63,013 nt of DNA from Bacteroidota bacterium. Lineage in GTDB: Bacteria; Bacteroidota; Ignavibacteria; Palsa-1295. Within the stretch, counting starts at the first letter, position 1, and the number at the start of each line of letters is the position of its first letter. A program made the position numbers and the translations under genes. Below are positions 1-63,013 of the stretch, in pieces. The notes under the pieces were generated by a model. That model had not been told where the DNA came from and did no database searches. It was given only the letters and a program-made list of their open reading frames with translations. The stretch is from positions 1-63,013 of the forward strand of contig JAJPIQ010000073.1 of NCBI GenBank assembly GCA_021324685.1, in the 5' to 3' direction.

Positions 1-204
1 ATCGAAATGACGAGTTACGTCCATGCGACGGCCGACGATTTTGCGAAGGTCCAGCGATCGATCGAGCAAGAACTCGGCGAACCGACCGTAATGACCGGCC
101 TGAATTTCGAATATATGGCCGGAAACACGCAGACGATTTACGGCGTATTCGAGAATGGGGAGGTCCGGATCACGGTACTTCCGCAACTCGGTGAAAAATT
201 TTGA
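1..204 (+). CDS. C-terminal part of an unknown protein (cut by window edge)
   Basis: The reading frame is open to the left edge, so the ATG at position 7 need not be the start. The visible 65 residues mix charged and beta-prone stretches and end in LGEKF. I recognise no family. It lies upstream of msrA and is separated from it only by a tandem-repeat spacer, so the two may be co-transcribed. It could be a complete small protein starting at position 7 or the tail of a larger one. Confidence 0.45.
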   Translation: MEMTSYVHATADDFAKVQRSIEQELGEPTVMTGLNFEYMAGNTQTIYGVFENGEVRITVLPQLGEKF

Positions 205-278
205 AGATTTGAAGAAAAATTTAAAGATTTGAAGAGAAGTTTAAAGATTTGAAGAGAAGTTTAAAGATTTGAAGAGAG
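201..278 (+). repeat. 20-bp tandem repeat in the msrA leader
   Basis: Three full 20-bp units (211-230, 231-250, 251-270), each close to GAAGAGAAGTTTAAAGATTT, are flanked by partial units. The last partial unit, GAAGAGAG, runs directly into the msrA ATG at 279. Every unit carries a purine-rich GAAGAGAAG that could act as a ribosome-binding site, so copy number could change leader length and possibly translation. Unit size resembles other leader repeats in this window. Confidence 0.85.
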
Positions 279-749
279 ATGGAAAAAGCAACATTTGCAG
301 CGGGATGTTTTTGGGGGGTCGAAGCAGAATTCCGGAAGATCAGGGGAGTAACATCGACCGCCGTCGGATATGAAGGAGGACATACGACCAACCCCTCCTA
401 TCAGGACGTCTGCACGGATAAGACGGGCCATGCGGAAGTCGTGCTGGTTGAGTACGATCCGGAGCAAGTGACCTACGAAGAACTTTTAAATGTCTTTTGG
501 GAAAATCACGACCCGACCCAGGTGAACCGTCAGGGACCGGACGTGGGAACGCAGTACCGGAGTGCGATTTTCTTCCACACGGAGGAGCAGAAACGCGTTG
601 CCGAAGCGTCGAAGAGCGACCGGTCGTCCTCGGGCCGGTATCGCCGCCCGATCGCGACCGAGATACTTCCCGCCCAGCCGTTCTGGCGGGCGGAGGAATA
701 CCATCAGCAGTACCTCGAAAAACGGGGCCTGGCGAGCTGCCATATCTGA
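279..749 (+). CDS. msrA: peptide methionine-S-oxide reductase MsrA
   Basis: Reduces the S-epimer of methionine sulfoxide in proteins back to methionine, a cytoplasmic repair function. The GCFWG active-site motif with the nucleophilic Cys is near residues 9-13. The family's GYEGG, GHAE, NxHDPTQ and GTQYRSAIF blocks follow in order, and the protein ends in the usual [11 protein letters not shown]. Its length of 156 aa is that of a single-domain MsrA with no MsrB fusion. The helix between [10 protein letters not shown] and SGRYRRPI has an unusual sequence but the normal length, so I see no frameshift. The start is the first ATG after a purine-rich tandem repeat. Confidence 0.95.
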
Positions 750-785
750 CGGGGTCGGGAAGTTCCGAACGAAGGATTCGGAGCT

Positions 786-1175
786 CTAATAGCCGAGTTT
801 CCAGCCGCCTTCTTCGAGATCGGTGTGGGCCAGGAGGGAGTCCTGTTCTTCCGGATTTCGTCCCCTGACTTTCAGGTCGTAGAGGACCGTTGCCGTACCG
901 TTCGATCTTTTTACCGAAAGCACTGTGATCTCCGGCCGATTTCCTTTCCACTCCCTGAGCAAGGAGTGTGCGGCGGCGGGGAGGGCTTCGTAAACTTCCC
1001 GCTTTTCGCGAGCTAAGGTTTCCAGGTAACCGACCGAGTCCTGCTGGCTTAGCGCGGTGTAACTATTGACAATAGTATGGGCCGGGCTGTCATCATCTTT
1101 CGGACCGACGCAGGAGGAAAGACTGAGCGACGTAGTAAGAGCGAAGAAGAAGAAGATAACGAATGACTTCCACAT
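786..1175 (-). CDS. small lipoprotein, NTF2/DUF4878-like
   Basis: A 129-aa protein with a hydrophobic leader ending in a lipobox-like LSSC around residues 18-21, so probably a lipoprotein. The mature part alternates helix and strand: a helix with YTALSQQDSVGYLETL, then WKGNRPEITVLSVKRSNGTATVLYDL. That layout resembles small DUF4878/NTF2-like lipoproteins of Bacteroidota. It is a clear paralogue of the next gene upstream (1349-1735): both share a YxALxxxDSVGxxxxL helix, a WKG block, an ATVLYxLxVxG strand and a C-terminal GxWKxGY. No catalytic residues are evident and no function can be assigned. Confidence 0.75.
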   Translation of the reverse strand: MWKSFVIFFFFALTTSLSLSSCVGPKDDDSPAHTIVNSYTALSQQDSVGYLETLAREKREVYEALPAAAHSLLREWKGNRPEITVLSVKRSNGTATVLYDLKVRGRNPEEQDSLLAHTDLEEGGWKLGY

Positions 1176-1247
1176 AGTACATACAAACTGACTATGCAGC
1201 CCTTTCGCAAAACCCGTGCTTACGCTTTTTAGCGTTGCAACGACCCC

Positions 1248-1282
1248 GATTTAGAGTTGATCGAACCTGATCTAGAGTTGAT
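1248..1282. repeat. 21-bp-spaced direct repeat upstream of the lipoprotein
   Basis: Two copies of GATYTAGAGTTGAT (1248-1261 and 1269-1282) are spaced 21 bp apart in the gap between the two lipoprotein paralogues, 70-110 bases upstream of the minus-strand start at 1175. It could be a tandem operator or a slippage product. No regulator is identifiable. Confidence 0.5.
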
Positions 1283-1348
1283 TGTACTTGTTTATAATCA
1301 AAACATTAGCGCTGCTTCATGACAGCTTCGGTTCATGGCAGCAGCGGC

Positions 1349-1735
1349 TTAATAGCCATGCTTCCATTCGCCGTCCTGAAGATAGAGTCGGGCGAGGATA
1401 GAGTCGCGGGAACGGGGATGGGAACCGGTAACGGTCAGATTATAGAGGACGGTGGCCGTGGAGTCGTTTTGAGTGACGTTCAGGATCTTTACCTGGGCAT
1501 GATCGCCTTTCCAGTTGTTCAGGATCGCAGTGACTTTTTCGGGGTTCATTGCATACACATCGTACTTATCCTCGGAAAGCGACTGCATAAAGCCGACAGA
1601 GTCATGCGCTTCGAGCGCCTGGTATGTTGCCACGACAGCAGCGGCCGGACCCGAAGGCGCCTCGGACTTACTGCAGGAGACGATCAACACAGCGAGAAAG
1701 AGAATAATCGATTTGAAGGAAACGTTGTTGGTCAT
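1349..1735 (-). CDS. small lipoprotein, paralogue of the 786-1175 gene
   Basis: A 128-aa protein if it starts at the internal ATG at 1735, chosen because it puts a typical lipoprotein signal (Lys, a hydrophobic run, lipobox IVSC) at the N terminus. The upstream in-frame ATG at 1762 would add nine uncharacteristic residues. The mature domain shares the YQALEAHDSVGFMQSL, NWKGDHAQVKIL and STATVLYNLTVTG blocks with its neighbour and ends in DGEWKHGY. The pair is a tandem duplication on the minus strand. The likely location is the periplasmic side of the envelope; the function is unknown. Confidence 0.75.
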   Translation of the reverse strand: MTNNVSFKSIILFLAVLIVSCSKSEAPSGPAAAVVATYQALEAHDSVGFMQSLSEDKYDVYAMNPEKVTAILNNWKGDHAQVKILNVTQNDSTATVLYNLTVTGSHPRSRDSILARLYLQDGEWKHGY

Positions 1736-1812
1736 GGAATTGAACATGTACAAAGATAACATATTGGGCCGACGCTTTCCTATTTTCGAAATAGAGGAAT
1801 AAATCCCCGTCC

Positions 1813-2301
1813 ATGTACGAAATTACCCTTCGAGGGCCCCGACCGGGCGATATCGGCTGGATCATTTATCGCCATGGTGTGATTTATTCGGAAGAATACG
1901 GCTGGAATGAACAGTTCGAAGCCTTAGTTGCCCAGGCTGCGGCGACGTTCCTAAAACGGAACGATCCAACGCGAGAACGGGCATGGATTGCCGACCTGAA
2001 TGGAAAATTTGCAGGATCGGTATTCGTTGTGGAGGACCATGAACGATCCAATACGGCAAGATTACGCTTGCTCCTTGTGGAACCCGAGGCTCGCGGCCAT
2101 GGCATTGGCCGGCTGCTGGTTGAAACCGGTATCGACTTTGCAAAAAAAGCGGGCTATGACACCATGGTCCTATGGACCAACGATGTTCTTCGAGCGGCGA
2201 GAAAGCTGTATGAATCGCTCGGATTTGTTTTAGTCGAAGAAGAGCCTATTCATTGGTTCGGCCCGCAAACGATCGCGCAGACCTGGAAAAAAGTTTTATA
2301 A
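1813..2301 (+). CDS. GNAT family N-acetyltransferase
   Basis: A 162-aa single GNAT domain. The acetyl-CoA-binding motif A is clear: a strand RLRLLLVEP followed by EARGHGIGRLLVE (Q/RxxGxG/A). Motif B follows, with ARKLYESLGFVLVEEE near the C terminus. The N-terminal GWIIYRHGVIYSEEYGW is seen in GNATs often fused to or associated with MarR regulators; no MarR domain is present here. The substrate is unknown. The gene is divergent from the lipoprotein pair and precedes mscL by about 35 bases. Confidence 0.85.
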   Translation: MYEITLRGPRPGDIGWIIYRHGVIYSEEYGWNEQFEALVAQAAATFLKRNDPTRERAWIADLNGKFAGSVFVVEDHERSNTARLRLLLVEPEARGHGIGRLLVETGIDFAKKAGYDTMVLWTNDVLRAARKLYESLGFVLVEEEPIHWFGPQTIAQTWKKVL

Positions 2302-2335
2302 TCAACCTTCCGCCCTTTCAATCTACCACACGTCC

Positions 2336-2743
2336 ATGTTTCAGGAATTCAAAAGTTTTCTTACGAAGAGCAACGCGATGGCCCTTGCCATTGGTGTTAT
2401 TATCGGTGCCGCGACGAGCAAGCTCGTGACGGGAATTGTGACCGACCTGCTGATGCCGGTCGTCAGCCTGTTCCTTCCCGCGGGAGATTGGCGTGAAAAA
2501 GAGTTCGTGCTGAAAAGCTCCCTGGACGTCGCGGGAAAGGTCACCGTCACATCGATCAAATACGGCGATCTTGCCGGGACGCTGCTCGATTTTCTCATTA
2601 TCTCGGTAGTCGTGTTCGCGATTACGAAAGCATTATTGCCGAAGCCCGAACCGGTCCCTGCGACGAAGGACTGTCCCGAATGCCTGGAAAAAATTCCTGC
2701 GGCTGCAAGGAAATGCAAGGCGTGCGGGTCGGCTGTAGCTTAA
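2336..2743 (+). CDS. mscL: large-conductance mechanosensitive channel MscL with zinc-ribbon tail
   Basis: A homopentameric inner-membrane tension valve that releases solutes on hypo-osmotic shock. The N-terminal amphipathic helix MFQEFKSFLTKSNAMALAIG and the pore helix VIIGAATSKLVTGIVTDLLMP match the family. TM2 follows at about residues 80-101. After a proline-rich linker the protein carries CPECLEKIP...CKAC (Cys113, 116, 127, 130), a zinc-ribbon-like motif in the cytoplasmic tail that E. coli MscL lacks. Similar tails occur in some other MscL proteins. The tail might bind metal or gate access to the pore; that is inference. Confidence 0.95.
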   Translation: MFQEFKSFLTKSNAMALAIGVIIGAATSKLVTGIVTDLLMPVVSLFLPAGDWREKEFVLKSSLDVAGKVTVTSIKYGDLAGTLLDFLIISVVVFAITKALLPKPEPVPATKDCPECLEKIPAAARKCKACGSAVA

Positions 2744-2812
2744 AATTCGTTTTCGGAGCATTTCCCCCCTTGGTTCTGTTCTCGCGGCCTAACGTTAAAG
2801 AAAGCATAGATT

Positions 2813-4624
2813 TTGTCGCACGTGGGCCTCGAAAACATCCGAAATTTTTGCATTATCGCGCATATCGACCATGGGAAATCGACCCTGGCCGATAAGCTGC
2901 TGCTGGAAACGCATACCATCGAAGCGCGCGAGATGACGAATAACCAGATGCTCGACGATATGGCGCTCGAGCAGGAACGGGGCATTACGATCAAGCTCCA
3001 TGCGATCCAGATGAGATATACCCCTGCAAGCGGTGGGGAGTATATCTATAATCTCATCGATACTCCCGGTCACGTCGATTTCACCTATGAAGTCAGCCGA
3101 AGTCTTGCCGCCTGCGAAGGGGCGCTGCTCGTGGTCGATGCCACGCAAGGGGTCGAAGCGCAAACGATCGCAAATCTTTTTCTTGCGATCGATGCCGGCC
3201 TCGAAATCATTCCCGTCCTGAACAAGGTCGATCTTCAGTCGGCAATGATCGAGGAAGTGAGCCACCAGATCATGGAGCTTATCGGCTGCAAAAAAGAAGA
3301 TATCATCCTGGCAAGCGCCAAAGCCGGGATCGGCATCGTGGACGTTCTGGAAGCGGTACGGCTCCGCGTTCCGCCGCCGAAAGGGGATGTGGAGGCGCCG
3401 CTCCGCTGCCTCATATTCGATTCGGTATTCGATTCGTATCGCGGGTCCATCGTCTATATGCGGGTCATGGATGGGACGATCAAAGAGGGCGACGAAATCC
3501 TTTTCATGGCGACGAAGCAGAAGTATCGCGTGGAAGAACTCGGGACGCTCAAAATGCGTCGCGAGAAAAAAACACAGCTTTCGGCCGGGGATGTCGGCTA
3601 TCTGATCGCCGGTGTCAAGGACGTGAAGGACACGCGTGTCGGCGATACCGTGACCCATTTTCGAGGCGGAGTCCAGGAGCCCATTTCAGGATTCAAGGTC
3701 GCAAAGCCGATGGTCTTCGCCGGGCTCTATCCGCAATCGGCGGAAGACTTTGCGATGCTCCGGGATTCGCTCGACAAGCTTTCACTGAACGATTCCTCGC
3801 TCGTGTACGAGCCGGAAAGTTCTATCGCGCTCGGCTTCGGGTTCCGGTGCGGCTTCCTCGGGCTGCTCCACATGGAGATCATCCAGGAACGGCTCGACCG
3901 GGAATTCGACCAGAATATCGTTACCACGGTCCCGAACGTGGAATATCGAGTGACGACGACGAGGCAGGAAGAGGTGATCGTCGATAACCCCTCCTCGATG
4001 CCGGAACCCGGTAAGATCGAGTGGGTCGAGGAGCCCTATATCAAAGCGCAAATTATCGTTCCGAGCGAATATGTCGGCGCGATCATGAAGCTCTCGAACG
4101 AGCGGCGGGGGATCTATAAAACAACGACGTACATCGATCCCACACGCGCCGACATTCATTATGAGTTCCCGCTCTCGGAGATTATTTTCGATTTTTACGA
4201 TAAGCTGAAGTCGATCTCTCGCGGGTATGCTTCGCTCGATTACGAATTTTTGGAATATCGGCAGAGCGATCTCGTCAAGCTCGATATATTGCTCAACGGC
4301 GATCCGGTCGATGCGTTTTCGACCATTGTCCACCGCGACAAGGCCTACGAATACGGAAAAAAATTATGCTCGAAACTTCGCGAGCTCATTCCACGTCAAA
4401 TGTTCGAAGTTGCCATCCAGGCAGCCATCGGAGCGAAAATTATTGCACGGGAAACGGTGAGTGCGCTCCGCAAAGATGTGACCGCCAAATGCTATGGCGG
4501 CGATATTTCCCGGAAACGGAAGCTCCTTGAAAAACAAAAAGAAGGCAAAAAACGGATGAAGCAGGTTGGGCGCATCGAAGTGCCACAAGAAGCGTTCTTG
4601 GCCGTATTGCAAATATCAGAATAA
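2813..4624 (+). CDS. lepA: elongation factor 4 (LepA), non-ATG start
   Basis: Ribosome-associated translational GTPase that remodels stalled or back-translocated ribosomes. The G1 motif AHIDHGKST, a G2 region around ERGITIK, DTPGH (G3) and NKVDL (G4) are all present. The LepA-specific C-terminal domain ends in [22 protein letters not shown], as usual. Length is about 600 aa. No in-frame ATG lies near the N terminus. The frame opens after a TAG at 2807-2809, leaving TTG at 2813 or GTG at 2822; I use TTG but the choice is open. It is followed immediately by lepB and hemW, a common lepA-lepB-hemW arrangement. Confidence 0.95.
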
Positions 4625-4630
4625 TACCCC

Positions 4631-5716
4631 ATGGCTGAAAAAACACCTCCTGGCACGCCATCGCCAATGGAACGGAGCACGTCTTCGGGAACGGCATCGT
4701 CCCCGGGCGACTCGAAACGACCGCGTACCTATGCTGAAATTCGGGCTGCCCGAGAGGGCAAGCGCCCCCAGTCCGGGCGCGTTGAAAATCCGAAGTGGTA
4801 CCAGGCGATGTTGGGTGGGATCGTGTATTTGTTCAGGCCCCGGGCCGACAAGAAAAAAGACGGCTGGCTTCGTTCCCTCATCATTGCGGGACTGATCGCC
4901 TTTATTATCCGAACGTTCTTTTTCGAGGCCTTCCGGATCCCGACCGGCTCGATGAAGAATACGCTCCTGGTCGGGGATTACTTATTCGTCAATAAGATCG
5001 GATATTTTATCGAGACTCCAAAATATATTCCGTTCACGACGATCGAAATTCCGCACCTGCACTTAAAAACATGGAGCGTGAACCGCGGGGACGTCGTCGT
5101 CTTCGAATATCCCGGCGATCGCGACGTGGTCAAGCCGATGGAACTAAAAGTAAATTATATCAAGCGGTGTATCGGCTTACCGGGCGATGTGATCGAGATA
5201 AAGAATAAGCAGGTCTATGTCAATGGGAAGATCTTTACCAATCCGCCCGAGTCCATTTTAGAGCCGGATACCGAACCGGTCGGGACCGTTGACCCGCGTA
5301 TTTTCCCTCATGGAGCGCAATGGAATAAAGATAACTTTGGGCCAATCCGAATTCCAAAGGAAGGCGATGTTATTCCTATTAACAAAGATAATATCGATGC
5401 CTGGCAGATCTTTATCGAGCGGGAAGGGCATACCGTCGAAATGGGTATGAACGATCAGGTGCTGATCGATGGAAAGCCCGCGACACAATATAAGGTCCAG
5501 CGCGATTATCTCTGGATGATGGGTGATAATCGAGACGATTCGGAAGATTCCAGGTTCTGGGGCTTCGCGCCCATGGACAACGTGATTGGCAGCGGGTTTA
5601 TTATCTATTGGTCCTGGTATAATCCGCCTTCGTCCGGCCAGGGAGATGGCTACGATCCGGATGAGGTCCAGCAGTTCCATATTCGCTGGAACCGTATCGG
5701 CAGGCTTATTCACTAA
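4631..5716 (+). CDS. lepB: signal peptidase I (LepB)
   Basis: Inner-membrane serine protease that removes signal peptides from Sec/Tat-exported proteins. The catalytic serine lies in PTGSM (Ser107) after a single membrane span (about residues 81-97), and the general-base lysine in NYIKRCIGLPGD (Lys178). Box E, MMGDNRDDSEDSRFWG, follows. At 361 aa it is longer than minimal enzymes. The extra length is a Ser/Pro/Arg-rich cytoplasmic N-terminal extension of about 75 residues and an insertion between boxes D and E, as often in Bacteroidota. It begins 6 bases after the lepA stop, so it is probably co-translated. Confidence 0.95.
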   Translation: MAEKTPPGTPSPMERSTSSGTASSPGDSKRPRTYAEIRAAREGKRPQSGRVENPKWYQAMLGGIVYLFRPRADKKKDGWLRSLIIAGLIAFIIRTFFFEAFRIPTGSMKNTLLVGDYLFVNKIGYFIETPKYIPFTTIEIPHLHLKTWSVNRGDVVVFEYPGDRDVVKPMELKVNYIKRCIGLPGDVIEIKNKQVYVNGKIFTNPPESILEPDTEPVGTVDPRIFPHGAQWNKDNFGPIRIPKEGDVIPINKDNIDAWQIFIEREGHTVEMGMNDQVLIDGKPATQYKVQRDYLWMMGDNRDDSEDSRFWGFAPMDNVIGSGFIIYWSWYNPPSSGQGDGYDPDEVQQFHIRWNRIGRLIH

Positions 5717-5736
5717 GGGCGATCGAAGCTCGTACG

Positions 5737-6933
5737 ATGAATCGCAGTTCGGATTTAAGCGCGTATCTCCACATTCCGTTCTGTGAGCGAAAGTGTATCT
5801 ACTGCGATTTTTATTCGATTGAAAATCTTTCGCTCCGGTCCGAGTTCGTCGATGTATTGCTCCGCGAGATCGATTTAAAACTCGAAGCGAACCCGGAACT
5901 CCAAAATCGGGAACTGCGAACGATCTTTTTTGGCGGTGGTACGCCTTCCTTGCTCGCCCCCAATGAATTAGACCGCATTATCCGAAGGCTCGAAACGCAT
6001 TTTCGGATTGCTTCCCACTGCGAGTTCACGCTCGAGTGCAATCCCGGAACGGTCTCGCTGGAGAAGCTTACGGCGTATAAATCGCTGGGCGTGAACCGGT
6101 TGAGCTTTGGGGTACAGTCCTTCGTTGCCGAGGAGCTCGAGTTTTTGGGAAGGATCCACGACGCAGATGAGGCCCGGCAGGCGATCGATCTTGCAAAGCG
6201 AGCGGGATTCGATTCGATCAGTCTCGATCTTATTTTCGGGCTGCCGTCTCAAACCGAGTCGAGCTTGCTTTTCTCCCTCGAACAGGCCATCGCACTGGAA
6301 ACCGATCACATCAGTGCCTATAATCTTATCGTCGAGCGCGGCACCCCGCTCTTTCGTCTTGTTCAACTCGGCAAAGTGATCGAACTCGATAACGATCGCG
6401 CGGCCGGCTATTATGCTACGGTCCAGGAGACATTGCAGGCAGCGGGATTTATCCAATATGAAATATCGAATTATGCAACCGCCGAACAGAAACGCGCGAA
6501 GCATAATCTCGTGTATTGGGATGGATTCAAAGAGTATGTATCGTTCGGGCCTTCGGCGCATGAATTCATCGGCGGGGTCCGCTCTTGGAACGTTTCTTCT
6601 TTGGAAGAATACGGGAAGTATCTACGGAATGGAACTCTTCCGATCATTAATTCGGAGCGATTGTCGCTCGAAGAACGCCGAACCGAAGTACTGTACGTAC
6701 AACTTCGCTCGACCGGCGTTCGACGAACGGAATTTATGAACGTGTTTGCTGAGGACCTGCTGTTACATCCGGCGGTGAACGACTTTATCGATGATGGACT
6801 GATGATCGTCAACGGCGACGTTCTGAGCTTAACGCCTGCGGGGTACCGCTATTGCGACGGTATCGTCACGCGCTTAATGGAGTCGGGGGACCGGGTGCCA
6901 AAACAATTCGAGATCGCCAGTATTATCTCCTGA
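5737..6933 (+). CDS. hemW: radical SAM heme chaperone HemW
   Basis: Homologue of oxygen-independent coproporphyrinogen oxidase that in HemW-type proteins delivers heme to membrane enzymes. The [4Fe-4S]/SAM motif CxxxCxxC is at Cys16, Cys20 and Cys23 (PFCERKCIYC). HIPFC, the FFGGGTPSLL glycine motif and LTLECNPGT-like block follow. It has the four-residue spacing up to Cys23 but no extra Cys as in HemN (CxxxCxxCxC), which favours HemW over a true oxidase. Length (398 aa) fits. It lies about 20 bases downstream of lepB. Confidence 0.92.
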   Translation: MNRSSDLSAYLHIPFCERKCIYCDFYSIENLSLRSEFVDVLLREIDLKLEANPELQNRELRTIFFGGGTPSLLAPNELDRIIRRLETHFRIASHCEFTLECNPGTVSLEKLTAYKSLGVNRLSFGVQSFVAEELEFLGRIHDADEARQAIDLAKRAGFDSISLDLIFGLPSQTESSLLFSLEQAIALETDHISAYNLIVERGTPLFRLVQLGKVIELDNDRAAGYYATVQETLQAAGFIQYEISNYATAEQKRAKHNLVYWDGFKEYVSFGPSAHEFIGGVRSWNVSSLEEYGKYLRNGTLPIINSERLSLEERRTEVLYVQLRSTGVRRTEFMNVFAEDLLLHPAVNDFIDDGLMIVNGDVLSLTPAGYRYCDGIVTRLMESGDRVPKQFEIASIIS

Positions 6934-6940
6934 ATGATCT

Positions 6941-9900
6941 ATGCGTCCTGAATACAAACGCGTTCATTATATTTTAGGGGCCGTGGCATTTGTGGGTGCG
7001 TTTATCACCTACGTGTCGACGATGCAGCCGACGATCCCTTTTTGGGATTGTGGCGAATTTGCCGCCGCCGCGAGTGCGCTTCAAATCCCTCATCCTCCGG
7101 GAGCGCCATTATGGACGATCGTGGGAAGGATAGCCATGCTGCTGCCGACGTTTTCGGACCCCGCGGCACGGTACAACATATTCTCCGTTATTTCGTCTGC
7201 GCTCTCGATCCTTCTGTTGTATCTCACGCTCGTGCGACTGATCCGGATCTGGCGTGGACTCCCTCGATCGACAGCCGACGCGATTATTTTATTTGGCGGA
7301 GCTATGATTGGCGCGTTCGCTTATTGTTGGACCGATAGCTTCTGGTTCAATGCGCTCGAATGCGAAGTATATGCATTCGGCTCGCTGTTTATTTCATTGG
7401 TGCCCTGGCTGCTGCTCGTCTGGTACGAACATGCCGACGAACCTGGGAACGAACGCTATTTGCTCGTGATCGCGTATGTGATCGGTCTTTCCCTGGGCGT
7501 TCACCAGCTTGCCTTGCTCACGATGTTCCCGGCATTTATGATCGTCTATATGCGCCGCTGGAAGAGCATAACCGAAGGCGAGTGGACGGCCAGTATTTTT
7601 GTTTCGATTCTCGCGATCGGAGTGGTGGCCCTTATAGTCCTGAACAGCCCGTCATCTATCCAGATCTATGAATGGGTCCTCGCCGGAGCGGGAGCGATTT
7701 ATTACTGCTATCGGGCCTTCCAAAAACAGCGAGGTTGGCAAACGATGGTGTTGAGCTCGGTGATCGCATTCGCCGTAACGTTCGTCGTGATCCTTTCGAA
7801 GCTGGTCGAATGGGCCGGGGAGAGCAAAGGAATTATTTCAGTCGTGGCGCTGGCGGCGATCGTCGGATCCCTCGTCTATGCTCACCGGACAAAAAAGCCG
7901 GCGGTCGCACTGAGCGGATGGATGCTCTTGCTGATCTTCTTAGGGTACACGACCTATCTCTTCGTCATGGTGCGCGCGGCGCAAAACCCGCCCATGAACG
8001 AGAACGCGCCTTCCACCTTTGCAAAGCTCGCCGGATATATCAACCGGGATCAATATGGTTCCATGAGCCTGTCCGACGAATTTGCGCACCGTCGCCTGCC
8101 GCAGCAGAAGGACGATCATCCCAATACCTGGGGCGATGCGGCGGCGTCCGACGGTGGGCCGCCCTATACGAGCGATTTTAATTTCTTTTGGCGATATCAG
8201 ACCAACACGATGTTTCACCGATATCTCGGATGGAATTTTATCGGGCGTACGGACGACTACAAAGGGGCGGGAGTCGATTTTTCGAAGACGTGGGGCCTGC
8301 CATTCCTGATCGGCCTTTTCGGAATTTATTGGCAGTTCCGAAAAGATCCGAAACGAGGGCTTGTTCTGCTGGGAACATTTATTATCATGGGGTACCTGGT
8401 CGACTGGTACCAGAACCAGCAGGACCCCCAACCGCGCGAACGCGATTATTTTTATGTCGGGGCATTCTATATCTATGCGATGTGGATCGGCATCGGAGCG
8501 GTCGGTATCATGGAGCTCGTAAAGCAGCAATACGCTTCCTGGAGTGAATCCAAAATCGCAAAGATCGTCGCGGGAACGTGCGCGTTGTTGTTCATGGCTG
8601 GGCCGCTGAACCAGTGCCTGGGCCTTGCGGGAATGATCGAAGGACAGCCGTTCTCTAAATCGGCAAAATGGGCCGAGTATTCGCGTAAACACAATTGGAT
8701 CCCCTGGGAATACGCCTATAATATCCTGCAAAGCTGCGAGCCCAATGCGATCCTTTTTACCTATGGCGATAACGATACGTTCCCACTCTGGTGTTTGCAG
8801 GACGCTTATCATATTCGCCGGGACGTCCGCATCGTTCAACTGCAACTGGTCACAATGATGTGGAATGTCCGGCAGCTAAAAACAGATAACGACTGGGGCG
8901 CGAAGGCCATTACACTGACGACGTTTACCGACGATCTCCTGAAGTTGCCGGACGACTCCGTTTATAAGCGATTGAACTGGACGCCGGAACCCGTTACGAT
9001 CCCGATCTCGGCCGAAACCGCTCGTTGGATGACCGGGGACAGTGCTGCAACGGCCACCAATTTTGTATGGACTCCGAAATTCGTCCTGCCAAGCGATCAG
9101 GTCGTGCTCGATATTATTAAGAATAATCTGACGACTCGGCCGATCTGCTATTCCATAACCGTTCCCGAAGATTCGCGTGCCGGACTGAATAAATTTCTTT
9201 CGTATGAGGGCATGACGGCGCGTGTCATGCCGTTCGAGCAGCCGCCGGACCAGACCGGGATCGGCGGCAGTATTCAACCCGTTCGATTTGCCGAGGCGGT
9301 ATTTCACGATCCGAAAACTCCGCATTCCGAACCGGACCGCGGTATGATACTTCATACCTATTCCGATCCCGAATCGCATTTCAGCGGAATGGACGAAGAA
9401 TATTCGATGGGGTATCGAAAGCAGTTTATTCGACTGGCAAACTGGTACCTGGAACATCGCGACCTCGCAAATGCAAGGCGCGCGCTCGACACGATGGAAG
9501 CCAGAATTCCCCTTGCCCGCGTCCCGTTCGATTATTCGTTCGCTTCTTTTACCGCCGACATTGCGGACAAATGCGGCGACTGGACCGTCATGCAGCGGTA
9601 CGCCGCGCGTGGTGCCGAAGGCTTAAAGGAACAGCTTGCAAATCCCGATTCCCGCGAAAGCCAGAGTGGCTTCCAGGCGAGCTACGAACTGGGAAATCTT
9701 GAAATGCGCGCCGGAGCGTTCGACTCCGCACGTCGGGACTTCGAGGTCCTGAACGAGCAATCGAAACCGGAAGAGCAGGCATTTCTTCACCTGAAGCTCG
9801 AGGAATGCGAAGCAAGGAAACTCGAGTCCGAAAAGCAGTACGACTCTGCCTATCGCTTATTTTCAGAATTGCTCGCCGCCTACGGTCCCTCGCCAAACCG

Positions 9901-9964
9901 AAGCGCCGAGCTTCAGGACCTTAAAAATCATGCGGATGCGGACTCGCTGGCAAGCCGGCGATAA
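6941..9964 (+). CDS. DUF2723 membrane protein, probable GT-C glycosyltransferase (copy 1)
   Basis: A 1007-aa polytopic protein with many membrane helices in roughly the first 560 residues and a soluble C-terminal half. The N-terminal signature PTIPFWDCGEF (Asp36, Glu39) followed by HPPGAPLW is diagnostic for DUF2723, the family related to eukaryotic TMEM260 O-mannosyltransferases. The acidic pair in the first extracytoplasmic loop is where GT-C enzymes place catalytic residues. QNQQDPQPRERDYFYVG and FTYGDNDTFPLW are shared with copy 2. The last ~150 residues look helical and TPR-like. Predicted role: transfer of a sugar from a polyprenyl-phosphate donor to exported proteins or lipids. It starts 7 bases after the hemW stop. 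Confidence 0.88.
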   Translation: MRPEYKRVHYILGAVAFVGAFITYVSTMQPTIPFWDCGEFAAAASALQIPHPPGAPLWTIVGRIAMLLPTFSDPAARYNIFSVISSALSILLLYLTLVRLIRIWRGLPRSTADAIILFGGAMIGAFAYCWTDSFWFNALECEVYAFGSLFISLVPWLLLVWYEHADEPGNERYLLVIAYVIGLSLGVHQLALLTMFPAFMIVYMRRWKSITEGEWTASIFVSILAIGVVALIVLNSPSSIQIYEWVLAGAGAIYYCYRAFQKQRGWQTMVLSSVIAFAVTFVVILSKLVEWAGESKGIISVVALAAIVGSLVYAHRTKKPAVALSGWMLLLIFLGYTTYLFVMVRAAQNPPMNENAPSTFAKLAGYINRDQYGSMSLSDEFAHRRLPQQKDDHPNTWGDAAASDGGPPYTSDFNFFWRYQTNTMFHRYLGWNFIGRTDDYKGAGVDFSKTWGLPFLIGLFGIYWQFRKDPKRGLVLLGTFIIMGYLVDWYQNQQDPQPRERDYFYVGAFYIYAMWIGIGAVGIMELVKQQYASWSESKIAKIVAGTCALLFMAGPLNQCLGLAGMIEGQPFSKSAKWAEYSRKHNWIPWEYAYNILQSCEPNAILFTYGDNDTFPLWCLQDAYHIRRDVRIVQLQLVTMMWNVRQLKTDNDWGAKAITLTTFTDDLLKLPDDSVYKRLNWTPEPVTIPISAETARWMTGDSAATATNFVWTPKFVLPSDQVVLDIIKNNLTTRPICYSITVPEDSRAGLNKFLSYEGMTARVMPFEQPPDQTGIGGSIQPVRFAEAVFHDPKTPHSEPDRGMILHTYSDPESHFSGMDEEYSMGYRKQFIRLANWYLEHRDLANARRALDTMEARIPLARVPFDYSFASFTADIADKCGDWTVMQRYAARGAEGLKEQLANPDSRESQSGFQASYELGNLEMRAGAFDSARRDFEVLNEQSKPEEQAFLHLKLEECEARKLESEKQYDSAYRLFSELLAAYGPSPNRSAELQDLKNHADADSLASRR

Positions 9965-10078
9965 CGACTAAAAATCGGCATTTCAGGAGCTTTCCGAGCT
10001 TCGAATCAGTTCTTAGACGCCCTCGTTTTTTTAGAGGTGGAGAGCCTCGGCTGGAGGCCATTCATTTTATTCGAACCG

Positions 10079-13000
10079 ATGCAGACCAAACGTATTCATT
10101 ACGCGCTGGCAGCGCTTAGTTTCCTCGTTGCAGCGTTTACGTACCTCTCGACCATGCAGCCTTCGATCCCGTTCTGGGATTGCGGTGAATTCTTAGGAGC
10201 TGCCGCTACCCTGGGCATTTCCCATCCTCCGGGAGCACCGCTATGGACGCTCATGGGCCGTTTTGCCGAGCTTATCGTTCCTATGTCCGACCTGGCAGCA
10301 CGGTGCAATGCTCTTTCGGCGATTTTCGGCGCACTCTCCTCGATGTTCCTGTATCTTTCGACGGTCCGAATCATCAGAATGTGGCGTGGAAATCCGCAGT
10401 CCGTTTCCGACGCCATTTTGCATTACGGCAGTGCGTTTGTCGCCGCGCTTGCCTTCACCTGGAGCGATAGTGTCTGGTTCAATTCGAACGAATTTATCGT
10501 CTTTTCGCCGGGCCTTTTATTTATCAGTATTATTATCTGGCTCGGCCTCATCTGGAACGAACGTGCGTCCGATCGCGGCAGCGAGAAATACCTTCTGTTT
10601 ATTTTCTATCTCATCGGTCTTTCGATGGGTGCGCACCAAATGTCCATGCTTGCCTTCTTCCCGATCTGGGTGCTCATTTACTACAAGCATTGGTCGAAGC
10701 TCGATTTTAAAGGCTGGATGAAGATGGTGCTTACGGGCGTAGTGGCATTCCTCTTTATTTTCCTGGTCGTGCTTACCGGCCTTGTCGGATGGCTCGGAGG
10801 CTCGAAGCAGGGGCTGTTTACATGGCTCTCGGCTATTGCCTCGATCGGGTTTGTGATCTATTATTGGAACAATAATAGAAAACTTGCAGAATTAATCCTC
10901 TGGGGGGCAGGGCTGCTGCTACTCGGATATTCCACCTATGCGTTCGTGATGGTGCGGGGCTCGCAAAATCCGCCGATGGACCAGCACCATCCCTCGACCT
11001 TCGCTCAGTCCCATGGGCATGACGGACTGTACGAATATATTTCCCGCCAGCAGTATGGCGAAGCGCGCGAGTTCCCACGCCGCAATGACGATCCCGGTAT
11101 CAAGGACGATCCGATGCACGCACCGACCTGGGATGAAACGAAATATACGAGCTCGGCCGACTTTTTCTGGAAATACCAGACGGACCACATGTATATCCGA
11201 TACCTGCTCTGGAACTTCATTGGCCGCGCCAAGGACGTGCAGGACGCCGGTACCGACTGGACAAAAACGCTGGGCATCCCTTTTATCATCGGTGCATTCG
11301 GAATTTATTGGCATTTCCGGCGAGACCCCAAGCGAGCGCTCGCCATGCTCGCGGCGTTCATCCTGATGGGAATTTTTACGGCCTGGTACCAGAACCAGCA
11401 GGACGCGCAACCGCGCGAGCGCGATTATTTCTATGTCGGTTCGTTCTGGGTCTATGCCATGTGGATCGGCATCGGCGTGAGCGGGATCATGGAGTATCTG
11501 CGCGCTCGTTTTGCGAAAAAGCAGAACCTGCCGCTCCAGAATGCCGGACCGAACGATCGGGAAGTGATCGAAGCGCCCGATGAGACCGTTCCCGTCCTGC
11601 GCGGTGCCGGACCCGTCGGGGTCTTAGCCGGCACGCTTGCCCTCGCGGTGGTCCTCATTCCCCTTAACCAATGCCTTGGCCTTGCGGGGATGACGCTCTT
11701 CGGTCAGAGTTTCAAGCAGGCTTCCAAATGGGGCGAGTATTCGAGGGAACACAACAACGTCCCGCTGGAATACGCCTATAATATTCTTCAGAGCTGCGAA
11801 CCGGACGCGATCCTTTTCACGGCCGGCGATAACGATACGTTCCCGCTCTGGGCGATCCAGGACATGTACCATGTTCGCACCGACGTCCGCATTGTGAATT
11901 TATCGCTCGGGAATATGGGATGGTATGTCAAGCAGCTCAAAGACGACCACCCGTTCGGAGCGAAGACGGTCAACCTGCCCTCGTTTACGGAAGAGCAACT
12001 GGCCCATGAGGACGAGACCCAGCAGGGCATTCACATGCAGGTCGCGCCGCCCTCGATGGTGACGGTGAACGTTTCGGCGGCCGCCATGCAAAAGTTCACC
12101 GGCGTTGCCCAGCCCTATACCTTTAGCTGGAAATATGTTTCCCAGCACACCGATCCATACGATAAATCGCAATTCGTCTATGAAGTTGCCGATCAGTTGG
12201 TGAGGGATATCGTGGTGAACAACATTAACGACCGGCCGATCTATTTTGCGATCGGCCTTCCGCCGAGTTATTGGACCGGCCTCGACAATCACGGCGTCTT
12301 CGAAGGGCTCGTCGCTCGTATCGTTCCCACGGAACACCCGGCGCCGCACCAGCTTTTCGATGGCGATATCAACGAGCCGTTATACCGTCAGATCGCGTTC
12401 CAGACCACGCCGGCGCTGCAGGACCGCCCGTACCGCGCCATGCTCTTAAATAGTTTCCGCGATCCCAAATCGAACCGGAGCGGCCTCGACGAGCAATACG
12501 GCACGACCACCTATTTCGAGATGTACGGACGGCTCGCCAATTATTATATCAATCACAATCAGATGGCCGATGCGCGCCGTACGCTCGATACGTTCAGCGC
12601 CCGGTTGCCGATCGACCTCATCGATTGGACGGATAACGTCCAGGAGTCGGTCGGTATCTTACAAGAGACCGGAGAACTCTACAAGATCACCGGCGATGTC
12701 CCGATGGCTCAGAAGTACATCCGGAAAGCCGCCATGATACTCAGCGCGTCCGGTACGGACGAGGGAGCGGTCGGGAGCGATCAATACCTCCAAAATGAGT
12801 TCCGAAAGGGCGACCTCTACATCAGCGCGGAAATGTACGATTCGGCGCGATCGGTATTTTCCACGCTCCGGTCGCAGACCGAAGGTGGGAACCAACTGTA
12901 TGTCGATTTTCGCTTGTCGCAGATCGATGCCCGGGTACTCGAAAAACAAGGAAAGAAAAAGGAGGCTTTGGCGAAGCTGAACGATATACTCACCAAGTAT

Positions 13001-13195
13001 GCGCAGCTCGCGCAGATGGGCGTTGGCAGCGAATTGAATGCCGTTCGCCAGGAGCGCGATGCACTTGCGGCCTCGCTCGGCATGGCGGATACGCTGAAAG
13101 CATCGGCTCCCGGCGCGCCCCCGGTTTCCGGTAATACGAACCCGGCGGCTCCCAATACGGGGCCGAATGCCGCGCAACGAACGGACAAAAAATAG
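10079..13195 (+). CDS. DUF2723 membrane protein, probable GT-C glycosyltransferase (copy 2)
   Basis: Paralogue of the preceding gene with the same PSIPFWDCGEF and HPPGAPLW signature, TM-rich N-terminal half, QNQQDAQPRERDYFYVG and GDNDTFPLW blocks, and a helical TPR-like C-terminal region. I place the start at ATG 10079 because MQTKRIHYAL aligns with the start of copy 1; a GTG at 10037 would add 14 non-conserved residues. It differs by an Asp/His-rich insertion in the loop before the TSSADFFWKYQ block and by a Pro/Asn/Ala-rich C-terminal tail. The predicted product is 1038 aa. The tandem pair suggests two acceptor or donor specificities. Confidence 0.88.
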   Translation: MQTKRIHYALAALSFLVAAFTYLSTMQPSIPFWDCGEFLGAAATLGISHPPGAPLWTLMGRFAELIVPMSDLAARCNALSAIFGALSSMFLYLSTVRIIRMWRGNPQSVSDAILHYGSAFVAALAFTWSDSVWFNSNEFIVFSPGLLFISIIIWLGLIWNERASDRGSEKYLLFIFYLIGLSMGAHQMSMLAFFPIWVLIYYKHWSKLDFKGWMKMVLTGVVAFLFIFLVVLTGLVGWLGGSKQGLFTWLSAIASIGFVIYYWNNNRKLAELILWGAGLLLLGYSTYAFVMVRGSQNPPMDQHHPSTFAQSHGHDGLYEYISRQQYGEAREFPRRNDDPGIKDDPMHAPTWDETKYTSSADFFWKYQTDHMYIRYLLWNFIGRAKDVQDAGTDWTKTLGIPFIIGAFGIYWHFRRDPKRALAMLAAFILMGIFTAWYQNQQDAQPRERDYFYVGSFWVYAMWIGIGVSGIMEYLRARFAKKQNLPLQNAGPNDREVIEAPDETVPVLRGAGPVGVLAGTLALAVVLIPLNQCLGLAGMTLFGQSFKQASKWGEYSREHNNVPLEYAYNILQSCEPDAILFTAGDNDTFPLWAIQDMYHVRTDVRIVNLSLGNMGWYVKQLKDDHPFGAKTVNLPSFTEEQLAHEDETQQGIHMQVAPPSMVTVNVSAAAMQKFTGVAQPYTFSWKYVSQHTDPYDKSQFVYEVADQLVRDIVVNNINDRPIYFAIGLPPSYWTGLDNHGVFEGLVARIVPTEHPAPHQLFDGDINEPLYRQIAFQTTPALQDRPYRAMLLNSFRDPKSNRSGLDEQYGTTTYFEMYGRLANYYINHNQMADARRTLDTFSARLPIDLIDWTDNVQESVGILQETGELYKITGDVPMAQKYIRKAAMILSASGTDEGAVGSDQYLQNEFRKGDLYISAEMYDSARSVFSTLRSQTEGGNQLYVDFRLSQIDARVLEKQGKKKEALAKLNDILTKYAQLAQMGVGSELNAVRQERDALAASLGMADTLKASAPGAPPVSGNTNPAAPNTGPNAAQRTDKK

Positions 13196-13212
13196 GCTCT
13201 CCATCGCCACGA

Positions 13213-13950
13213 GTGTTCCTTTCACTAATTATTCCGGCGTATAATGAAGCCGACCGCATCGGGCCTTCGATCGAGAAGGCGTATGCGTACTTCGAGCATA
13301 CGGACTACGATGCAGAGATTATTATCGTCGACGATGGATCGAGCGATCGTACGATCGATGCGGTAAAAGAGGTGTTCGCGAAAAAGCCGGGCACGCTGGA
13401 ACGCATCGCGACACGCGTGATCCCGCTGGGAACGAACAGCGGCAAAGGCGCCGCGGTAAAGCGCGGCATGCTCGACGCGCGCGGCCGCATCCGGATCTTT
13501 ACCGACGCCGATTTTTCAACGCCGATCAAGGAGATCGCGAAGATCATTCCGCTCATTGCTTCCGGGGAGTACGATGTGGTGATCGGGTCGCGTGCCGCCG
13601 ACGGACGCGTGCTCGTGAAGAAGCATCAACCGTGGTATCGCGAAGCCATGGGCCGATTTTATAACGTGTTGGTCCAGCTCTTCGTATTTCGCGGGATCCG
13701 CGATACGCAATGTGGATTCAAAGGATTTAGCGGCGATGCCGCGCAGATCCTGTTTTCCAGGCAGCAGGTCCATGGGTTTTCCTTCGACGTGGAAATCCTT
13801 TATCTTGCCCGGCGCTACGGTTATCGCATTCGCGAGATTGCCATCGAATGGTATAACGATGAACGATCGACGGTCGGGGCGCTGACCGACTCGGCAAAAA
13901 TGTTCTGGGAACTGCTTCGTATCCGAAACCTGCACCGCCACGATCGATAG
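13213..13950 (+). CDS. family 2 glycosyltransferase, polyprenyl-phosphate sugar synthase type
   Basis: A 245-aa GT-A glycosyltransferase. SLIIPAYNEADRI opens the fold, IVDDGSSDRT (about 38-47) binds the nucleotide, and FTDAD (Asp98, Asp100) is the metal-binding DxD. NSGKGAAVKRGM and the DTQCGFKGF block resemble dolichyl-phosphate glucose synthases (ALG5-like). No C-terminal membrane segment is present. The start is GTG at 13213, immediately followed by the conserved first strand, 17 bases after copy 2 of the DUF2723 gene. It probably makes the lipid-linked sugar used by the neighbouring DUF2723/YfhO-type GT-C proteins; that link rests on gene order and family knowledge. Confidence 0.88.
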   Translation: MFLSLIIPAYNEADRIGPSIEKAYAYFEHTDYDAEIIIVDDGSSDRTIDAVKEVFAKKPGTLERIATRVIPLGTNSGKGAAVKRGMLDARGRIRIFTDADFSTPIKEIAKIIPLIASGEYDVVIGSRAADGRVLVKKHQPWYREAMGRFYNVLVQLFVFRGIRDTQCGFKGFSGDAAQILFSRQQVHGFSFDVEILYLARRYGYRIREIAIEWYNDERSTVGALTDSAKMFWELLRIRNLHRHDR

Positions 13951-14024
13951 ACTTTTAACAGTTCCGAAGCACGGAAATAGCAATGATTTTTAGCCGCGGA
14001 TTTATAGAGAGTAGGAAAGAGACA

Positions 14025-14682
14025 GTCCCGAAGGGACGAAATATCAATAGCCGGTGGTTTTAACCACCGGATGTAGGAGAATCGTGAACATCCGAGTCCC
14101 GAAGGGACGATAGAAAATACGCCGAGGAATGGCTTCTACATTTTCAAACATCCTTCTGCATTACATTTTCGCGCCGAAGGGACGCGAAAATAGATTGCGC
14201 GATGATTTTCGTGAAGACTTGCATAAATACATTCACGGAATTCTCAATAACACCAAAAGCAAGCAATTAGCCATCGGAAGTGTCGAAGGCCACCTGCATC
14301 TCTTGGTCAGCGCGCATCCGACAGAAGCTACCGCCGACCTCATAAAATTAGTGAAAGGGAATAGTTCTCGATTTATAAACGAGCGCGGTTTCGTTCAGCG
14401 CCACTTCGAATGGCAGGAGGGATACGGTGTGTTTTCACATTCCTCTTCAGAAAAAAATCGAGTGATGCACTCTGTCACGCATCAAAAAGAACATCATGCG
14501 GTCCAACCGTTTCGAATTGAACTTGTTCGGATTCTGAATAAGACTGGAATCGTTTATAATGAAGCCTACTTATTTCAGTGGATGGAAGATAGTTCTAACG
14601 TCCCTTCGGGACTCGTAATCGAAAAGGAGCCGGCCATCCGGTGACTGAAGTCACCGGCTATTTTATTGCGTCCCTTCGGGAC
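14025..14682 (+). mobile_element. complete REP/RAYT element (IS200-like transposase with paired palindromes)
   Basis: The transposase ORF is bracketed by mirror-image sets of palindromes. On the left are GTCCCGAAGGGAC (14025-14037), a 9-bp-stem CCGGTGGTT/AACCACCGG hairpin (14051-14070) and GTCCCGAAGGGAC (14096-14108). On the right are GTCCCTTCGGGAC (14600-14612), CCGGTGAC-TGAA-GTCACCGG (14638-14657) and GTCCCTTCGGGAC (14670-14682). This matches REP pairs around RAYT genes. It sits between the GT2 stop and the YfhO-like start, ending only 10 bases before that ATG, so it has inserted into a glycosylation operon. A lone copy of the palindrome lies at 21606-21618. Confidence 0.85.
14129..14644 (+). 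CDS. REP-associated tyrosine transposase (RAYT, Y1 family)
   Basis: A 171-aa Y1-type HUH nuclease that cuts and joins single-stranded REP hairpins. The metal-binding HUH motif is HLH (His55, His57) in VEGHLHLLV, and the catalytic tyrosine is probably Tyr99 in WQEGYGVFSHS. The family's later QKEHH block is present. The start ATG follows the left palindromes directly. The last third of the ORF runs into the right palindrome (14600-14612). The protein looks intact, so the element could still be active. Confidence 0.88.
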   Translation: MASTFSNILLHYIFAPKGRENRLRDDFREDLHKYIHGILNNTKSKQLAIGSVEGHLHLLVSAHPTEATADLIKLVKGNSSRFINERGFVQRHFEWQEGYGVFSHSSSEKNRVMHSVTHQKEHHAVQPFRIELVRILNKTGIVYNEAYLFQWMEDSSNVPSGLVIEKEPAIR

Positions 14683-14692
14683 GATCTCGAAT

Positions 14693-17050
14693 ATGGCAAC
14701 CAAGACCATCCGTAAATCACCAAATTCCTCCGTGCCTTCGCAAGCTTTGTCGAAGAAGCGGCAACAGCGAGCAGAAGCCTTGAAAAAACCCGCCACCCTT
14801 CGCGCGTTTTCGCCGTGGTATATTCTGCTCTTCTTTTTGGCCCTTACGCTTGTGTTCCATTCCGATATTCTTTTCGGAGCTAAGTTCTTATGGGAAGATT
14901 TTGTGGAACAGGAATTCCCGTTTCGAACGCTGGCGGCGAGTTCGCTTGCACAGGGAGTGTTACCGCAATGGGACCCCTACGTCTTTGCAGGGATGCCCTT
15001 CATGGCCGATGTGCAGGTCGCGTTCTGGTATCCTTTTAATTTATTGCAATCGCTGTTTGTCTCGGGCGGACATCTTTCGCCGATCGTGATGGAGTGGTTC
15101 ATCCTGCTCCATTTTACAATTGCCGGCTTTGGGATGTATTGGTTCGCAAAAAAGATTTTTGCTATCGACGACTGGTCGGCCACATTTGCCGGGATCGCGT
15201 ACGGATTCGGAGGATACATTACGGCGCAATCGATCCATCAGATGATCGTCTATCATATTGCGCTTTTTCCCTTTGTTGCTTATTTTTTTATTCGCGGATT
15301 CGATTCCTGGAAGCACGCGATCGTCGGGGGACTATTTCTCGGAGCGATGTACCTGGCGGGACACCCGCAGTCGACGCTCTATTTTACGTTTTTTCTTGCG
15401 TTGCTCGCCGTCTATGAGATCGTCCATCGCGCCCGTCAGAAGAGCGGCCCGATCGATTGGCAGACGATCGTCCGCATCGCATTACCTGTTGCGATCGGAT
15501 TTGGGATCTTTGCGATCCAATTCCTTCCGTCCCAGGAACTTGCAAACCTTTCGCGCCGGGAAACGATCACCTATGAAAAGTCGCTGGATGGTTCCCTGAC
15601 GTGGGGGCATGTGCTGACCCTTGTGCTGCCACGCTTGTTCGGCGTTACGAATGGCGCCGGCGATGCCAAAGTACCGTATTGGAACGGCCCCTATTATCTC
15701 TCCTGGGAGACCGCGATCTATATTGGCATCCTGCCGCTCTTTTTTGCGATCATGGCGGCCCTGGGGTTCCGGAAAACGAAGTACGTTCCGTTCCTTGCCG
15801 GCATGGCGCTCCTTGCGGTCTTGTTTGCGCTGGGCGATCACTTTTTTCTGTACCGGCTGTTCTTCCAGCTCCCGTTGTTCGATAAGTTCCGAACGCCGGC
15901 GAGAATGATGGTGCTCTTCAGCTTTTCGAGTTGCGCGCTCGCGGGCATTGGGCTTTCGCACGCCATTCGGGCGAACGAACAAAAGTGGGGAGGCGGCAAA
16001 GGCATTGTGGCCCGGGTAGTTCTCGTCCTGCCGTGGTTGTTGGCGATCGCCGGGATGTTCCATGCAACGTCATTTCTTAAGACGGCGCCCGAAGGGGCCG
16101 ATGAGTCCATCGCGTGGGCTGCCAGTCTTGCGACGTTTCCCGTGCTTGCGCTGATCGTTTTTACCGGGCTCCATTATTTCGGGAAGTTACGCGGTCAACT
16201 GTTTGCCGGGCTTGCGATCGCTACGACGATTATCGAGCTCTGTTCGTATGGAATGTCGCTGAACGCGTCACCGGAAGACCCGCGTGATGCATTCCGCCAG
16301 CAGCCTGAACTCGTCACGATGCTGAAGCAGGACGAAGAAAAAGAATTGAGCCGTGCGCGTACGCGCCTGGGAAGTGAAATGCTCCTGAAGCGCAATCAGG
16401 GAGCCTACGACCGGATTCAACTCATCGAGGGATACGACCCGCTCGTCCTGCAGCGGGTGTTCCCGGACATGGCTAATTCGGAAGCGAGCATGGACCTGAT
16501 GAACGTGAAGTGGTCCATCACGAATGGCCCCTCGCCAGGCTTTGGAATGCGCCCGAACTACATGCCGCGCATCAAGCTATACTATACGGCGGATATCCTT
16601 CCCGATTCCGCCGCACTGCAAAGATTAAAAATGGATTCGAGTTACGATTACCGCGATCGGATCTTGCTCGAAGAGCCGCTCGAGCGGCCGCTGGGACCGG
16701 CCGATCCGGCCGCCACGGCCCGGATCGCGTATTATGGCGACAATCGTATCGAAGCGTCCGTGACCACGGCTTCGAACGCCATGCTGTTCTTTTCCGAGAT
16801 CTATTATCCGGAGTGGAGGGCCTACGTCGATGGCCGGCCGGCAAAACTATATCGTGCTTTTACGACCCTGCGGGCGGTTGAAGTTCCCGCCGGTCATCAT
16901 ACGGTGACGCTCCACTACGAGTCGAGTGCGTTTGCGGCGGGGAGCCTTATTACGGTCCTCACGCTCCTCGTCTCTCTTGGCGGCCTCGGTATCGTCGTCT
17001 TTCAGGAGCGGCGCACAAAACAAAAGACCGTGACATCGGACTCGATTTGA
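14693..17050 (+). CDS. YfhO-like polytopic membrane protein (GT-C type)
   Basis: A 785-aa membrane protein with about a dozen predicted helices and an extracytoplasmic C-terminal beta-rich domain ending in one more helix. The FLWEDFVEQEFPF acidic segment after TM1, the GVLPQWDPYVFAGMPF loop, and the C-terminal FFSEIYYPEWRAYVDG motif match YfhO-family proteins, which glycosylate lipid-linked polymers in firmicutes. The start is the ATG at 14693; the longer TTG frame begins inside the transposon palindrome. The N-terminal 40 residues are basic and cytoplasmic. With the upstream GT2 and DUF2723 genes it suggests extracytoplasmic glycosylation from a lipid-phosphate sugar. Confidence 0.85.
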   Translation: MATKTIRKSPNSSVPSQALSKKRQQRAEALKKPATLRAFSPWYILLFFLALTLVFHSDILFGAKFLWEDFVEQEFPFRTLAASSLAQGVLPQWDPYVFAGMPFMADVQVAFWYPFNLLQSLFVSGGHLSPIVMEWFILLHFTIAGFGMYWFAKKIFAIDDWSATFAGIAYGFGGYITAQSIHQMIVYHIALFPFVAYFFIRGFDSWKHAIVGGLFLGAMYLAGHPQSTLYFTFFLALLAVYEIVHRARQKSGPIDWQTIVRIALPVAIGFGIFAIQFLPSQELANLSRRETITYEKSLDGSLTWGHVLTLVLPRLFGVTNGAGDAKVPYWNGPYYLSWETAIYIGILPLFFAIMAALGFRKTKYVPFLAGMALLAVLFALGDHFFLYRLFFQLPLFDKFRTPARMMVLFSFSSCALAGIGLSHAIRANEQKWGGGKGIVARVVLVLPWLLAIAGMFHATSFLKTAPEGADESIAWAASLATFPVLALIVFTGLHYFGKLRGQLFAGLAIATTIIELCSYGMSLNASPEDPRDAFRQQPELVTMLKQDEEKELSRARTRLGSEMLLKRNQGAYDRIQLIEGYDPLVLQRVFPDMANSEASMDLMNVKWSITNGPSPGFGMRPNYMPRIKLYYTADILPDSAALQRLKMDSSYDYRDRILLEEPLERPLGPADPAATARIAYYGDNRIEASVTTASNAMLFFSEIYYPEWRAYVDGRPAKLYRAFTTLRAVEVPAGHHTVTLHYESSAFAAGSLITVLTLLVSLGGLGIVVFQERRTKQKTVTSDSI

Positions 17051-17055
17051 CGATC

Positions 17056-18135
17056 ATGGCGAGAGAAAAAATTTTAGTGCTCGCTCTGCCCGGAATTGGC
17101 GATGCCTTGCTTGCCACGCCGATGATCGAATTGCTCCGAAAGGCAAGACCCGATGCCGAGATCCATGCCTTCATCATGTTCTCGAGCACGAAGGAGATGT
17201 ACGAGCACGATGCGTTCATCGACCGGGTCCACTACTACGATTTTTTGAATGCATCGAAATCGGGGGCTTTGAAATTCGTTTCCGATCTTCGAACGCTTCG
17301 TTTCGATGTCTCGATCAATGTCTATCCCCAAAATCGGCGGGAATATAATTTCATTGCATTCCTGATCGGCGCGAAACGCCGCCTTGCAATAAAATACCGC
17401 CGCCGCGATCCCCAGAACTTGAGCTGGCTCAACACCGAGACGCTTCTCGAAGACGATACGCTCCATTGCGTCGAGGAGAATGTCCGGCTGCTCTCGCTGC
17501 TCGGCATCCGGCAGGAACTAAAAGAAGAGCTCCTGCCGGCGCTACGGCTCAACATCGCCTCCTCGCACGAAGCCTTCCGCGAGGAATGGCTGCGCGAGCA
17601 CCACTTGTCGAAGGAGATGCCCCTCGTCGGGTTCCATGCGGGGACCGCCTTGTTCAAGAACCATATACGGCGGCGGTGGGAACCGGAAAAATTTGCGGCG
17701 TTAGCCGTTCGACTTACGAATGAACTTGGCATGAAGGTCCTGCTCTTCGGAGGGCCGGAGGACAAAGACGCCAATGCGATCATACGGCAAAAAGCGGGGA
17801 ATGCCATTATTCCGGTCGAAACAAAAAGTATTCTGGACTCCGCAGCGATCATGCGGGCGCTCACATTATTTGTCTCTAACGACTCCTCGCTGATGCACAT
17901 TGCGGGAGCCCTCGGGTTGCCGACCGTCGCTATCTTCGGCCCGACCAACGAGACCTACGTCCATCCATGGAAAACGCGCTACACGATCGTTCACACCGGC
18001 ATCGAATGCCGCCCTTGCTTTGTCTATTCCCCGAAACCCCTAACCTGCTACCGCCAGGACCCCGCGGAACACTTCCTGTGTATTCGAGCCATCGAAGTCG
18101 ATCAGGTATTCCAGGCGGTGAGGGGATTGACGTGA
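17056..18135 (+). CDS. family 9 glycosyltransferase (heptosyltransferase-like)
   Basis: A 359-aa GT-B enzyme of the ADP-heptose:LPS heptosyltransferase type. The N-terminal LVLALPGIGDALLATPMIELLRKA and the C-terminal FVSNDSSLMHIAGALGLPTVAIFGPTN donor-binding motif are typical. PCFVYSPKPLTCYRQD resembles the C-terminal Cys-containing block of GT9 proteins. I chose ATG 17056 over the in-frame TTG at 17047, which overlaps the stop of the upstream gene. It probably adds a sugar to LPS core or another surface glycan at the cytoplasmic face. Confidence 0.9.
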   Translation: MAREKILVLALPGIGDALLATPMIELLRKARPDAEIHAFIMFSSTKEMYEHDAFIDRVHYYDFLNASKSGALKFVSDLRTLRFDVSINVYPQNRREYNFIAFLIGAKRRLAIKYRRRDPQNLSWLNTETLLEDDTLHCVEENVRLLSLLGIRQELKEELLPALRLNIASSHEAFREEWLREHHLSKEMPLVGFHAGTALFKNHIRRRWEPEKFAALAVRLTNELGMKVLLFGGPEDKDANAIIRQKAGNAIIPVETKSILDSAAIMRALTLFVSNDSSLMHIAGALGLPTVAIFGPTNETYVHPWKTRYTIVHTGIECRPCFVYSPKPLTCYRQDPAEHFLCIRAIEVDQVFQAVRGLT

Positions 18136-18200
18136 TGTGAGACGCCGCTGCTCCGGAAGCGGGACGAGGAGCGGGGCTAAGTGCAGGCGTAACGGCCTGC

Positions 18201-18240
18201 GCCAATTAAGGTGTGGACCGAAATGATATTTCGGTCCCAA
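18201..18240. repeat. hairpin direct repeat, copy A
   Basis: Contains the perfect 10-bp stem GGACCGAAAT-GAT-ATTTCGGTCC (18215-18237) preceded by CCAATTAAGGTGT. A second, nearly identical copy in the same orientation lies at 18549-18588. The 308 bases between them hold the antitoxin-like ORF. Either a small REP-family remnant or a terminator-like stem; no T tract follows. Confidence 0.7.
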
Positions 18241-18280
18241 CGATTTCGCCTGACGGTCGAATGTTGGCGTTGTAGTTACA

Positions 18281-18487
18281 TTAAAGTTCACGGAGCAGGT
18301 CTCGTGCCGGGCGCAATCGGAGTTTGCCACGGTCGGCAGCATTTACTTCTTCGATCGATCGCTTGATTTCACGTATCAGCTTTTTCTTTTCCGGCGAAAC
18401 GCGCTCGATCTTCACTCGCCGAATATTTTTCATAAGTTGAAGGAAAGAAGTGGCAAGACTGTCGTCCACCGTTACTAAAAAATCCAT
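18281..18487 (-). CDS. orphan antitoxin-like small protein
   Basis: A 68-aa protein starting MDFLVTVDD (ATG at 18487): a beta strand, a helix with FLQLMKNI, a VKIERVSPEKK stretch, a charged helix IREIKRSIEEVN and an end of GKLRLRPARDLLREL. This layout is common in Bacteroidota type II antitoxins paired with RelE/ParE toxins. No toxin follows in the 145 bases downstream, only repeats and the end of the GT9 gene, so if it is an antitoxin it is orphaned. Upstream residues of the longer frame are encoded within repeat sequence and are unlikely to be translated. Confidence 0.5.
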   Translation of the reverse strand: MDFLVTVDDSLATSFLQLMKNIRRVKIERVSPEKKKLIREIKRSIEEVNAADRGKLRLRPARDLLREL

Positions 18488-18548
18488 ACGGGTAAAAGCA
18501 TACGAATGCGAAGATAGTTCTGTTTTCAATAGCCCACGACGGCCCGCT

Positions 18549-18588
18549 CCAATTACCAGTGTGGACCGAAATGATAGTTCGGTCCCAA
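18549..18588. repeat. hairpin direct repeat, copy B
   Basis: The same sequence as copy A (18201-18240) with a few changes; the stem is GGACCGAA/TTCGGTCC (8 bp). It is in direct orientation relative to copy A and followed by another small palindrome-rich tract (GCCGAAGTACCACTTCGG). The two copies frame the antitoxin-like ORF as a possible cassette. Confidence 0.7.
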
Positions 18589-18733
18589 AAGCCGAAGTAC
18601 CACTTCGGGAGCACTGCCATGGCGGGCGGGACATCAAGCCCATGTACTCCGTTCACCGCGCATAATTCCCGCAAGGTTAGGGGAAATTTCGTATTTTTGG
18701 GTTGGCTTTAATACATAATCGCGAAATAGGGTC

Positions 18734-21439
18734 ATGGCTGCAATTGATGATATTATTTTTTGGGCGAGAAAGTCACTTCCGAAGTGGCAAGCCGACGCTG
18801 TACGCCGACTGCTCTCTGCAGGTGATCGCCCATTGTCTGAGGAAGACTATTCCGAAATTCTTGTGCTTGCGAAACAAGAATTAAGCATACTAATGCAGCC
18901 GACTTCTCTAAAATCGATACCCCCCTCGCAAGGAACTGTATCGGGAATTCCGTCTCAAGAAGTTGACCTTCGATTACTTTCAATTGAAAATGTGCGAAAC
19001 GTTAACATAATTAAAAGTGATCAAAAGCAATCGTTTGCCGAAAATGGTATTACAGTTGTATATGGGGAAAATGGATCTGGGAAATCAGGATACGCTCGAA
19101 TTTTAAAACTGGCTTGTCAAGCAAGGGATAAGGAACTTATTTTGCCTAATGTTTTTGTACCCAGCCAAGGTTTGATCCCTTCCGCTATTTTGAATATTAA
19201 GCATGATGGAACGCTGAAAGACATCCGTTGGACTCAAGGAGTTGAACCCGACCCGATTTTCACAAATATAAGTGTATTCGATGGCCGTTGTGCACGTGTG
19301 ATAACGGACGAAAAGAACGAAATAAGTTATTTGCCATATGGTTGTGATATATTTGGGAAATTAGCTGAAGTCGTTCTTAAGGTGCGCTCATTAGTACTAA
19401 ACGAAATTTCAGTTCCTGATCAAATTCAGGACTACGAGATTGTAGCAGGGACAAAAGCAGCTGAATTTCTAAATGATTTGTCAGAAACCACCACTCCAGT
19501 ACAGATAGCGACTGCTTGCACGTGGAGTGATGTTGAGGAAGAAATCCTAACTTCAAAAACTGAGCTTGCAAGTAAAAGTTCACCTGAAAAAGCAATCGAA
19601 GAGGCTTCGAAACTCGAAAGAGTTGCTCAAAGAATTTTCAATGCTGCTTCAGGCTCGGAATCGCTATCTGCCTCATGCAGAAAGCTGAGCAATCACGGAA
19701 TCAAGAATATTCTGGTAGAACTAAAAGCAGCAAAAGAAGCGCATCGTATTGCTGTATCAGAAAGAGAAATTCGTGATTCACTAAATGGAGTCGCTTCAAC
19801 AAACGAATGGGAACTCCTTTATAAAGCTGCAAAAGCATATTCCGAAAATATCGCATATCCGGGTGAAGACTTTCCAAACACTTCAATAGGCGCCCTATGC
19901 GTATTATGCCAACAGCCATTAAGCGACCAGGCAATTGATCGGTTTCAACGATTCAAGCGATTTATGGAGGATAGCACGAGTACTATTCTCGAATCTAAGC
20001 GTAATGCGATTACATCCACTCTCGAGCAACTTACGAAATTGAATCCGCTTTCAAACGAAGCATTGGATTCTCTATGTGACGAATTAAAAACATTCAGTAA
20101 TGACGCTTCTGAGATGTTTAAAGCTTTTCATAATGAAATAACTAAAATTAAGAACCATGCGTTGGAACTGTTACGCAATGAAGAGGAAGAAGCTAGTATG
20201 GATGACTGGCCCATTTCTCCTGCGACTTCACTTCAGTCTATTGCATCGGGGATTAAAAATAAGATTACAGAAATAACCGAAGCAGCAAAACCCGAGGAAT
20301 ATCTCAAACTTTCAAACGAAATTAGAGAATTAAAATCACGAAAAGCACTCTTTCGAAGAAAGGCAGATGTGATTTTGCATGTTCAAATATTGAGAAAAAA
20401 TGCTTCTCTAAAAAAAGCTGCTTCATTGCTAAAAACCACATCAATAACCAACGAAGGAAAGCAAATCATTGCGCGGCATCTTACACCAGAGCTGAAGGAT
20501 GCATTCAAGTCTGAACTCGAGTTTCTTGACAGTGAAAAGCGTCTTCCGATATCTTTTGAAGCCAAAGGATCATCGGGCGAGACTTTGCATGAGCTGGTTT
20601 TGCAAGGAGCAATTACTCACAATCCATTATCAAAGGTTCTTAGTGAAGGTGAATCTCGAGTTATTGGAATTGCGGGATTTCTTTCAGAATTAAAGCTTGC
20701 TCCACATTCGAATCCAATTGTATTAGACGATCCAGCTTCATCACTGGATCACATTTACTATTCGAAGATAGCAGAAAGATTAGTTCAAGAAGGTGCTAAA
20801 AGGCAGGTAATAATTTTTACCCATAACATCGGCTTCTTGATGGAATTGCGTGACGCTCAAGAAAACTTTGCAAAGGCTGGAACTTCCATTAATATGGTGG
20901 TTCACTCTGTTAGACGTGACAGCAAAAATTCAGGGATTTCAACTGAGGGCGCTCCGTGGTCTGGTCTTCCTGTTACGCAACGATGTCAGATGTTAGAAGA
21001 AAGGGTTCACAAAATTAAGCACCTCTATCTCGATGAAAGGGAAGAATATAATGAGAAAGCTGCGCTTATCTACGGCTTGCTGCGGGAATGCTGGGAATCA
21101 TGCATTGAAGATGATTTGCTTTATAAGGTTGTGTGCCGGTATCGAAACAGCGTTCAACCGATGAAATTAATTGAAGTAGACGTGGAAAGCAGCGACTTCA
21201 ATTTAATCGATTTAAATTATTCTAAAGCAAGTAAATGGTTTAGGGGACATGATCGCTCAAAAGATTTGCACGATGCAAGGCCTTCTCCGAGTGAAATCCT
21301 ATCCGACATCGCCATATTGCGAGAATACTCAAAGAAATTTAAAAGTCGGCATGAGAAAACAAAAAGTCGACGGAAAGCGGAACTTCATCCTCAAGCGGAG
21401 TCGCTTTCTGCAAAAGCTCCCTCCATTGAGTCTGTTTAA
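18734..21439 (+). CDS. zinc-hook AAA ATPase, RloC/PrrC-like candidate defence protein
   Basis: A 901-aa SMC/Rad50-like ATPase. Walker A GENGSGKS is at 111-118. The ABC signature LSEGE is at 637-641, Walker B PIVLDDPASSLDH at 661-673 and the H-loop FTHN at 695-698. The middle is helical/coiled-coil, with a CVLC motif (Cys389, Cys392) at its centre, like a Rad50/RloC zinc hook. The C-terminal ~170 residues, after the ATPase half, are where RloC and PrrC carry anticodon nuclease. I see candidate Arg/His residues (CRYRNS, FRGHDRSKDLHD) but cannot confirm the nuclease triad. It is strongly AT-rich compared with its neighbours, stands alone without restriction-modification genes and has repeat debris on both sides, all pointing to horizontal transfer. 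Alternative: a DNA-repair ATPase. Confidence 0.7.
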   Translation: MAAIDDIIFWARKSLPKWQADAVRRLLSAGDRPLSEEDYSEILVLAKQELSILMQPTSLKSIPPSQGTVSGIPSQEVDLRLLSIENVRNVNIIKSDQKQSFAENGITVVYGENGSGKSGYARILKLACQARDKELILPNVFVPSQGLIPSAILNIKHDGTLKDIRWTQGVEPDPIFTNISVFDGRCARVITDEKNEISYLPYGCDIFGKLAEVVLKVRSLVLNEISVPDQIQDYEIVAGTKAAEFLNDLSETTTPVQIATACTWSDVEEEILTSKTELASKSSPEKAIEEASKLERVAQRIFNAASGSESLSASCRKLSNHGIKNILVELKAAKEAHRIAVSEREIRDSLNGVASTNEWELLYKAAKAYSENIAYPGEDFPNTSIGALCVLCQQPLSDQAIDRFQRFKRFMEDSTSTILESKRNAITSTLEQLTKLNPLSNEALDSLCDELKTFSNDASEMFKAFHNEITKIKNHALELLRNEEEEASMDDWPISPATSLQSIASGIKNKITEITEAAKPEEYLKLSNEIRELKSRKALFRRKADVILHVQILRKNASLKKAASLLKTTSITNEGKQIIARHLTPELKDAFKSELEFLDSEKRLPISFEAKGSSGETLHELVLQGAITHNPLSKVLSEGESRVIGIAGFLSELKLAPHSNPIVLDDPASSLDHIYYSKIAERLVQEGAKRQVIIFTHNIGFLMELRDAQENFAKAGTSINMVVHSVRRDSKNSGISTEGAPWSGLPVTQRCQMLEERVHKIKHLYLDEREEYNEKAALIYGLLRECWESCIEDDLLYKVVCRYRNSVQPMKLIEVDVESSDFNLIDLNYSKASKWFRGHDRSKDLHDARPSPSEILSDIAILREYSKKFKSRHEKTKSRRKAELHPQAESLSAKAPSIESV

Positions 21440-21526
21440 CTCGATCATTGTATTCACGCCGGGCGTGATCAAGGTCCATTCAAACCCAAAGCCCGAAAGG
21501 TCGTTGTAAAATTCGGCGTTCACATC

Positions 21527-21618
21527 GCCCTTTCAGGGCTTAGGGTTGGTAACTGTATCATTACCCAGGGTTCCGCTTCGCTCCACCCCGGGCTGCGGGT
21601 ACTGCGTCCCTTCGGGAC
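21527..21618. repeat. solitary REP-like palindromic tract
   Basis: Three palindromes occur in a row: GCCCT-TTC-AGGGC (21527-21539), an imperfect CCCAGGGT/ACCCCGGG stem (about 21564-21591) and GTCCCTTCGGGAC (21606-21618). The last is identical to the termini of the RAYT element at 14025-14682. This looks like a non-autonomous REP cluster that the resident RAYT could mobilise. It lies just after the zinc-hook ATPase gene. Confidence 0.75.
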
Positions 21619-21923
21619 TTGATGGGATGCACAACCGATCAATCTATCTGCTCAAATAAAGGGACAGCTATCTACTGCTCCACACGAACACGTCGCAGAT
21701 TGACGCTCCAAACGCCGATCGCGATGCCGAGCGAGCGGGGAATCGGATGTGTATTATTCCGAATTGTGGAAGCTTCCTTAGGTGTTCGTCTGTAATAAAC
21801 GCCAATTTTGAGAAACTGGAGTGCTTTGTAGTGCCGGCAGGTCGGCCTCGCGGCCTAAAGGCCGGGGACAGCCTGAAGGCTATGCTACATGCTTGCTGAG
21901 GGCTTTGTTACATGCGTGGCGTG
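21619..21923. other. gene-free stretch with small palindromes
   Basis: No convincing coding frame. The 21838-21890 part contains further short palindromes (GGCCTCGCGGCC, GGCCTAAAGGCC, AGCCTGAAGGCT) of a type found in dispersed genomic repeats. The remainder shows nothing I can interpret. It ends at the stop of nrnA. Confidence 0.5.
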
Positions 21924-22964
21924 TTACGCGGGCTCGGGCGTGAGGGCGTTGGCTTCGGCGAGGACGGTGCCGGCGTTTTCGACGATCTTTTGTATCATGT
22001 CACCGAACGAGGGTCCCGGTTTTACGCGCGCGCCGGCGGCATGGAAATGTCCGTTTCCGCCGAAGCTCTGTGCAAGACGGGCGGCCGAGACGTTGTCCTT
22101 CGACCTCGCCGAGACTTTCCATCCCTCTTTAAGTTCCAACAGGAATACCGAAAGCACGACGCCTTTTACCTGAAAGGGGAGCTGTACTAAACCGTCCACA
22201 TCTTCTTCGAGCGCGTTTGCCGCTTTCAGTTGGGACTGCTGGACCGCCTGCACCGCTACGCGGCCATCGTAGTGATATTCGAGTGAGGTCAGCGAATCGC
22301 GGATCAGGTGAAGGCGCCCCGGCGGGGAAGTATTATAGATTTCATTATAGGTCATCACGGGGTCCGATCCCAATTCGATCAGGTCGGCGCACATGCGGAA
22401 AACGGCAGCGGTCGTTCGCGGGAAGCGGAAGCTTCCGGTATCTGTCATGATAGCGACGTACAACGCCGTCGCCGCTTTTTTCGAGATTTCTCCCCCTAAA
22501 ATCGGTTTTGCATACGCGATGAGGCGCATAATAAGCTCTCCGGTAGAGCAGGCTTCGGTATCGATGAGGTAATGCGTGGCAAACGGCTTTGGATTTAAGT
22601 GATGGTCGATCACGATGACCGGGTGTCGGCTCTGTTCGAGAAGCGTTGCAAGGGAACGGGTCCGGTCGGCGTCATTCACGTCCAGAACGAAAATGACATC
22701 GGCATTTTGAACGATCGCCGTATGTACGTTTTCGTCGAATTGCTGGACGAGGGGATCGGGGCGGTCCAGGAACGTGTAGTTATATGGCGTCGGCGAGTGG
22801 TTGACGATACGTACGCTTTTTCCGAGGGATAGCAGCCATTCGGCGAAACCGATCTCCGAACCGAGTGCGTCCCCATCGGGATTGACGTGAGTCGTCAGGA
22901 CGAACGTTTCGTTGTCTCGAACGAAGGGAAGAAAGGCGCCATAATCGAGCGGGTCAGAAATCAT
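21924..22964 (-). CDS. nrnA: DHH/DHHA1 phosphoesterase, NrnA-type oligoribonuclease/pAp phosphatase
   Basis: A 346-aa cytoplasmic phosphoesterase of the DHH family that degrades nano-RNAs and, in homologues, pAp. TTHVNPDGDALGSE is motif I, FVLDVNDADR motif II and VIDHHLNP the DHH motif. TDTGSFRFPRTT is also conserved. The C-terminal DHHA1 domain ends in SFGGNGHFHAAGARV. The start ATG is at 22964. The gene is divergent from the M1 peptidase gene (about 70 bases apart), so the promoters share that gap. Confidence 0.92.
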   Translation of the reverse strand: MISDPLDYGAFLPFVRDNETFVLTTHVNPDGDALGSEIGFAEWLLSLGKSVRIVNHSPTPYNYTFLDRPDPLVQQFDENVHTAIVQNADVIFVLDVNDADRTRSLATLLEQSRHPVIVIDHHLNPKPFATHYLIDTEACSTGELIMRLIAYAKPILGGEISKKAATALYVAIMTDTGSFRFPRTTAAVFRMCADLIELGSDPVMTYNEIYNTSPPGRLHLIRDSLTSLEYHYDGRVAVQAVQQSQLKAANALEEDVDGLVQLPFQVKGVVLSVFLLELKEGWKVSARSKDNVSAARLAQSFGGNGHFHAAGARVKPGPSFGDMIQKIVENAGTVLAEANALTPEPA

Positions 22965-23036
22965 AAGAGGTAAGCAACAGGAATCTACCGTCCGAAATTC
23001 ACTGAATTATTTTTTTTGCCGGAAGCTTTGATTAGC

Positions 23037-24932
23037 ATGCGAATAGCGCTCGGGTGTCTTTTCCTGCTGTTTTCGCGGCTGGCCTTTGCCAATCCTGCCG
23101 CCGATACGGTCGTTGTCGATAACGATTCTTCTTTCGACGTCCATTACGTCAAACTGACGCTCTCCGTGCGCCCCGATACCGAATCCCTCGCAGGGTCTGC
23201 GGAACTTCTCGCTCGGGCAAATGCCCTTCGTCCCGACCGGACGGTCCAGTTAAGCCTCACGCCGATGCTTTCGGTCGATTCTGTCTTCGTCGATGGTCTG
23301 GCCGCGGTGTACGATCATCTCGGGGACAAATTATTCGTGACGCTCAACCACAATTACGCGCCGCAGCAGCCCTTCGATGTCGTGATTTTTTATCATGGGT
23401 ATTCGGACCGTGGAGGCTATATCCATGCTACGCAGACCTGGCCTCACCCGGGGATTCCGTATTCATCGACGACGAGCGAACCGTATAAAGCAAAGGACTG
23501 GTGGCCCTGCAAAGATAACCCGGCCGACAAACTCGATTCCGCCGACCTGGTACTGACATGCCCAAAGCCAAATTCGATAGGTTCCAACGGCATTCTCTTA
23601 AGAACGGTCGATCGTGATTCGACGACGACGTTTTACTGGCACGAGTCGTATCCGATCGATCATTACCTGATCGCGTTTGTCTGCACCATATTCGACACGA
23701 TCGGATATTGGCACCATTGGGCGGATGGGGACAGCATGCGGATATTGGATTATGTGTTTCCCAATTCGATCGACACGATGCCCCGTTCGCTGGTCCTGAT
23801 CGATACGTTGCTCGATGTTTATTCGAAGTGGTTCGGGCCGTATGCCTTTAAAAAAGAGAAGTACGGTTTCCTGCAATGGCTTGGCGGCGGAATGGAAAAC
23901 GAGACGCTCTCTTTTTGTTACGACGCCGACACCAACTTAGTAGCCCATGAAACAGCGCACCAATGGTTTGGCGATGCGGTCACCTGTAAGACGTGGAACG
24001 ATTGCTGGTTGAACGAAGGATTTGCGACCTACACGGCGGACCTGTTCCAAAAATATTCGCATTATTCGCTTCCGTTCGATTCGGTCGTGAAGATCACCGA
24101 GAATTTTGTGACCTCGAATCCGGGCGGGTCGGTCTATACTCCCGATAGTGCGCTACCCTACGATGCGTTCGATGGCCGCCGTGTGTATGGGAAGGGCGCG
24201 ATGGTGCTCCACATGCTGAATTTCGTTCTTGGGAGCGATTCCGCATATTTCCGGTGCCTTCGGGAGTATGTTTCGGGTCCCCTGCGGTATGGAGTCGCTT
24301 CGACCGAAGATCTGCGTGCCTCCATCGAACGTTCCATGGGGCGCGACATGAAGTGGTTTTTTGACGAGTGGATATACGGCGACGGGTATCCGATCTACGA
24401 TGTCGCATGGAACAATTCGGAGAGCCTTCATCCCTCGGTCGCAATCTCCCAGTCCGGTTCGTCGCCAACGAGTCCGCTGTTCATCATGCCGATCGAACTC
24501 GAATTTATCGGGCCCGATATCGATACCACCGTCGAAGTATGGGACGACGCCCTGCTTAAACCGTTTGCATTTTCCTTCGAGAGACCGGTGAATCGTATGG
24601 TCTTCGATCCGCACAACTGGCTGTTGGACGGTTCGCTTCCGAAGGTACTGGACGTCAAGCCTGCTTCGATTTCACAGCATTCCGACCTGCTCGTTGCTAA
24701 AACGATGCAGACCTATGCGATAAGTTTTTCGCTGGCTTCAGCCGGAGAAACTTCGATTGAGATCTCGGACATTCTCGGCCGACCTATTGCCACATTATCC
24801 GAAGGAATACTCGCTGAAGGTCTCCATTCGATATCCTGGCGACCGGTCAATCTGCCGCAGGGCGTTTATTTTTGCAGATTGATCGAAGATGGGAATACCA
24901 TTGGAATAGAGCACTTCACAGGCGCTTATTAA
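23037..24932 (+). CDS. secreted M1-family metallopeptidase with T9SS-type C-terminal tail
   Basis: A 631-aa aminopeptidase-N-like zinc peptidase. A signal peptide covers about residues 1-18 (start ATG 23037; the TTG at 23016 would spoil it). The catalytic domain carries GGMEN (284-288), HETAH (304-308) and the third zinc ligand in LNEGF (Glu327). The last ~85 residues form a beta-rich domain with DILGRPIATLSEG, GLHSISWR and LPQGVYFCRL, which matches type IX secretion sorting domains. It is therefore probably exported and anchored or released at the cell surface. No ERAP1-like C-terminal domain is present. Confidence 0.9.
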   Translation: MRIALGCLFLLFSRLAFANPAADTVVVDNDSSFDVHYVKLTLSVRPDTESLAGSAELLARANALRPDRTVQLSLTPMLSVDSVFVDGLAAVYDHLGDKLFVTLNHNYAPQQPFDVVIFYHGYSDRGGYIHATQTWPHPGIPYSSTTSEPYKAKDWWPCKDNPADKLDSADLVLTCPKPNSIGSNGILLRTVDRDSTTTFYWHESYPIDHYLIAFVCTIFDTIGYWHHWADGDSMRILDYVFPNSIDTMPRSLVLIDTLLDVYSKWFGPYAFKKEKYGFLQWLGGGMENETLSFCYDADTNLVAHETAHQWFGDAVTCKTWNDCWLNEGFATYTADLFQKYSHYSLPFDSVVKITENFVTSNPGGSVYTPDSALPYDAFDGRRVYGKGAMVLHMLNFVLGSDSAYFRCLREYVSGPLRYGVASTEDLRASIERSMGRDMKWFFDEWIYGDGYPIYDVAWNNSESLHPSVAISQSGSSPTSPLFIMPIELEFIGPDIDTTVEVWDDALLKPFAFSFERPVNRMVFDPHNWLLDGSLPKVLDVKPASISQHSDLLVAKTMQTYAISFSLASAGETSIEISDILGRPIATLSEGILAEGLHSISWRPVNLPQGVYFCRLIEDGNTIGIEHFTGAY

Positions 24933-26398
24933 AGAAGCACTTTAAGTCCGAAAACGAAGTCTGAATGCCCGTTTTGCTTAAATAATTGGGTGACTCCGTC
25001 CGTGCCGGCATCGAGTAAGATCGTATTGCCGAATCCGACACCGAACCCGAAAGTCAGATCGCTTATGCCGTCCTGAGTCGTGAAACCAAGCGATGTCCGG
25101 TAGGAAAAGGCACTTCCCGGTTCGTCGAGGATCGCAGCAATACCGAACCTTCCGTGCGTCGGAGCGCCGGCGACATTGACAAGTCCGAGGGCATATTCGG
25201 CTGCAGCCGTGATCGAACCGTTACTCATCGACAAACCAATTTGCGAGAGGTCGAGCGCGCCCGCGATATGGATCGTCGTGGGAAGCTGCGTTGTAAAAGA
25301 ACCGGCTGTAGTATCGAGCCTTCCGCCAAGCGCTTTTAGTTGATTATTGATCGTGTCCTTATTGCTTTGGGACGTGAGCGGAGAAAGAACCGTATCGGCC
25401 GACCGGACGGTGACATTCGAATTCCATCGAATGCTGCCGATATCGGAAACACTCAGGGCAAATTCCCATGGCGAACGCTGCAGGCTATCGAACGCACCGA
25501 GCGTAAACCCAATATCGCCGCCATAGCCGCTGCCCGCGGAAGCATTTTTAATAAGATTAAAGGAGAACGTTGTGGGCAAATTATTGAAATTGAATTCTTT
25601 AGGATAGGCCGATTGCATCTGGTAATCGACGCTGACGACATAATGCCCGCCCTGCGGCTCCGGCTCGTTAATAGAAAATATTCCCTGATTCAGGTTGAAC
25701 GCGGCAATACCGGTTATATACTTCACGCCGACTCCACCCAATAACTGAAGCTGCGAGGAACCCTGCGTCCCGATCAGCATTCGACCGTAGGAGAGCGTGT
25801 ATTCGCTGTACCATAGGGCCTGCAATGTTATCGTTTGCGGGGAAAGCTGATACCCTTGAGCGAGGCGCCCCGCCGCACCCACGCCAATGTAGCTTAAGAG
25901 CGCATCCGGGATCGAAGCTTCCAGGGCCGAATGCATCGTCCACGTCAGTGCCAGGCCGCCAAAATCGGGATTATAATAGGAGAGCCCGAACACCCGCAAG
26001 TCGATGGAACTCGAAAGATTATTTCCTCCGAGAAGATTGGCGAGCGATTCCCGAGTCGAATCGCCCTGGGAGATGCTATCGGGGGTGTTCGAAATCTGGG
26101 TCGAAGAAAGCCCGTTGCCCTGAAATCCCTGCGAAATCCCGTTGATCTGCGAAAGGCTGGGTCCCTTATCGATCCCAAACGAGGATATCGGAAACAGCGT
26201 AATTTCAATCGGCCGGGCGGTGCCGAATGCGAGAAGGGAAGGATTGAGCCCCACGGCGTCCAGGCCACGTGACGATAGGGCATACGTCCGTCCGGCGCCG
26301 TGCGCGAAAGGCGAGAGATGCTCGATCTCGTCCTGCGCATGAGAATTTCGCGCGAGGAACAGAATGAGGGCGATGGAGAAGAAAAGCTTGATGTGCAT
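24929..26398 (-). CDS. DUF5723-like outer-membrane beta-barrel protein
   Basis: A 489-aa protein with a signal peptide (residues 1-21, cleavage near SHAQ) and a barrel-like pattern of alternating short strands and Gly/Ser/Asn turns, ending in VFGLKVLL. The early ALSSRGLDAVGLNPSLLAFG resembles the opening of DUF5723/PorV-like barrels of Bacteroidota. It overlaps the convergent M1 peptidase stop by 4 bases. Function unknown; an outer-membrane porin or T9SS accessory are options. Confidence 0.7.
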   Translation of the reverse strand: MHIKLFFSIALILFLARNSHAQDEIEHLSPFAHGAGRTYALSSRGLDAVGLNPSLLAFGTARPIEITLFPISSFGIDKGPSLSQINGISQGFQGNGLSSTQISNTPDSISQGDSTRESLANLLGGNNLSSSIDLRVFGLSYYNPDFGGLALTWTMHSALEASIPDALLSYIGVGAAGRLAQGYQLSPQTITLQALWYSEYTLSYGRMLIGTQGSSQLQLLGGVGVKYITGIAAFNLNQGIFSINEPEPQGGHYVVSVDYQMQSAYPKEFNFNNLPTTFSFNLIKNASAGSGYGGDIGFTLGAFDSLQRSPWEFALSVSDIGSIRWNSNVTVRSADTVLSPLTSQSNKDTINNQLKALGGRLDTTAGSFTTQLPTTIHIAGALDLSQIGLSMSNGSITAAAEYALGLVNVAGAPTHGRFGIAAILDEPGSAFSYRTSLGFTTQDGISDLTFGFGVGFGNTILLDAGTDGVTQLFKQNGHSDFVFGLKVLL

Positions 26399-26691
26399 TA
26401 CGCAGGAATGTTATCGATGGCAGCGGCGAGATCGAAATCGTTTTGAGTGATGCCGCCCGCGGAATGGGTCGAGAGCATGACCTTTACGTTCTTGTATCCC
26501 GATAGTAGGATATCGGGATGGTGGTCCCGTTCTTCCGCGAGCGGGGCGATCTCACGAATAAATTGTACCGCGTCCAAAAAATTCTTTCGAACGTACGTTC
26601 GCTCGATCTGCGGCACGGTTGGATTCAGCGCCCATCCCGTGAGAGATCGTAATTTTTCTTCGATTTCGGTAGATGAAAGGCGATCTGGCAT
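26398..26691 (-). CDS. 4a-hydroxytetrahydrobiopterin dehydratase (pterin-4a-carbinolamine dehydratase)
   Basis: A 97-aa protein of the PCD/DCoH family that dehydrates the pterin carbinolamine formed by aromatic amino acid hydroxylases. The active-site HHPD with preceding AEERDHHPDI and the C-terminal THSAGGITQNDFDLA are diagnostic. Length is typical. Its stop overlaps the start of the downstream barrel gene, so the two are probably co-transcribed. No phenylalanine hydroxylase is in the window. Confidence 0.92.
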   Translation of the reverse strand: MPDRLSSTEIEEKLRSLTGWALNPTVPQIERTYVRKNFLDAVQFIREIAPLAEERDHHPDILLSGYKNVKVMLSTHSAGGITQNDFDLAAAIDNIPA

Positions 26692-26845
26692 AAATTATTT
26701 TGTAACCGATTGCCCGTGGGGGCGTTTTATAAACACAGCCAACGATGAGAAGTTAACACCGTGAACTATGAGAAGTCATCCTTGTTCATTAAGGAAACCT
26801 CTTAAAACGCAGAAAAATCCATATTCAGGGAAAAATCAATTCGGA

Positions 26846-27283
26846 ATGATCTTGAGAAAAATACTCGAACGGGCGATGGGTTTCGCGGTGCTGTCCGCGA
26901 TTGTGATAAGTTCCAATTCCTGCGCTCCGACGGCGCCACCGGAACCGAATACGCCGGTGACGCTTAATGCCGCGCCATCGAGCCTCGCGCTCGCGCGGAC
27001 GAGCCCTTCGCAGAATGCATCCCTGGGCCTGAGTTGCGGCTGTTCCTTCCGGCTCAGTGTTGCCGGATACGGGGGCGATACGGCGCTCATCCACTTCTCC
27101 ATTGGGGAGTTCCCGGACTCCAGCACCCATAATGTCAGCGCCTTCGTAAACCCGGCGTCGTTGCCCGCCGGCAGTGGGAAAGATTCTGCCTGGATCGCAC
27201 TGACGACTCCGCATGACAGTATCTCCCCGAGCAATGCCGGCACCCCGCTCTACGACACCTTGCGCGTGCTGCTCACCTATTAA
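26846..27283 (+). CDS. probable small lipoprotein
   Basis: A 145-aa product from ATG 26846: basic start MILRKILER, hydrophobic stretch, then SNSC as a likely lipobox at about residue 26, followed by a Pro-rich linker. The mature part has two cysteines (LSCGCSF) and a beta-sandwich-like pattern ending in LYDTLRVLLTY. Upstream in-frame codons (from 26768) lack signal character. It converges with the hydroxylase gene, overlapping by 4 bases. Unknown family. Confidence 0.55.
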   Translation: MILRKILERAMGFAVLSAIVISSNSCAPTAPPEPNTPVTLNAAPSSLALARTSPSQNASLGLSCGCSFRLSVAGYGGDTALIHFSIGEFPDSSTHNVSAFVNPASLPAGSGKDSAWIALTTPHDSISPSNAGTPLYDTLRVLLTY

Positions 27284-28044
27284 TTTCTTCGGAATGCGAA
27301 GGCGTGCTGGGCGAAATAATTTTTCGGGAAATTCAGTTCACCCAGTCCATATCCGGCAGGCTTTCGTTCTTTTGGAAGATATGCGGTCCTGAAGAGCCAG
27401 TCCCAAATGGCTAATTTTGTGGAGAAATTTTTATTGTGTGCTTCGTCATCGGTGGCATGGTGCCAGCGGTGCATTTCCGGTCCGTTGATGACGCGTTGTA
27501 ATTTTCCGGAATGTGCGTCGATATTGGAATGAATATACATTCCCCAGACGGCATCGACGGCACCTTTGATCACGACGACCGCCGGGGATGCCCCTAAGAG
27601 TATGAGCGCACCGAATTCGATCCCCTGATTAATCAGGATTTCTATCGAATGCGAGCGTGCGCCGGAGAGCCAATCGACTTCGTCCGTTGCATGGTGAGCT
27701 TCGTGAATGCGCCACAGCACGGGGGAGTGGTGCTGCCAGCGGTGGAACCAATAAATATAGAGGTCGTGCTCGACCAGGAAAAAAAGGAGCTGCGCCCCGA
27801 TCGGCCAGGGTGAAATAATTCCAAGCTTCGAGATTTGCGTGAAATAGGGAATATGCTCCAGGAGCCAGGAGATCACAAGGGCCAGAACATAACTTTGGGC
27901 GATCCCATACAGGATCAGATCGTTGAAGAACTGTTTGCGTAAAAAACGCTGGCCGTTATCGTAGGGGCGCCAACGTTCCAGCGCAACAATCATCAGCGCT
28001 CCGGCAACAATGGCTCCGGTCGAGATCCAGCGAATATCACCCAT
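27280..28044 (-). CDS. fatty acid hydroxylase / sterol desaturase superfamily protein
   Basis: A 254-aa membrane di-iron oxygenase. It has about four membrane helices and the histidine clusters HDLYIYWFHRWQHH (93-106), HEAHH (114-118) and HRWHH (192-196), the usual HxxxH/HxxHH pattern. Substrates in the family range from fatty acids to carotenoids and alkylglycerols, and the sequence alone does not decide. It follows neuB on the same strand after a few bases and may be the last gene of the ulosonic-sugar operon. The window also has two other lipid desaturases. Confidence 0.85.
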   Translation of the reverse strand: MGDIRWISTGAIVAGALMIVALERWRPYDNGQRFLRKQFFNDLILYGIAQSYVLALVISWLLEHIPYFTQISKLGIISPWPIGAQLLFFLVEHDLYIYWFHRWQHHSPVLWRIHEAHHATDEVDWLSGARSHSIEILINQGIEFGALILLGASPAVVVIKGAVDAVWGMYIHSNIDAHSGKLQRVINGPEMHRWHHATDDEAHNKNFSTKLAIWDWLFRTAYLPKERKPAGYGLGELNFPKNYFAQHAFAFRRN

Positions 28045-28049
28045 GGATC

Positions 28050-28961
28050 TTATTTCGCTGGTGCCGCAAACCCATCGTGCATGGAAGGCTGGCGGCGCAG
28101 GCGTTTTTTTTGCGCAAGTTCACTTTCGTAAACGCGCTTAATGCCGTCGCCCTGGGCTCGCTCGATGTCACGTATATTTTCGACAAGTTTGATGAATCCG
28201 ACCGTCTCGACGGAGGCCGCCTGGTCCGAACCCCAGAGCGCGCGATCGAGCGTGATATGGCGTTCCACAAAACTCGCTCCCATCGCGACCGCCGCCCAGG
28301 TCGGCGCGAGCCCGACTTCGTGGCCGGAGTATCCAATGGGGCATGTTGGAAAACGGTCTCGAAGGGTATAGATCATTCGCAGGTTCAGTTCTTCGACCGG
28401 GCACGGATACGTCGAGGTCGCATGCGCGATCAGGAGGTCCTGGGTTCCAAGCGTGGCGACGGCGGCTTCGATCTCTTCCATGGTGGACATTCCCGTCGAT
28501 AGCATGACCGGTTTATCGGTCGATCGGACCTTCTCGAGCAGTGGAAGATCGCTGACGGATGCGGAAGCGATCTTATAGCACGGCGGGTCGAAGGCTTCGA
28601 TGAAATCGACGCTCGGCTCGTCCCAGCACGAGGCGAACCACAGGATTTTTCGTTCTCGGCAATAACGGTCGATCTCGGCGTAGGCGGCGAGATCGAATTC
28701 CACACGGCGCCGGTAGTCGATATAGGTCATGCGGCCCCATGGCGTTTCGCGTTCGGCATACCACTGATCGGCGGGCACACACAGCTCCGGCGTCCGTTTT
28801 TGGAACTTTACGGCGTCGCAGCCGGCCGCGACGGCGGCGTCGATCAGTTTCTTCGCAAGATCGAGCGAGCCGTTATGATTAATGCCGATCTCGGCGATGA
28901 CAAACACCGGCTCCCCATCGCCGACAAACTGCTTTCCAATACGCACAACAGGTATGTACAT
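28050..28961 (-). CDS. neuB: NeuB-type 2-keto-3-deoxy (nonulosonic) sugar acid synthase, no SAF domain
   Basis: Condenses phosphoenolpyruvate with an aldose or hexosamine to a ulosonic acid; a TIM-barrel cytoplasmic enzyme. FVIAEIGINHNGS, AVKFQKR, KIASA, LSTGMSTMEEIE and IGYSGHEVG blocks match NeuB/SpsE proteins. The start is ATG 28961; the frame's first codon is a TTG two residues earlier. At 303 aa it stops after the barrel and lacks the C-terminal antifreeze-like SAF domain that covers the partner active site in sialic acid synthases. This places it among short NeuB homologues and leaves its substrate open. It is the penultimate or last gene of the 28-36.8 kb operon. Confidence 0.88.
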   Translation of the reverse strand: MYIPVVRIGKQFVGDGEPVFVIAEIGINHNGSLDLAKKLIDAAVAAGCDAVKFQKRTPELCVPADQWYAERETPWGRMTYIDYRRRVEFDLAAYAEIDRYCRERKILWFASCWDEPSVDFIEAFDPPCYKIASASVSDLPLLEKVRSTDKPVMLSTGMSTMEEIEAAVATLGTQDLLIAHATSTYPCPVEELNLRMIYTLRDRFPTCPIGYSGHEVGLAPTWAAVAMGASFVERHITLDRALWGSDQAASVETVGFIKLVENIRDIERAQGDGIKRVYESELAQKKRLRRQPSMHDGFAAPAK

Positions 28962-28990
28962 AGACAAGGACGTTCAACGTTAACGACAAA

Positions 28991-29509
28991 TTATTTTTTT
29001 CGATGCTTCATGATCCACTCTGCAAAATCTCGAAATCCGCCCTGGCCGCCGGGCGCTTTGGCAACGTAATGAGCAACGGCTTTGGCGGCGGGCATCGCAT
29101 CCAGCGGGCAGCCGGTAAGGCCGCGTTCTGAAATCGCGGCCATGATATCGACATCGTTCACATCGTCGCCGATATAAGCAAGTTCCTCGACCGATCGGCC
29201 CGTCGCTTTTAAAAGTTCCGGAAGGAACGCCCGTTTATCCATGATACCGGCGAAGTAGTAGGGAAGCCCGAGTTTTTTCGATCGCGCGGCAACGCGGGGC
29301 GAGTCCTCGCGGGTAATCATCGCCGTCTCGATGCCCATCGCTCGCAATAAGTCCATTCCCATGCCATCGCGGATGCTAAATCGTTTTAGTTCTTCGCCGT
29401 CGCCGGAATAGTAAACCCCGGTGTCGGTCAGGACGCCATCGACATCCGTGAGGACGAGCGTGATCCGGTTCGCTCGTTTCCGCGCCTCTGTTTCGGTGAT
29501 TTTTTTCAT
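28991..29509 (-). CDS. KdsC-like HAD phosphatase
   Basis: A 172-aa C0-type HAD phosphatase. LTDVDGVLTDT carries the nucleophile and acid (Asp22, Asp24), ITRED is motif II and GDDVNDVDIM motif III. The compact form without cap domain matches KdsC (Kdo-8-phosphate phosphatase) and the phosphatase halves of sialic acid clusters. Start ATG 29509 (the longer frame adds 11 residues that overlap the SDR stop). It presumably dephosphorylates the sugar product of, or precursor to, the adjacent NeuB enzyme. Confidence 0.88.
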   Translation of the reverse strand: MKKITETEARKRANRITLVLTDVDGVLTDTGVYYSGDGEELKRFSIRDGMGMDLLRAMGIETAMITREDSPRVAARSKKLGLPYYFAGIMDKRAFLPELLKATGRSVEELAYIGDDVNDVDIMAAISERGLTGCPLDAMPAAKAVAHYVAKAPGGQGGFRDFAEWIMKHRKK

Positions 29510-29513
29510 TGTA

Positions 29514-30413
29514 TTACCATGCCGTCCAGCCGCCATCGACAATAAGGTTTGCCCCGGTCATGTACCGGGAAGCATCGCTCGCAAGAAAGACGAGTGCGCC
29601 GCGATAGTCCGAGGGCTGCGCCATCCGACCGAGCATGGTGCGCGCCGAATAATTTTTTATGAAATATTCTTCCTGGCTGTTTTCCACGCCGCCGGGCGAA
29701 AGCGCGTTCACCCGGACCCCGGCCGTTCCCCAGTAGGCCGCAAGATAGCGCGTAAAAGCCAGGACCGCCCCTTTCGTCGTGGAGTACGAAGGGGATTTAT
29801 AGAACGGCTGGGAACCGTCCGGCCGCCGATAGAGCGATTGGTCTGGCGCAACCACGCCGTAGGTGGAGGCAATATTAATAATACTCCCATTTCCGGCGCG
29901 TACCATTTCGGAACCAAAAATTTGCGAGGGCAGGAACGTCCCCGTGACGTTCACCTTTAAGGAACGCTCCCAGGCCTCGAGCGGATACTGCTCGAATCGT
30001 GAAAGTTCACCGGCCATGGCCGGGTCCTCGAACTTATCGTTCACGGCCGCATTATTGACCAGGATATCGACGTGGCCGAATTCGGACAGGCTATATTCCG
30101 CCGCCGCGCGGAGTGAAGAGGAACTGGTGATGTCGGTCGATATTCCGAGCGCGTCCCGTTGAAATCGCTCCGAAAGTTCCGACACGAACACCCCGCATCG
30201 ATCGTCGTCCAGGTCGAGTGCGACCACGTTCGCCCCGGCACTGGCGAGCGCGATGCAGTGCTCCCGGCCTAACAATCCGAGCGCACCGGTCACGACCGCA
30301 ACTTTTCCTGCTAAGGAAAATTGCTGCAGGAGTTCGGATTCAGATTCCAGCATGGTTCCTGGCTCGGATCGGTGCATGGTTTCGGGCATAGATAGGATTT
30401 CCGCAATGGGCAT
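29514..30413 (-). CDS. short-chain dehydrogenase/reductase
   Basis: Classical SDR of about 299 aa. [14 protein letters not shown] is the NAD(P)-binding glycine motif, NNAAVND the NNAG equivalent, and the catalytic Ser and YSTTK are in order. [11 protein letters not shown] and [12 protein letters not shown] close the protein. The first ~35 residues are non-conserved; ATG 30413 or 30353 could be the start (the TTG at 30425 is less likely). PtmA-like SDRs of nonulosonate clusters look similar. It sits between the aminotransferase and phosphatase genes with 4-25-base gaps, so it likely oxidises or reduces a sugar intermediate. Confidence 0.85.
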
Positions 30414-30437
30414 ATCTATAATCAATCGCTCGGCAAA

Positions 30438-31787
30438 TCAAGCGGTGAGCGCGGTACGCGTGACCGGTTTTGTGTTAAAATTACTCGTTTTACGAAAAAC
30501 CGGTTCCACCGGCTCGCCGAGCAGCCGTTCGCGAACGCGATTCGACGCTACGGCATCTCGCAGGAGCGGAAGTACTTCCCGATACGCGGAGAGCGTATAG
30601 GCGATGTCTTCATCGGAATGCGAGAAGGAGACGACGTGCATTCCGCTCCATAAAATACCTCGTTTGATCAGCTCTTGCTGCAGGAACGATTTCAATTCCA
30701 GCGGATTCCCGGCGGACGCATCGAACGAAACCAGGGAGCGGCAGTCCATCCCGGAGGCCCGCGTGTAGGCCATTTCGAGTTCGACGGCAATGTGGTTATA
30801 TCCCTTCATCAGCGTTCGGCCCTGCCGGGCGAGATATTCGGGAACATTGCGATCGCGGATCTCTTCGATGGTCGCTTTTGCGGCCGCAAGCGAGAGCGCT
30901 TCTCCGCCAAACGTCGTAAAGAAAAAAATATCCTTTTCGCACAACGACATGATCTCCGCTCGGCCCGACAGGATCGAGATCGGCATTCCGTTCGCCACCG
31001 CTTTCGAAAAACATTGCAGATCGGAATGAACGCCGAAATATTCCTGTGCGCCGCCTACGGCGAGGCGAAAGCCCGTCCACATTTCGTCGAAGATCAGGAG
31101 TGTCCCGTTCGCATTGCACACGTCTTTGACCTTTTGAAGGAAGTTATCTCTCGGTGCTTCGAAGACGACAGGTTCCAATATGACGCAGGCGGTTTCTTCG
31201 TCGATGGAGTCCACAAGCGATTGGATGTCGTTGTAATTGAACGTATAGGTTAAGTCCCGGACCGACTTCGGGATCCCGCGGTTTCGGTCCGTCACGGAGA
31301 TATACCAATCGTGCCAGCCGTGATATCCGCAGCAGAGGACTTTTTCTCTTCCGGTGTAGGCGCGCGCGAGGCGAACGGCAGCCGTCGTAACGTCACATCC
31401 GGTCTTGCTGTATCGCACCATCTCGGCATTCGGCACGACCTCCCGGATCAGTTCCGCCACTTCGACTTCCAGCCGGTGCGGCTGCGAGAACGTAATTCCG
31501 AGCTCGAGTTGACGCCGAATGGCGTCATCGACTTTGGGATAGGCATACCCGAGGCTGAGCGGTCCGATGCCCATATTGTAGTCGATATATTCATTCCCAT
31601 CGACATCCCAGACATGAGAACCTTTCCCGCGCTCGAGATACTTTGGCGCAACCCCGTTGACGTATTGCCCCGGTCCCTTTGCAAGCGTTTGCGTATATCC
31701 GGGAATGAGCCCGGTCGCGCGCTGAAAAAGAGCGTTACTATGCGTAATGCCGGGGTAGGTGGTATTGGAGGAAACTGTGTTTGCCAT
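30438..31787 (-). CDS. class III PLP aminotransferase, glutamate-1-semialdehyde-aminomutase-like
   Basis: A 449-aa fold type I enzyme. GxKGSHVWDVDGNEYIDY, the GYHGWHDWY loop, LIFDEMWTGFR and the PLP lysine in CFSKAVANG (Lys262) match the GSA-aminomutase branch of class III aminotransferases. The start is ATG 31787; the longer frame includes the end of the transketolase subunit. A housekeeping HemL is expected elsewhere, and this gene sits 13 bases after the transketolase gene inside a sugar operon. It more likely transfers an amino group to a keto-sugar. The substrate is inference. Confidence 0.85.
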   Translation of the reverse strand: MANTVSSNTTYPGITHSNALFQRATGLIPGYTQTLAKGPGQYVNGVAPKYLERGKGSHVWDVDGNEYIDYNMGIGPLSLGYAYPKVDDAIRRQLELGITFSQPHRLEVEVAELIREVVPNAEMVRYSKTGCDVTTAAVRLARAYTGREKVLCCGYHGWHDWYISVTDRNRGIPKSVRDLTYTFNYNDIQSLVDSIDEETACVILEPVVFEAPRDNFLQKVKDVCNANGTLLIFDEMWTGFRLAVGGAQEYFGVHSDLQCFSKAVANGMPISILSGRAEIMSLCEKDIFFFTTFGGEALSLAAAKATIEEIRDRNVPEYLARQGRTLMKGYNHIAVELEMAYTRASGMDCRSLVSFDASAGNPLELKSFLQQELIKRGILWSGMHVVSFSHSDEDIAYTLSAYREVLPLLRDAVASNRVRERLLGEPVEPVFRKTSNFNTKPVTRTALTA

Positions 31788-31800
31788 AAGGTTAGAAATT

Positions 31801-32757
31801 TTAGCCAATTCCGACTGCTTCCTGATGAACGGTCCGCTTCGGCGATAACGGCCGCTTATCGAACCGTGCTCGAATTCGTTCCGCGAGATGAGCTCCGGTA
31901 AAGCCCTCGAACGCGAGGACATCGGGTAACAGACCGGGTTTGAACCATCGCTCTTCCAGCGCGATCGGAAGGACGGGAACGGAAAGTTCGTTGCGGACGA
32001 GCGCCTCGGAAAGAATGGAAAAAAGCCCGCCTGTCAAAAAATGGTCCTCGAACGTAACGGCAAGCCCCGAATGCCGGACGAGAGGCAGAATGCCTTCCCA
32101 ATCGAACGGCTTCAGCCATCGAACGTCGATGACGCCGGCGGAGATCGAGTGTTGTTCGAGGATTCGTTTCGCGACCAGCGCTTCGCGAAGCAGGAACCCG
32201 TAGGTCAGGATCGTTACATCGTTTCCGTTCGCGACGTGCTCCGATCTCCCGATGTCATACACGGTCCTCTCGACCTGCGTCGGCGTGGACGCCGGATAGC
32301 GAATATAGCAAGGGTGCGGCGAATTTAAAATAGTGGGGAGCGTACTGGCGAGATCGTCCATGTCCGCCGGCGCAAAGACCTGCATATTCGGAATGCCCCG
32401 CATCAGCGAAATATCCTCGATCGCCTGATGGGTCGGCCCATTGCCATCGGAAAGGAATCCGGGAACTCCGCCCACCAGTTTCACCGGCAGTCCGGCAATA
32501 CCGACATCGTCCCGAATGAATTCAAAGGCCCGGAGCGTGAGGAAGGTCGCCAGCGCATGGACGATGGGAATCCTTCCGCGCAGCGCAAGTCCGGCGGCCG
32601 CACCGATCATGGTCTGTTCGGCAATGCCGACATCGATGAACCGTTCGCCGAGCTGCGGTGGAAGGGTTCGGATGGCGGCGCGATTTTCGGCCGTCATGAC
32701 GACGATCCGGTCATCGGCGAGCGCGCAATCTTGGAGTACTTCTTCGTAGGTCTTCAT
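31801..32757 (-). CDS. transketolase, C-terminal subunit
   Basis: A 318-aa protein covering the pyrimidine-binding and C-terminal domains of transketolase. RFIDVGIAEQTMIGAAAGLA includes the glutamate that activates TPP, FLTLRAFEFIRDD follows, then a DGxGPTHQAIED segment and the C-terminal domain with ILTYGFLLREAL. It pairs with the N-terminal subunit immediately upstream (ATGA overlap at 32754-32757), giving a two-subunit enzyme. Such split transketolases appear in specialised sugar and aminoshikimate pathways besides primary metabolism. Confidence 0.9.
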   Translation of the reverse strand: MKTYEEVLQDCALADDRIVVMTAENRAAIRTLPPQLGERFIDVGIAEQTMIGAAAGLALRGRIPIVHALATFLTLRAFEFIRDDVGIAGLPVKLVGGVPGFLSDGNGPTHQAIEDISLMRGIPNMQVFAPADMDDLASTLPTILNSPHPCYIRYPASTPTQVERTVYDIGRSEHVANGNDVTILTYGFLLREALVAKRILEQHSISAGVIDVRWLKPFDWEGILPLVRHSGLAVTFEDHFLTGGLFSILSEALVRNELSVPVLPIALEERWFKPGLLPDVLAFEGFTGAHLAERIRARFDKRPLSPKRTVHQEAVGIG

Positions 32758-33638
32758 CGCACCATCAAGGTATCGGAGGTTAACCGGGCCTGAGCGTTCC
32801 CGTGCAGCTCTTCGAGGAGCATTCGAATTTCATCGTGCGTAAAATTAACGAACCAGCGATCGGCCCGTCGTTCAATACCTGGCAATCCTTTTCCACGGAC
32901 CGTATCGGCAATAATCACGGTCGGCTTTTTCGGTTCGTTCGATCTTTTCGATTCGTTCGGCAATTCGGAAAACGCGCGGTGCAGGGCTTCGAAGTCGTGC
33001 CCGTCGGTCCGGACGGCATTCCATCCCATCGCCTCGAATTTCGGCGAGAGCGGCTCGAGCGGAATGAGTGCTTCGGTCCGAATATTGGCCTGGAACTCGT
33101 TTCGATCGACGATGGCGATCATATTATCGAGTTTGTATGCTGCCGCCGTCAGCATTCCTTCCCATACAGACCCTTCGTTCAGTTCGCCATCGCCCAATAG
33201 AACGAAAACGCGATTCGAAGCTTTCCGAAGTTTGAGGTCCATAGCAATCCCGATGCCTACGGAAAGCAAGTGCCCCAGCGAACCGGAATGAAATTCGACG
33301 CCCGGCACGGCGCGGTTCGGATGCCAATAGATGGAATCGTTCGTCCGCAGATGATTTTTGAGCCGGTCTTTCGGAAAATAACCGAGTTCGGCGAGCGTAC
33401 CGTATAATGCCGGTACATCGTGCCCTTTTGAAAGCAGCAAGTAATCGCGGTCGGGATCGTGAACGCGGTCCGGGGAAACGTTCAGGACCTCGCTATATAA
33501 ATAGACCAGCAGGTCGGCACAGGAAAGCGATGCGCCAATGAAGCATCCTCCGTCCGTTGCCATTCGAATAATATGCTCTCGCACCCGAAGTGCAAGATCG
33601 TTCAATTCGCCGATGCGCTTTTGCGATAATGGATTCAC
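32754..33638 (-). CDS. transketolase, N-terminal subunit
   Basis: A 294-aa protein with the TPP pyrophosphate-binding domain. SKGHDVPALYGTLAELG, HPNRAVPGVEFHSGSLGH and GDGELNEGSVWEGMLTAAAYKLDNMIAIVDRN (the GDG...N TPP motif) are intact. The start is GTG 33638: its GTGA overlaps the TGA of the cytidylyltransferase, and the family's N-terminal helix begins right there. The longer frame runs antisense to nothing recognisable and should be dropped. Together with the next gene it should move two-carbon units between sugar phosphates. Confidence 0.9.
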   Translation of the reverse strand: MNPLSQKRIGELNDLALRVREHIIRMATDGGCFIGASLSCADLLVYLYSEVLNVSPDRVHDPDRDYLLLSKGHDVPALYGTLAELGYFPKDRLKNHLRTNDSIYWHPNRAVPGVEFHSGSLGHLLSVGIGIAMDLKLRKASNRVFVLLGDGELNEGSVWEGMLTAAAYKLDNMIAIVDRNEFQANIRTEALIPLEPLSPKFEAMGWNAVRTDGHDFEALHRAFSELPNESKRSNEPKKPTVIIADTVRGKGLPGIERRADRWFVNFTHDEIRMLLEELHGNAQARLTSDTLMVR

Positions 33639-34444
33639 GTGAGTTCGTCCTGTAACGTTCTGGTTTCGTTCGAGCCGATGGTGTGCAGGGCATCGAGGTG
33701 GTTTCGATACCAATTGACGCCCCGATACGTTGCGTTGATCTTCTCGATCTCCGGGTGTTCGGAAAGGAGAACGAGGATATCGTTCATCGAGAAGACCGGT
33801 CGCTCCGGTTTCCAAAGATAATCATAAACCGTTCGAATAAACTCGAAATCCTCCGGATAGTCGATGGTCCATCGGTGCGTCATCGAGTACTGGAAGCCCG
33901 ATTCCCACGCGCGATTGACGATCGTAAATCGGTCCGGGCGTTCCCACAAAAAAGGGGTCGTATGCTCGCGTTCAAAGTCCTGCGTCGCTTCGTTCCACGC
34001 CTGTTCCAAGGCATCGAAAGTAAAGACCTCTACATCGTTCCCGTCCGGATACGAGGCCGGATGTAAATTGCTCGCATAATCGCAGGGGTGTTCATAAAAT
34101 GCGCGAAAGACGTTTTCGATCACGCTCGGATCGATGAGCGGGCAGTCGCTCGGAATTTTTGCAACGATCGTGGCCTCGTAATGCTTCGCGGCCTGATAAT
34201 GTCGGTCCAGAAGGTCGGTCCGATGGCCCCGAAAACATTCGATCCCAAGCCGGCGGCACAGGGAGGCGATCGGATCGTCCGCCCGGTCGCGGGACGTAAT
34301 GACAACGATCTTCGCGCCCACTCGCGCGGCCTGTACGCGTTCGATCATTCGTTCGAGCAGGGGAGCGTGCGCGAGCGGCATCAGAACTTTTCCCGGAAGC
34401 CTCGAGGAGGTCATCCGCGCCTGGATACAAATAATCGCTCTCAT
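33635..34444 (-). CDS. SpsF-like cytidylyltransferase (CMP-sugar synthetase family)
   Basis: A 269-aa Rossmann-like nucleotidyltransferase. IICIQARMTSSRLPGKVLMPL is the nucleotide-binding signature, followed by IVVITSRDRADDPI, AKIPSDCPLIDPSVI and HRWTIDYPEDFEFI, as in SpsF and acylneuraminate cytidylyltransferases. With NeuB and the KdsC-like phosphatase downstream, the logical product is a CMP-activated ulosonic sugar. Which sugar cannot be read from the sequence. The stop overlaps the transketolase start by 4 bases. Confidence 0.87.
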   Translation of the reverse strand: MRAIICIQARMTSSRLPGKVLMPLAHAPLLERMIERVQAARVGAKIVVITSRDRADDPIASLCRRLGIECFRGHRTDLLDRHYQAAKHYEATIVAKIPSDCPLIDPSVIENVFRAFYEHPCDYASNLHPASYPDGNDVEVFTFDALEQAWNEATQDFEREHTTPFLWERPDRFTIVNRAWESGFQYSMTHRWTIDYPEDFEFIRTVYDYLWKPERPVFSMNDILVLLSEHPEIEKINATYRGVNWYRNHLDALHTIGSNETRTLQDELT

Positions 34445-34559
34445 TCAGAATCCGTCCTTATTCAGAATCAGCCTTCACCTAACATAAGCCATCAACCAGA
34501 ATACGCCCTCCTTCGATGTAGGTCTTCCTTCGCATCTCGCAGTACTCAAAAACATGCCA

Positions 34560-35657
34560 TTATTCCGAATATGCTCGGAATCCCCGATACCATGCGCGTA
34601 CCCATTGAAGGGGATGACGAGTACGCGAAAACGATATTGTGGGAACAGAAGCTTCTCGTTTGTTCAGCAATGCGAGACACACGCTCGCAATATTTTTTGC
34701 GCCGCTTCGATGTTGCAGCGGCAACAATTCCTTTAGTTCCTGCACATCGAGGTCGCAGTGGACTTCCTTGCCCAACGCCAGCGCGACATAGACCGTTGAA
34801 GAATAATGGGTGAGGAACCCGGAGCAGTTTGCGATCATGTGGTCCGTGTTGCCCTCGGTAAAGACCATGGAACCCGGTGCATATCGTTCGATCTCTCGTT
34901 TCGCGCGGTCCCAATTTTCATTGGGATGGAGTTTGAAAACGATTGGCCGCCCGTTCGCTAATTGGACCGCTTTTAAAATAAATTCCTTCCGGTTCTCCGG
35001 CATAAATGTTTCCCGCATGTCGGAGGTGGTTACGAGGAAGTAATCGAGGTAGGGGAAGTCATTGTCCCGGTGCTGTGCGCAATCGTCAAAATTCGGGATA
35101 CCGGTGACAACAATTTTATCGGCCGGCGCTCCTTTTCGAATAAAGAGTTGACGGTACGCCTCGCTGCCGACACAAAACCGTTCGTAATATCCGCTGAGTC
35201 CCATCATCGCCGTGCTCGCGACCCATCGCGGAAAGATCCGAACGTGGCGCACCAGTTGATAGACCCAGCGTTCGGGGTCCGTCATTCCCTCCTGCACGAG
35301 CACGATCGGAAGGCTCCGAATATTCCTTGGAACGATAAGATCGGCACAAGTGAGGACCAGATCGTACGCGTTCTTTTTCCCCTGGTAATCGAGCGCGAGT
35401 CCGTTCTTTTCACAGTATTCTAAGACGCGGTTCGCGCTGCGGCTCCCCAGGATCGTGAATTCGAGCCAGTTCCATTTCCGAAAACGCTCTAACACGCCAT
35501 CGGTATAGTAGGGCGTAAAATAATGCTCGTCGTTCGGCACGGATGCCCGCAGTTCCTTCGAGATCTTATGCATCTGAAGGGTCTGGTTCATCGAACCGCA
35601 AATAAATAGAATTTTTCGCGGCTGCGGGTCCGTCCGATGATGGAAAGGCGTCTGCAT
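34560..35657 (-). CDS. GT-B-like glycosyltransferase with HP and SS motifs
   Basis: A 365-aa cytoplasmic protein starting ATG 35657, whose TAATG overlaps the stop of the upstream membrane protein. I see IVFKLHPNENW (an HP motif) and LTHYSSTVYVALALGKEVHCD (an SS-type motif). Both appear in GT-B enzymes that bind CMP- or CDP-activated donors, such as bacterial sialyltransferases and CDP-glycerol transferases. Given the linked CMP-sugar synthetase, it may transfer the ulosonic sugar. The exact family is uncertain. Confidence 0.65.
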   Translation of the reverse strand: MQTPFHHRTDPQPRKILFICGSMNQTLQMHKISKELRASVPNDEHYFTPYYTDGVLERFRKWNWLEFTILGSRSANRVLEYCEKNGLALDYQGKKNAYDLVLTCADLIVPRNIRSLPIVLVQEGMTDPERWVYQLVRHVRIFPRWVASTAMMGLSGYYERFCVGSEAYRQLFIRKGAPADKIVVTGIPNFDDCAQHRDNDFPYLDYFLVTTSDMRETFMPENRKEFILKAVQLANGRPIVFKLHPNENWDRAKREIERYAPGSMVFTEGNTDHMIANCSGFLTHYSSTVYVALALGKEVHCDLDVQELKELLPLQHRSGAKNIASVCLALLNKREASVPTISFSRTRHPLQWVRAWYRGFRAYSE

Positions 35658-36772
35658 TACGGTTCTGAGGCCATGGCAAGGAGCGGTTCGGACGAACGGT
35701 CCGGCGCGAGCGCTTTTTTTCGCGAAGTTGCAAGCAGGGCATACCCGACGATCGCCCACAAGACTTCCCGGAATCTTTTTAAGACAAGGAACGCCGCGGC
35801 AAGCGAATCGGAATTACCGGCGGTCGTCAGGATACTGACATAGCCGGTGTCCTGCACTCCAATGCCGCCGGGGACCATCGGCATCAGCGTCCGCATGAGT
35901 ACGCACGCGGCTTCCATCAGGAAGGCTTCCGGGAACGTCATGTGCGCTCCCAGGAGCACGAGGATCATATAGGTCTCGATGCTCTCGGTCAGCCAAATAA
36001 AGGTATAGAGCGCGATAAACGTCAGGACCGATTGGAACGAAAAGGAACGGAGGTGCGCGTTAAATTCGCGGAATTGCGGTTCCTTCTCCCCGAACCACCG
36101 GCCGATCCTTGGGAACGGAAGCCGCGCGAGCCACCGATGGAACCGGTCGATAAACGATCGATTGCACAGGAGCCCCAGGGCCGTTCCATACAGGACGACG
36201 ATCCCGAAAGCCGCGCCGAAGAGGGTCCAGATCAGGCTCGTGCTGAATCCCGCCGAAGCGATCGAGGCGGGCCGGAGCAGGCTAAAGGCGGCGATGGAGA
36301 GCGCCAGCAATCCCTGGCAGAACCCAAGGAACGTTTTACGGAGCACGATGCTGGCGGCGCTGCTCGAAAGGCCGAGTCCGATTTCCCGTTTCAACATCCA
36401 GCTCTTGAGCGGGTCCGAAATGATCGAGCCGAGCGGCACCGTGATCACGACGGCTTCGGTCGCCGTCCGGATCCGAAAGATCCGAAGGAACGAAAATCTT
36501 CGCACGCCCATCGAGAGCAACCGGCGCCAGGAGATCGTATCGAGGACCGCGGCGATCGAATAGGGAATTAAAATAAGCAGGACGGTCCCCATGCCGAGCC
36601 GGGCCAGCAGCGTGGGCACGCCCGAAAAATCGGTCGTTTGAAACAGATGGAGGAGCATCAGCACTCCTGCCAAAAGGCCGAGAAGGCTCGCTGCCGTTTG
36701 CAGGCGCGTCCGGGCGTTTGGACGAAACAACTCGAAATGTTTTCGGGGGTAATGCGATTGCTTCCGGGCCAT
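35657..36772 (-). CDS. LPG-synthase-like (UPF0104) integral membrane protein
   Basis: A 371-aa protein with eight or so membrane helices. ITVPLGSIISDPLKSWMLKRE and MPMVPGGIGVQDTGYVSIL match the lysylphosphatidylglycerol synthase transmembrane/UPF0104 family. No C-terminal acyltransferase-like domain is present. It is the first gene of the ulosonic-sugar operon and translationally coupled to the glycosyltransferase (TAATG). A flippase for lipid-linked sugar is plausible; this is inference. The start at 36772 skips five Arg-rich residues of the longer frame. Confidence 0.82.
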   Translation of the reverse strand: MARKQSHYPRKHFELFRPNARTRLQTAASLLGLLAGVLMLLHLFQTTDFSGVPTLLARLGMGTVLLILIPYSIAAVLDTISWRRLLSMGVRRFSFLRIFRIRTATEAVVITVPLGSIISDPLKSWMLKREIGLGLSSSAASIVLRKTFLGFCQGLLALSIAAFSLLRPASIASAGFSTSLIWTLFGAAFGIVVLYGTALGLLCNRSFIDRFHRWLARLPFPRIGRWFGEKEPQFREFNAHLRSFSFQSVLTFIALYTFIWLTESIETYMILVLLGAHMTFPEAFLMEAACVLMRTLMPMVPGGIGVQDTGYVSILTTAGNSDSLAAAFLVLKRFREVLWAIVGYALLATSRKKALAPDRSSEPLLAMASEP

Positions 36773-36809
36773 CCTACGCGTTCTCACTCCTGTTCATTCG
36801 ACATCGGCG

Positions 36810-36874
36810 ATGAAGGATCTTCTGCACAGGACAATAGAGCATATTGTCCACATGGCAATGAAGGATCTTCTGCA
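36810..36874. repeat. direct repeats flanking a perfect hairpin
   Basis: ATGAAGGATCTTCTGCA occurs at 36810-36826 and again at 36858-36874. Between them is a perfect hairpin, GGACAATA-GAGCA-TATTGTCC (36829-36849). It sits in the 114-base gap between the permease gene and the first gene of the ulosonic-sugar operon, both minus strand. It could be a regulator-binding region or a terminator without T tract. Confidence 0.65.
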
Positions 36875-36886
36875 AATCTACAAAAA

Positions 36887-37936
36887 TTATGTCGCGTTTG
36901 CCTGCGGTGCGGTTTCCATGACGACGCGCTCGTTCGAAATGCTCTGCACGACGGCCAGGATGCCGGCCATCAGGGGCGCGGCAAGCAATAATCCCAAAAA
37001 TCCGAAGATAATACCGAAGGTAAGCTGCGCTCCAATTCCGAGCACCGGTGGCATTCGGATCGTGCGCCGCTGGATCAAGGGAGTGACGAGATGGGCCTCT
37101 AAAAATTGTATCACCACATACATTCCGATCACGGCGAGTGCCTTGCCGGGGCTTTCCATGAGCCCGATCAGGACCGGCGGGACCGCGCTGATGATCGAGC
37201 CGAAATTCGGAATGAATGTTAAGAGTCCCGTCAGTAATGCTAACGACAGCGCAAGCGGCAGATCGAGAATGCGAAGGCCGATAAACGTCAGGATCGCAAG
37301 GGAGGACATCGACCCCGCGATGCTGACCAGCCACCACCACATGCGGTCGTGGATCGCCGCAAGGACCCGCTCGATCCGCTCGTGATGCCGGGGCGCAAAA
37401 AGCCGGAGAAATCCGCTTCGATATAGTTTCGGCTCGACGGCTGAATAAATTCCGATTACCAGGACGAGGACCATCCGGAGGACGATAAACACCGTCGCCG
37501 AAACGGCGCCCGTAAGCTGACGGAGGAGTGCATTCGACTCGCCGGCGAGTTCACGAAAGGACGGGAAATATTCCAGCACTTCGCTGCCCCACGAATACTG
37601 CCGTAAATAAGCCCTGAGCCGTTCGATCGATGCCGGAAGCTCTACCTCCAGCGACTTCATTTGCTCGATGATGCCCGGCAGCAGCAAATTGGTAACAGCC
37701 ACCGTGAGGAATGCAAGCGTGAAAATCGTGATGAATAACGACCATCCGCGAGAAAGGTGTGAAAATTTCGAGACAAGCCCGCTCAATCCATCGAGCAATA
37801 CGCCGAGCAGGAGCCCGGCAAAGACCAGCAAAAAAACTTCTCTCGCCAGCCAGAAGACGGCAATCCCGATAATGACGCCGACAACAATCAGCGTCTTCTG
37901 GAAGGTCTGGCCAAGATCGTGGCTTTCAAATGACAT
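36887..37936 (-). CDS. AI-2E family permease (PerM-like)
   Basis: A 349-aa membrane protein with seven to eight helices in the AI-2E transporter layout: FWLAREVFLLVFAGLLLG at the N terminus, a long periplasmic-like helical segment with ELPASIERLRAYL, and TGLLTFIPNFGSIISAVPPVL and LVTPLIQRRTIRMPPVLGIGAQLTFG in the second half. Substrates of this family are diverse (autoinducer-2 in TqsA, ions in others). The start ATG lies at the foot of a 10-bp hairpin. Confidence 0.88.
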   Translation of the reverse strand: MSFESHDLGQTFQKTLIVVGVIIGIAVFWLAREVFLLVFAGLLLGVLLDGLSGLVSKFSHLSRGWSLFITIFTLAFLTVAVTNLLLPGIIEQMKSLEVELPASIERLRAYLRQYSWGSEVLEYFPSFRELAGESNALLRQLTGAVSATVFIVLRMVLVLVIGIYSAVEPKLYRSGFLRLFAPRHHERIERVLAAIHDRMWWWLVSIAGSMSSLAILTFIGLRILDLPLALSLALLTGLLTFIPNFGSIISAVPPVLIGLMESPGKALAVIGMYVVIQFLEAHLVTPLIQRRTIRMPPVLGIGAQLTFGIIFGFLGLLLAAPLMAGILAVVQSISNERVVMETAPQANAT

Positions 37937-37964
37937 AGGCTGCGTTTTCTTATCCGCAGCCTAT
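37935..37964 (-). promoter_or_regulatory. hairpin overlapping the permease start codon
   Basis: ATAGGCTGCG and CGCAGCCTAT form a perfect 10-bp stem with a 10-base loop. On the minus strand the 3' arm ends in the AT of the ATG at 37936, so the stem would hide the start codon and the region where a ribosome-binding site would be. It may also end transcription from rplK-rplA, although no T tract follows. Confidence 0.6.
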
Positions 37965-38008
37965 GCACTTGACGAGCCAAATTTTCAGCCGACCAGCGGC
38001 GCGGGCAT

Positions 38009-38743
38009 TTATCCGTGCGCTTTGATCGCTTCCTGGGCGTCCACTTTTACGCCCGGTCCCATCGTCGAACTGATCGTAACCGATTTGACGTACTGGCCTT
38101 TTGCCGTCGCCGGTTTTGCACGGATGATCGTACCTAAAAAGGTATTGATGTTATCGACAAGCTTCGGCGCCTCGAACGAAGCTTTCCCTACGGAAGCGTG
38201 AACGTTACCCGCCTTATCGACGCGATATTCGATCTTTCCGGCTTTCACTTCCTTTACCGCATTGGCAACGTCCTGCGTCACCGTTCCGGACTTCGGATTC
38301 GGCATGAGGCCGCGCGGACCGAGTATGCGACCGAGCTTACCCAACTCGCCCATGACTTCGGGCGTAGCAATGATAACATCGGTATCGGTCCATCCGCCAC
38401 GAATTTTTTCGAGGATCGGCTCGAACCCGGCTTCATCGGCACCGGCCGCGAGGGCAGCCGCTTCCTGATTTCGCGTCACGACCGTTACGCGCACCGTTTT
38501 ACCGATGCCGTGCGGGAGCGAAACAGTCCCACGGATCGCCTGGTCGGCTTTGCGTGGATCGATCCCTAAATTGATCGCTATATCGACCGACTCATCGAAT
38601 TTCGCCGAAGCCGTCTGCTTCACTTTGCTGACCGCTTCCTGGATCGAGACCGGCTTATGGCGTGGATTCTCTTTCGACTGTCCGTCGGCAGTGCCCCAGG
38701 CCTTCTTGACTACGTTATGATATCGTTTACCGTGCTTTTGCAT
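38009..38743 (-). CDS. rplA: 50S ribosomal protein L1
   Basis: A 244-aa L1. GKRYHNVVKKAWG at the start, the SIQEAVSKVKQTASAKFDESVDIAINLGIDPRKADQ block, a GPRGLMPNPKSGTVT loop and the C-terminal TISSTMGPGVKVD are all canonical. L1 forms the mobile L1 stalk and in many bacteria represses its own operon. It is 3 bases downstream of rplK. Unusually the partner genes rplJ and rplL do not follow. Confidence 0.98.
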   Translation of the reverse strand: MQKHGKRYHNVVKKAWGTADGQSKENPRHKPVSIQEAVSKVKQTASAKFDESVDIAINLGIDPRKADQAIRGTVSLPHGIGKTVRVTVVTRNQEAAALAAGADEAGFEPILEKIRGGWTDTDVIIATPEVMGELGKLGRILGPRGLMPNPKSGTVTQDVANAVKEVKAGKIEYRVDKAGNVHASVGKASFEAPKLVDNINTFLGTIIRAKPATAKGQYVKSVTISSTMGPGVKVDAQEAIKAHG

Positions 38744-38746
38744 CGC

Positions 38747-39172
38747 TTATCCCTCCACGGTTATGCCCATCGAACGGGCGGTTCCAGCGACCATGCTCAT
38801 TGCGGCTTCCACGGAAGCGGCATTCAGGTCAGCCATTTTCTGCTTTGCGATCGCCTCGAGATCGGCCTTCGAGACTTTCGCGACTTTATTCCGGTTCGGC
38901 TCTTTCGATCCTTTGTCGATCTTCGCCGCCTTGAGGAGCAGCGAAGCGGCCGGAGGGGTCTTCGTGACAAACGTGAAGCTCTTGTCCGAATAGACGGTGA
39001 TGACGACCGGAATGATCGAATCGCCTTCTTTTTGGGTACGAGCGTTGAACTGCTTGCAGAACTCCATGATATTGAGACCTTTTTGTCCCAGGGCCGGACC
39101 GACCGGCGGCGCCGGGTTCGCTTTCCCGGCAGGAATCTGCAATTTGATGAATCCTGTTACTTTTTTCGCCAT
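38747..39172 (-). CDS. rplK: 50S ribosomal protein L11
   Basis: A 141-aa L11. [37 protein letters not shown] and the C-terminal [34 protein letters not shown] with the [10 protein letters not shown] block match throughout. It binds 23S rRNA at the GTPase centre. The upstream neighbour nusG is absent: about 375 gene-free bases separate it from a divergent lipoprotein gene, so it likely has its own promoter there. Confidence 0.98.
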
Positions 39173-39457
39173 TGTGATTATGGTTTAGTGGTCCCGTTCC
39201 CGAAGGAACTCCCACGGTGAATACGATCCCGGTTTTGCCGGGTCCCGGTCGAGCCGGGCTGAAAAACTGCGCCCGAATAACGCCGCACCCTTCAAATAGT
39301 TCAATTCCAGATTTTTCTTATGTCGTCGATGGGTGCTTTTTTGCGGGAGCTTTCATGAATGGACCTGTATTTTATTTTTTCGATAAGTTATAGTCGCTTT
39401 TCAATAATTTACTGGCGGTTACATTTGTATCGATTCTTAAATCTCCGTATCTTTGCT
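39173..39457. other. rplK upstream region
   Basis: No coding frame of interest. The rplK-rplA promoter and leader must lie here on the minus strand and that of the divergent lipoprotein on the plus strand. The 39183-39260 part is GC-rich with CCCGGTTTTGCCGGGTCCCGG inverted stretches that could fold, while 39310-39455 is AT-rich. I could not pick a defined promoter or an L1-binding mimic with confidence. Confidence 0.4.
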
Positions 39458-39540
39458 AAAACGTTCTTGTTCCGTTACTTAAAACGTTCTCGTGCTGTTT
39501 AAAACATTCTCGTGCTCCTTACAACGTTCTCGTTCCGTTC
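39458..39540 (+). repeat. 20-bp tandem repeat upstream of a lipoprotein gene
   Basis: Four units (39458-39480 with a 3-base insertion, then 39481-39500, 39501-39520, 39521-39540) have the consensus AAAACGTTCTCGTKCYGTTY. The array ends 7 bases before the ATG at 39548. Unit length and position recall the msrA leader repeat. Confidence 0.8.
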
Positions 39541-39547
39541 GACCTTT

Positions 39548-40390
39548 ATGAAGACCCTGGTTCCTGTTCGCCTGGCGCTTTTTGCGATCTCTGTCGTATC
39601 GCTCGCTTCGTGCTCGTCCGTTGACCAGAAGGCCGTGCTCGATGGCTCCCGCCGCGTTACCTACGGCCTGCTCCGCGAAGGGCTTGCGAGCTTTTCCGCG
39701 ACCGTTACGCCCGATTGGCAATCGACGCTGAAAATGGCTAAATGGAGAGCGGACGATTCGCTCGTCCACATCCTCGACACGATCCGGTTCCTTGCCGTCA
39801 TGAACGATAGCCAGCGCATCGTCATCCACCGCATGGCGGACTCTGCCAACGATCTTCCTGCGAAGTATACGGAGCTCATCAAGGGAAATATGGGAACGTT
39901 AAAAGGCGTCTTCGATATGTGGAGCCCGTACGTCCTGTCCGGGGACCCGCTCATCGAGGAAAGAAAGATGGACGATTCCGCCTATCATATTCGCCGCGAG
40001 GGAAGCGATTACATTGTCAATCAATATGTGACCTATGGCGCCGTCCAAACCACGCTGGCGAGCGATTACTCCGTCAAGGTCATCGAGGGACAGACGGAGC
40101 ACCTGCAAATGTCGGTGACACCGAAACTCACAAAAACGCCGCACGGGCTCCTCCTTACCTCGTGGGACGCCAGTATGCATTTCTCTTCAAAATTACAAAT
40201 GACGATGACCGCCACTGTCGAATATTTAGACACGAGCGGCATCAAGCTACCGCATGTCATCACCGTGGACGAAACGGTCAACGGTACCCACATCCTGCAG
40301 CACTGGACGCTTTCGAACTATACGTTCGATATCAACCGTCCGCCGCCGCCGCCCCGAAAAAAATCGTGGAAATTCTATAAAGAAAACTGA
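39548..40390 (+). CDS. lipoprotein of unknown function
   Basis: A 280-aa product: signal MKTLVPVRLALFAISVVSLASC with a lipobox LASC, then a mostly helical N-terminal half (DTIRFLAVMNDSQRIVIHRM) and a beta-rich C-terminal half with TLASDYSVKVIEG, TATVEYLD and a Pro/Lys-rich tail (PPPPPRKKSW). Start ATG 39548, chosen for the lipoprotein signal over the frame start at 39512 inside the tandem repeat. I recognise no family. Confidence 0.75.
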   Translation: MKTLVPVRLALFAISVVSLASCSSVDQKAVLDGSRRVTYGLLREGLASFSATVTPDWQSTLKMAKWRADDSLVHILDTIRFLAVMNDSQRIVIHRMADSANDLPAKYTELIKGNMGTLKGVFDMWSPYVLSGDPLIEERKMDDSAYHIRREGSDYIVNQYVTYGAVQTTLASDYSVKVIEGQTEHLQMSVTPKLTKTPHGLLLTSWDASMHFSSKLQMTMTATVEYLDTSGIKLPHVITVDETVNGTHILQHWTLSNYTFDINRPPPPPRKKSWKFYKEN

Positions 40391-40392
40391 TC

Positions 40393-40896
40393 CTACTTTT
40401 TGGCGAGGACCATCGAGAGCGTAAACGCGCCGAGGATCACGATCATGTTCGTTCCCACGAGCGCGGTGTAGCGATGGTGCAGCGTATCGAACTCGTTCTT
40501 CGCCTGGACGTATTCCGCGGTCGCTTGCGGATGGTCGAAATCGCCGATCGTGGACCGGAGCGCGTTCATGCGGCCGGTGATGTTCGAGGAATACCACCAC
40601 AATAGAGTTCCTGCCGCCAGCAGCAGGACGATCTCGGCGGTGCGGACCGTCCCGAAATTTCGTTCCACGATAAAGAGCGTAACGGAGCAGAGCGAGGCCA
40701 GCGCCCAGCATCCCCATTCGAGCGTATTCATGCGGCCGAGAATAATGCCGTTGATCGCCCCGGCCACCGTTTTCGATGGCGACTGTTGAAAGATCGGCCC
40801 GGCCACGGCATACCCGAGCATGAGCAGCGCGCCTACCCAAATGCCCAGCGATAGCGAACGGAGAATGGAGAAAATGATCATGGGACAATCAAACAT
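40393..40896 (-). CDS. DUF4149-like membrane protein
   Basis: About 167 aa with four membrane helices: SLGIWVGALLMLGYAVAGPIFQ, the WGCWALASLCSVTLFIV and IVLLLAAGTLLWWYSS segments, and a C-terminal GTNMIVILGAFTLSMVL. The WVG near the first helix and the F/FDxLHxxY segment before the last resemble DUF4149 proteins. ATG 40896 or 40881 could be the start. Converges with the lipoprotein gene, two bases apart. Function unknown. Confidence 0.65.
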   Translation of the reverse strand: MFDCPMIIFSILRSLSLGIWVGALLMLGYAVAGPIFQQSPSKTVAGAINGIILGRMNTLEWGCWALASLCSVTLFIVERNFGTVRTAEIVLLLAAGTLLWWYSSNITGRMNALRSTIGDFDHPQATAEYVQAKNEFDTLHHRYTALVGTNMIVILGAFTLSMVLAKK

Positions 40897-41149
40897 GCTA
40901 CGTAAGGCAACCCGTTCATACGACTTAGGACAACCGTTCATGCTACTTCGGGCACGCCGTCCAATGGAATTATTATAGTCGATCGGTAGTTTTCCGCCGT
41001 TCAATTTCAAGACCGGTCCGGTAGGCGGACTGTCGGGTGAACGATCGTCGGGAATGACCCTTCATTCCGACCCTCATCCGACCTGGCTTCGGGTCGCTTT
41101 TATAGCGCGAGGTATCCGGAGCATTCATGACAGCGCTATTTTAGGAACT

Positions 41150-41419
41150 ATGCCAGTTACAAAAGAGAAAAAGCAGCAATTTGCTGCGAAATTCGGCAAA
41201 GCGCCGAATGACACGGGGAGCGCGGAAGTACAGATCGCCATCCTCACCGAACACATCAACTCGCTCACTCCGCATTTCGAAAAAAATCCGAAGGACCATC
41301 ACGGCCGCCGCGGCCTGCTCCAGATGGTCGGCAAGCGCCGCCGCCTGCTCGATTACCTTGCGAAAAAGGACGTCAGGAAATACCGCGCGCTCATCCAGGA
41401 ACTGGATATCCGAAAGTAA
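41150..41419 (+). CDS. rpsO: 30S ribosomal protein S15
   Basis: An 89-aa S15. [19 protein letters not shown], the [24 protein letters not shown] rRNA-binding block and the end [13 protein letters not shown] are canonical. ATG 41150 follows TAGGA four bases earlier, a usable Shine-Dalgarno. The longer frame's 32 extra residues have no family support. It precedes pnp, the widespread rpsO-pnp arrangement. Confidence 0.97.
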
Positions 41420-41424
41420 GCCGG

Positions 41425-41450
41425 GGGCGTGCCGTGCACGCCCTTTTTTA
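41425..41450 (+). terminator. intrinsic terminator after rpsO
   Basis: GGGCGTG-CCGTG-CACGCCC (41425-41443) forms a 7-bp GC-rich stem followed by TTTTTTATTTTT. It lies 6 bases past the rpsO stop, so it should end or attenuate transcription before pnp. Confidence 0.8.
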
Positions 41451-41583
41451 TTTTTCGATCTCCAGCGATCGCATCGATAATGCTGTTATCTCCGGACCAT
41501 CGTACCGCTTGATACGCCTCGAGAAAGTTTCACACGAATAACACTCATCGCTCCGCCGGTGGCGGGGCCCATTGCACTCACTT

Positions 41584-43857
41584 ATGATTTACGAAGTAGA
41601 ATACGGACGCGGCAAAACGATGTCGTTCGATGTCGGCCGCTACGCAAAACAATCCAACGGATCGACGATGGTCCGCCTGGGCGATACCATGGCGCTCGTC
41701 AATGCGATCGCCGCCGAAAAAGAAAAAGAGGGGATCGACTTCATGCCGCTGCAGGTCGAGTTCCGCGAACGCGCCGCGGCCGCGGGAAAGATTCCCGGCG
41801 GCTTTTTCAAGCGCGAAGGCCGACCGACCGAAAAGGAGATCCTCTCCGCCCGCCTCATCGACCGGCCCATCCGGCCGATGTTCCCCAAAGAGTGGCGCGT
41901 CGAGACGCAGGTCGTTTCGACGATCTTCTGCTCCGACCAGGAACACGATGCCGATACCATCGCCGCCACGGGCGCCTCGCTCGCGCTGCTGCTCTCGGAC
42001 ATTCCGTTCGAGGAGGCCGTCGCCGAGGTCCGCGTCGCCCGCGTGAACGGCGAGATCGTGATCGACCCGACCTTCAGCGAGCTCGAAACGGCGGACTATG
42101 AGTTCGTCGTCGCCGGCACGAAAGATTCGATCCTCATGGTCGAGGGCGAGTCCCACGAGATCGGCGAAGCCGATTTCGTCGAAGCGCTCCGCCATGGCTC
42201 CATGGCCATTCGGGAACTCTGTGCCGGACAGGAAAAGATCGTCGCCGAGTGCGGCATCGCGAAGAAAAAGCGGATCCAGGACGAACACGTCATGGACGCC
42301 GCGCTCGTCGCGCAGGTCGAAGCGCAGGCCGCCGCGAAGCTCCGCGAACTCGCCCGCACCGTGCTCGCCAAGGAAGAACGCTCCCACCAGACCCACGAGG
42401 TCAAGGAAGCCGCACGCAAAGCGATCACCGAAAAAGTCGGAGAGCTACAATACGAGCATATCAAAGGGGACGTGGACCATATCCTCTACGACATCGAGAA
42501 GCGCGAGATGCGCAATATGATCCTCGAGAACAATATCCGGCTCGACGGCCGGAATTCGGTCTCGATCCGGCCGATCAGTTGCGAGATCGGCGTCCTGCCG
42601 CGCGTACACGGCTCGAGCCTCTTCACACGCGGCGAAACGCAGTCGCTCTCGAGCTGTACGCTCGGGACCAAACGCGACGAGCAGTCGATCGAAGGCCTCC
42701 AGCCCGAGACCTCCAAGCGCTTCATGCTCCACTATAATTTTCCACCCTATTCCGTGGGCGAGGTCGGACGGTATTCCGGCACGGGACGCCGCGAGATCGG
42801 GCATGGGAACCTGGCCGAGCGCGCGCTCAAGAACCTCGTGCCGCCCGTCACCGAATTCCCTTATACGCTCCGCCTCGTGAGCGATATTCTCGAGTCCAAC
42901 GGCTCCTCCTCCATGGCGACGGTCTGCGCCGGGACGCTCGCGCTCTTCGATGCCGGCGTACCGCTCAAAAAGCCGGTCGCGGGCATTGCCATGGGACTCA
43001 TCAAGGAGGGCGAGCGCGTCGCCATCCTCTCCGATATCCTCGGGAACGAAGATCACTTAGGCGATATGGACTTCAAGGTCTGCGGCACCCGCGATGGCAT
43101 CACCGCATGCCAGATGGACATGAAGATCAAAGGGATCGACTTCGATCTCCTCGAGCGCGCGCTCATGCAGGCTCGCGACGGACGCTTCCATATCCTCGAT
43201 AAGATGGAGTCCACGATCTCCGCGCCGAAACCGGAGCTTTCGCAGTATGCGCCGCGGCTTACGACCATCAAAGTTCCGGTCGATGCGATCGGACTCGTCA
43301 TCGGACCCGGGGGAAAGACCATCCGCCAGATCCAGACCGATTCCGGAGTCGAGATCAATATCGAAGAGGATGGAACGGTCACCATTGCCGCGCTCTCGGG
43401 CGAAGCCTCCGACCGCGCAAAGCAGTTTATCCAGGCGCTCATCGCCGAGCCCGAGGAAGGCGCCACCTACACCGGGCGCGTTACCCAGGTGCGCGAAGGC
43501 CTGGGAGCGATCGTCGAATTCCTTCCCAAAAAAGAGGGACTCCTCCATATTTCGGAGATCGACTACCAGCGCGTCGAAAACGTCTCGGACGTCATTCAGG
43601 TGGGGGACGTCTTCGACGTCAAGCTCATCGCCGTCAAGCCCGATGGAAAGTTCTCGCTCTCGCGTAAGGCGCTGCTCCCCGTACCCGAGGGATGGGAAGA
43701 GCGGCCGCGTGAACACCGCGAGCACCGAGACAGGGGAGACCGTGGCGACCGCGGAGGAGACCGCAGGGGCGGCGACCGGCGCGATGGACGCGGAGGCGGC
43801 GGAGACCGGCGCAATGGCGGCGGCCGCGGTTACGGCGGCGGCAGGGACCGCCACTGA
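41584..43857 (+). CDS. pnp: polyribonucleotide nucleotidyltransferase (PNPase)
   Basis: 3'-5' phosphorolytic exoribonuclease and degradosome component. Two RNase PH domains are visible (first GRYAKQSNGSTMV... and KREGRPTEKEILSARLIDRPIRPMFP; second RLDGRNSVSIRPISCEIG, with SDILGNEDHLGDMDFKVCGT and AGIAMG in the active site). A KH domain (VIGPGGKTIRQIQ) and an S1 domain (YTGRVTQVREGLGAIVEFLPKKEGLLHISEI) follow. ATG 41584 gives 757 aa. The last ~50 residues are an unusual Arg/Asp/Gly-rich tail (REHREHRDRGDRG then GGRGYGGGRDRH), probably unstructured RNA-binding. Confidence 0.97.
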   Translation: MIYEVEYGRGKTMSFDVGRYAKQSNGSTMVRLGDTMALVNAIAAEKEKEGIDFMPLQVEFRERAAAAGKIPGGFFKREGRPTEKEILSARLIDRPIRPMFPKEWRVETQVVSTIFCSDQEHDADTIAATGASLALLLSDIPFEEAVAEVRVARVNGEIVIDPTFSELETADYEFVVAGTKDSILMVEGESHEIGEADFVEALRHGSMAIRELCAGQEKIVAECGIAKKKRIQDEHVMDAALVAQVEAQAAAKLRELARTVLAKEERSHQTHEVKEAARKAITEKVGELQYEHIKGDVDHILYDIEKREMRNMILENNIRLDGRNSVSIRPISCEIGVLPRVHGSSLFTRGETQSLSSCTLGTKRDEQSIEGLQPETSKRFMLHYNFPPYSVGEVGRYSGTGRREIGHGNLAERALKNLVPPVTEFPYTLRLVSDILESNGSSSMATVCAGTLALFDAGVPLKKPVAGIAMGLIKEGERVAILSDILGNEDHLGDMDFKVCGTRDGITACQMDMKIKGIDFDLLERALMQARDGRFHILDKMESTISAPKPELSQYAPRLTTIKVPVDAIGLVIGPGGKTIRQIQTDSGVEINIEEDGTVTIAALSGEASDRAKQFIQALIAEPEEGATYTGRVTQVREGLGAIVEFLPKKEGLLHISEIDYQRVENVSDVIQVGDVFDVKLIAVKPDGKFSLSRKALLPVPEGWEERPREHREHRDRGDRGDRGGDRRGGDRRDGRGGGGDRRNGGGRGYGGGRDRH

Positions 43858-43908
43858 TTAGATTTCAAAAAAAGCAGCTTAGTTAAGCGGCTTGGATTAT
43901 CTTCGACA

Positions 43909-43935
43909 TGTCATTCCCGCCTGGCGGGGATGACA
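43909..43935 (+). repeat. palindromic hairpin downstream of pnp
   Basis: TGTCATTCCCGCC and GGCGGGGATGACA form a near-perfect stem about 50 bases after the pnp stop. A related half-palindrome (CCATTCCCGCGAATGCGG, about 43959-43976) follows. This resembles a widespread dispersed genomic hairpin and may also act as the pnp transcription end. No T tract. Confidence 0.6.
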
Positions 43936-44095
43936 TTTGTCGTTTATCCCCAGACAGGCCATTCCCGCGAATGCGGATGTCCAGCCGGCATCTAATATCT
44001 GACTTTACCCAGGCAATCGGCAGATGGATAGCATGGATTTCTAAGTGTCATAACGCTCGACGCCGAAAATCCACACTACGAAATGCCGATTTGAA

Positions 44096-44875
44096 TCAAT
44101 CTTCCCAAACGATGCTCAGACAAGAGTTGATGGATCGGAAGGGGATGCACCACTCATAGCAGGGTACACTACTTTTTGAGACAGTTTCGAACCAGTCACT
44201 CTTTGAAATTTTTTGTTTACGTGAATCACCCGAATCATTTATTCCTTCAGTAAAGAACTCGTGTGCAACGGAAAGGGCTGGTGTCTCGAGATTGAGCTTC
44301 GTACACCAGTAATTTGAGCCCTGCGTTCTCTTCATCCACTTAATTATATTATTTTGCGAGTAGGCGACAAATATCGGATGAGGCCCCCGGCTAACATATT
44401 TCAAAATCGTTGAAGTTACACTAGTCCTGAACCCATAAGAGAGTTCATCGATTAGAGCGGGCGAAAAAGGCCTGCCCAGCGTCTTTTTGACGAAAACTTC
44501 GGAAGGCATTAGAAACTCCGCAGCGAAGTAATTTGCCTCTTGTTCGTGTGAGCCCTCTTGATACCAAGTTAATAATGACGCATCAGTGTCGGAGAAAATG
44601 GGTTCTAGGTTCCTATGTAACTCGTAATGTCCCAACTCATGGGCAGCAATAAATCTTCTTCTTTGCTCGGGTTTAGAATTAGAATTTACTGATATAAATG
44701 ATTTTCCGTTTGTGGACACCATCTCTCCCTCTTTCCCAACCAGCGGCTTTTCTTCATAGAATGCTCCTCGACCGAGGATTACTTCTTCCATTTCTATCCC
44801 TATTGGGGTTACAAGGCCACAGGCGCGCAGAACTTCTTTGGCTTTAAGTTCAGCAAGCGTTAAGTTAAGATTCAT
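44096..44875 (-). CDS. ImmA/IrrE-family zinc metallopeptidase
   Basis: A 259-aa cytoplasmic protease. The zinc motif HELGH is at 79-83 (RRRFIAAHELGHYELH), and the third ligand region EQEANYFAAEFLMP (around 111-124) is typical of ImmA/IrrE, which cleave repressors or anti-activators. The C-terminal ~110 residues, with several Cys/Trp, are of unknown fold and may sense a signal. It overlaps the preceding 140-aa gene by 11 bases, as the last gene of a three-gene operon with a sigma-like protein. AT-richer than the core genes around it. Confidence 0.85.
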   Translation of the reverse strand: MNLNLTLAELKAKEVLRACGLVTPIGIEMEEVILGRGAFYEEKPLVGKEGEMVSTNGKSFISVNSNSKPEQRRRFIAAHELGHYELHRNLEPIFSDTDASLLTWYQEGSHEQEANYFAAEFLMPSEVFVKKTLGRPFSPALIDELSYGFRTSVTSTILKYVSRGPHPIFVAYSQNNIIKWMKRTQGSNYWCTKLNLETPALSVAHEFFTEGINDSGDSRKQKISKSDWFETVSKSSVPCYEWCIPFRSINSCLSIVWED

Positions 44876-45287
44876 CGTTCTTATTTTCCTCGCTCATTTT
44901 AAGTTCGTTCGCATAATACTTTATCATGAGATCATTCATGTTCTCGGATGAGAGTGACTCTAATTTACGGAAACTTGCGACAATTTTTTTTTCGACGAGG
45001 AAAGCACTGAGCGAGAATCCCGGGGTATTCTTAATTCGTTCTACAATTTCTGCAGCCCTTTCCATGAAGCGATTAATCGAATTTTGTTGAGCCCTTGTCT
45101 TCTCCGCATTGAGCTTCAGTTCCATTCTCTTGATTTTACGTAATCCACTCGCTATTAGTGCATCAGGTTTTAACCCCTCAGACTCCAAGTATGCCTTGGC
45201 AGACTCAACATCGGATGATATGGACTCAAGGCTTGTCGAGATGAAGTTGATGAACGCTGCCTTCTTTTGATTGGTGTTTTCACTCAT
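44865..45287 (-). CDS. unknown helical protein in sigma/ImmA-IrrE operon
   Basis: A 140-aa, mostly alpha-helical, charged protein with no signal, membrane segment or cysteine. It has stretches such as FMERAAEIVERIKNTPGFSLSAFLVEKK and a Glu/Asn-rich end. It starts in an ATGA overlap with the upstream sigma-like gene and ends inside the ImmA/IrrE gene. Position suggests a mediator, perhaps an anti-sigma or the peptidase substrate. That is a guess; I recognise no family. Confidence 0.7.
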   Translation of the reverse strand: MSENTNQKKAAFINFISTSLESISSDVESAKAYLESEGLKPDALIASGLRKIKRMELKLNAEKTRAQQNSINRFMERAAEIVERIKNTPGFSLSAFLVEKKIVASFRKLESLSSENMNDLMIKYYANELKMSEENKNDES

Positions 45288-45886
45288 GACGATTTCTCCT
45301 TGAGATTAAAATGATTTGCGACAGCTATTTTTTTTGTATTCAGCCGCCGGACGCCGTTGTCATATTGAGGCCCATCCATGTCGAACTCCCTTATTATGTC
45401 ACGACGCTCCATGTTGCATTGCGATCCCAGTAGGATTTTCTCGGCGATATCATCACCCATTACCATTTCTTCGAGTTTTGCCATTACCGTTTCATAATCA
45501 ATGCCTTCATCAAAATAGTAATTTATTGCAAGAAGTTGAGCTGCCTGAACGGTATCGCCCCCCGTTTCGTCGAAGCTGCCAAACTCCGGCAAAACAGAAA
45601 ATTGGCGATTCTCGAATGAACGAACGTCATTCCCGACGAGGGTACGTATCACATAGTATTTGAGATATGATTCTACGGATAAACCCGGGTGAGCGTTAAT
45701 TTTATCAGGGTCTTGAAGGTAACGAAGAATTGCTTCTTGGGCATAATCCTCGGCCTGTTGCCCTGCCACGGTCGAATCGATGGAGGTTCCCCGAAACCAG
45801 TGACGGCGCGTTATCAAGTAATGCGCACGTGCAAGTAATTTCGGATAAATGTTGTCCCAATCCGGCTTTCCATTATCCATTTCCAC
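45284..45886 (-). CDS. sigma-70-like (ECF-type) protein, tentative
   Basis: A 200-aa protein. The N-terminal half, with LLARAHYLITRRHWF, a AEDYAQEAILRYLQDPDKI helix and SYLKYYVIRTLVGNDVRSFENR, resembles sigma region 2. The C-terminal part (ILLGSQCNMERRDIIREFDMDGPQYDNGVRRLNTKK) resembles a helix-turn-helix region 4. Between them is an acidic segment. The first codon is GTG 45886, with AGGAG five to six bases upstream; ATG 45880 is an alternative. It heads the operon with the unknown helical gene and ImmA/IrrE. The sigma assignment rests on pattern only. Confidence 0.55.
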   Translation of the reverse strand: MEMDNGKPDWDNIYPKLLARAHYLITRRHWFRGTSIDSTVAGQQAEDYAQEAILRYLQDPDKINAHPGLSVESYLKYYVIRTLVGNDVRSFENRQFSVLPEFGSFDETGGDTVQAAQLLAINYYFDEGIDYETVMAKLEEMVMGDDIAEKILLGSQCNMERRDIIREFDMDGPQYDNGVRRLNTKKIAVANHFNLKEKSS

Positions 45887-46022
45887 GTAGTCTCCTGCTT
45901 TATCTAACCGCTTATGTTAACAAGCGCGATTTTTTTGCGGAGTCACCTGCAAAAAATCGTCAATGGTTAACAATAGCTATTATAGGCTGATTCACTAACA
46001 AATTAGAAGAAATGATCAAATT

Positions 46023-46286
46023 ATGAATTTCTTAGACTTTCCTGTTCAACTCGGGCCAAACGATGCGGTTTCCATTATCCTCGATAAGCAGGCGAACGTC
46101 CTTCTTCTCGACGAATCCAATTTTCAACGGTATCGAAGTAGACAAAGTTTTCGATACAGCGGGGGATTAGCTCAGCAATCACCTGTCATTCTCAGGCCAA
46201 CATCGCCGGGTAGCTATCATGTGGTGGTCGATCGGGGTGGCCTCGGAGGAAGCGTCAGGGCTTCCGTTTCAGTAATTTATAATTGA
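46023..46286 (+). CDS. DUF1883-domain protein
   Basis: An 87-aa beta-rich protein. VSIILDKQANVLLLDESNFQRYR, the FRYSGGLAQQSPVILRP turn and SYHVVVDRGGLGGSVRASVSV match DUF1883, a small jelly-roll-like domain sometimes joined to TIR domains. No TIR domain is attached here. It forms a plus-strand pair with the next small gene and lies in the AT-rich accessory patch. Confidence 0.75.
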   Translation: MNFLDFPVQLGPNDAVSIILDKQANVLLLDESNFQRYRSRQSFRYSGGLAQQSPVILRPTSPGSYHVVVDRGGLGGSVRASVSVIYN

Positions 46287-46311
46287 TTTTTTCAAGTACT
46301 CATACAACACT

Positions 46312-46524
46312 ATGGCAACAACAAAAGACGAATACAAACCAGGCGAGAAGTGCGAGCAATCTGGCATTTACACCGTAACACACGATGTAAAGCATCACGA
46401 CGTGCATGAAGTCACTGTGGTCTTTGGCGAAAAATTTCCGCCCTGCAATCACTGCGGACATCACCCCCGCTTCAGGCTCAAATACGGCGCGATACACGTT
46501 ACGAATCACGAACACTTTAAGTGA
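46312..46524 (+). CDS. small Cys/His protein (zinc-binding candidate)
   Basis: A 70-aa protein with PGEKCEQSGIYTV near the start, a His-rich segment (DVKHHDVHE), the knuckle-like PPCNHCG (Cys45, Cys48) and HHPRFRLK. The motif arrangement resembles short bacterial proteins with a CxxSGxY start and PPCxxCG knuckle, possibly zinc-binding. It follows the DUF1883 gene by 25 bases. No enzymatic role is suggested. Confidence 0.65.
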   Translation: MATTKDEYKPGEKCEQSGIYTVTHDVKHHDVHEVTVVFGEKFPPCNHCGHHPRFRLKYGAIHVTNHEHFK

Positions 46525-46532
46525 TGGCATCT

Positions 46533-46563
46533 GCGGGGGAAGTTTTTTATTGATTTCCCCTGC
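46533..46563. terminator. bidirectional hairpin between convergent genes
   Basis: GCGGGGGAA (46533-46541) pairs with TTCCCCTGC (46555-46563) over 9 bp with one G-U pair and a 13-base T-rich loop. It lies between the small Cys/His gene and the convergent HEPN-like gene, where a shared terminator would be expected. Confidence 0.45.
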
Positions 46564-46606
46564 TCACCACACCTTCGTTTAAGATCTCGCTCCCCGAAAT
46601 GGGAAC

Positions 46607-48082
46607 TTACGATAACTCTCGGTAGTCAAAACATGTAAAATCATAATATTTATCGCGATAGCCTGAAGCTGCAAGGATTATTCTATTGAATAGATTGACA
46701 AAGGTTAGCATGGCATCCACGCTTTCCTGATATTTATCTTCGTCCATCTCATAAGGGTCATCGATTTTTCCATGTGCGAGTTTATTTCGCCATATTTTAA
46801 AAATTGACCACTCTTCATTACGAGCACTCAAATTCAAGGAGAAGTGTGCATAATAGTACTTGTCTTTTAAGCTCTTATCGTTAAGAGAGCGAAATGCCCC
46901 TATGATTCTTTCTCTATTCCTTGAATTTAACCCGCATGTTTCAAGCGCCGCTTGCGCCTTGCCAAAGTCAGCTAGGAAGGATGTTCGATCTTCCGCTGGC
47001 CAGTTTAGTATTTTTGGAAGGACCTGAAAAAGAGCATCAAGTAGACTGCAGATGTGCAGCGCACGTACTGAAGCAAAAAGAGGCCCTGGGGCCGTCAAAT
47101 AATGCCTGAGTATGCTTCTAACTTGATTCGTATCGTCGCGAAAAATGAGTTCCGCAATCTTGCCTGTTAAAAAGAAGTGTGGGGCTTCCTCTTTCCAGTA
47201 ATGATAGAGGGGCGAAACAAAGAGTTCCTCGCTCTTAGGGCTGACGTGGAATGTTGTTGTGGCTTTATCATCTACCTGATGTTCAATTATCTTCGTCACC
47301 AGCTGGGATGCAACAAAGCCTATAGCAGTGATCAGAGCAGTTTCTAATCTTTCATGCTCGCTGCCGGAATAATTCCCCATCTCGCTATAGAGGAACAAGC
47401 CACCTTCGTGGTGCTCTTGCAGCTCAAAAACGCAACCGCATACAGGGATCTGAATAATCATGGAGGGTACGTCGTAGCGATCTTGGTTTCTTCTATCCGC
47501 ATCTCTTAATTGCTTCGCCGAGAATAGGGAGGGGAATCTGCTTAATTTTACAAGTCGATATTTTTTTTGAGAAGCAGAGGCACTCGAAATCTTGGTTGTT
47601 CTCAGTGGCAGAAAACAATTCTTGTTGTCGTATACTTTGCACCCACCTTCGAGAAGGCCAAATATTTCTAGATTCCCGGAATGTCCCATGATCTTTGCAC
47701 GGCTGCTGTCCTTGACAAAAGTCCAATCGCGATCTGCAATTGTTGAGTCTGTAATTCGCAGCCAGTTTATGGAAGAGTGCAAGTGAACTCCAAGGGAACC
47801 GGCACTACTGTCAAGCAACCTCCTTGCTGTTTCAATCGCTTCAATTAGGTTCCCGTCCGAGCTTTTAAATGATCTTCTTTCGATTTCGTTCAAATTGGAC
47901 CTAATGTCCTGCTGTTCCCATTCCCAAAGCAATATTCCAGACCCTTGTCCTAGAATTTCTTCCGTTGCAGACAAAATACTTACACGGTCGAGTTCTAGTG
48001 AAAATGTTTGTGGTTTTCTAACAAGGAAATCGAGATGATTAACGTCAAGCCCATTGCGGTTCCTTCGTTCTGTTTTTTGCAT
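46607..48082 (-). CDS. HEPN-like protein, candidate defence ribonuclease
   Basis: A 491-aa cytoplasmic protein. The C-terminal ~150 residues are helical and contain RNKLAH (Arg432-His437), an RX4H motif typical of catalytic HEPN domains, preceded by IFKIW and followed by a long helix. The N-terminal ~300 residues are mixed alpha/beta and not recognised. The overall plan (long N-terminal region plus C-terminal HEPN) resembles ApeA-type abortive-infection proteins, but the N-terminal similarity is unverified. AT-rich, flanked by convergent and divergent genes; no antitoxin partner is adjacent. Confidence 0.6.
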   Translation of the reverse strand: MQKTERRNRNGLDVNHLDFLVRKPQTFSLELDRVSILSATEEILGQGSGILLWEWEQQDIRSNLNEIERRSFKSSDGNLIEAIETARRLLDSSAGSLGVHLHSSINWLRITDSTIADRDWTFVKDSSRAKIMGHSGNLEIFGLLEGGCKVYDNKNCFLPLRTTKISSASASQKKYRLVKLSRFPSLFSAKQLRDADRRNQDRYDVPSMIIQIPVCGCVFELQEHHEGGLFLYSEMGNYSGSEHERLETALITAIGFVASQLVTKIIEHQVDDKATTTFHVSPKSEELFVSPLYHYWKEEAPHFFLTGKIAELIFRDDTNQVRSILRHYLTAPGPLFASVRALHICSLLDALFQVLPKILNWPAEDRTSFLADFGKAQAALETCGLNSRNRERIIGAFRSLNDKSLKDKYYYAHFSLNLSARNEEWSIFKIWRNKLAHGKIDDPYEMDEDKYQESVDAMLTFVNLFNRIILAASGYRDKYYDFTCFDYRELS

Positions 48083-48188
48083 ATGAAATAAATCGTTCCA
48101 ATATCCAGTTCCGTATCTAACGGCCGGTCATCCCAAGAAAGAACTGTCAATGGAACGATAATGTTGCGCTTTTAAGATCATTAATTTC

Positions 48189-48692
48189 ATGTTCGCTCGC
48201 GGCATGTTTGCATATTTTACTTCCTTTAGAATTAGGCGAAATGCAGTAAGCAAGTTGACTTGTTTTCTGATCCTTCTAAATGGTTTGGAAGCTCATGCCC
48301 AGCATAGCTTCTTGTCTTTGCCAAAACCAGACTTTTCTGATGGATTATGGCATCGTGTTCCTGACTCGTATGGGGCTAAAACGTGGTTTTTCCTAGCGAA
48401 TCCTGAACCGCAGAAGAATGGGCTTCTTCGGATTTGGGTCAGGCTCCATTATCCAGTGCCCGATAGTGGTTACGATAAACCCGTATCCAATATCGACGAA
48501 CTTGTAGATTATGACTTTCCGAATCGCCGAGATAGCGTTGTTTCTCGAACGTATTATTATGCTAATGGGGAACAGGGGATTGATAATGGCGGGAACCGTG
48601 GCTGGCGTTATGAGGCTGCGGGGAGTAATGGTGCCTTGGTTATGGACTACATCCGGTATTGTCTAACCGATTCGACTCCCATCGGGCATTAA
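48189..48692 (+). CDS. secreted protein, surface-adhesin-E-like pattern
   Basis: A 167-aa product (ATG 48189; ATG 48204 is an alternative) with a signal peptide ending AHAQ about residues 35-38. The mature part has WHRVPDSYGAKTWFFL, RIWVRLHYP and RTYYYANGEQG, a strand order that recalls the surface-adhesin protein E fold. This is a weak pattern match; function unknown. Confidence 0.5.
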   Translation: MFARGMFAYFTSFRIRRNAVSKLTCFLILLNGLEAHAQHSFLSLPKPDFSDGLWHRVPDSYGAKTWFFLANPEPQKNGLLRIWVRLHYPVPDSGYDKPVSNIDELVDYDFPNRRDSVVSRTYYYANGEQGIDNGGNRGWRYEAAGSNGALVMDYIRYCLTDSTPIGH

Positions 48693-48700
48693 GGCCGAAG

Positions 48701-48988
48701 TTAATCTTTTGGAGGTACCCGTTTATTAGCCCCCGGTTTCGGGTCAAGTGGTGGATCGAGAATAACGGTATCACCACTTGCGTCTGGCGGTATCTCGTGC
48801 CAAATGCCTCCCAATAATTCCACCGACGCCCTTTCGCTCATGGTCCATTCAAAATTATCCGAATCGACCCAAATAGGATTGCTATTTCCGGCCTGAATCA
48901 AGTACATTTTCGGTCGAAGTGGATCTTGCTCCAGCACTTTGTAAGATATTCCACCGTATTTCACGGTAGAGTGAATTTCCACGATCAT
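48701..48988 (-). CDS. small hypothetical protein
   Basis: A 95-aa protein with alternating strands (IVEIHSTVKYGGISYKVLEQD, PKMYLIQAG, PIWVDSDNFEW) and a Pro/Asp-rich tail (ILDPPLDPKPG). No signal or membrane segment. It converges with the secreted protein gene, 8 bases apart. No family recognised. Confidence 0.45.
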   Translation of the reverse strand: MIVEIHSTVKYGGISYKVLEQDPLRPKMYLIQAGNSNPIWVDSDNFEWTMSERASVELLGGIWHEIPPDASGDTVILDPPLDPKPGANKRVPPKD

Positions 48989-49173
48989 GGCGGTAAATGC
49001 GACTCGTCTCGCATCGAGTCGTTTAGATGGAGGTAGCTAAAATTAACGCACGCCTAACGCTATTGAACTCCGCTTTTATGAAAAAGAATCTTCCCTCTTT
49101 ATTAGGCACGCAATGTGTTAGCAAACCAACAGCCCAGAAGCGAAATAACGTTCCACTTTGATGGTTATATGCG

Positions 49174-49422
49174 TCATTTTCGAGGGGATACCCGAGTCCA
49201 TTTATCGGCTCCTTCAATCAAAAGAACGTTCACTGGAACGCCTATCACAGTAGCGATTCTTTGAAGACTTTCAACCGTCACGTTAACTTCGCCACGCTCG
49301 ATTGCAGCAAGCCATGAGCGGTTAATACCTGCAATGGACGCGAATTCCTGCTGACCAATTTTCATCAGTTCTCGAAACGCTCGCACGTTCTTTCCGACCA
49401 GAATTTTTACATCCATTCGCAT
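49174..49422 (-). CDS. XRE-family helix-turn-helix regulator
   Basis: An 82-aa Cro/C1-type HTH protein: VRAFRELMKIGQQEFASIAGINRSWLAAIERGEVNVTVESLQRIATVIGVPVNVLL covers the five helices, with QQEFASIAGI and SWLAAIERG as the HTH. The start is ATG 49422 or 49416. A phage or restriction-controller-like regulator, here alone at the edge of the accessory patch. Confidence 0.85.
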   Translation of the reverse strand: MRMDVKILVGKNVRAFRELMKIGQQEFASIAGINRSWLAAIERGEVNVTVESLQRIATVIGVPVNVLLIEGADKWTRVSPRK

Positions 49423-49425
49423 CAA

Positions 49426-49772
49426 ATTTATCGATTCTATGAGGCAGCATAGAATCGTTGACGCAAATAGACATCAAATGGCCATATCCTCGCAATGGGA
49501 ATCTTGCAAGAGGAAAGATTTTTTTGAAGAATAGAGGAACTATTTTGACGTAAAATTTGTATAACATTTTCGGAAAATTTTTAAATGTTGTTTCAACAAA
49601 TATTTTTTATCAAAATTCATGAAAATATAATACAGGTTCATGAAAACTCTTCCAACACACAAAATTTTTCCCTTCACCAAGAAAACCACCCGGGACACAA
49701 AACATTGTTTTAGAACTGGTAGAGGCACCCGTTCGAGTATTGGATGCGGTCTCCTTAATGGTGGCCGGTATC
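49426..49772. other. AT-rich gene-free stretch
   Basis: Very AT-rich with homopolymers. The repeat TTCATGAAAA occurs at 49616-49625 and 49637-49646 (21-base period) and is itself palindromic (TTCATGAA), a possible operator. An 88-aa minus-strand frame at 49540-49806 lacks coding character and overlaps the PhnB gene. Probably regulatory sequence for the XRE gene plus spacer. Confidence 0.45.
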
Positions 49773-50201
49773 CTATTTTTTCGAATAGGTATAGTTCACC
49801 ATCCAACGGACGCCGAATTTATCTGTGAGGAACCCCGCATAGGCACCCCAGAAGGCATCGCCGAGCGGCATCATCGGATCTTCGGTCCCACCCTGGGCGA
49901 GTGCATGGTACAGCTTCGCGGCCTCGTCCTTGCTTTCGCATTCGAGCGAGATCATAAAATTGTTTCCAACGGCGAGGTTGGAGCGCATGGAGCTCGGCAT
50001 ATCGCCGCCCATGATGACGTTTCCTTTACCGATGGGCAGGGAAGCATGCATGATTTTGTTATCGTCCGGGGAGGATTTGCCACCGGGCATGTCTTTCCAG
50101 CGCATGAAGGTTGCGAACTCGCCGCCGAAGACCGACTTATAAAAATTGAATGCCTCTTCGGCATTGCCGTTAAAAGTGATGGAAGGATTTGGTGTTGCCA
50201 T
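49773..50201 (-). CDS. PhnB/VOC-superfamily protein (1)
   Basis: A 142-aa protein of the PhnB/3-demethylubiquinone-methyltransferase-like fold. ITFNGNAEEAFNFYKSVFGGEF opens it; MHASLPIGKGNVIMGGDMP and FWGAYAGFLTDKFGVRWMVNYTY close it. Role unknown in this family; these proteins often occur with GyrI, YCII and AraC genes. The closely similar protein at 51260-51712 is a paralogue. Its leader holds 18-bp tandem repeats. Confidence 0.85.
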   Translation of the reverse strand: MATPNPSITFNGNAEEAFNFYKSVFGGEFATFMRWKDMPGGKSSPDDNKIMHASLPIGKGNVIMGGDMPSSMRSNLAVGNNFMISLECESKDEAAKLYHALAQGGTEDPMMPLGDAFWGAYAGFLTDKFGVRWMVNYTYSKK

Positions 50202-50237
50202 AGTTAGAGGAAAAATGTTTGTGTTCGTGAAAGAGCG

Positions 50238-50327
50238 GTGTAGGTTGTTAAAGACGTGTGATTGGATAAAGAAGTGTAGTTCGTTAAAAACGTGCAGTTC
50301 GTTACAGACGAGTGATAGGTTACAGAC
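50238..50327. repeat. 18-bp tandem repeat in a PhnB leader
   Basis: Five 18-base units (50238, 50256, 50274, 50292, 50310) with consensus near GTGTAGTTCGTTAMAGAC. The array fills the space between the stop of the 50320 gene, which reads through the last unit, and the start at 50201. Units differ by several substitutions, so the array is old or evolves quickly. Confidence 0.8.
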
Positions 50328-50772
50328 GGGCGTAGGCGATGCTGAAATCGTGTTCCCAGGTCTTGCCGTCCAACGATTTTTCCCATTTCGCTTTTATGAA
50401 GTTTGCATCTTCGCTGATTTTCCCTTCAAATCGCTGCGAGAAGGTTGGCGCGTTCCTCCAGATCTTCCATGTCCTGTTCGAGAAGCTCATCTGGTAATTG
50501 CGTGAAACGTTTCGGTTATCGAAATAGAGGACCTGGTAGTCGTCCGATGCGGCGTCCCGTCCAACGATCCAGATGGAATCGGGAGGATCGAGCGGCATGC
50601 GCATGACGAGGAACGCTCCGTTCTCGATCCATTCGAAGGCGACCTGCATGACGACCTTTTTGAAAGGATCGCCGAGGAACGATGCTTCCGAAAGTTCCGC
50701 GTTCCAGGTGCCCGATAAGACCTGGAGCGGCAGGAGCGCGGAATTTCGAATGAGATCGTTAGTTGCCGGCAT
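50320..50772 (-). CDS. lipocalin-like DUF1579-type protein
   Basis: A 150-aa beta-rich protein. LSGTWNAELSEASFLGDPFKKVVMQVAFEWIENGAFLVMRM and the IWIVGRD, DDYQVLYFDNR and RNYQMSF strands resemble DUF1579-type calycins; FEGKISEDANFIKAKWEKSLDG near the end supports this. Start ATG 50772 lies 14 bases inside the end of the upstream PhnB gene, so translation is likely coupled. Its last residues are coded by the 18-bp repeat. Confidence 0.65.
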   Translation of the reverse strand: MPATNDLIRNSALLPLQVLSGTWNAELSEASFLGDPFKKVVMQVAFEWIENGAFLVMRMPLDPPDSIWIVGRDAASDDYQVLYFDNRNVSRNYQMSFSNRTWKIWRNAPTFSQRFEGKISEDANFIKAKWEKSLDGKTWEHDFSIAYARL

Positions 50773-51226
50773 GCGCTTTTTCCAATTCGGCGATATCGAG
50801 CTTGGTCATCTTCATCATCGCTTCCATGGCGCGGCCGGCCTTTGCGCGGTCCGGGTCGCCGAGGACTTTTCCGAGGACCGTAGGAACGACTTGCCAGGTG
50901 ATGCCATATCGATCGGTGAGCCAGCCGCATCGGTCGGTCCGTCCGCCTTCGGAAAGTTTATTCCAGTAATGATCGACTTCCTGCTGGGTTTCGCAGTTGA
51001 TGAAGAAGGAGGTCGCGCCGGTGAACTTCCAATCGGGGTTCATCGGTCCGCCGTTGAAGAGAATAAATTCCCGCCCTTCGATCGAGACCGTCAGCCCCAT
51101 CGGCTTGCCGTTCATGCCCGGCATGCGGCTTACGATCTTCGAATGGGTGAATACGGAAGTATAAAAGTTCGCGGCCTCTTCCGCATCGCCGTTCGTGAAC
51201 CACAAGAATGTTTGAATTTTGTCCAT
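50759..51226 (-). CDS. PhnB/VOC-superfamily protein (2)
   Basis: A 155-aa VOC-fold protein. MDKIQTFLWFTNGDAEEAANFYTSVF, the FILFNGGP strand and CGWLTDRYGITWQVVP are typical of the 3-demethylubiquinone-9 3-methyltransferase-like family. A C-terminal helix with AMMKMTKLDIAELEKA follows. No quinone pathway is nearby, so the methyltransferase label should not be taken as function. Confidence 0.85.
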   Translation of the reverse strand: MDKIQTFLWFTNGDAEEAANFYTSVFTHSKIVSRMPGMNGKPMGLTVSIEGREFILFNGGPMNPDWKFTGATSFFINCETQQEVDHYWNKLSEGGRTDRCGWLTDRYGITWQVVPTVLGKVLGDPDRAKAGRAMEAMMKMTKLDIAELEKAHAGN

Positions 51227-51239
51227 GAGTGTCTCCTTG

Positions 51240-51293
51240 TTTTTTGTGTCGCGTTGCTTTTATTGTGTTGTCTTATTTTTTGTGTCGTCTGAT
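51240..51293. repeat. 18-bp tandem repeat between two PhnB genes
   Basis: Three 18-base units (51240, 51258, 51276); the first and third share TTTTTTGTGTCG exactly. The array spans the 33-base gap between the stop of the 51260 gene and the start at 51226 and extends into the coding end, where it writes the Lys/Thr-rich tail of the upstream protein. Confidence 0.7.
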
Positions 51294-51712
51294 TTTTTAG
51301 GATACGTGTAGTTTACCATCCATGGGATCCCGTATTTATCCTTGAGGGCTCCCCAATATGCGCCCCAGAACTGGTCCTTCATTGCCATAATGTCGGACGC
51401 GCCCTGAGAAAGCCCATTGAAGATGCGGTCGGCTTGTTCCTTGCTATCGGCTTCGATCGAAAGGCTCGCATAGTTACCCGGCTTGACGGAGTGGCCCATC
51501 GACTCGATGGCGTCGGTTCCCATGAGCGTATTGTTGCCGATCTTCAGCGAGACATGCATGACGCCGTTTTGGACCTCGGCAGGGAAGTTACCGCCGGGAA
51601 TGTCTTTGAAGCGTTGCAGCGTCACAAAATCTCCGCCGAAAACCGATTTGTAAAAGTGGAATGCTTCCTCGGTATTACCGGGAAAATTAAGGTATGGATT
51701 GAGTGTTGGCAT
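51260..51712 (-). CDS. PhnB/VOC-superfamily protein (3)
   Basis: A 150-aa paralogue of the 49773 gene (YLNFPGNTEEAFHFYKSVFGGDF, MHVSLKIGNNTLMGTDAIESM, FWGAYWGALKDKYGIPWMVNYTYPKK). It ends in a Lys/Thr/Asp tail written by an 18-bp tandem repeat. Together with two other PhnB members in 2 kb this is a small local expansion. Confidence 0.85.
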   Translation of the reverse strand: MPTLNPYLNFPGNTEEAFHFYKSVFGGDFVTLQRFKDIPGGNFPAEVQNGVMHVSLKIGNNTLMGTDAIESMGHSVKPGNYASLSIEADSKEQADRIFNGLSQGASDIMAMKDQFWGAYWGALKDKYGIPWMVNYTYPKKSDDTKNKTTQ

Positions 51713-51739
51713 AGATGTAACGGTAGTAGGATGAATGGA

Positions 51740-52159
51740 TTAATGTGCGTATTCCGCTATCTGCTTTCCGAGGCGTTGTTCCTGCTCGCGAAGTTCGGGC
51801 GTCAGGTTGTTGCCGAAGTCTTCCGCGGAAAAAATCTGACGGATTTCCACTTCACCGTCCCGGAACGGCGCGCGCTTCAGCCATTCGACCGCTTCCTGGA
51901 GCGAGGAGCATTTCCAGATCCAATATCCGGCAATGAGATCGCTCGTGAGCGGGAACGGCCCATACGAAACGGAACTATTATTTCCGCTGAATTTCACACG
52001 AGCGCCTTTCGAAGAGTCCTGCAAGCCGTCGGCCGCTTGCATGATGCCGGCCTGGACAAGTTCCTCATTGAATTTGCCCATTTCAGCGAGCTGCTCGGTG
52101 GTGGGAAGGACTCCGGCTTCGGAGTCCTTGTTTGCTTTCACGATGACCATGAATTTCAT
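51740..52159 (-). CDS. YCII-related protein
   Basis: A 139-aa protein starting MKFMVIVKANKDSEAG (ATG 52159; upstream residues of the longer frame do not fit). The VSYGPFPLTSDLIAGYWIWKCSSLQEAVEWLKRAP block is the YCII signature, and the tail EIRQIFSAEDFG follows. Predicted ferredoxin-like cytoplasmic protein, frequent next to ECF sigma or PhnB genes. Confidence 0.82.
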   Translation of the reverse strand: MKFMVIVKANKDSEAGVLPTTEQLAEMGKFNEELVQAGIMQAADGLQDSSKGARVKFSGNNSSVSYGPFPLTSDLIAGYWIWKCSSLQEAVEWLKRAPFRDGEVEIRQIFSAEDFGNNLTPELREQEQRLGKQIAEYAH

Positions 52160-52267
52160 AGTGGTGTTCTCCTTATGTTCGATGCAGAGCATGCTTTCGC
52201 TTGCTCCTGGGTGATTCGCTCCATAGCGCAAGCTAAAGCATGTGCTACATGGCGTGACAAATCGGAA

Positions 52268-52654
52268 TTACATTGCTTTCGGCTGCAGCATGCTCACGCG
52301 GTTCCCTTCGGGATCGAAGAACGAAACCCACATTCCGACGCCCGGAATTTCCATCGGTTCCCCGATGATCTTTCCCCCGGCGGCGGTCACTTTTTGCAAG
52401 TGGTCCTGGAGGTTCTCGACGCCGATCACGATCGAAGGTGCGTGCGAAACGGGGTCCTCCGTGCGGTCGTAAAAACCGCCGTTGATCCCTTGCTTCGGCC
52501 GTCCGTTCGCGTCGGTTTCAGACGTTGTGACGACGACGTAGTTTCCCATCTCGGGACCGTGCTGCTGGGTCTTCCATCCGAATGCTTTTGTATAAAAATC
52601 GCTCATGCGCTTCCGGTCTTTGGCCGGCATTTCGAAGTGTACTACTGGATTCAT
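52268..52654 (-). CDS. glyoxalase/VOC-family protein
   Basis: A 128-aa VOC domain. VVHFEMPAKDRKRMSDFYTKAFGW, INGGFYDRTED and VGMWVSFFDPEGNRVSMLQP give the paired beta-alpha-beta modules. Metal-ligand residues (His6, Glu or Asp near the end) are plausible but not verified. Substrate unknown. Confidence 0.82.
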   Translation of the reverse strand: MNPVVHFEMPAKDRKRMSDFYTKAFGWKTQQHGPEMGNYVVVTTSETDANGRPKQGINGGFYDRTEDPVSHAPSIVIGVENLQDHLQKVTAAGGKIIGEPMEIPGVGMWVSFFDPEGNRVSMLQPKAM

Positions 52655-52696
52655 CGTTGTAAAGTAATTGATGGTATGAAAAAAAGATGATGTGAG

Positions 52697-53308
52697 TTAT
52701 ACGAACGATCCTGTTTGGACCTCCCCGCTTCTTCGGTAATTTGCGAAGATAATTCCTTTTGGCGAGGGCGCGCATTCGACGAGTTCGAACGCGGCGGGAA
52801 CCGTGCCATCCGCAAACAACCGCTTTCCGGGGCCGAGTGTCATTGGGTAGATCTTGAGCCATAGTTCATCGACAAGGTCGTTCCTCAGCAGCGTCTGGAT
52901 CATGTTGCCGCTGCCATGGACCTGCAGTTCAGGACCGTTCTCCGCTTTTAATTTCCGTACTCCTTCGGCCAGATCGCCTTCGAGGCGAAATGAATTCTTC
53001 CAATCGGTCCTGAGCGGCGATCGAGTCGCGACATGTTTTTTTGCTTTGTTGATTCCCGCGCCAATGGGGTTCGAGGCATGTTCGGGAAGCGGCCAATAGC
53101 TTGCGAAAATATCGAATGTTTTTCGCCCAAGCAGGAGATCGTAGTCGTGCCCTAACTGCTCCATCATCCTGGAACCCGAGAATGGATCGGCAAGCGGAAA
53201 ACTCCACCCGCCATATTGAAACCCACCTTCGCGGTCCTCATTGGGTCCACCCGGAGCCTGCATGACGCCATCGAGCGTAATAAAGGATAAGACGATAAGT
53301 TTACGCAT
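52697..53308 (-). CDS. dihydrofolate reductase / RibD C-terminal family protein
   Basis: A 203-aa protein from ATG 53308. MRKLIVLSFITLDGVMQAPGG, the LLLGRKTFDIFASYWP motif, HGSGNMIQTLL and TLGPGKRLFADG match the RibD-C/dihydrofolate-reductase-like family, which is usually NADPH-binding with unknown substrate. The longer frame from 53470 has no support. Part of the minus-strand cluster of small cytoplasmic proteins. Confidence 0.85.
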   Translation of the reverse strand: MRKLIVLSFITLDGVMQAPGGPNEDREGGFQYGGWSFPLADPFSGSRMMEQLGHDYDLLLGRKTFDIFASYWPLPEHASNPIGAGINKAKKHVATRSPLRTDWKNSFRLEGDLAEGVRKLKAENGPELQVHGSGNMIQTLLRNDLVDELWLKIYPMTLGPGKRLFADGTVPAAFELVECAPSPKGIIFANYRRSGEVQTGSFV

Positions 53309-53343
53309 CGTGATCGATGTAAGATAGTAATGTGAATTGAATA

Positions 53344-53832
53344 TTAACCGTTGATGATTGGAACCCAAATTTCGAGCGTTGCGGCATTCATGTCCATGAT
53401 GCGATCTGGATACCTCTCGAAATCGAGCGATAGCTTCGGGTCCATCGAGTAGCCCGATTGTGGCATCCACTCCCCATAGATAAATCCGAAGAAATTGTGC
53501 AGCCCGTCGAGCGGACCCTGATACGAAAATACGGCATAATTCGCGGCGGGAATTTCCTTCGACTTCATCCCTTCCGGAATGTTTGCTGTCGAATTCACTT
53601 CGAGCCCCGCAATATAATAGTACTTCGGAAATCCGCCCTGGTTCATCTCGAAATCGCGGGAATAATCCTCGATACCGAAGGCAACTTCCGCTACTGCGTT
53701 CGTGATCTCGGCGCTCCGATTCCCGAATTCATGCCAGGCATCCCGAATGTCGGGAATTCCGTTCGCGGTGTAGCGCTCGATGCCGACGATCGTAAAAGCT
53801 TCGCGAGTCTTAAAAACTGGTTCATTATTCAT
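53344..53832 (-). CDS. GyrI-like small-molecule-binding protein
   Basis: A 162-aa protein of the GyrI/AraC effector-binding fold: FTIVGIERYTAN at the start, GGFPKYYYIAGLEVN in the middle and the IPAANYAVFSYQGPLDGLHNFFGFIYGEWMPQSGY block. Such domains sense ligands for AraC or MerR regulators. Here it stands alone, divergent from the GlxA-type AraC gene. Its upstream gap contains GGCGTAAAA repeated 22 bases apart (53867 and 53889). Confidence 0.8.
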   Translation of the reverse strand: MNNEPVFKTREAFTIVGIERYTANGIPDIRDAWHEFGNRSAEITNAVAEVAFGIEDYSRDFEMNQGGFPKYYYIAGLEVNSTANIPEGMKSKEIPAANYAVFSYQGPLDGLHNFFGFIYGEWMPQSGYSMDPKLSLDFERYPDRIMDMNAATLEIWVPIING

Positions 53833-54047
53833 TTTCGCCTAATTGAATTTCGTGATACAAAATTACGGCGTAAAATCCGGGAATGTGAGGCGTAAAAACG
53901 GCATTGTAAGGGGTTGATTGCGACAATAGAATTTCGTAATTTTGCTACCGGGATTACGCTGATCCAGCTCATTTCGCAGAAAGCGACATCGGGACTAAAT
54001 CACCGAAATCCTGAAAATCATCATCGTAATCAGCCTAATCCAGGGTT

Positions 54048-55013
54048 ATGAAAAACATTGCTATCCTCGTTCCGCGCGGCGCCGCAGCCGTAGGGTGCAT
54101 AGAAGGTTCTTACATCGGCTTTGCTCGGGCCAATGAAGTCCTCGCTGGCAAGGGAAAGCCAGCTCTATTCGAAATGAAGCTTGTCGGTCTGACGAAAGAA
54201 CCGGTTACGTATGACCGGTTCATTTCGATCGCACCGGATTTTTCGATCGCGGATGAATATAAACCGGACCTTATTATTATTCCCGCCGTCAATGGAGAAT
54301 GGAACGAAGTGATCTCGCTCAATCGCGAATTCTTCCCATGGATCGTCGAACAATACAAGAACGGTGCGGAAGTGGCGAGCCTGTGCGTTGGAACGTTCCT
54401 GCTGGCCTCGACCGGACTGCTCGAAGGACGAAAATGCTCGACCCATTGGATGGCGCAAAACGATTTCCGACGGATGTTCCCGGATGTCGAGCTCGTTTCG
54501 GAGAAAGTCATCACCGATGAGCGCGGCGTGTATTCGAGCGGGGGAGCGAACTCGTTCTGGAACCTGATCATCTATCTCATCGATAAATTCGCCGGACGCG
54601 ATATTGCCATCGCATGTGCAAAGATCTACGAGATCGAGATCGATCGGCAAACGCAATCGCCGTTTGTGATTTTCGCGGGACAAAAAGACCACGAGGACGA
54701 GCCGATCAAGGAAGCGCAGTCCTATATCGAAAATAATTACCAGAAAAAGCTCACGATCGAAGAATTAGCGGAGCGCGCCGCGATGGGCCGCCGCACGTTC
54801 GAGCGCCGCTTCAAAAAGGCGACTTCGAACACCGTTATCGAGTACATGCAGCGCGTAAAGATCGAAGCCGCAAAGAAGAGCCTCGAACATAATCGTAAGC
54901 AGGTCGCGGAAGTAATGTACGATGTCGGCTACACCGATACGAAAGCCTTCCGCACGACCTTCAAAAAGATCACCGGCCTTTCGCCGATCGATTATCGGAA
55001 TAAGTATGCGTGA
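54048..55013 (+). CDS. GlxA-type transcriptional regulator (DJ-1/PfpI domain plus AraC HTH)
   Basis: A 321-aa regulator. The N-terminal ~200 residues are a DJ-1/PfpI domain with the nucleophile-elbow VASLCVGTFLLAS (Cys118 region). The C-terminal ~100 are an AraC/XylS domain with IEELAERAAMGRRTFERRFKK and VAEVMYDVGYTDTKAFRTTFKKITGLSP. It is divergent from the GyrI/DHFR/YCII/PhnB cluster and is the obvious candidate regulator for it, or for the adjacent VOC gene. No ligand can be named. Confidence 0.9.
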   Translation: MKNIAILVPRGAAAVGCIEGSYIGFARANEVLAGKGKPALFEMKLVGLTKEPVTYDRFISIAPDFSIADEYKPDLIIIPAVNGEWNEVISLNREFFPWIVEQYKNGAEVASLCVGTFLLASTGLLEGRKCSTHWMAQNDFRRMFPDVELVSEKVITDERGVYSSGGANSFWNLIIYLIDKFAGRDIAIACAKIYEIEIDRQTQSPFVIFAGQKDHEDEPIKEAQSYIENNYQKKLTIEELAERAAMGRRTFERRFKKATSNTVIEYMQRVKIEAAKKSLEHNRKQVAEVMYDVGYTDTKAFRTTFKKITGLSPIDYRNKYA

Positions 55014-55094
55014 GGAATAATAATTCTGGATTCATAAATACCCGTTATATACATCGGAGCCACTGCGATAGGGCTCACACACGATTTACATTCT

Positions 55095-55514
55095 ATGGTA
55101 CCAAACTTTTCTATCCTCACCCTCGGCGTCGACGATCTCGAACGGTCGTTTGCATTTTATCACGAAGGGCTGGGGTTCCCATCGAAGGGAATTGTTGGGA
55201 AGGAATTCGAACATGGCGAAGTCGTATTCTTCGAACTTCCGCACGGGATGAAGTTGGCGCTCTACTCGCGTGAGAATCTGGCGTGGGACGCCCATGTGCC
55301 CAAAGGAAATTCCGCGCCGACCGAATTTTCCATCGGATACATGGCTGCCAGTGTTGAAGAAGTGGACCGGATCCTGGAATTAGCCAGGAACGCCGGTGCG
55401 CGAATTACCAAGCCCGCGCAAAAAGCGTTTTGGGGCGGATACCACGGCTATTTCCAGGACCCGGACGGACATTTATGGGAAATAATCTGGAATCCGCAGG
55501 CATCGGCGGAATAA
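55095..55514 (+). CDS. glyoxalase/VOC-family protein
   Basis: A 139-aa VOC protein: FSILTLGVDDLERSFAFYHEGLGF, EVVFFELPHGMKLALYSREN, GGYHGYFQDPDGHLWEIIWNP. The DPDGHLWEI end is the usual C-terminal metal-ligand (Glu) region. It follows the GlxA-type gene by about 80 bases on the same strand. Substrate unknown. Confidence 0.87.
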   Translation: MVPNFSILTLGVDDLERSFAFYHEGLGFPSKGIVGKEFEHGEVVFFELPHGMKLALYSRENLAWDAHVPKGNSAPTEFSIGYMAASVEEVDRILELARNAGARITKPAQKAFWGGYHGYFQDPDGHLWEIIWNPQASAE

Positions 55515-55548
55515 ATAGTACTGCGGCGCCAGCACTATGTCTCACCGT

Positions 55549-55803
55549 TTACGGGGCCCGTCGCCCCTTCAGCACGGCCATTCGCTCGTTATATTCTTTC
55601 TCATCGATCTCGCCTTTGGCGAAGCGTTCGGCGAGGATCTCTTCCGGAGATTTTTCTATGGCGTTCCCATACCACGATCCGCCGGCCCAGGGACCGCCGC
55701 GCCAACCGTGGCGGTGCCACCACGGCCGCCGAAAGAAAACGAGGATAAGGAATAAAATCGCGAAAATCCCAAACCAGGGAAAATAAAAAGGGTGATAGCA
55801 CAT
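55549..55803 (-). CDS. small membrane protein with SHOCT domain
   Basis: An 84-aa protein: one membrane helix (FGIFAILFLILVFF), a His/Trp/Gly-rich linker, and a C-terminal SHOCT motif (SPEEILAERFAKGEIDEKEYNERMAVLKG). SHOCT segments may mediate oligomerisation. It converges with the VOC gene. Confidence 0.85.
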   Translation of the reverse strand: MCYHPFYFPWFGIFAILFLILVFFRRPWWHRHGWRGGPWAGGSWYGNAIEKSPEEILAERFAKGEIDEKEYNERMAVLKGRRAP

Positions 55804-56072
55804 AGTCGTTAAAGAGGCAATAATAAGCCTCGCTCTATGGACGTATCGATAAAAAGATTATTTTATAGCGATTGTACGACCGAAGGTGAAACTCGGACCT
55901 TTCAAGGAATTGCCTAAAAATGCACAAAATGAGCAGACAGTGATTGCCGAACATAACCAAGAACAATTGAATGTCCAGCCATAGCGTTGTGTTATAGTGC
56001 AAACAAACATTGAGTGGAAGAATCCGCTTAGCTCGAGAGAATCCGTTGTAGCATCAAAAAACCGATCGTAGA

Positions 56073-56915
56073 ATGCAAGAAGCGATAACATCGGTCCGCA
56101 CCTGTCCCGATTGCGGAGGGAGCGGCGTGGGAAACTACTGCGCCAATTGTGGCGAGGAGATGGAACCGTATTTGCCGAAAGTGCGGGAGTTCTTTCACGA
56201 ACTGCTCTCCGAATTTGTGGCGCTCGATTCGAAGATCGTGCGGACGATACCGGGTCTTTTTCGTCCCGGGTTTCTGACAAAGGAATATTTTGCCGGCCGA
56301 CGCAAAAAATACTTACTGCCGTCACGCGTGTATGTTCTTCTTGCGGTCACCGGATTTTTCATTCTGGGCAATACCTTCGAACGTATGAGGGATGCCTCCG
56401 ACAATCAGAGCGTAATAACGGTCACGCATCGATCGCCGCAACCGGCACAGCACCTCGTTTCCAGAAACGTTCCAAGTGCGGCTACGGTCCGCAATGGACA
56501 CATCTTGTTTAAATACTTCCTGGATGTTGCTCCGTACCTGATCCTGATTGGCTCAACACCACTCTTTGCTCTTATTTTGAAATTACTCTATCGAAAAAAG
56601 AAGGTCCTGTATGTCCAGCACCTTATCTTTTCCTTTCACGTGTTTGCATTTGGCTTAATTCTTTTGCTCGTTCCAGCCGGCTTCGATTCCGGCGATCTGC
56701 TTGCGATAGCGTGCGTTGCACTGTTGGTCTATCTCTATTTTGCACTTCGTAACGTTTATAGTGACCGCGGTTCCGGGCTTGTCCTACGGTTCGTTTTCAG
56801 TTCCTTGTCCTATATTTTTGTTGCGATCGCCGGAATCGTCGTTAGTGTTCTTGTCGCGTATCTTGTCGCGATCCTTTTGGGCGAGATCCCCAAAGGGGCC
56901 GACGCCTATTTTTGA
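56073..56915 (+). CDS. DUF3667-like membrane protein
   Basis: A 280-aa protein with an N-terminal zinc-ribbon (Cys11, Cys14, Cys23, Cys26: CPDC...CANC), the FFHELLSEFVALDSKIVRTIPGLFRPGFLTKEYFAGRRKKYLLPSRVYVLL block of DUF3667, and about five membrane helices. Function unknown. It ends 2 bases before the convergent desaturase-like gene. Confidence 0.85.
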   Translation: MQEAITSVRTCPDCGGSGVGNYCANCGEEMEPYLPKVREFFHELLSEFVALDSKIVRTIPGLFRPGFLTKEYFAGRRKKYLLPSRVYVLLAVTGFFILGNTFERMRDASDNQSVITVTHRSPQPAQHLVSRNVPSAATVRNGHILFKYFLDVAPYLILIGSTPLFALILKLLYRKKKVLYVQHLIFSFHVFAFGLILLLVPAGFDSGDLLAIACVALLVYLYFALRNVYSDRGSGLVLRFVFSSLSYIFVAIAGIVVSVLVAYLVAILLGEIPKGADAYF

Positions 56916-56917
56916 CA

Positions 56918-57475
56918 TTACAGCCCATTGCGCACTTCGGAACCACGCAGGACCTCAATGCCGAACATCCGTTTGATCGCGGATTCGGAACGGTTCCAAA
57001 AATCCAAACGGTCGAGCAGGGGATTCATATAGTTCGTAAGGATGCAGTAATGCCCGACCCAGGGCGGCCGGTGGTGCTGCCCGTGATGGCGGCGGGACTG
57101 GATGATTCCCATCCGTTGCAGGGCACGAATAACCGGTCCATTCTCCTGGTCGGTCCGATGTGCCCAGCAATGGACCTGATTTGCCTGCGTGGCGGTAAGG
57201 ATCGTTGCCAGATAAAGGAACGGATGCCAATTCACCAAAAGCCAGGGGAGACCGATTAAGATAATGGCGGCGATCCAGGAAATATAGGTGAGTTTGAAAT
57301 ACCCGGCAGGAGTAAGATCGCGTGGATCCAAATGATGGACGAGATTCGGTTCCACAATATACTTTCCGACCACTCTCCATTGCGGATTGCCATAGGCATC
57401 TTCCCACCAATGGACCAGTCCGGTGACCCAATCGGCCAGGAGTATGGCCGAGATGAACTCGATCGGAAAAAGCAC
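56918..57475 (-). CDS. CarF/PEDS1-like plasmanylethanolamine desaturase
   Basis: A 185-aa membrane protein of the lipid-desaturase (TMEM189/Kua/CarF) family, which forms the vinyl-ether bond of plasmalogens. The histidine set is visible: LVHWWEDAYG (His22), NLVHHLDP (47-48), NQVHCWAHRT (102, 106), HHGQHH (130-135) and HYCILTNYMNP (His142). Two to four hydrophobic helices lie between. It is shorter than CarF at the N terminus. Other lipid-oxidising genes occur at 27280 and 62060. Alkyl-glycerol lipid synthesis genes are not seen here, so the substrate is inferred from family. Confidence 0.82.
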   Translation of the reverse strand: MLFPIEFISAILLADWVTGLVHWWEDAYGNPQWRVVGKYIVEPNLVHHLDPRDLTPAGYFKLTYISWIAAIILIGLPWLLVNWHPFLYLATILTATQANQVHCWAHRTDQENGPVIRALQRMGIIQSRRHHGQHHRPPWVGHYCILTNYMNPLLDRLDFWNRSESAIKRMFGIEVLRGSEVRNGL

Positions 57476-57537
57476 GGCGAGGCAACACCGTGTTTTGGCA
57501 AGATCGTTCTATTCGAAGGAGGGAAAAATGGCTCCCG

Positions 57538-58941
57538 TTAGAGGTGGATCGGCTCGCCTTCGGCGACGCTGGCCGCTTCCATGATGGCTTCGGACCACGT
57601 CGGGTGAGGATGGATGGTCTTCGTCATCGACATTCCCGTCGCTCCATGGGCCCGACCTATGACAATCTCTTCGATCATTTCCGCGGCCTCGTTCCCAATG
57701 ATGTGCGCCCCGAGCACTTCGTCATATTTCGTTCCAATGACGAGTTTCACGAAGCCGTCGGTCTCGCCCATGGCGCGGGCTTTGCCGAGCGCAGTGAAAG
57801 GGAACTTCCCGACCTTGTATTCGATGCCGGCAGCTTTGGCCGCACGTTCCGTCAAGCCCGTGCTGGCGACCTGCGGTTGGCAATAGGTACAGCCCGGAAT
57901 GTTATCGTAATCCAGCGGATGTGGGTGGTGCCCGGCAAGATGTTCCGCCGCGATAATACCCTCGTGCGTTGCGACGTGCGCGAGCCAGGGCGGACCGGCA
58001 ACATCGCCCACGGCATAGATGCCCTCGACCGGCGTCTGCATGAACTCGTTAACATCGATAAAACCCTTCGTCATTTTAATACCGAGCTTTTCGAGCCCGA
58101 TATTCTCCGTGTTCGCCTGTACCCCGATCGCGACCAGTACGCATTCCGATTCGAGCGTCTCTTTCTTGCCGTCTGCAGATTCGATCTCGACTTTTACGCC
58201 TTTCTTTTCGACCTTCACGTTGTTCACTTTCGTGTTCGTGAACATTTGGTAGCCGGCGCGTTTAAAGATTTTTTCCAGTTCCGCAGATACTTCGGTATCT
58301 TCGACGGGGAGGATATTCGGCATCATCTCGACGACCGAAATTTTCGTCCCGAACGATTTATAAAAATAGGCGAACTCCATTCCGATCGCGCCGGCTCCGA
58401 TGACGGTCATCGATTCCGGAATATGGTCCATGATCATCGCCTCGGTCGAAGAAAGCACTTGTTTTCCATCCGGTTTAAGATTTGGAAGCTGCCGCGCTCG
58501 AGCCCCGGTCGCAATCACGATGTTTTTTGCCGTGACCGTACGTTTCTTTCCTTCCGGATCGGTCACTTCAATGGAATTCTTTCCAGTGAGCACGCCGAAG
58601 CCTTTGATCGAATCGATCTTATTCTTACGGAAGAGAAATTCGATCCCCTTCACAACGCGGTCCGAAACATCACGGGAACGTTTAATAACGCGCGAAAAAT
58701 CGACGCGCAAATTGTCGTAGTGAATACCCCATTCTTCCGGAGCCTGCTGCATCGTATGATAGATCTCGGCGTTTTTGAGCAGTGCCTTCGTTGGAATACA
58801 GCCCCAGTTGAGGCAGATCCCTCCGAGCCGGTCGCGCTCGATGCACGCGGTTTTCTTTCCTAATTGCGCGGAACGAATTGCTGCCGGATATCCGCCGGGC
58901 CCGCCGCCCAGCACGATAACGTCGTAATCGAATGAGGCCAT
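57538..58941 (-). CDS. lpdA: dihydrolipoyl dehydrogenase
   Basis: A 467-aa flavoprotein: FAD motif VIVLGGGPGGYPAAIRSAQLG, redox disulphide GGICLNWGCIPTK (Cys pair four apart), NAD motif MTVIGAGAIGMEFAYFY, second FAD motif IYAVGDVAGPPWLAHVATHEG, and the C-terminal HPHPTWSEAIMEAA with the catalytic His-Glu. Regenerates lipoamide in 2-oxoacid dehydrogenases or glycine cleavage. None of those partners is adjacent. Confidence 0.97.
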   Translation of the reverse strand: MASFDYDVIVLGGGPGGYPAAIRSAQLGKKTACIERDRLGGICLNWGCIPTKALLKNAEIYHTMQQAPEEWGIHYDNLRVDFSRVIKRSRDVSDRVVKGIEFLFRKNKIDSIKGFGVLTGKNSIEVTDPEGKKRTVTAKNIVIATGARARQLPNLKPDGKQVLSSTEAMIMDHIPESMTVIGAGAIGMEFAYFYKSFGTKISVVEMMPNILPVEDTEVSAELEKIFKRAGYQMFTNTKVNNVKVEKKGVKVEIESADGKKETLESECVLVAIGVQANTENIGLEKLGIKMTKGFIDVNEFMQTPVEGIYAVGDVAGPPWLAHVATHEGIIAAEHLAGHHPHPLDYDNIPGCTYCQPQVASTGLTERAAKAAGIEYKVGKFPFTALGKARAMGETDGFVKLVIGTKYDEVLGAHIIGNEAAEMIEEIVIGRAHGATGMSMTKTIHPHPTWSEAIMEAASVAEGEPIHL

Positions 58942-59103
58942 GAAGTGTCGTGTAGTCTAATGTAAAAGATCGAAAAAACTGTATGCTTTTCGTACAACCG
59001 ATGGAGAATTCTGTACGAAAATACGACAGTATGCTTTCTGTCGCATTTTATTTTCATTTTCCATGTGATTTACGTAAAAAACTCGAGTTAGTTTAAAACT
59101 AAC

Positions 59104-59120
59104 GACGACAAATAGTCGTC
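59104..59120. promoter_or_regulatory. small palindrome upstream of the secreted pair
   Basis: GACGAC-AAATA-GTCGTC is a 6-bp perfect inverted repeat 22 bases upstream of the start at 59142. The nearby ACAAATAGT is repeated at 59128-59136. A possible operator or leader hairpin. Confidence 0.4.
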
Positions 59121-59141
59121 TCTGGTAACAAATAGTTTAGT

Positions 59142-59861
59142 TTGCTCGCAATGGCAAGGATTGTTTTCATCCGGCTTGCGATCTTCATCGTTCCGATCGC
59201 ATTTTTCACGGCGCAGTCGAATCCGGTTCTCGCGCAGGGAGCTCATTCGGCCTCGAGCTATGTCCCTCCGTCCCCAGACGCAATCCTGCCGGACGTTGTC
59301 GCGCTGCCTCATTATTTCCTTCCGATCGGTCCGCCGCCGCCTCAGGGGCTTATTATCGAAATGTCGCTCGCACCGCCCGTCGATATCCCGACCGACCCGT
59401 ACGAACTCGGTAAATACGGGCGTATCGCCGTCGATTACACTCGCATGACGACCTTCGACGGTTCGGACGTCGGCATTGCTGCACAGGCGCTGCACGTAGC
59501 GCATCATTTACTGTTTTATTCTATGGGTCTTTCGAGCGATATCAATAACGATGGGATGTTCCTGCTGACCCTTGGCTTGGCTCATTATCAAACGGGGAAC
59601 AACCGTGCGGAACCTTTCGTAGATGCGCCGTTCATTCGACTCCGTTTTCAATCGTCCCCCAAAGATATTTTCGCCTATTCGGAGATTGAGACGACGATGC
59701 ACTTCCGGCAGTATCTTTCGGTAATGACGGGTCTTGGGTTGCGCGTTTCTCCTGTACTACGTCTGATGGGCGGCATTGCACATACGGAATTTGTAATGCC
59801 AACCGAACGGATCGTGCGTATGGTCGATGGCCTCGAAGGCATTATTAGCTGGGGAATGTAG
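59142..59861 (+). CDS. secreted protein, tandem paralogue 1
   Basis: A 239-aa protein (start at the first codon of the frame, about 59142) with a signal peptide ending near VLAQ (residue 29). The mature part has MSLAPPVDIPTDPYELGKYGRIAVDY, a HVAHHLLFYSMG segment, DINNDGMFLL, and an end of TERIVRMVDGLEGIISWGM. About two-thirds of residues match the next gene, so this is a recent tandem duplication. The beta-rich C-terminal half suggests an outer-membrane or surface protein. Not recognised. Confidence 0.72.
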   Translation: MLAMARIVFIRLAIFIVPIAFFTAQSNPVLAQGAHSASSYVPPSPDAILPDVVALPHYFLPIGPPPPQGLIIEMSLAPPVDIPTDPYELGKYGRIAVDYTRMTTFDGSDVGIAAQALHVAHHLLFYSMGLSSDINNDGMFLLTLGLAHYQTGNNRAEPFVDAPFIRLRFQSSPKDIFAYSEIETTMHFRQYLSVMTGLGLRVSPVLRLMGGIAHTEFVMPTERIVRMVDGLEGIISWGM

Positions 59862-59962
59862 AAAGCAAAAATTCTGCGGAACGCGAAGCACGCGCCGTGT
59901 GTCTGTAAGACAATCATGAATCTTCACAAATTCATGAAGCTACTTCTTAACATACAGCTCGT

Positions 59963-60643
59963 GTGAAAATCAGATTTACCGGAATTGTTTTGTGCCTGCT
60001 TCTCCAATTGTGGACCGGCTTTTCATCTGCATATGCACAGGAATCGACTGACCCGCCCGAACTCCCCACTGGTAGTATGAGCGTCATCCTGTTCGAGCCC
60101 CCGCTGGCTTCCGATCGGCCGATCTCAGGTCTGCGGATTGAAATGTCGCTTGCACCACCCATGGACATGCCTTCGGCACCGTACGATCTCGCAAAATACG
60201 GGCGGATCGCAGTAGAATATGTGAATGCAGCGCGGTTCGACGGGGCACACTGGGGCGTGATGGCACAGACGCTCCATGTGGCGCATCATCTACTGCTATA
60301 CTCCTCTGGTGTAACGAACGATATCAATAACGATGGGATGTTCCTGATGACGGCGGGGCTTGCGCATTACCAGACCGGGAACAGTCGTGCGGAACCCTTT
60401 GTCGATGCGCCCTTCGTTCGATTCCGGTTCCAATCTTCACCCGATGCTTTTTTTGCCTATTCCGAAATCGAAACAACGATCAATTACCGGCAGTACCTAT
60501 CGGGAATGCTGGGGCTCGGGTTTCAGGTGACGCCCGTCATGCGGCTCATCGGTGGATTTCATCACACAGAATTCGTGATGCCGACCGAACGAGTCGTGCG
60601 TATGGTCGATGGCCTGGAGGGAATTATTAGCTGGGGAATATGA
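59963..60643 (+). CDS. secreted protein, tandem paralogue 2
   Basis: A 226-aa paralogue beginning at GTG 59963, with signal peptide (end near AYAQ) and the same MSLAPPMDMPSAPYDLAKYGRIAVEY, HVAHHLLLYSSG, DINNDGMFL, FVDAPFVRFRFQSSP and C-terminal TERVVRMVDGLEGIISWG blocks. Differences cluster at the N terminus, including a shorter Pro-rich linker. Both copies are intact, so each may be expressed. Confidence 0.72.
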   Translation: MKIRFTGIVLCLLLQLWTGFSSAYAQESTDPPELPTGSMSVILFEPPLASDRPISGLRIEMSLAPPMDMPSAPYDLAKYGRIAVEYVNAARFDGAHWGVMAQTLHVAHHLLLYSSGVTNDINNDGMFLMTAGLAHYQTGNSRAEPFVDAPFVRFRFQSSPDAFFAYSEIETTINYRQYLSGMLGLGFQVTPVMRLIGGFHHTEFVMPTERVVRMVDGLEGIISWGI

Positions 60644-60650
60644 CGCGGGG

Positions 60651-61958
60651 CTATGCCAGCACCCCTTTGGCCGCCGCCACAAATTTTTGAATGTCCTCCG
60701 GCGATGTATAAATGTGGACGCTGAAGCGGTTGGCTTCGAGGTTGCCTTCGGGAACGATCCTCGTTCGTATTTTCCCGGCCGCCATCAGCTTATTGGCAAA
60801 GTCCTTATAGTCCATTCGATCGAGCTTAATCGTGGTGATCCCGGTCACGGAATGTTCCGGAGTTAAAAAGCGAAAGTGGCCGTCTTGTAGCTCTCGAAGT
60901 CCTGAACGAAGAAGTCCCGTGAGATATTGGACTCGTGCTTCGATCCTGTCGAAGCCGATGGTTTCCATGAAGTCGATCGCGGCGTGCAGGCCATCGAACA
61001 GAGCAAAATTCTGCGTTGCGAAATCGTAGCGGGAGGCTGTCGATAGAAAATCGAGCTTGCCATCGTAGCCCCAATACTGGTCCGCCTCGGCGCCGCTCCA
61101 GGTCGGAATCACATGCTGCAGGAGTTCGGAATCGATATAAAGAAAACCGATCCCCTTGGGCCCGCATAACCATTTATGCCCACAGGAGGCGTAGGCATGG
61201 ACTCCCAGGTCCCGGACATCGGTCTGAAGCATTCCCGGTGGATGCGCCCCGTCGGCAAGGAACCATATCGGGGTTCCGTTCGCCTCTCCTTTTTCTCGAG
61301 CCAATGCCGTAAGGCGTTTGATCGGCAGGAGCTGACCGGTCGTGCAGGTAAGATGAGGCATCGAGATCGCCCGCGTACGGTCTGTCATCGCCTCGCGTAC
61401 CCGAGTGATGAACTCGTCGTCGGTAAACGCATGGCCCTGAGCGTCGGTAAGCGGAACGAATTTTATAACGATCCCATCCCGTTTTTTACGGGCCAGCCAG
61501 GGGATCGCATTTCCGGCGTGCTCTTGATTCGTTAAGAGCACCTCATCTCCGGCGTTCAAGTCGATCCCGCTGGCTATAATAGAGATCGCTTCGCTGACAT
61601 TATGTGTAAAAGCGATCCGGTCGCCATTTTCTCCATGCACGACGCGTGCAAGGGCCGTTCGAATGGCTTCATAATCGCCCCCATAATCGCCTGTGGAGTC
61701 GACATGTTCGATCCGTTTCGTTACGCGTTCGGTCACCGTACGCGGGCTGGGACCCATGGTGCCATTGTTGAAATAAATAAGTTCACGAGTGATGGGGAAC
61801 TCGTCTCTCACGTTTGCCCAGTACGCCTCATCGAGTTCCATCGCAGGAACCACGGCACGGGTAGTGGGTGCAGGAGTGACGCCAGAACGTCCCCTGGCGC
61901 GAGCAGAGAGGGCGGTGGTCGAAGCGGCGGTTATTTGTAAGAAGGTTCGACGGTCCAT
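60651..61958 (-). CDS. Tat-exported class V aminotransferase (isopenicillin-N-epimerase-like)
   Basis: A 435-aa PLP enzyme with a twin-arginine-type leader (MDRRTFLQITAAS). The aminotransferase V domain has YFNNGTMGPSP, IAFTHNVSEAIS, LADGAHPPG and the PLP lysine in CGHKWLCGPKG. The IPN-epimerase/CefD-like branch contains exported members annotated as amino acid or cysteine-related enzymes. The exact activity is unknown; the leader places it in the periplasm. Converges with paralogue 2. Confidence 0.85.
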   Translation of the reverse strand: MDRRTFLQITAASTTALSARARGRSGVTPAPTTRAVVPAMELDEAYWANVRDEFPITRELIYFNNGTMGPSPRTVTERVTKRIEHVDSTGDYGGDYEAIRTALARVVHGENGDRIAFTHNVSEAISIIASGIDLNAGDEVLLTNQEHAGNAIPWLARKKRDGIVIKFVPLTDAQGHAFTDDEFITRVREAMTDRTRAISMPHLTCTTGQLLPIKRLTALAREKGEANGTPIWFLADGAHPPGMLQTDVRDLGVHAYASCGHKWLCGPKGIGFLYIDSELLQHVIPTWSGAEADQYWGYDGKLDFLSTASRYDFATQNFALFDGLHAAIDFMETIGFDRIEARVQYLTGLLRSGLRELQDGHFRFLTPEHSVTGITTIKLDRMDYKDFANKLMAAGKIRTRIVPEGNLEANRFSVHIYTSPEDIQKFVAAAKGVLA

Positions 61959-62059
61959 GAGGATCGGTTATGAGGATTGTCTCATGATTTTCATTATACA
62001 ACGGCGGCAATGTGGCAAACATTTCTTTCTGGTATGGCGGCACCTATTAGGCCGGAAAA

Positions 62060-62998
62060 TTGTCCAATACTACACAAATCTGTCTTTCTGTTCCAAACGT
62101 AAATATTCTTTTGCTACGCAATCAAGCTGACCGCCGCACGCTGCTATATATCGCGCTGACAACGGCGCTTTTCGTTTTTCAGTGGACGTTAGGGTTTAAC
62201 TGGCCGATTTACGTTCTCTATTTGTTTTTATCGATCGCGGTGACGGTGATCGCGCATAATCATAACCATGTGCCCATCTGGAAGCAAAAGCGCATGAATG
62301 CGCTCACCGATTATTGGCTGACGGTGTTTTACGGGTTCCCGGCGTTCGCCTGGGTTCCAACGCATAACATGAACCATCATGCCCTTAACAACCGCGAAGG
62401 GGATTACACGATCACGTACCGCCTGACGGAGCATAACCATCTTTTGATGCTGCTGGCATATCCAACCGTCAGCAGCTATTACCAGCAAAAACCCATTCGC
62501 GATTATCTCAAACGGCAGTGGACGGTGGACCGTGGATATTTCTGGTTTTGTCTTTCACAGTATGCGTTACTCGCTCTGTGGATCGGCGTTGCCCTGCTTG
62601 TAGACTGGAAGAAAGCGCTGCTCTTCGTCATTATTCCCCAGCAGGTCGGTCTCTTCAGTGTGCTCGTGTTCAACTTTGTGCAGCATGTTCATGCCGACGA
62701 GGAGTCGAAGTGGAATCATTCGCGAAATTTTACCGGATTTTTGAACCTCGTCTTATTCAATAACGGCTATCATACGGTCCATCACGAAAAGGCGGGAACC
62801 CACTGGAGTGCCTTGCCGGCAGCGCATGCGAAGGTCGCTTCGCTTATCGCCCCGGAATTACAGGAGCGTGGCTTCTGGAGTTTTATCGGCCGTTCTTATT
62901 TTCTTGGAATGATCCTGCCGAAATACCGGACCCGTTCCATGCGGCTGGCACGGTTGGAACGAAATGCGCAACCGGGTGCCGGCGAAGTTACCGCTTGA
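62060..62998 (+). CDS. fatty acid desaturase-family membrane protein
   Basis: A 312-aa di-iron membrane desaturase. Histidine boxes: HNHNH (66-70), THNMNHH (101-107), QHVHADE (209-211) and YHTVHHEKAGTHW (238-248). Four or so helices pair around them. No ATG fits: the frame begins TTG 62060 after an in-frame stop, and a TTG near 62108 is also possible. The stop codon is part of a 15-bp duplication at the window end. It may act on fatty acyl chains of phospholipids. Confidence 0.85.
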   Translation: MSNTTQICLSVPNVNILLLRNQADRRTLLYIALTTALFVFQWTLGFNWPIYVLYLFLSIAVTVIAHNHNHVPIWKQKRMNALTDYWLTVFYGFPAFAWVPTHNMNHHALNNREGDYTITYRLTEHNHLLMLLAYPTVSSYYQQKPIRDYLKRQWTVDRGYFWFCLSQYALLALWIGVALLVDWKKALLFVIIPQQVGLFSVLVFNFVQHVHADEESKWNHSRNFTGFLNLVLFNNGYHTVHHEKAGTHWSALPAAHAKVASLIAPELQERGFWSFIGRSYFLGMILPKYRTRSMRLARLERNAQPGAGEVTA

Positions 62999-63013
62999 GA
63001 AGTTACCGCTTGA
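62984..63013 (+). repeat. 15-bp tandem duplication around the desaturase stop codon
   Basis: GAAGTTACCGCTTGA occurs twice in tandem (62984-62998, 62999-63013). The first copy codes the last four residues and the TGA stop; the second repeats the same end beyond it. The window ends here, so further copies may follow. Confidence 0.8.

Follow-up and report, generated by a model that had tools for sequence, protein, structure and literature searches.

A CapP-type protease, a small helical protein and a sigma factor as a putative control cassette for adjoining defence and stress operons

Three overlapping genes in the window, a 63,013-nucleotide stretch of the genome of a Bacteroidota bacterium, encode a sigma factor, a small helical protein and a CapP-type protease. 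They are best explained as a mobile control cassette for the adjacent operon, in which CapP would release the sigma factor from the middle protein, acting as an anti-sigma, and the sigma factor would activate both the cassette and the divergent operon. We regard this explanation, taken jointly with its mechanism, as probable. It is still an open question in what way bacteria silence suicidal immune operons before infection. The gene families, the conserved gene order, the association with target operons, the paired sites of fixed geometry and the N-terminal fusions of the middle protein are the observations presented here; the coordinates are collected in Table 1.

Table 1. Features of the cassette and of the operon divergent from it (positions in the window)
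Feature	Position	Strand	Remark
CapP-type ImmA/IrrE (M78) metalloprotease gene, 259 aa, ATG start; HELGH at residues 79-83, CapP C-terminal domain present	44096..44875	-	
Middle helical protein gene, 140 aa, ATG start; proposed anti-sigma and CapP substrate	44865..45287	-	without family or fold match
Sigma factor gene (ECF-like, regions 2 and 4), 200 aa, GTG start	45284..45886	-	profile and fold comparison; orthologues head every cassette
Promoter-like site toward the cassette, GCAAAAAAATCGCGCTTGTTAACAT; end 27 bp before the sigma start codon	45914..45938	-	
Promoter-like site toward DUF1883, GCAAAAAATCGTCAATGGTTAACAA; end 49 bp before the start codon	45949..45973	+	
DUF1883 gene, 87 aa, proposed target	46023..46286	+	Pfam match
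YjzC-like gene, 70 aa, proposed second gene of the target operon	46312..46524	+	match at E = 8.5e-5, slightly short of the cut-off; separated from DUF1883 by 25 bp

Genes of the cassette

The genes lie end to start on the minus strand, the sigma and middle genes sharing an ATGA (45284-45287) and the middle and CapP genes sharing 11 bases (44865-44875); the first-pass annotation had described this arrangement, and its coordinates and both overlaps were confirmed. It had also placed the genes in an AT-rich accessory patch, which holds: the patch spans 43.5-49.5 kb of the window, and the cassette has a GC content of 0.44, the window as a whole 0.525. No counterpart of the window sigma protein was found in six sister species of the genus, and no similarity was found between the window right of pnp and five sister stretches, hence no empty-site junction could be drawn; together these results mark the cassette region as accessory DNA. 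The same patch contains, convergent with the DUF1883 operon, a gene for a 491-aa protein (46607-48082, minus strand) with a C-terminal HEPN-like match below the cut-off (Pfam HEPN_MAE_28990, E = 0.0022), possibly another defence gene.

The first protein, earlier called sigma-like, is by profile comparison and predicted fold a sigma factor of ECF-like type. As a single sequence it matched Pfam Sigma70_r2 weakly and below the cut-off (E = 0.0023); a profile built from ten family sequences matched PDB entry 3MZY (RNA polymerase sigma-H) at E = 1.9e-5 over positions 42-191, spanning regions 2 to 4. The predicted model is weak (mean pLDDT 61.5), with helices at 10-85 and 131-192 and a low-confidence linker between them. 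Its nine best Foldseek matches were all chains from sigma-factor or transcription-initiation entries, and VIA-align placed ECF sigma factors at Z scores of 8.8 and below. The 3MZY profile, the model and the fold matches all fit the ECF-type layout, in which a linker connects regions 2 and 4. The corresponding genes in Chryseobacterium, Azospirillum and Bradyrhizobium carry the RefSeq name 'sigma-70 family RNA polymerase sigma factor'.

The last protein had been annotated as an ImmA/IrrE protease and can be defined more closely: judged from its sequence, it is a full-length CapP relative and not just any ImmA/IrrE protein. It matched PADLOC capP at E = 7.1e-56 over residues 9-259, and its profile matched the solved CapP structure 7T5T at E = 6.5e-27 over positions 44-258, through the C-terminal domain; IrrE structures aligned with it at only about positions 58-174. 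Both the M78 domain with its HExxH motif and the CapP C-terminal domain are present. A CapP profile search of viral contigs returned distant M78 proteins only.

The middle protein, previously listed as an unknown helical protein, is predicted to be all-helical in a model of moderate confidence (pLDDT 79, pTM 0.52). It had no credible match in Pfam, NCBIfam, PHROGs, PADLOC, PDB sequences or Foldseek, no HTH family match and no match among viral contigs and phage records; comparison with PDB sequences and by Foldseek found no recognizable anti-sigma fold. A membrane-spanning anti-sigma of the kind handled by regulated intramembrane proteolysis was rejected, as the protein has no membrane segment (best 19-residue Kyte-Doolittle mean 0.85).

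Residues 1-68 of the middle protein travel with sigma: in three sigma loci lacking a separate CapP gene, the first 64-70 residues alone are kept, as fusions to an M78 protease (L096; L numbers denote individual loci), a ZorD-like SNF2 helicase (L099) and, weakly, a 245-aa protein (L097). Near the other end lies a motif, FRKLESLSSENM at residue 106 in the window and ARNxxxLSxxD elsewhere, found in 15 of 35 against 1.6 in shuffles, with an expression that was written after the sequences had been inspected; by eye, 'AAR' also occurs in this motif in the middle proteins of other sigma lineages. Read simply, the N-terminal half would bind sigma, and CapP would recognize the C-terminal part. An arrangement in which CapP acts on sigma itself, or in which the middle protein is an adaptor presenting sigma, with cleavage shutting off or limiting the operon, seems unlikely; it gains from a middle protein of no known fold and from partner relations that we only infer, but the C-terminal motif is common across sigma lineages and the N-terminal half persists beside sigma in the absence of CapP, both of which are expected if the middle protein bridges sigma and CapP.

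Two of the fusion loci have further features. At L096 (8618-10252, plus strand) the N-terminal half and the M78 protease are followed by a macro-domain-like C-terminus (by eye), and the sigma operon lies opposite a multiubiquitin/E1 operon. At L099 (5791-7980, minus strand) the helicase fusion lies beside genes for sigma, a GHKL ATPase and an HNH protein, and the cluster is possibly an unlisted defence operon.

Gene order and divergent operons

The order sigma, small protein, CapP recurs in relatives of the host, in Pontibacter (L004 and L012), Flavisolibacter (L013), Fibrella (L014) and Chryseobacterium and on alphaproteobacterial plasmids; it is kept likewise in L095, L098, L100 and L182-L188, and in the more divergent loci L189-L195 and L200. 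Co-occurrence had been suggested as a check on the first-pass annotation, and the three genes proved to be co-conserved in order across many genera. One class of the host's phylum was searched (390 genomes), and each of the 13 CapP matches above 125 bits was found to sit after two smaller genes, the first of which belongs to this sigma family in seven loci and to a second family in six; within the second family, three members match Pfam Sigma70_r2 (one above the cut-off), and the remainder can be aligned with one of these three at 29-45% identity. Sixteen plasmid CapP contexts were inspected, 14 of them sigma-type and two HTH-type (CapH+CapP-like). For the three proteins, the sets of pairwise distances are correlated with one another (r = 0.68-0.78, 0 of 2000 permutations).

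Since the same gene order is found in many distant genomes, the trio is not a chance cluster. A chance accessory cluster or a toxin-antitoxin set with no regulatory link to the divergent operon is extremely improbable: the cassette is indeed absent from the six sister species and the target genes in the window are of unknown function, but the order, the overlap and the divergent targets recur across phyla, and the paired sites described below are unique in the genome. The chance cluster was rejected on conservation, and the toxin-antitoxin set because no member is toxin-like.

Two further groups of loci are worth recording. In L168-L172, L178, L229 and L230 a second sigma lineage accompanies CapP; the middle proteins there end in a MAARNGNxIPxHIxxKM-like sequence, and the intergenic dyads look different, being ATACCAAAAC-like (by eye). 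In L189-L195, L198 and L200, all from the host's class, sigma cassettes stand opposite a protein of about 230 aa (MAELKK..GKISGxxGD) with no Pfam match, and the shared promoter pattern is mostly missing.

A defence or stress operon lies divergent to the cassette at the majority of loci. The targets include CBASS (phospholipase and cyclase in L095; cyclases in L182, L184 and L233), Bil (L185, BilD 2e-134), Pycsar (L229, PycC 2e-116), an E2/E1/JAB operon (L100) and multiubiquitin (Bub-type) operons (L004, L012, L013, L096, L238 and L241), as well as small genes, namely DUF2188 (L239 and L240; L186 by eye), DUF3892 (L244) and a YegP-like gene (L188, by eye). DUF3892 stands opposite a sigma cassette in Bradyrhizobium barranii and opposite an HTH+M78 pair in Sulfitobacter, so the two controller types seem to swap over one target; yegP also adjoins CapK+CapS (PMC13373217). 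The cassette of L233, on a Cereibacter sphaeroides plasmid, lies opposite a CBASS cyclase (PADLOC 2.6e-201), and C. sphaeroides 2.4.1, a tractable model, is among the records matching the window CapP. In L098 an intact cassette is divergent from genes for a Tn7-like TnsA, a Mu-type transposase and TniB (4259-7834, minus strand), and damage-induced transposition is a possibility there.

Neither DUF1883 nor the YjzC-like gene, the neighbours in the window, is a known defence gene. The window holds the only DUF1883 match in the host's class (245 genomes searched), and the domain is also found with TIR domains (PMC9153377). On a planctomycete plasmid, a DUF1883 gene 49% identical to that of the window is preceded by three others: one named 'sigma factor', a small one, and a reading frame that is not listed and encodes an M78-like HELGH. 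The planctomycete sigma did not match the window sigma family profile (E = 0.31), so the locus is a parallel and not a proven orthologue.

In Pontibacter, umuD and a Y-family polymerase gene adjoin a cassette, which would suit a DNA-damage signal, and in L187 RecQ helicase- and DprA-like genes lie directly downstream of the cassette (9730-13111, plus strand; by eye). It is very unlikely that the wiring is the same and the signal something other than single-stranded DNA, with the CapP C-terminal domain reading another ligand. Single-stranded DNA sensing is known in relatives only (PMC13373217, PMC10904395), and sequence identity to them is low, but the 7T5T match extends through that domain and DNA-repair genes adjoin these two cassettes.

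Paired sites between cassette and target

The first-pass annotation contained neither the divergent target genes nor the promoter-like sites facing them. Between the divergent genes of the window lies an inverted back-to-back pair of sites: GCAAAAAA-N9-GTTAACA occurs there once on each strand, and these are the only exact copies in the 3.47-Mb genome; a search for a wider regulon in the host genome gave 12 two-mismatch copies against 9 for the control, about equal numbers. Across 22 intergenic regions, the pattern G..AAA-N15-[AG]CAT, found by eye in five loci that are part of the shuffle test, gave 15 sites against 0.98 in shuffles and lay on both strands in four loci against 0.013. A weight matrix from those five loci beat all 60 shuffles in six others (L095, L014, L187, L188, L096 and L013); L192 also scored above all 60, but with a poor site, and L098, L100, L186, L097 and most of L189-L200, in the host's class, did not exceed the shuffles. 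In the alphaproteobacterial plasmids, which were searched afterwards, there were nine copies of TGTCC-N19-GCAT where shuffles gave 0.04; three loci have it on both strands, and of the 16 spacings tried only this one yielded sites, the other 15 giving none. For most sigma start codons, the site directed toward sigma begins about 45-67 bp upstream, in promoter position. The pairs have a fixed -35/-10-like geometry and are promoter-like, as would suit an ECF sigma factor's own promoter. The CAT block is common across phyla, and the other block is lineage-specific at a fixed distance from it, a pattern that would be expected of a sigma factor with a conserved region 2 and a diverging region 4.

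These paired sites are dyads, a layout that would also suit a repressor operator. The sigma-like protein could accordingly be a repressor that binds the intergenic dyad as CapH does, with CapP removing repression by cleaving sigma or its partner; most loci have the sites arranged as an inverted repeat, and derepression is the mode of the three described immune controllers of this kind. We nevertheless consider such a repressor improbable, as each arm has two blocks, the length of a sigma promoter and one fixed spacing, the arm facing sigma has its end about 25-40 bp upstream of most start codons, the CAT block is conserved between phyla and the second block varies, and sigma regions 2 and 4 are retained.

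Proposed mechanism and described controllers

In the favoured explanation, activation by a CapP-released sigma factor, sigma would be made together with its own inhibitor, the middle protein, whose N-terminal half would hold it inactive. CapP would be switched on by single-stranded DNA, as in its characterized relative, and would then cut the middle protein, probably near the conserved C-terminal motif. The freed sigma would guide RNA polymerase to the two promoters that lie back to back in the region separating the cassette from its divergent operon, and upon DNA damage, for example phage infection, expression of the cassette and of its target would rise (DUF1883 and the YjzC-like gene in the window; CBASS, Pycsar, Bil or Bub elsewhere). 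Four elements of this scheme are ones that we infer: the binding of sigma, the cleavage, the nature of the signal, and activation as opposed to repression. The first-pass annotation had read the trio as a proteolytic switch on an alternative sigma factor; sigma regions 2 and 4, the co-conserved order and the paired promoter-like sites support this idea, in which the anti-sigma role and the cleavage would be the connecting steps.

The model joins two described modes of control. The CapP of CapH+CapP and PprI are activated by single-stranded DNA and cleave a transcription regulator (PMC13373217, PMC10904395), and CalpL cleaves an anti-sigma, freeing a sigma factor, in type III CRISPR immunity (PMC11417357). 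CapH+CapP resembles cassettes of the present type in having a CapP protease beside an immune operon, in the DNA-damage response to be expected and in sharing CBASS, Pycsar and Bub targets. An adjoining immune operon is seen in many relatives; in the window the neighbours are DUF1883 and the YjzC-like gene. The trio itself has no CapH HTH repressor. Where CapH+CapP has that repressor, the cassette has sigma and a small helical protein, so its control is probably activation and not derepression. CalpL/CalpT/CalpS likewise places a protease, an anti-sigma and an ECF sigma in three genes, the anti-sigma role being a proposed one here, but its protease is a CRISPR-tied Lon-SAVED enzyme triggered by cA4 (PMC11417357); that of the window is of M78/CapP type, and no cA4-activated Lon-SAVED protease is found in the trio. 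CalpT and the middle protein are likened by role alone, and no sequence relation is claimed.

CapK+CapS and CapW/BrxR are also portable DNA-damage controllers beside the same targets, including Bub and yegP, but they consist of a kinase with a STAS-wHTH repressor and of a WYL repressor, respectively, and differ from the trio in their proteins (PMC13373217). IrrE/PprI-DdrO of Deinococcus has a single-stranded-DNA-activated M78 protease that cleaves a transcription regulator; DdrO represses a chromosomal regulon, whereas the substrate here would be an anti-sigma and the target one operon (PMC10904395). On our best reading, the trio works like CapH+CapP and CalpL/CalpT/CalpS and is identical to neither. 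The earlier remark that this wiring was not known as a described system stands insofar as no description of the sigma/middle/CapP trio was found in the open literature searched, a body that lacks some key papers, but the trio is nearer to these two systems than had been supposed.

Plasmids often carry the cassette, among them one from C. sphaeroides, which is genetically tractable, and the presence of the cassette marks the adjoining DUF1883, DUF2188, DUF3892 and YegP-like genes as candidate damage- or phage-response genes. To our knowledge, those controllers of this kind that have been described act through the relief of repression; if our explanation is true, the cassette would, unlike them, be a dedicated activator of immune operons.
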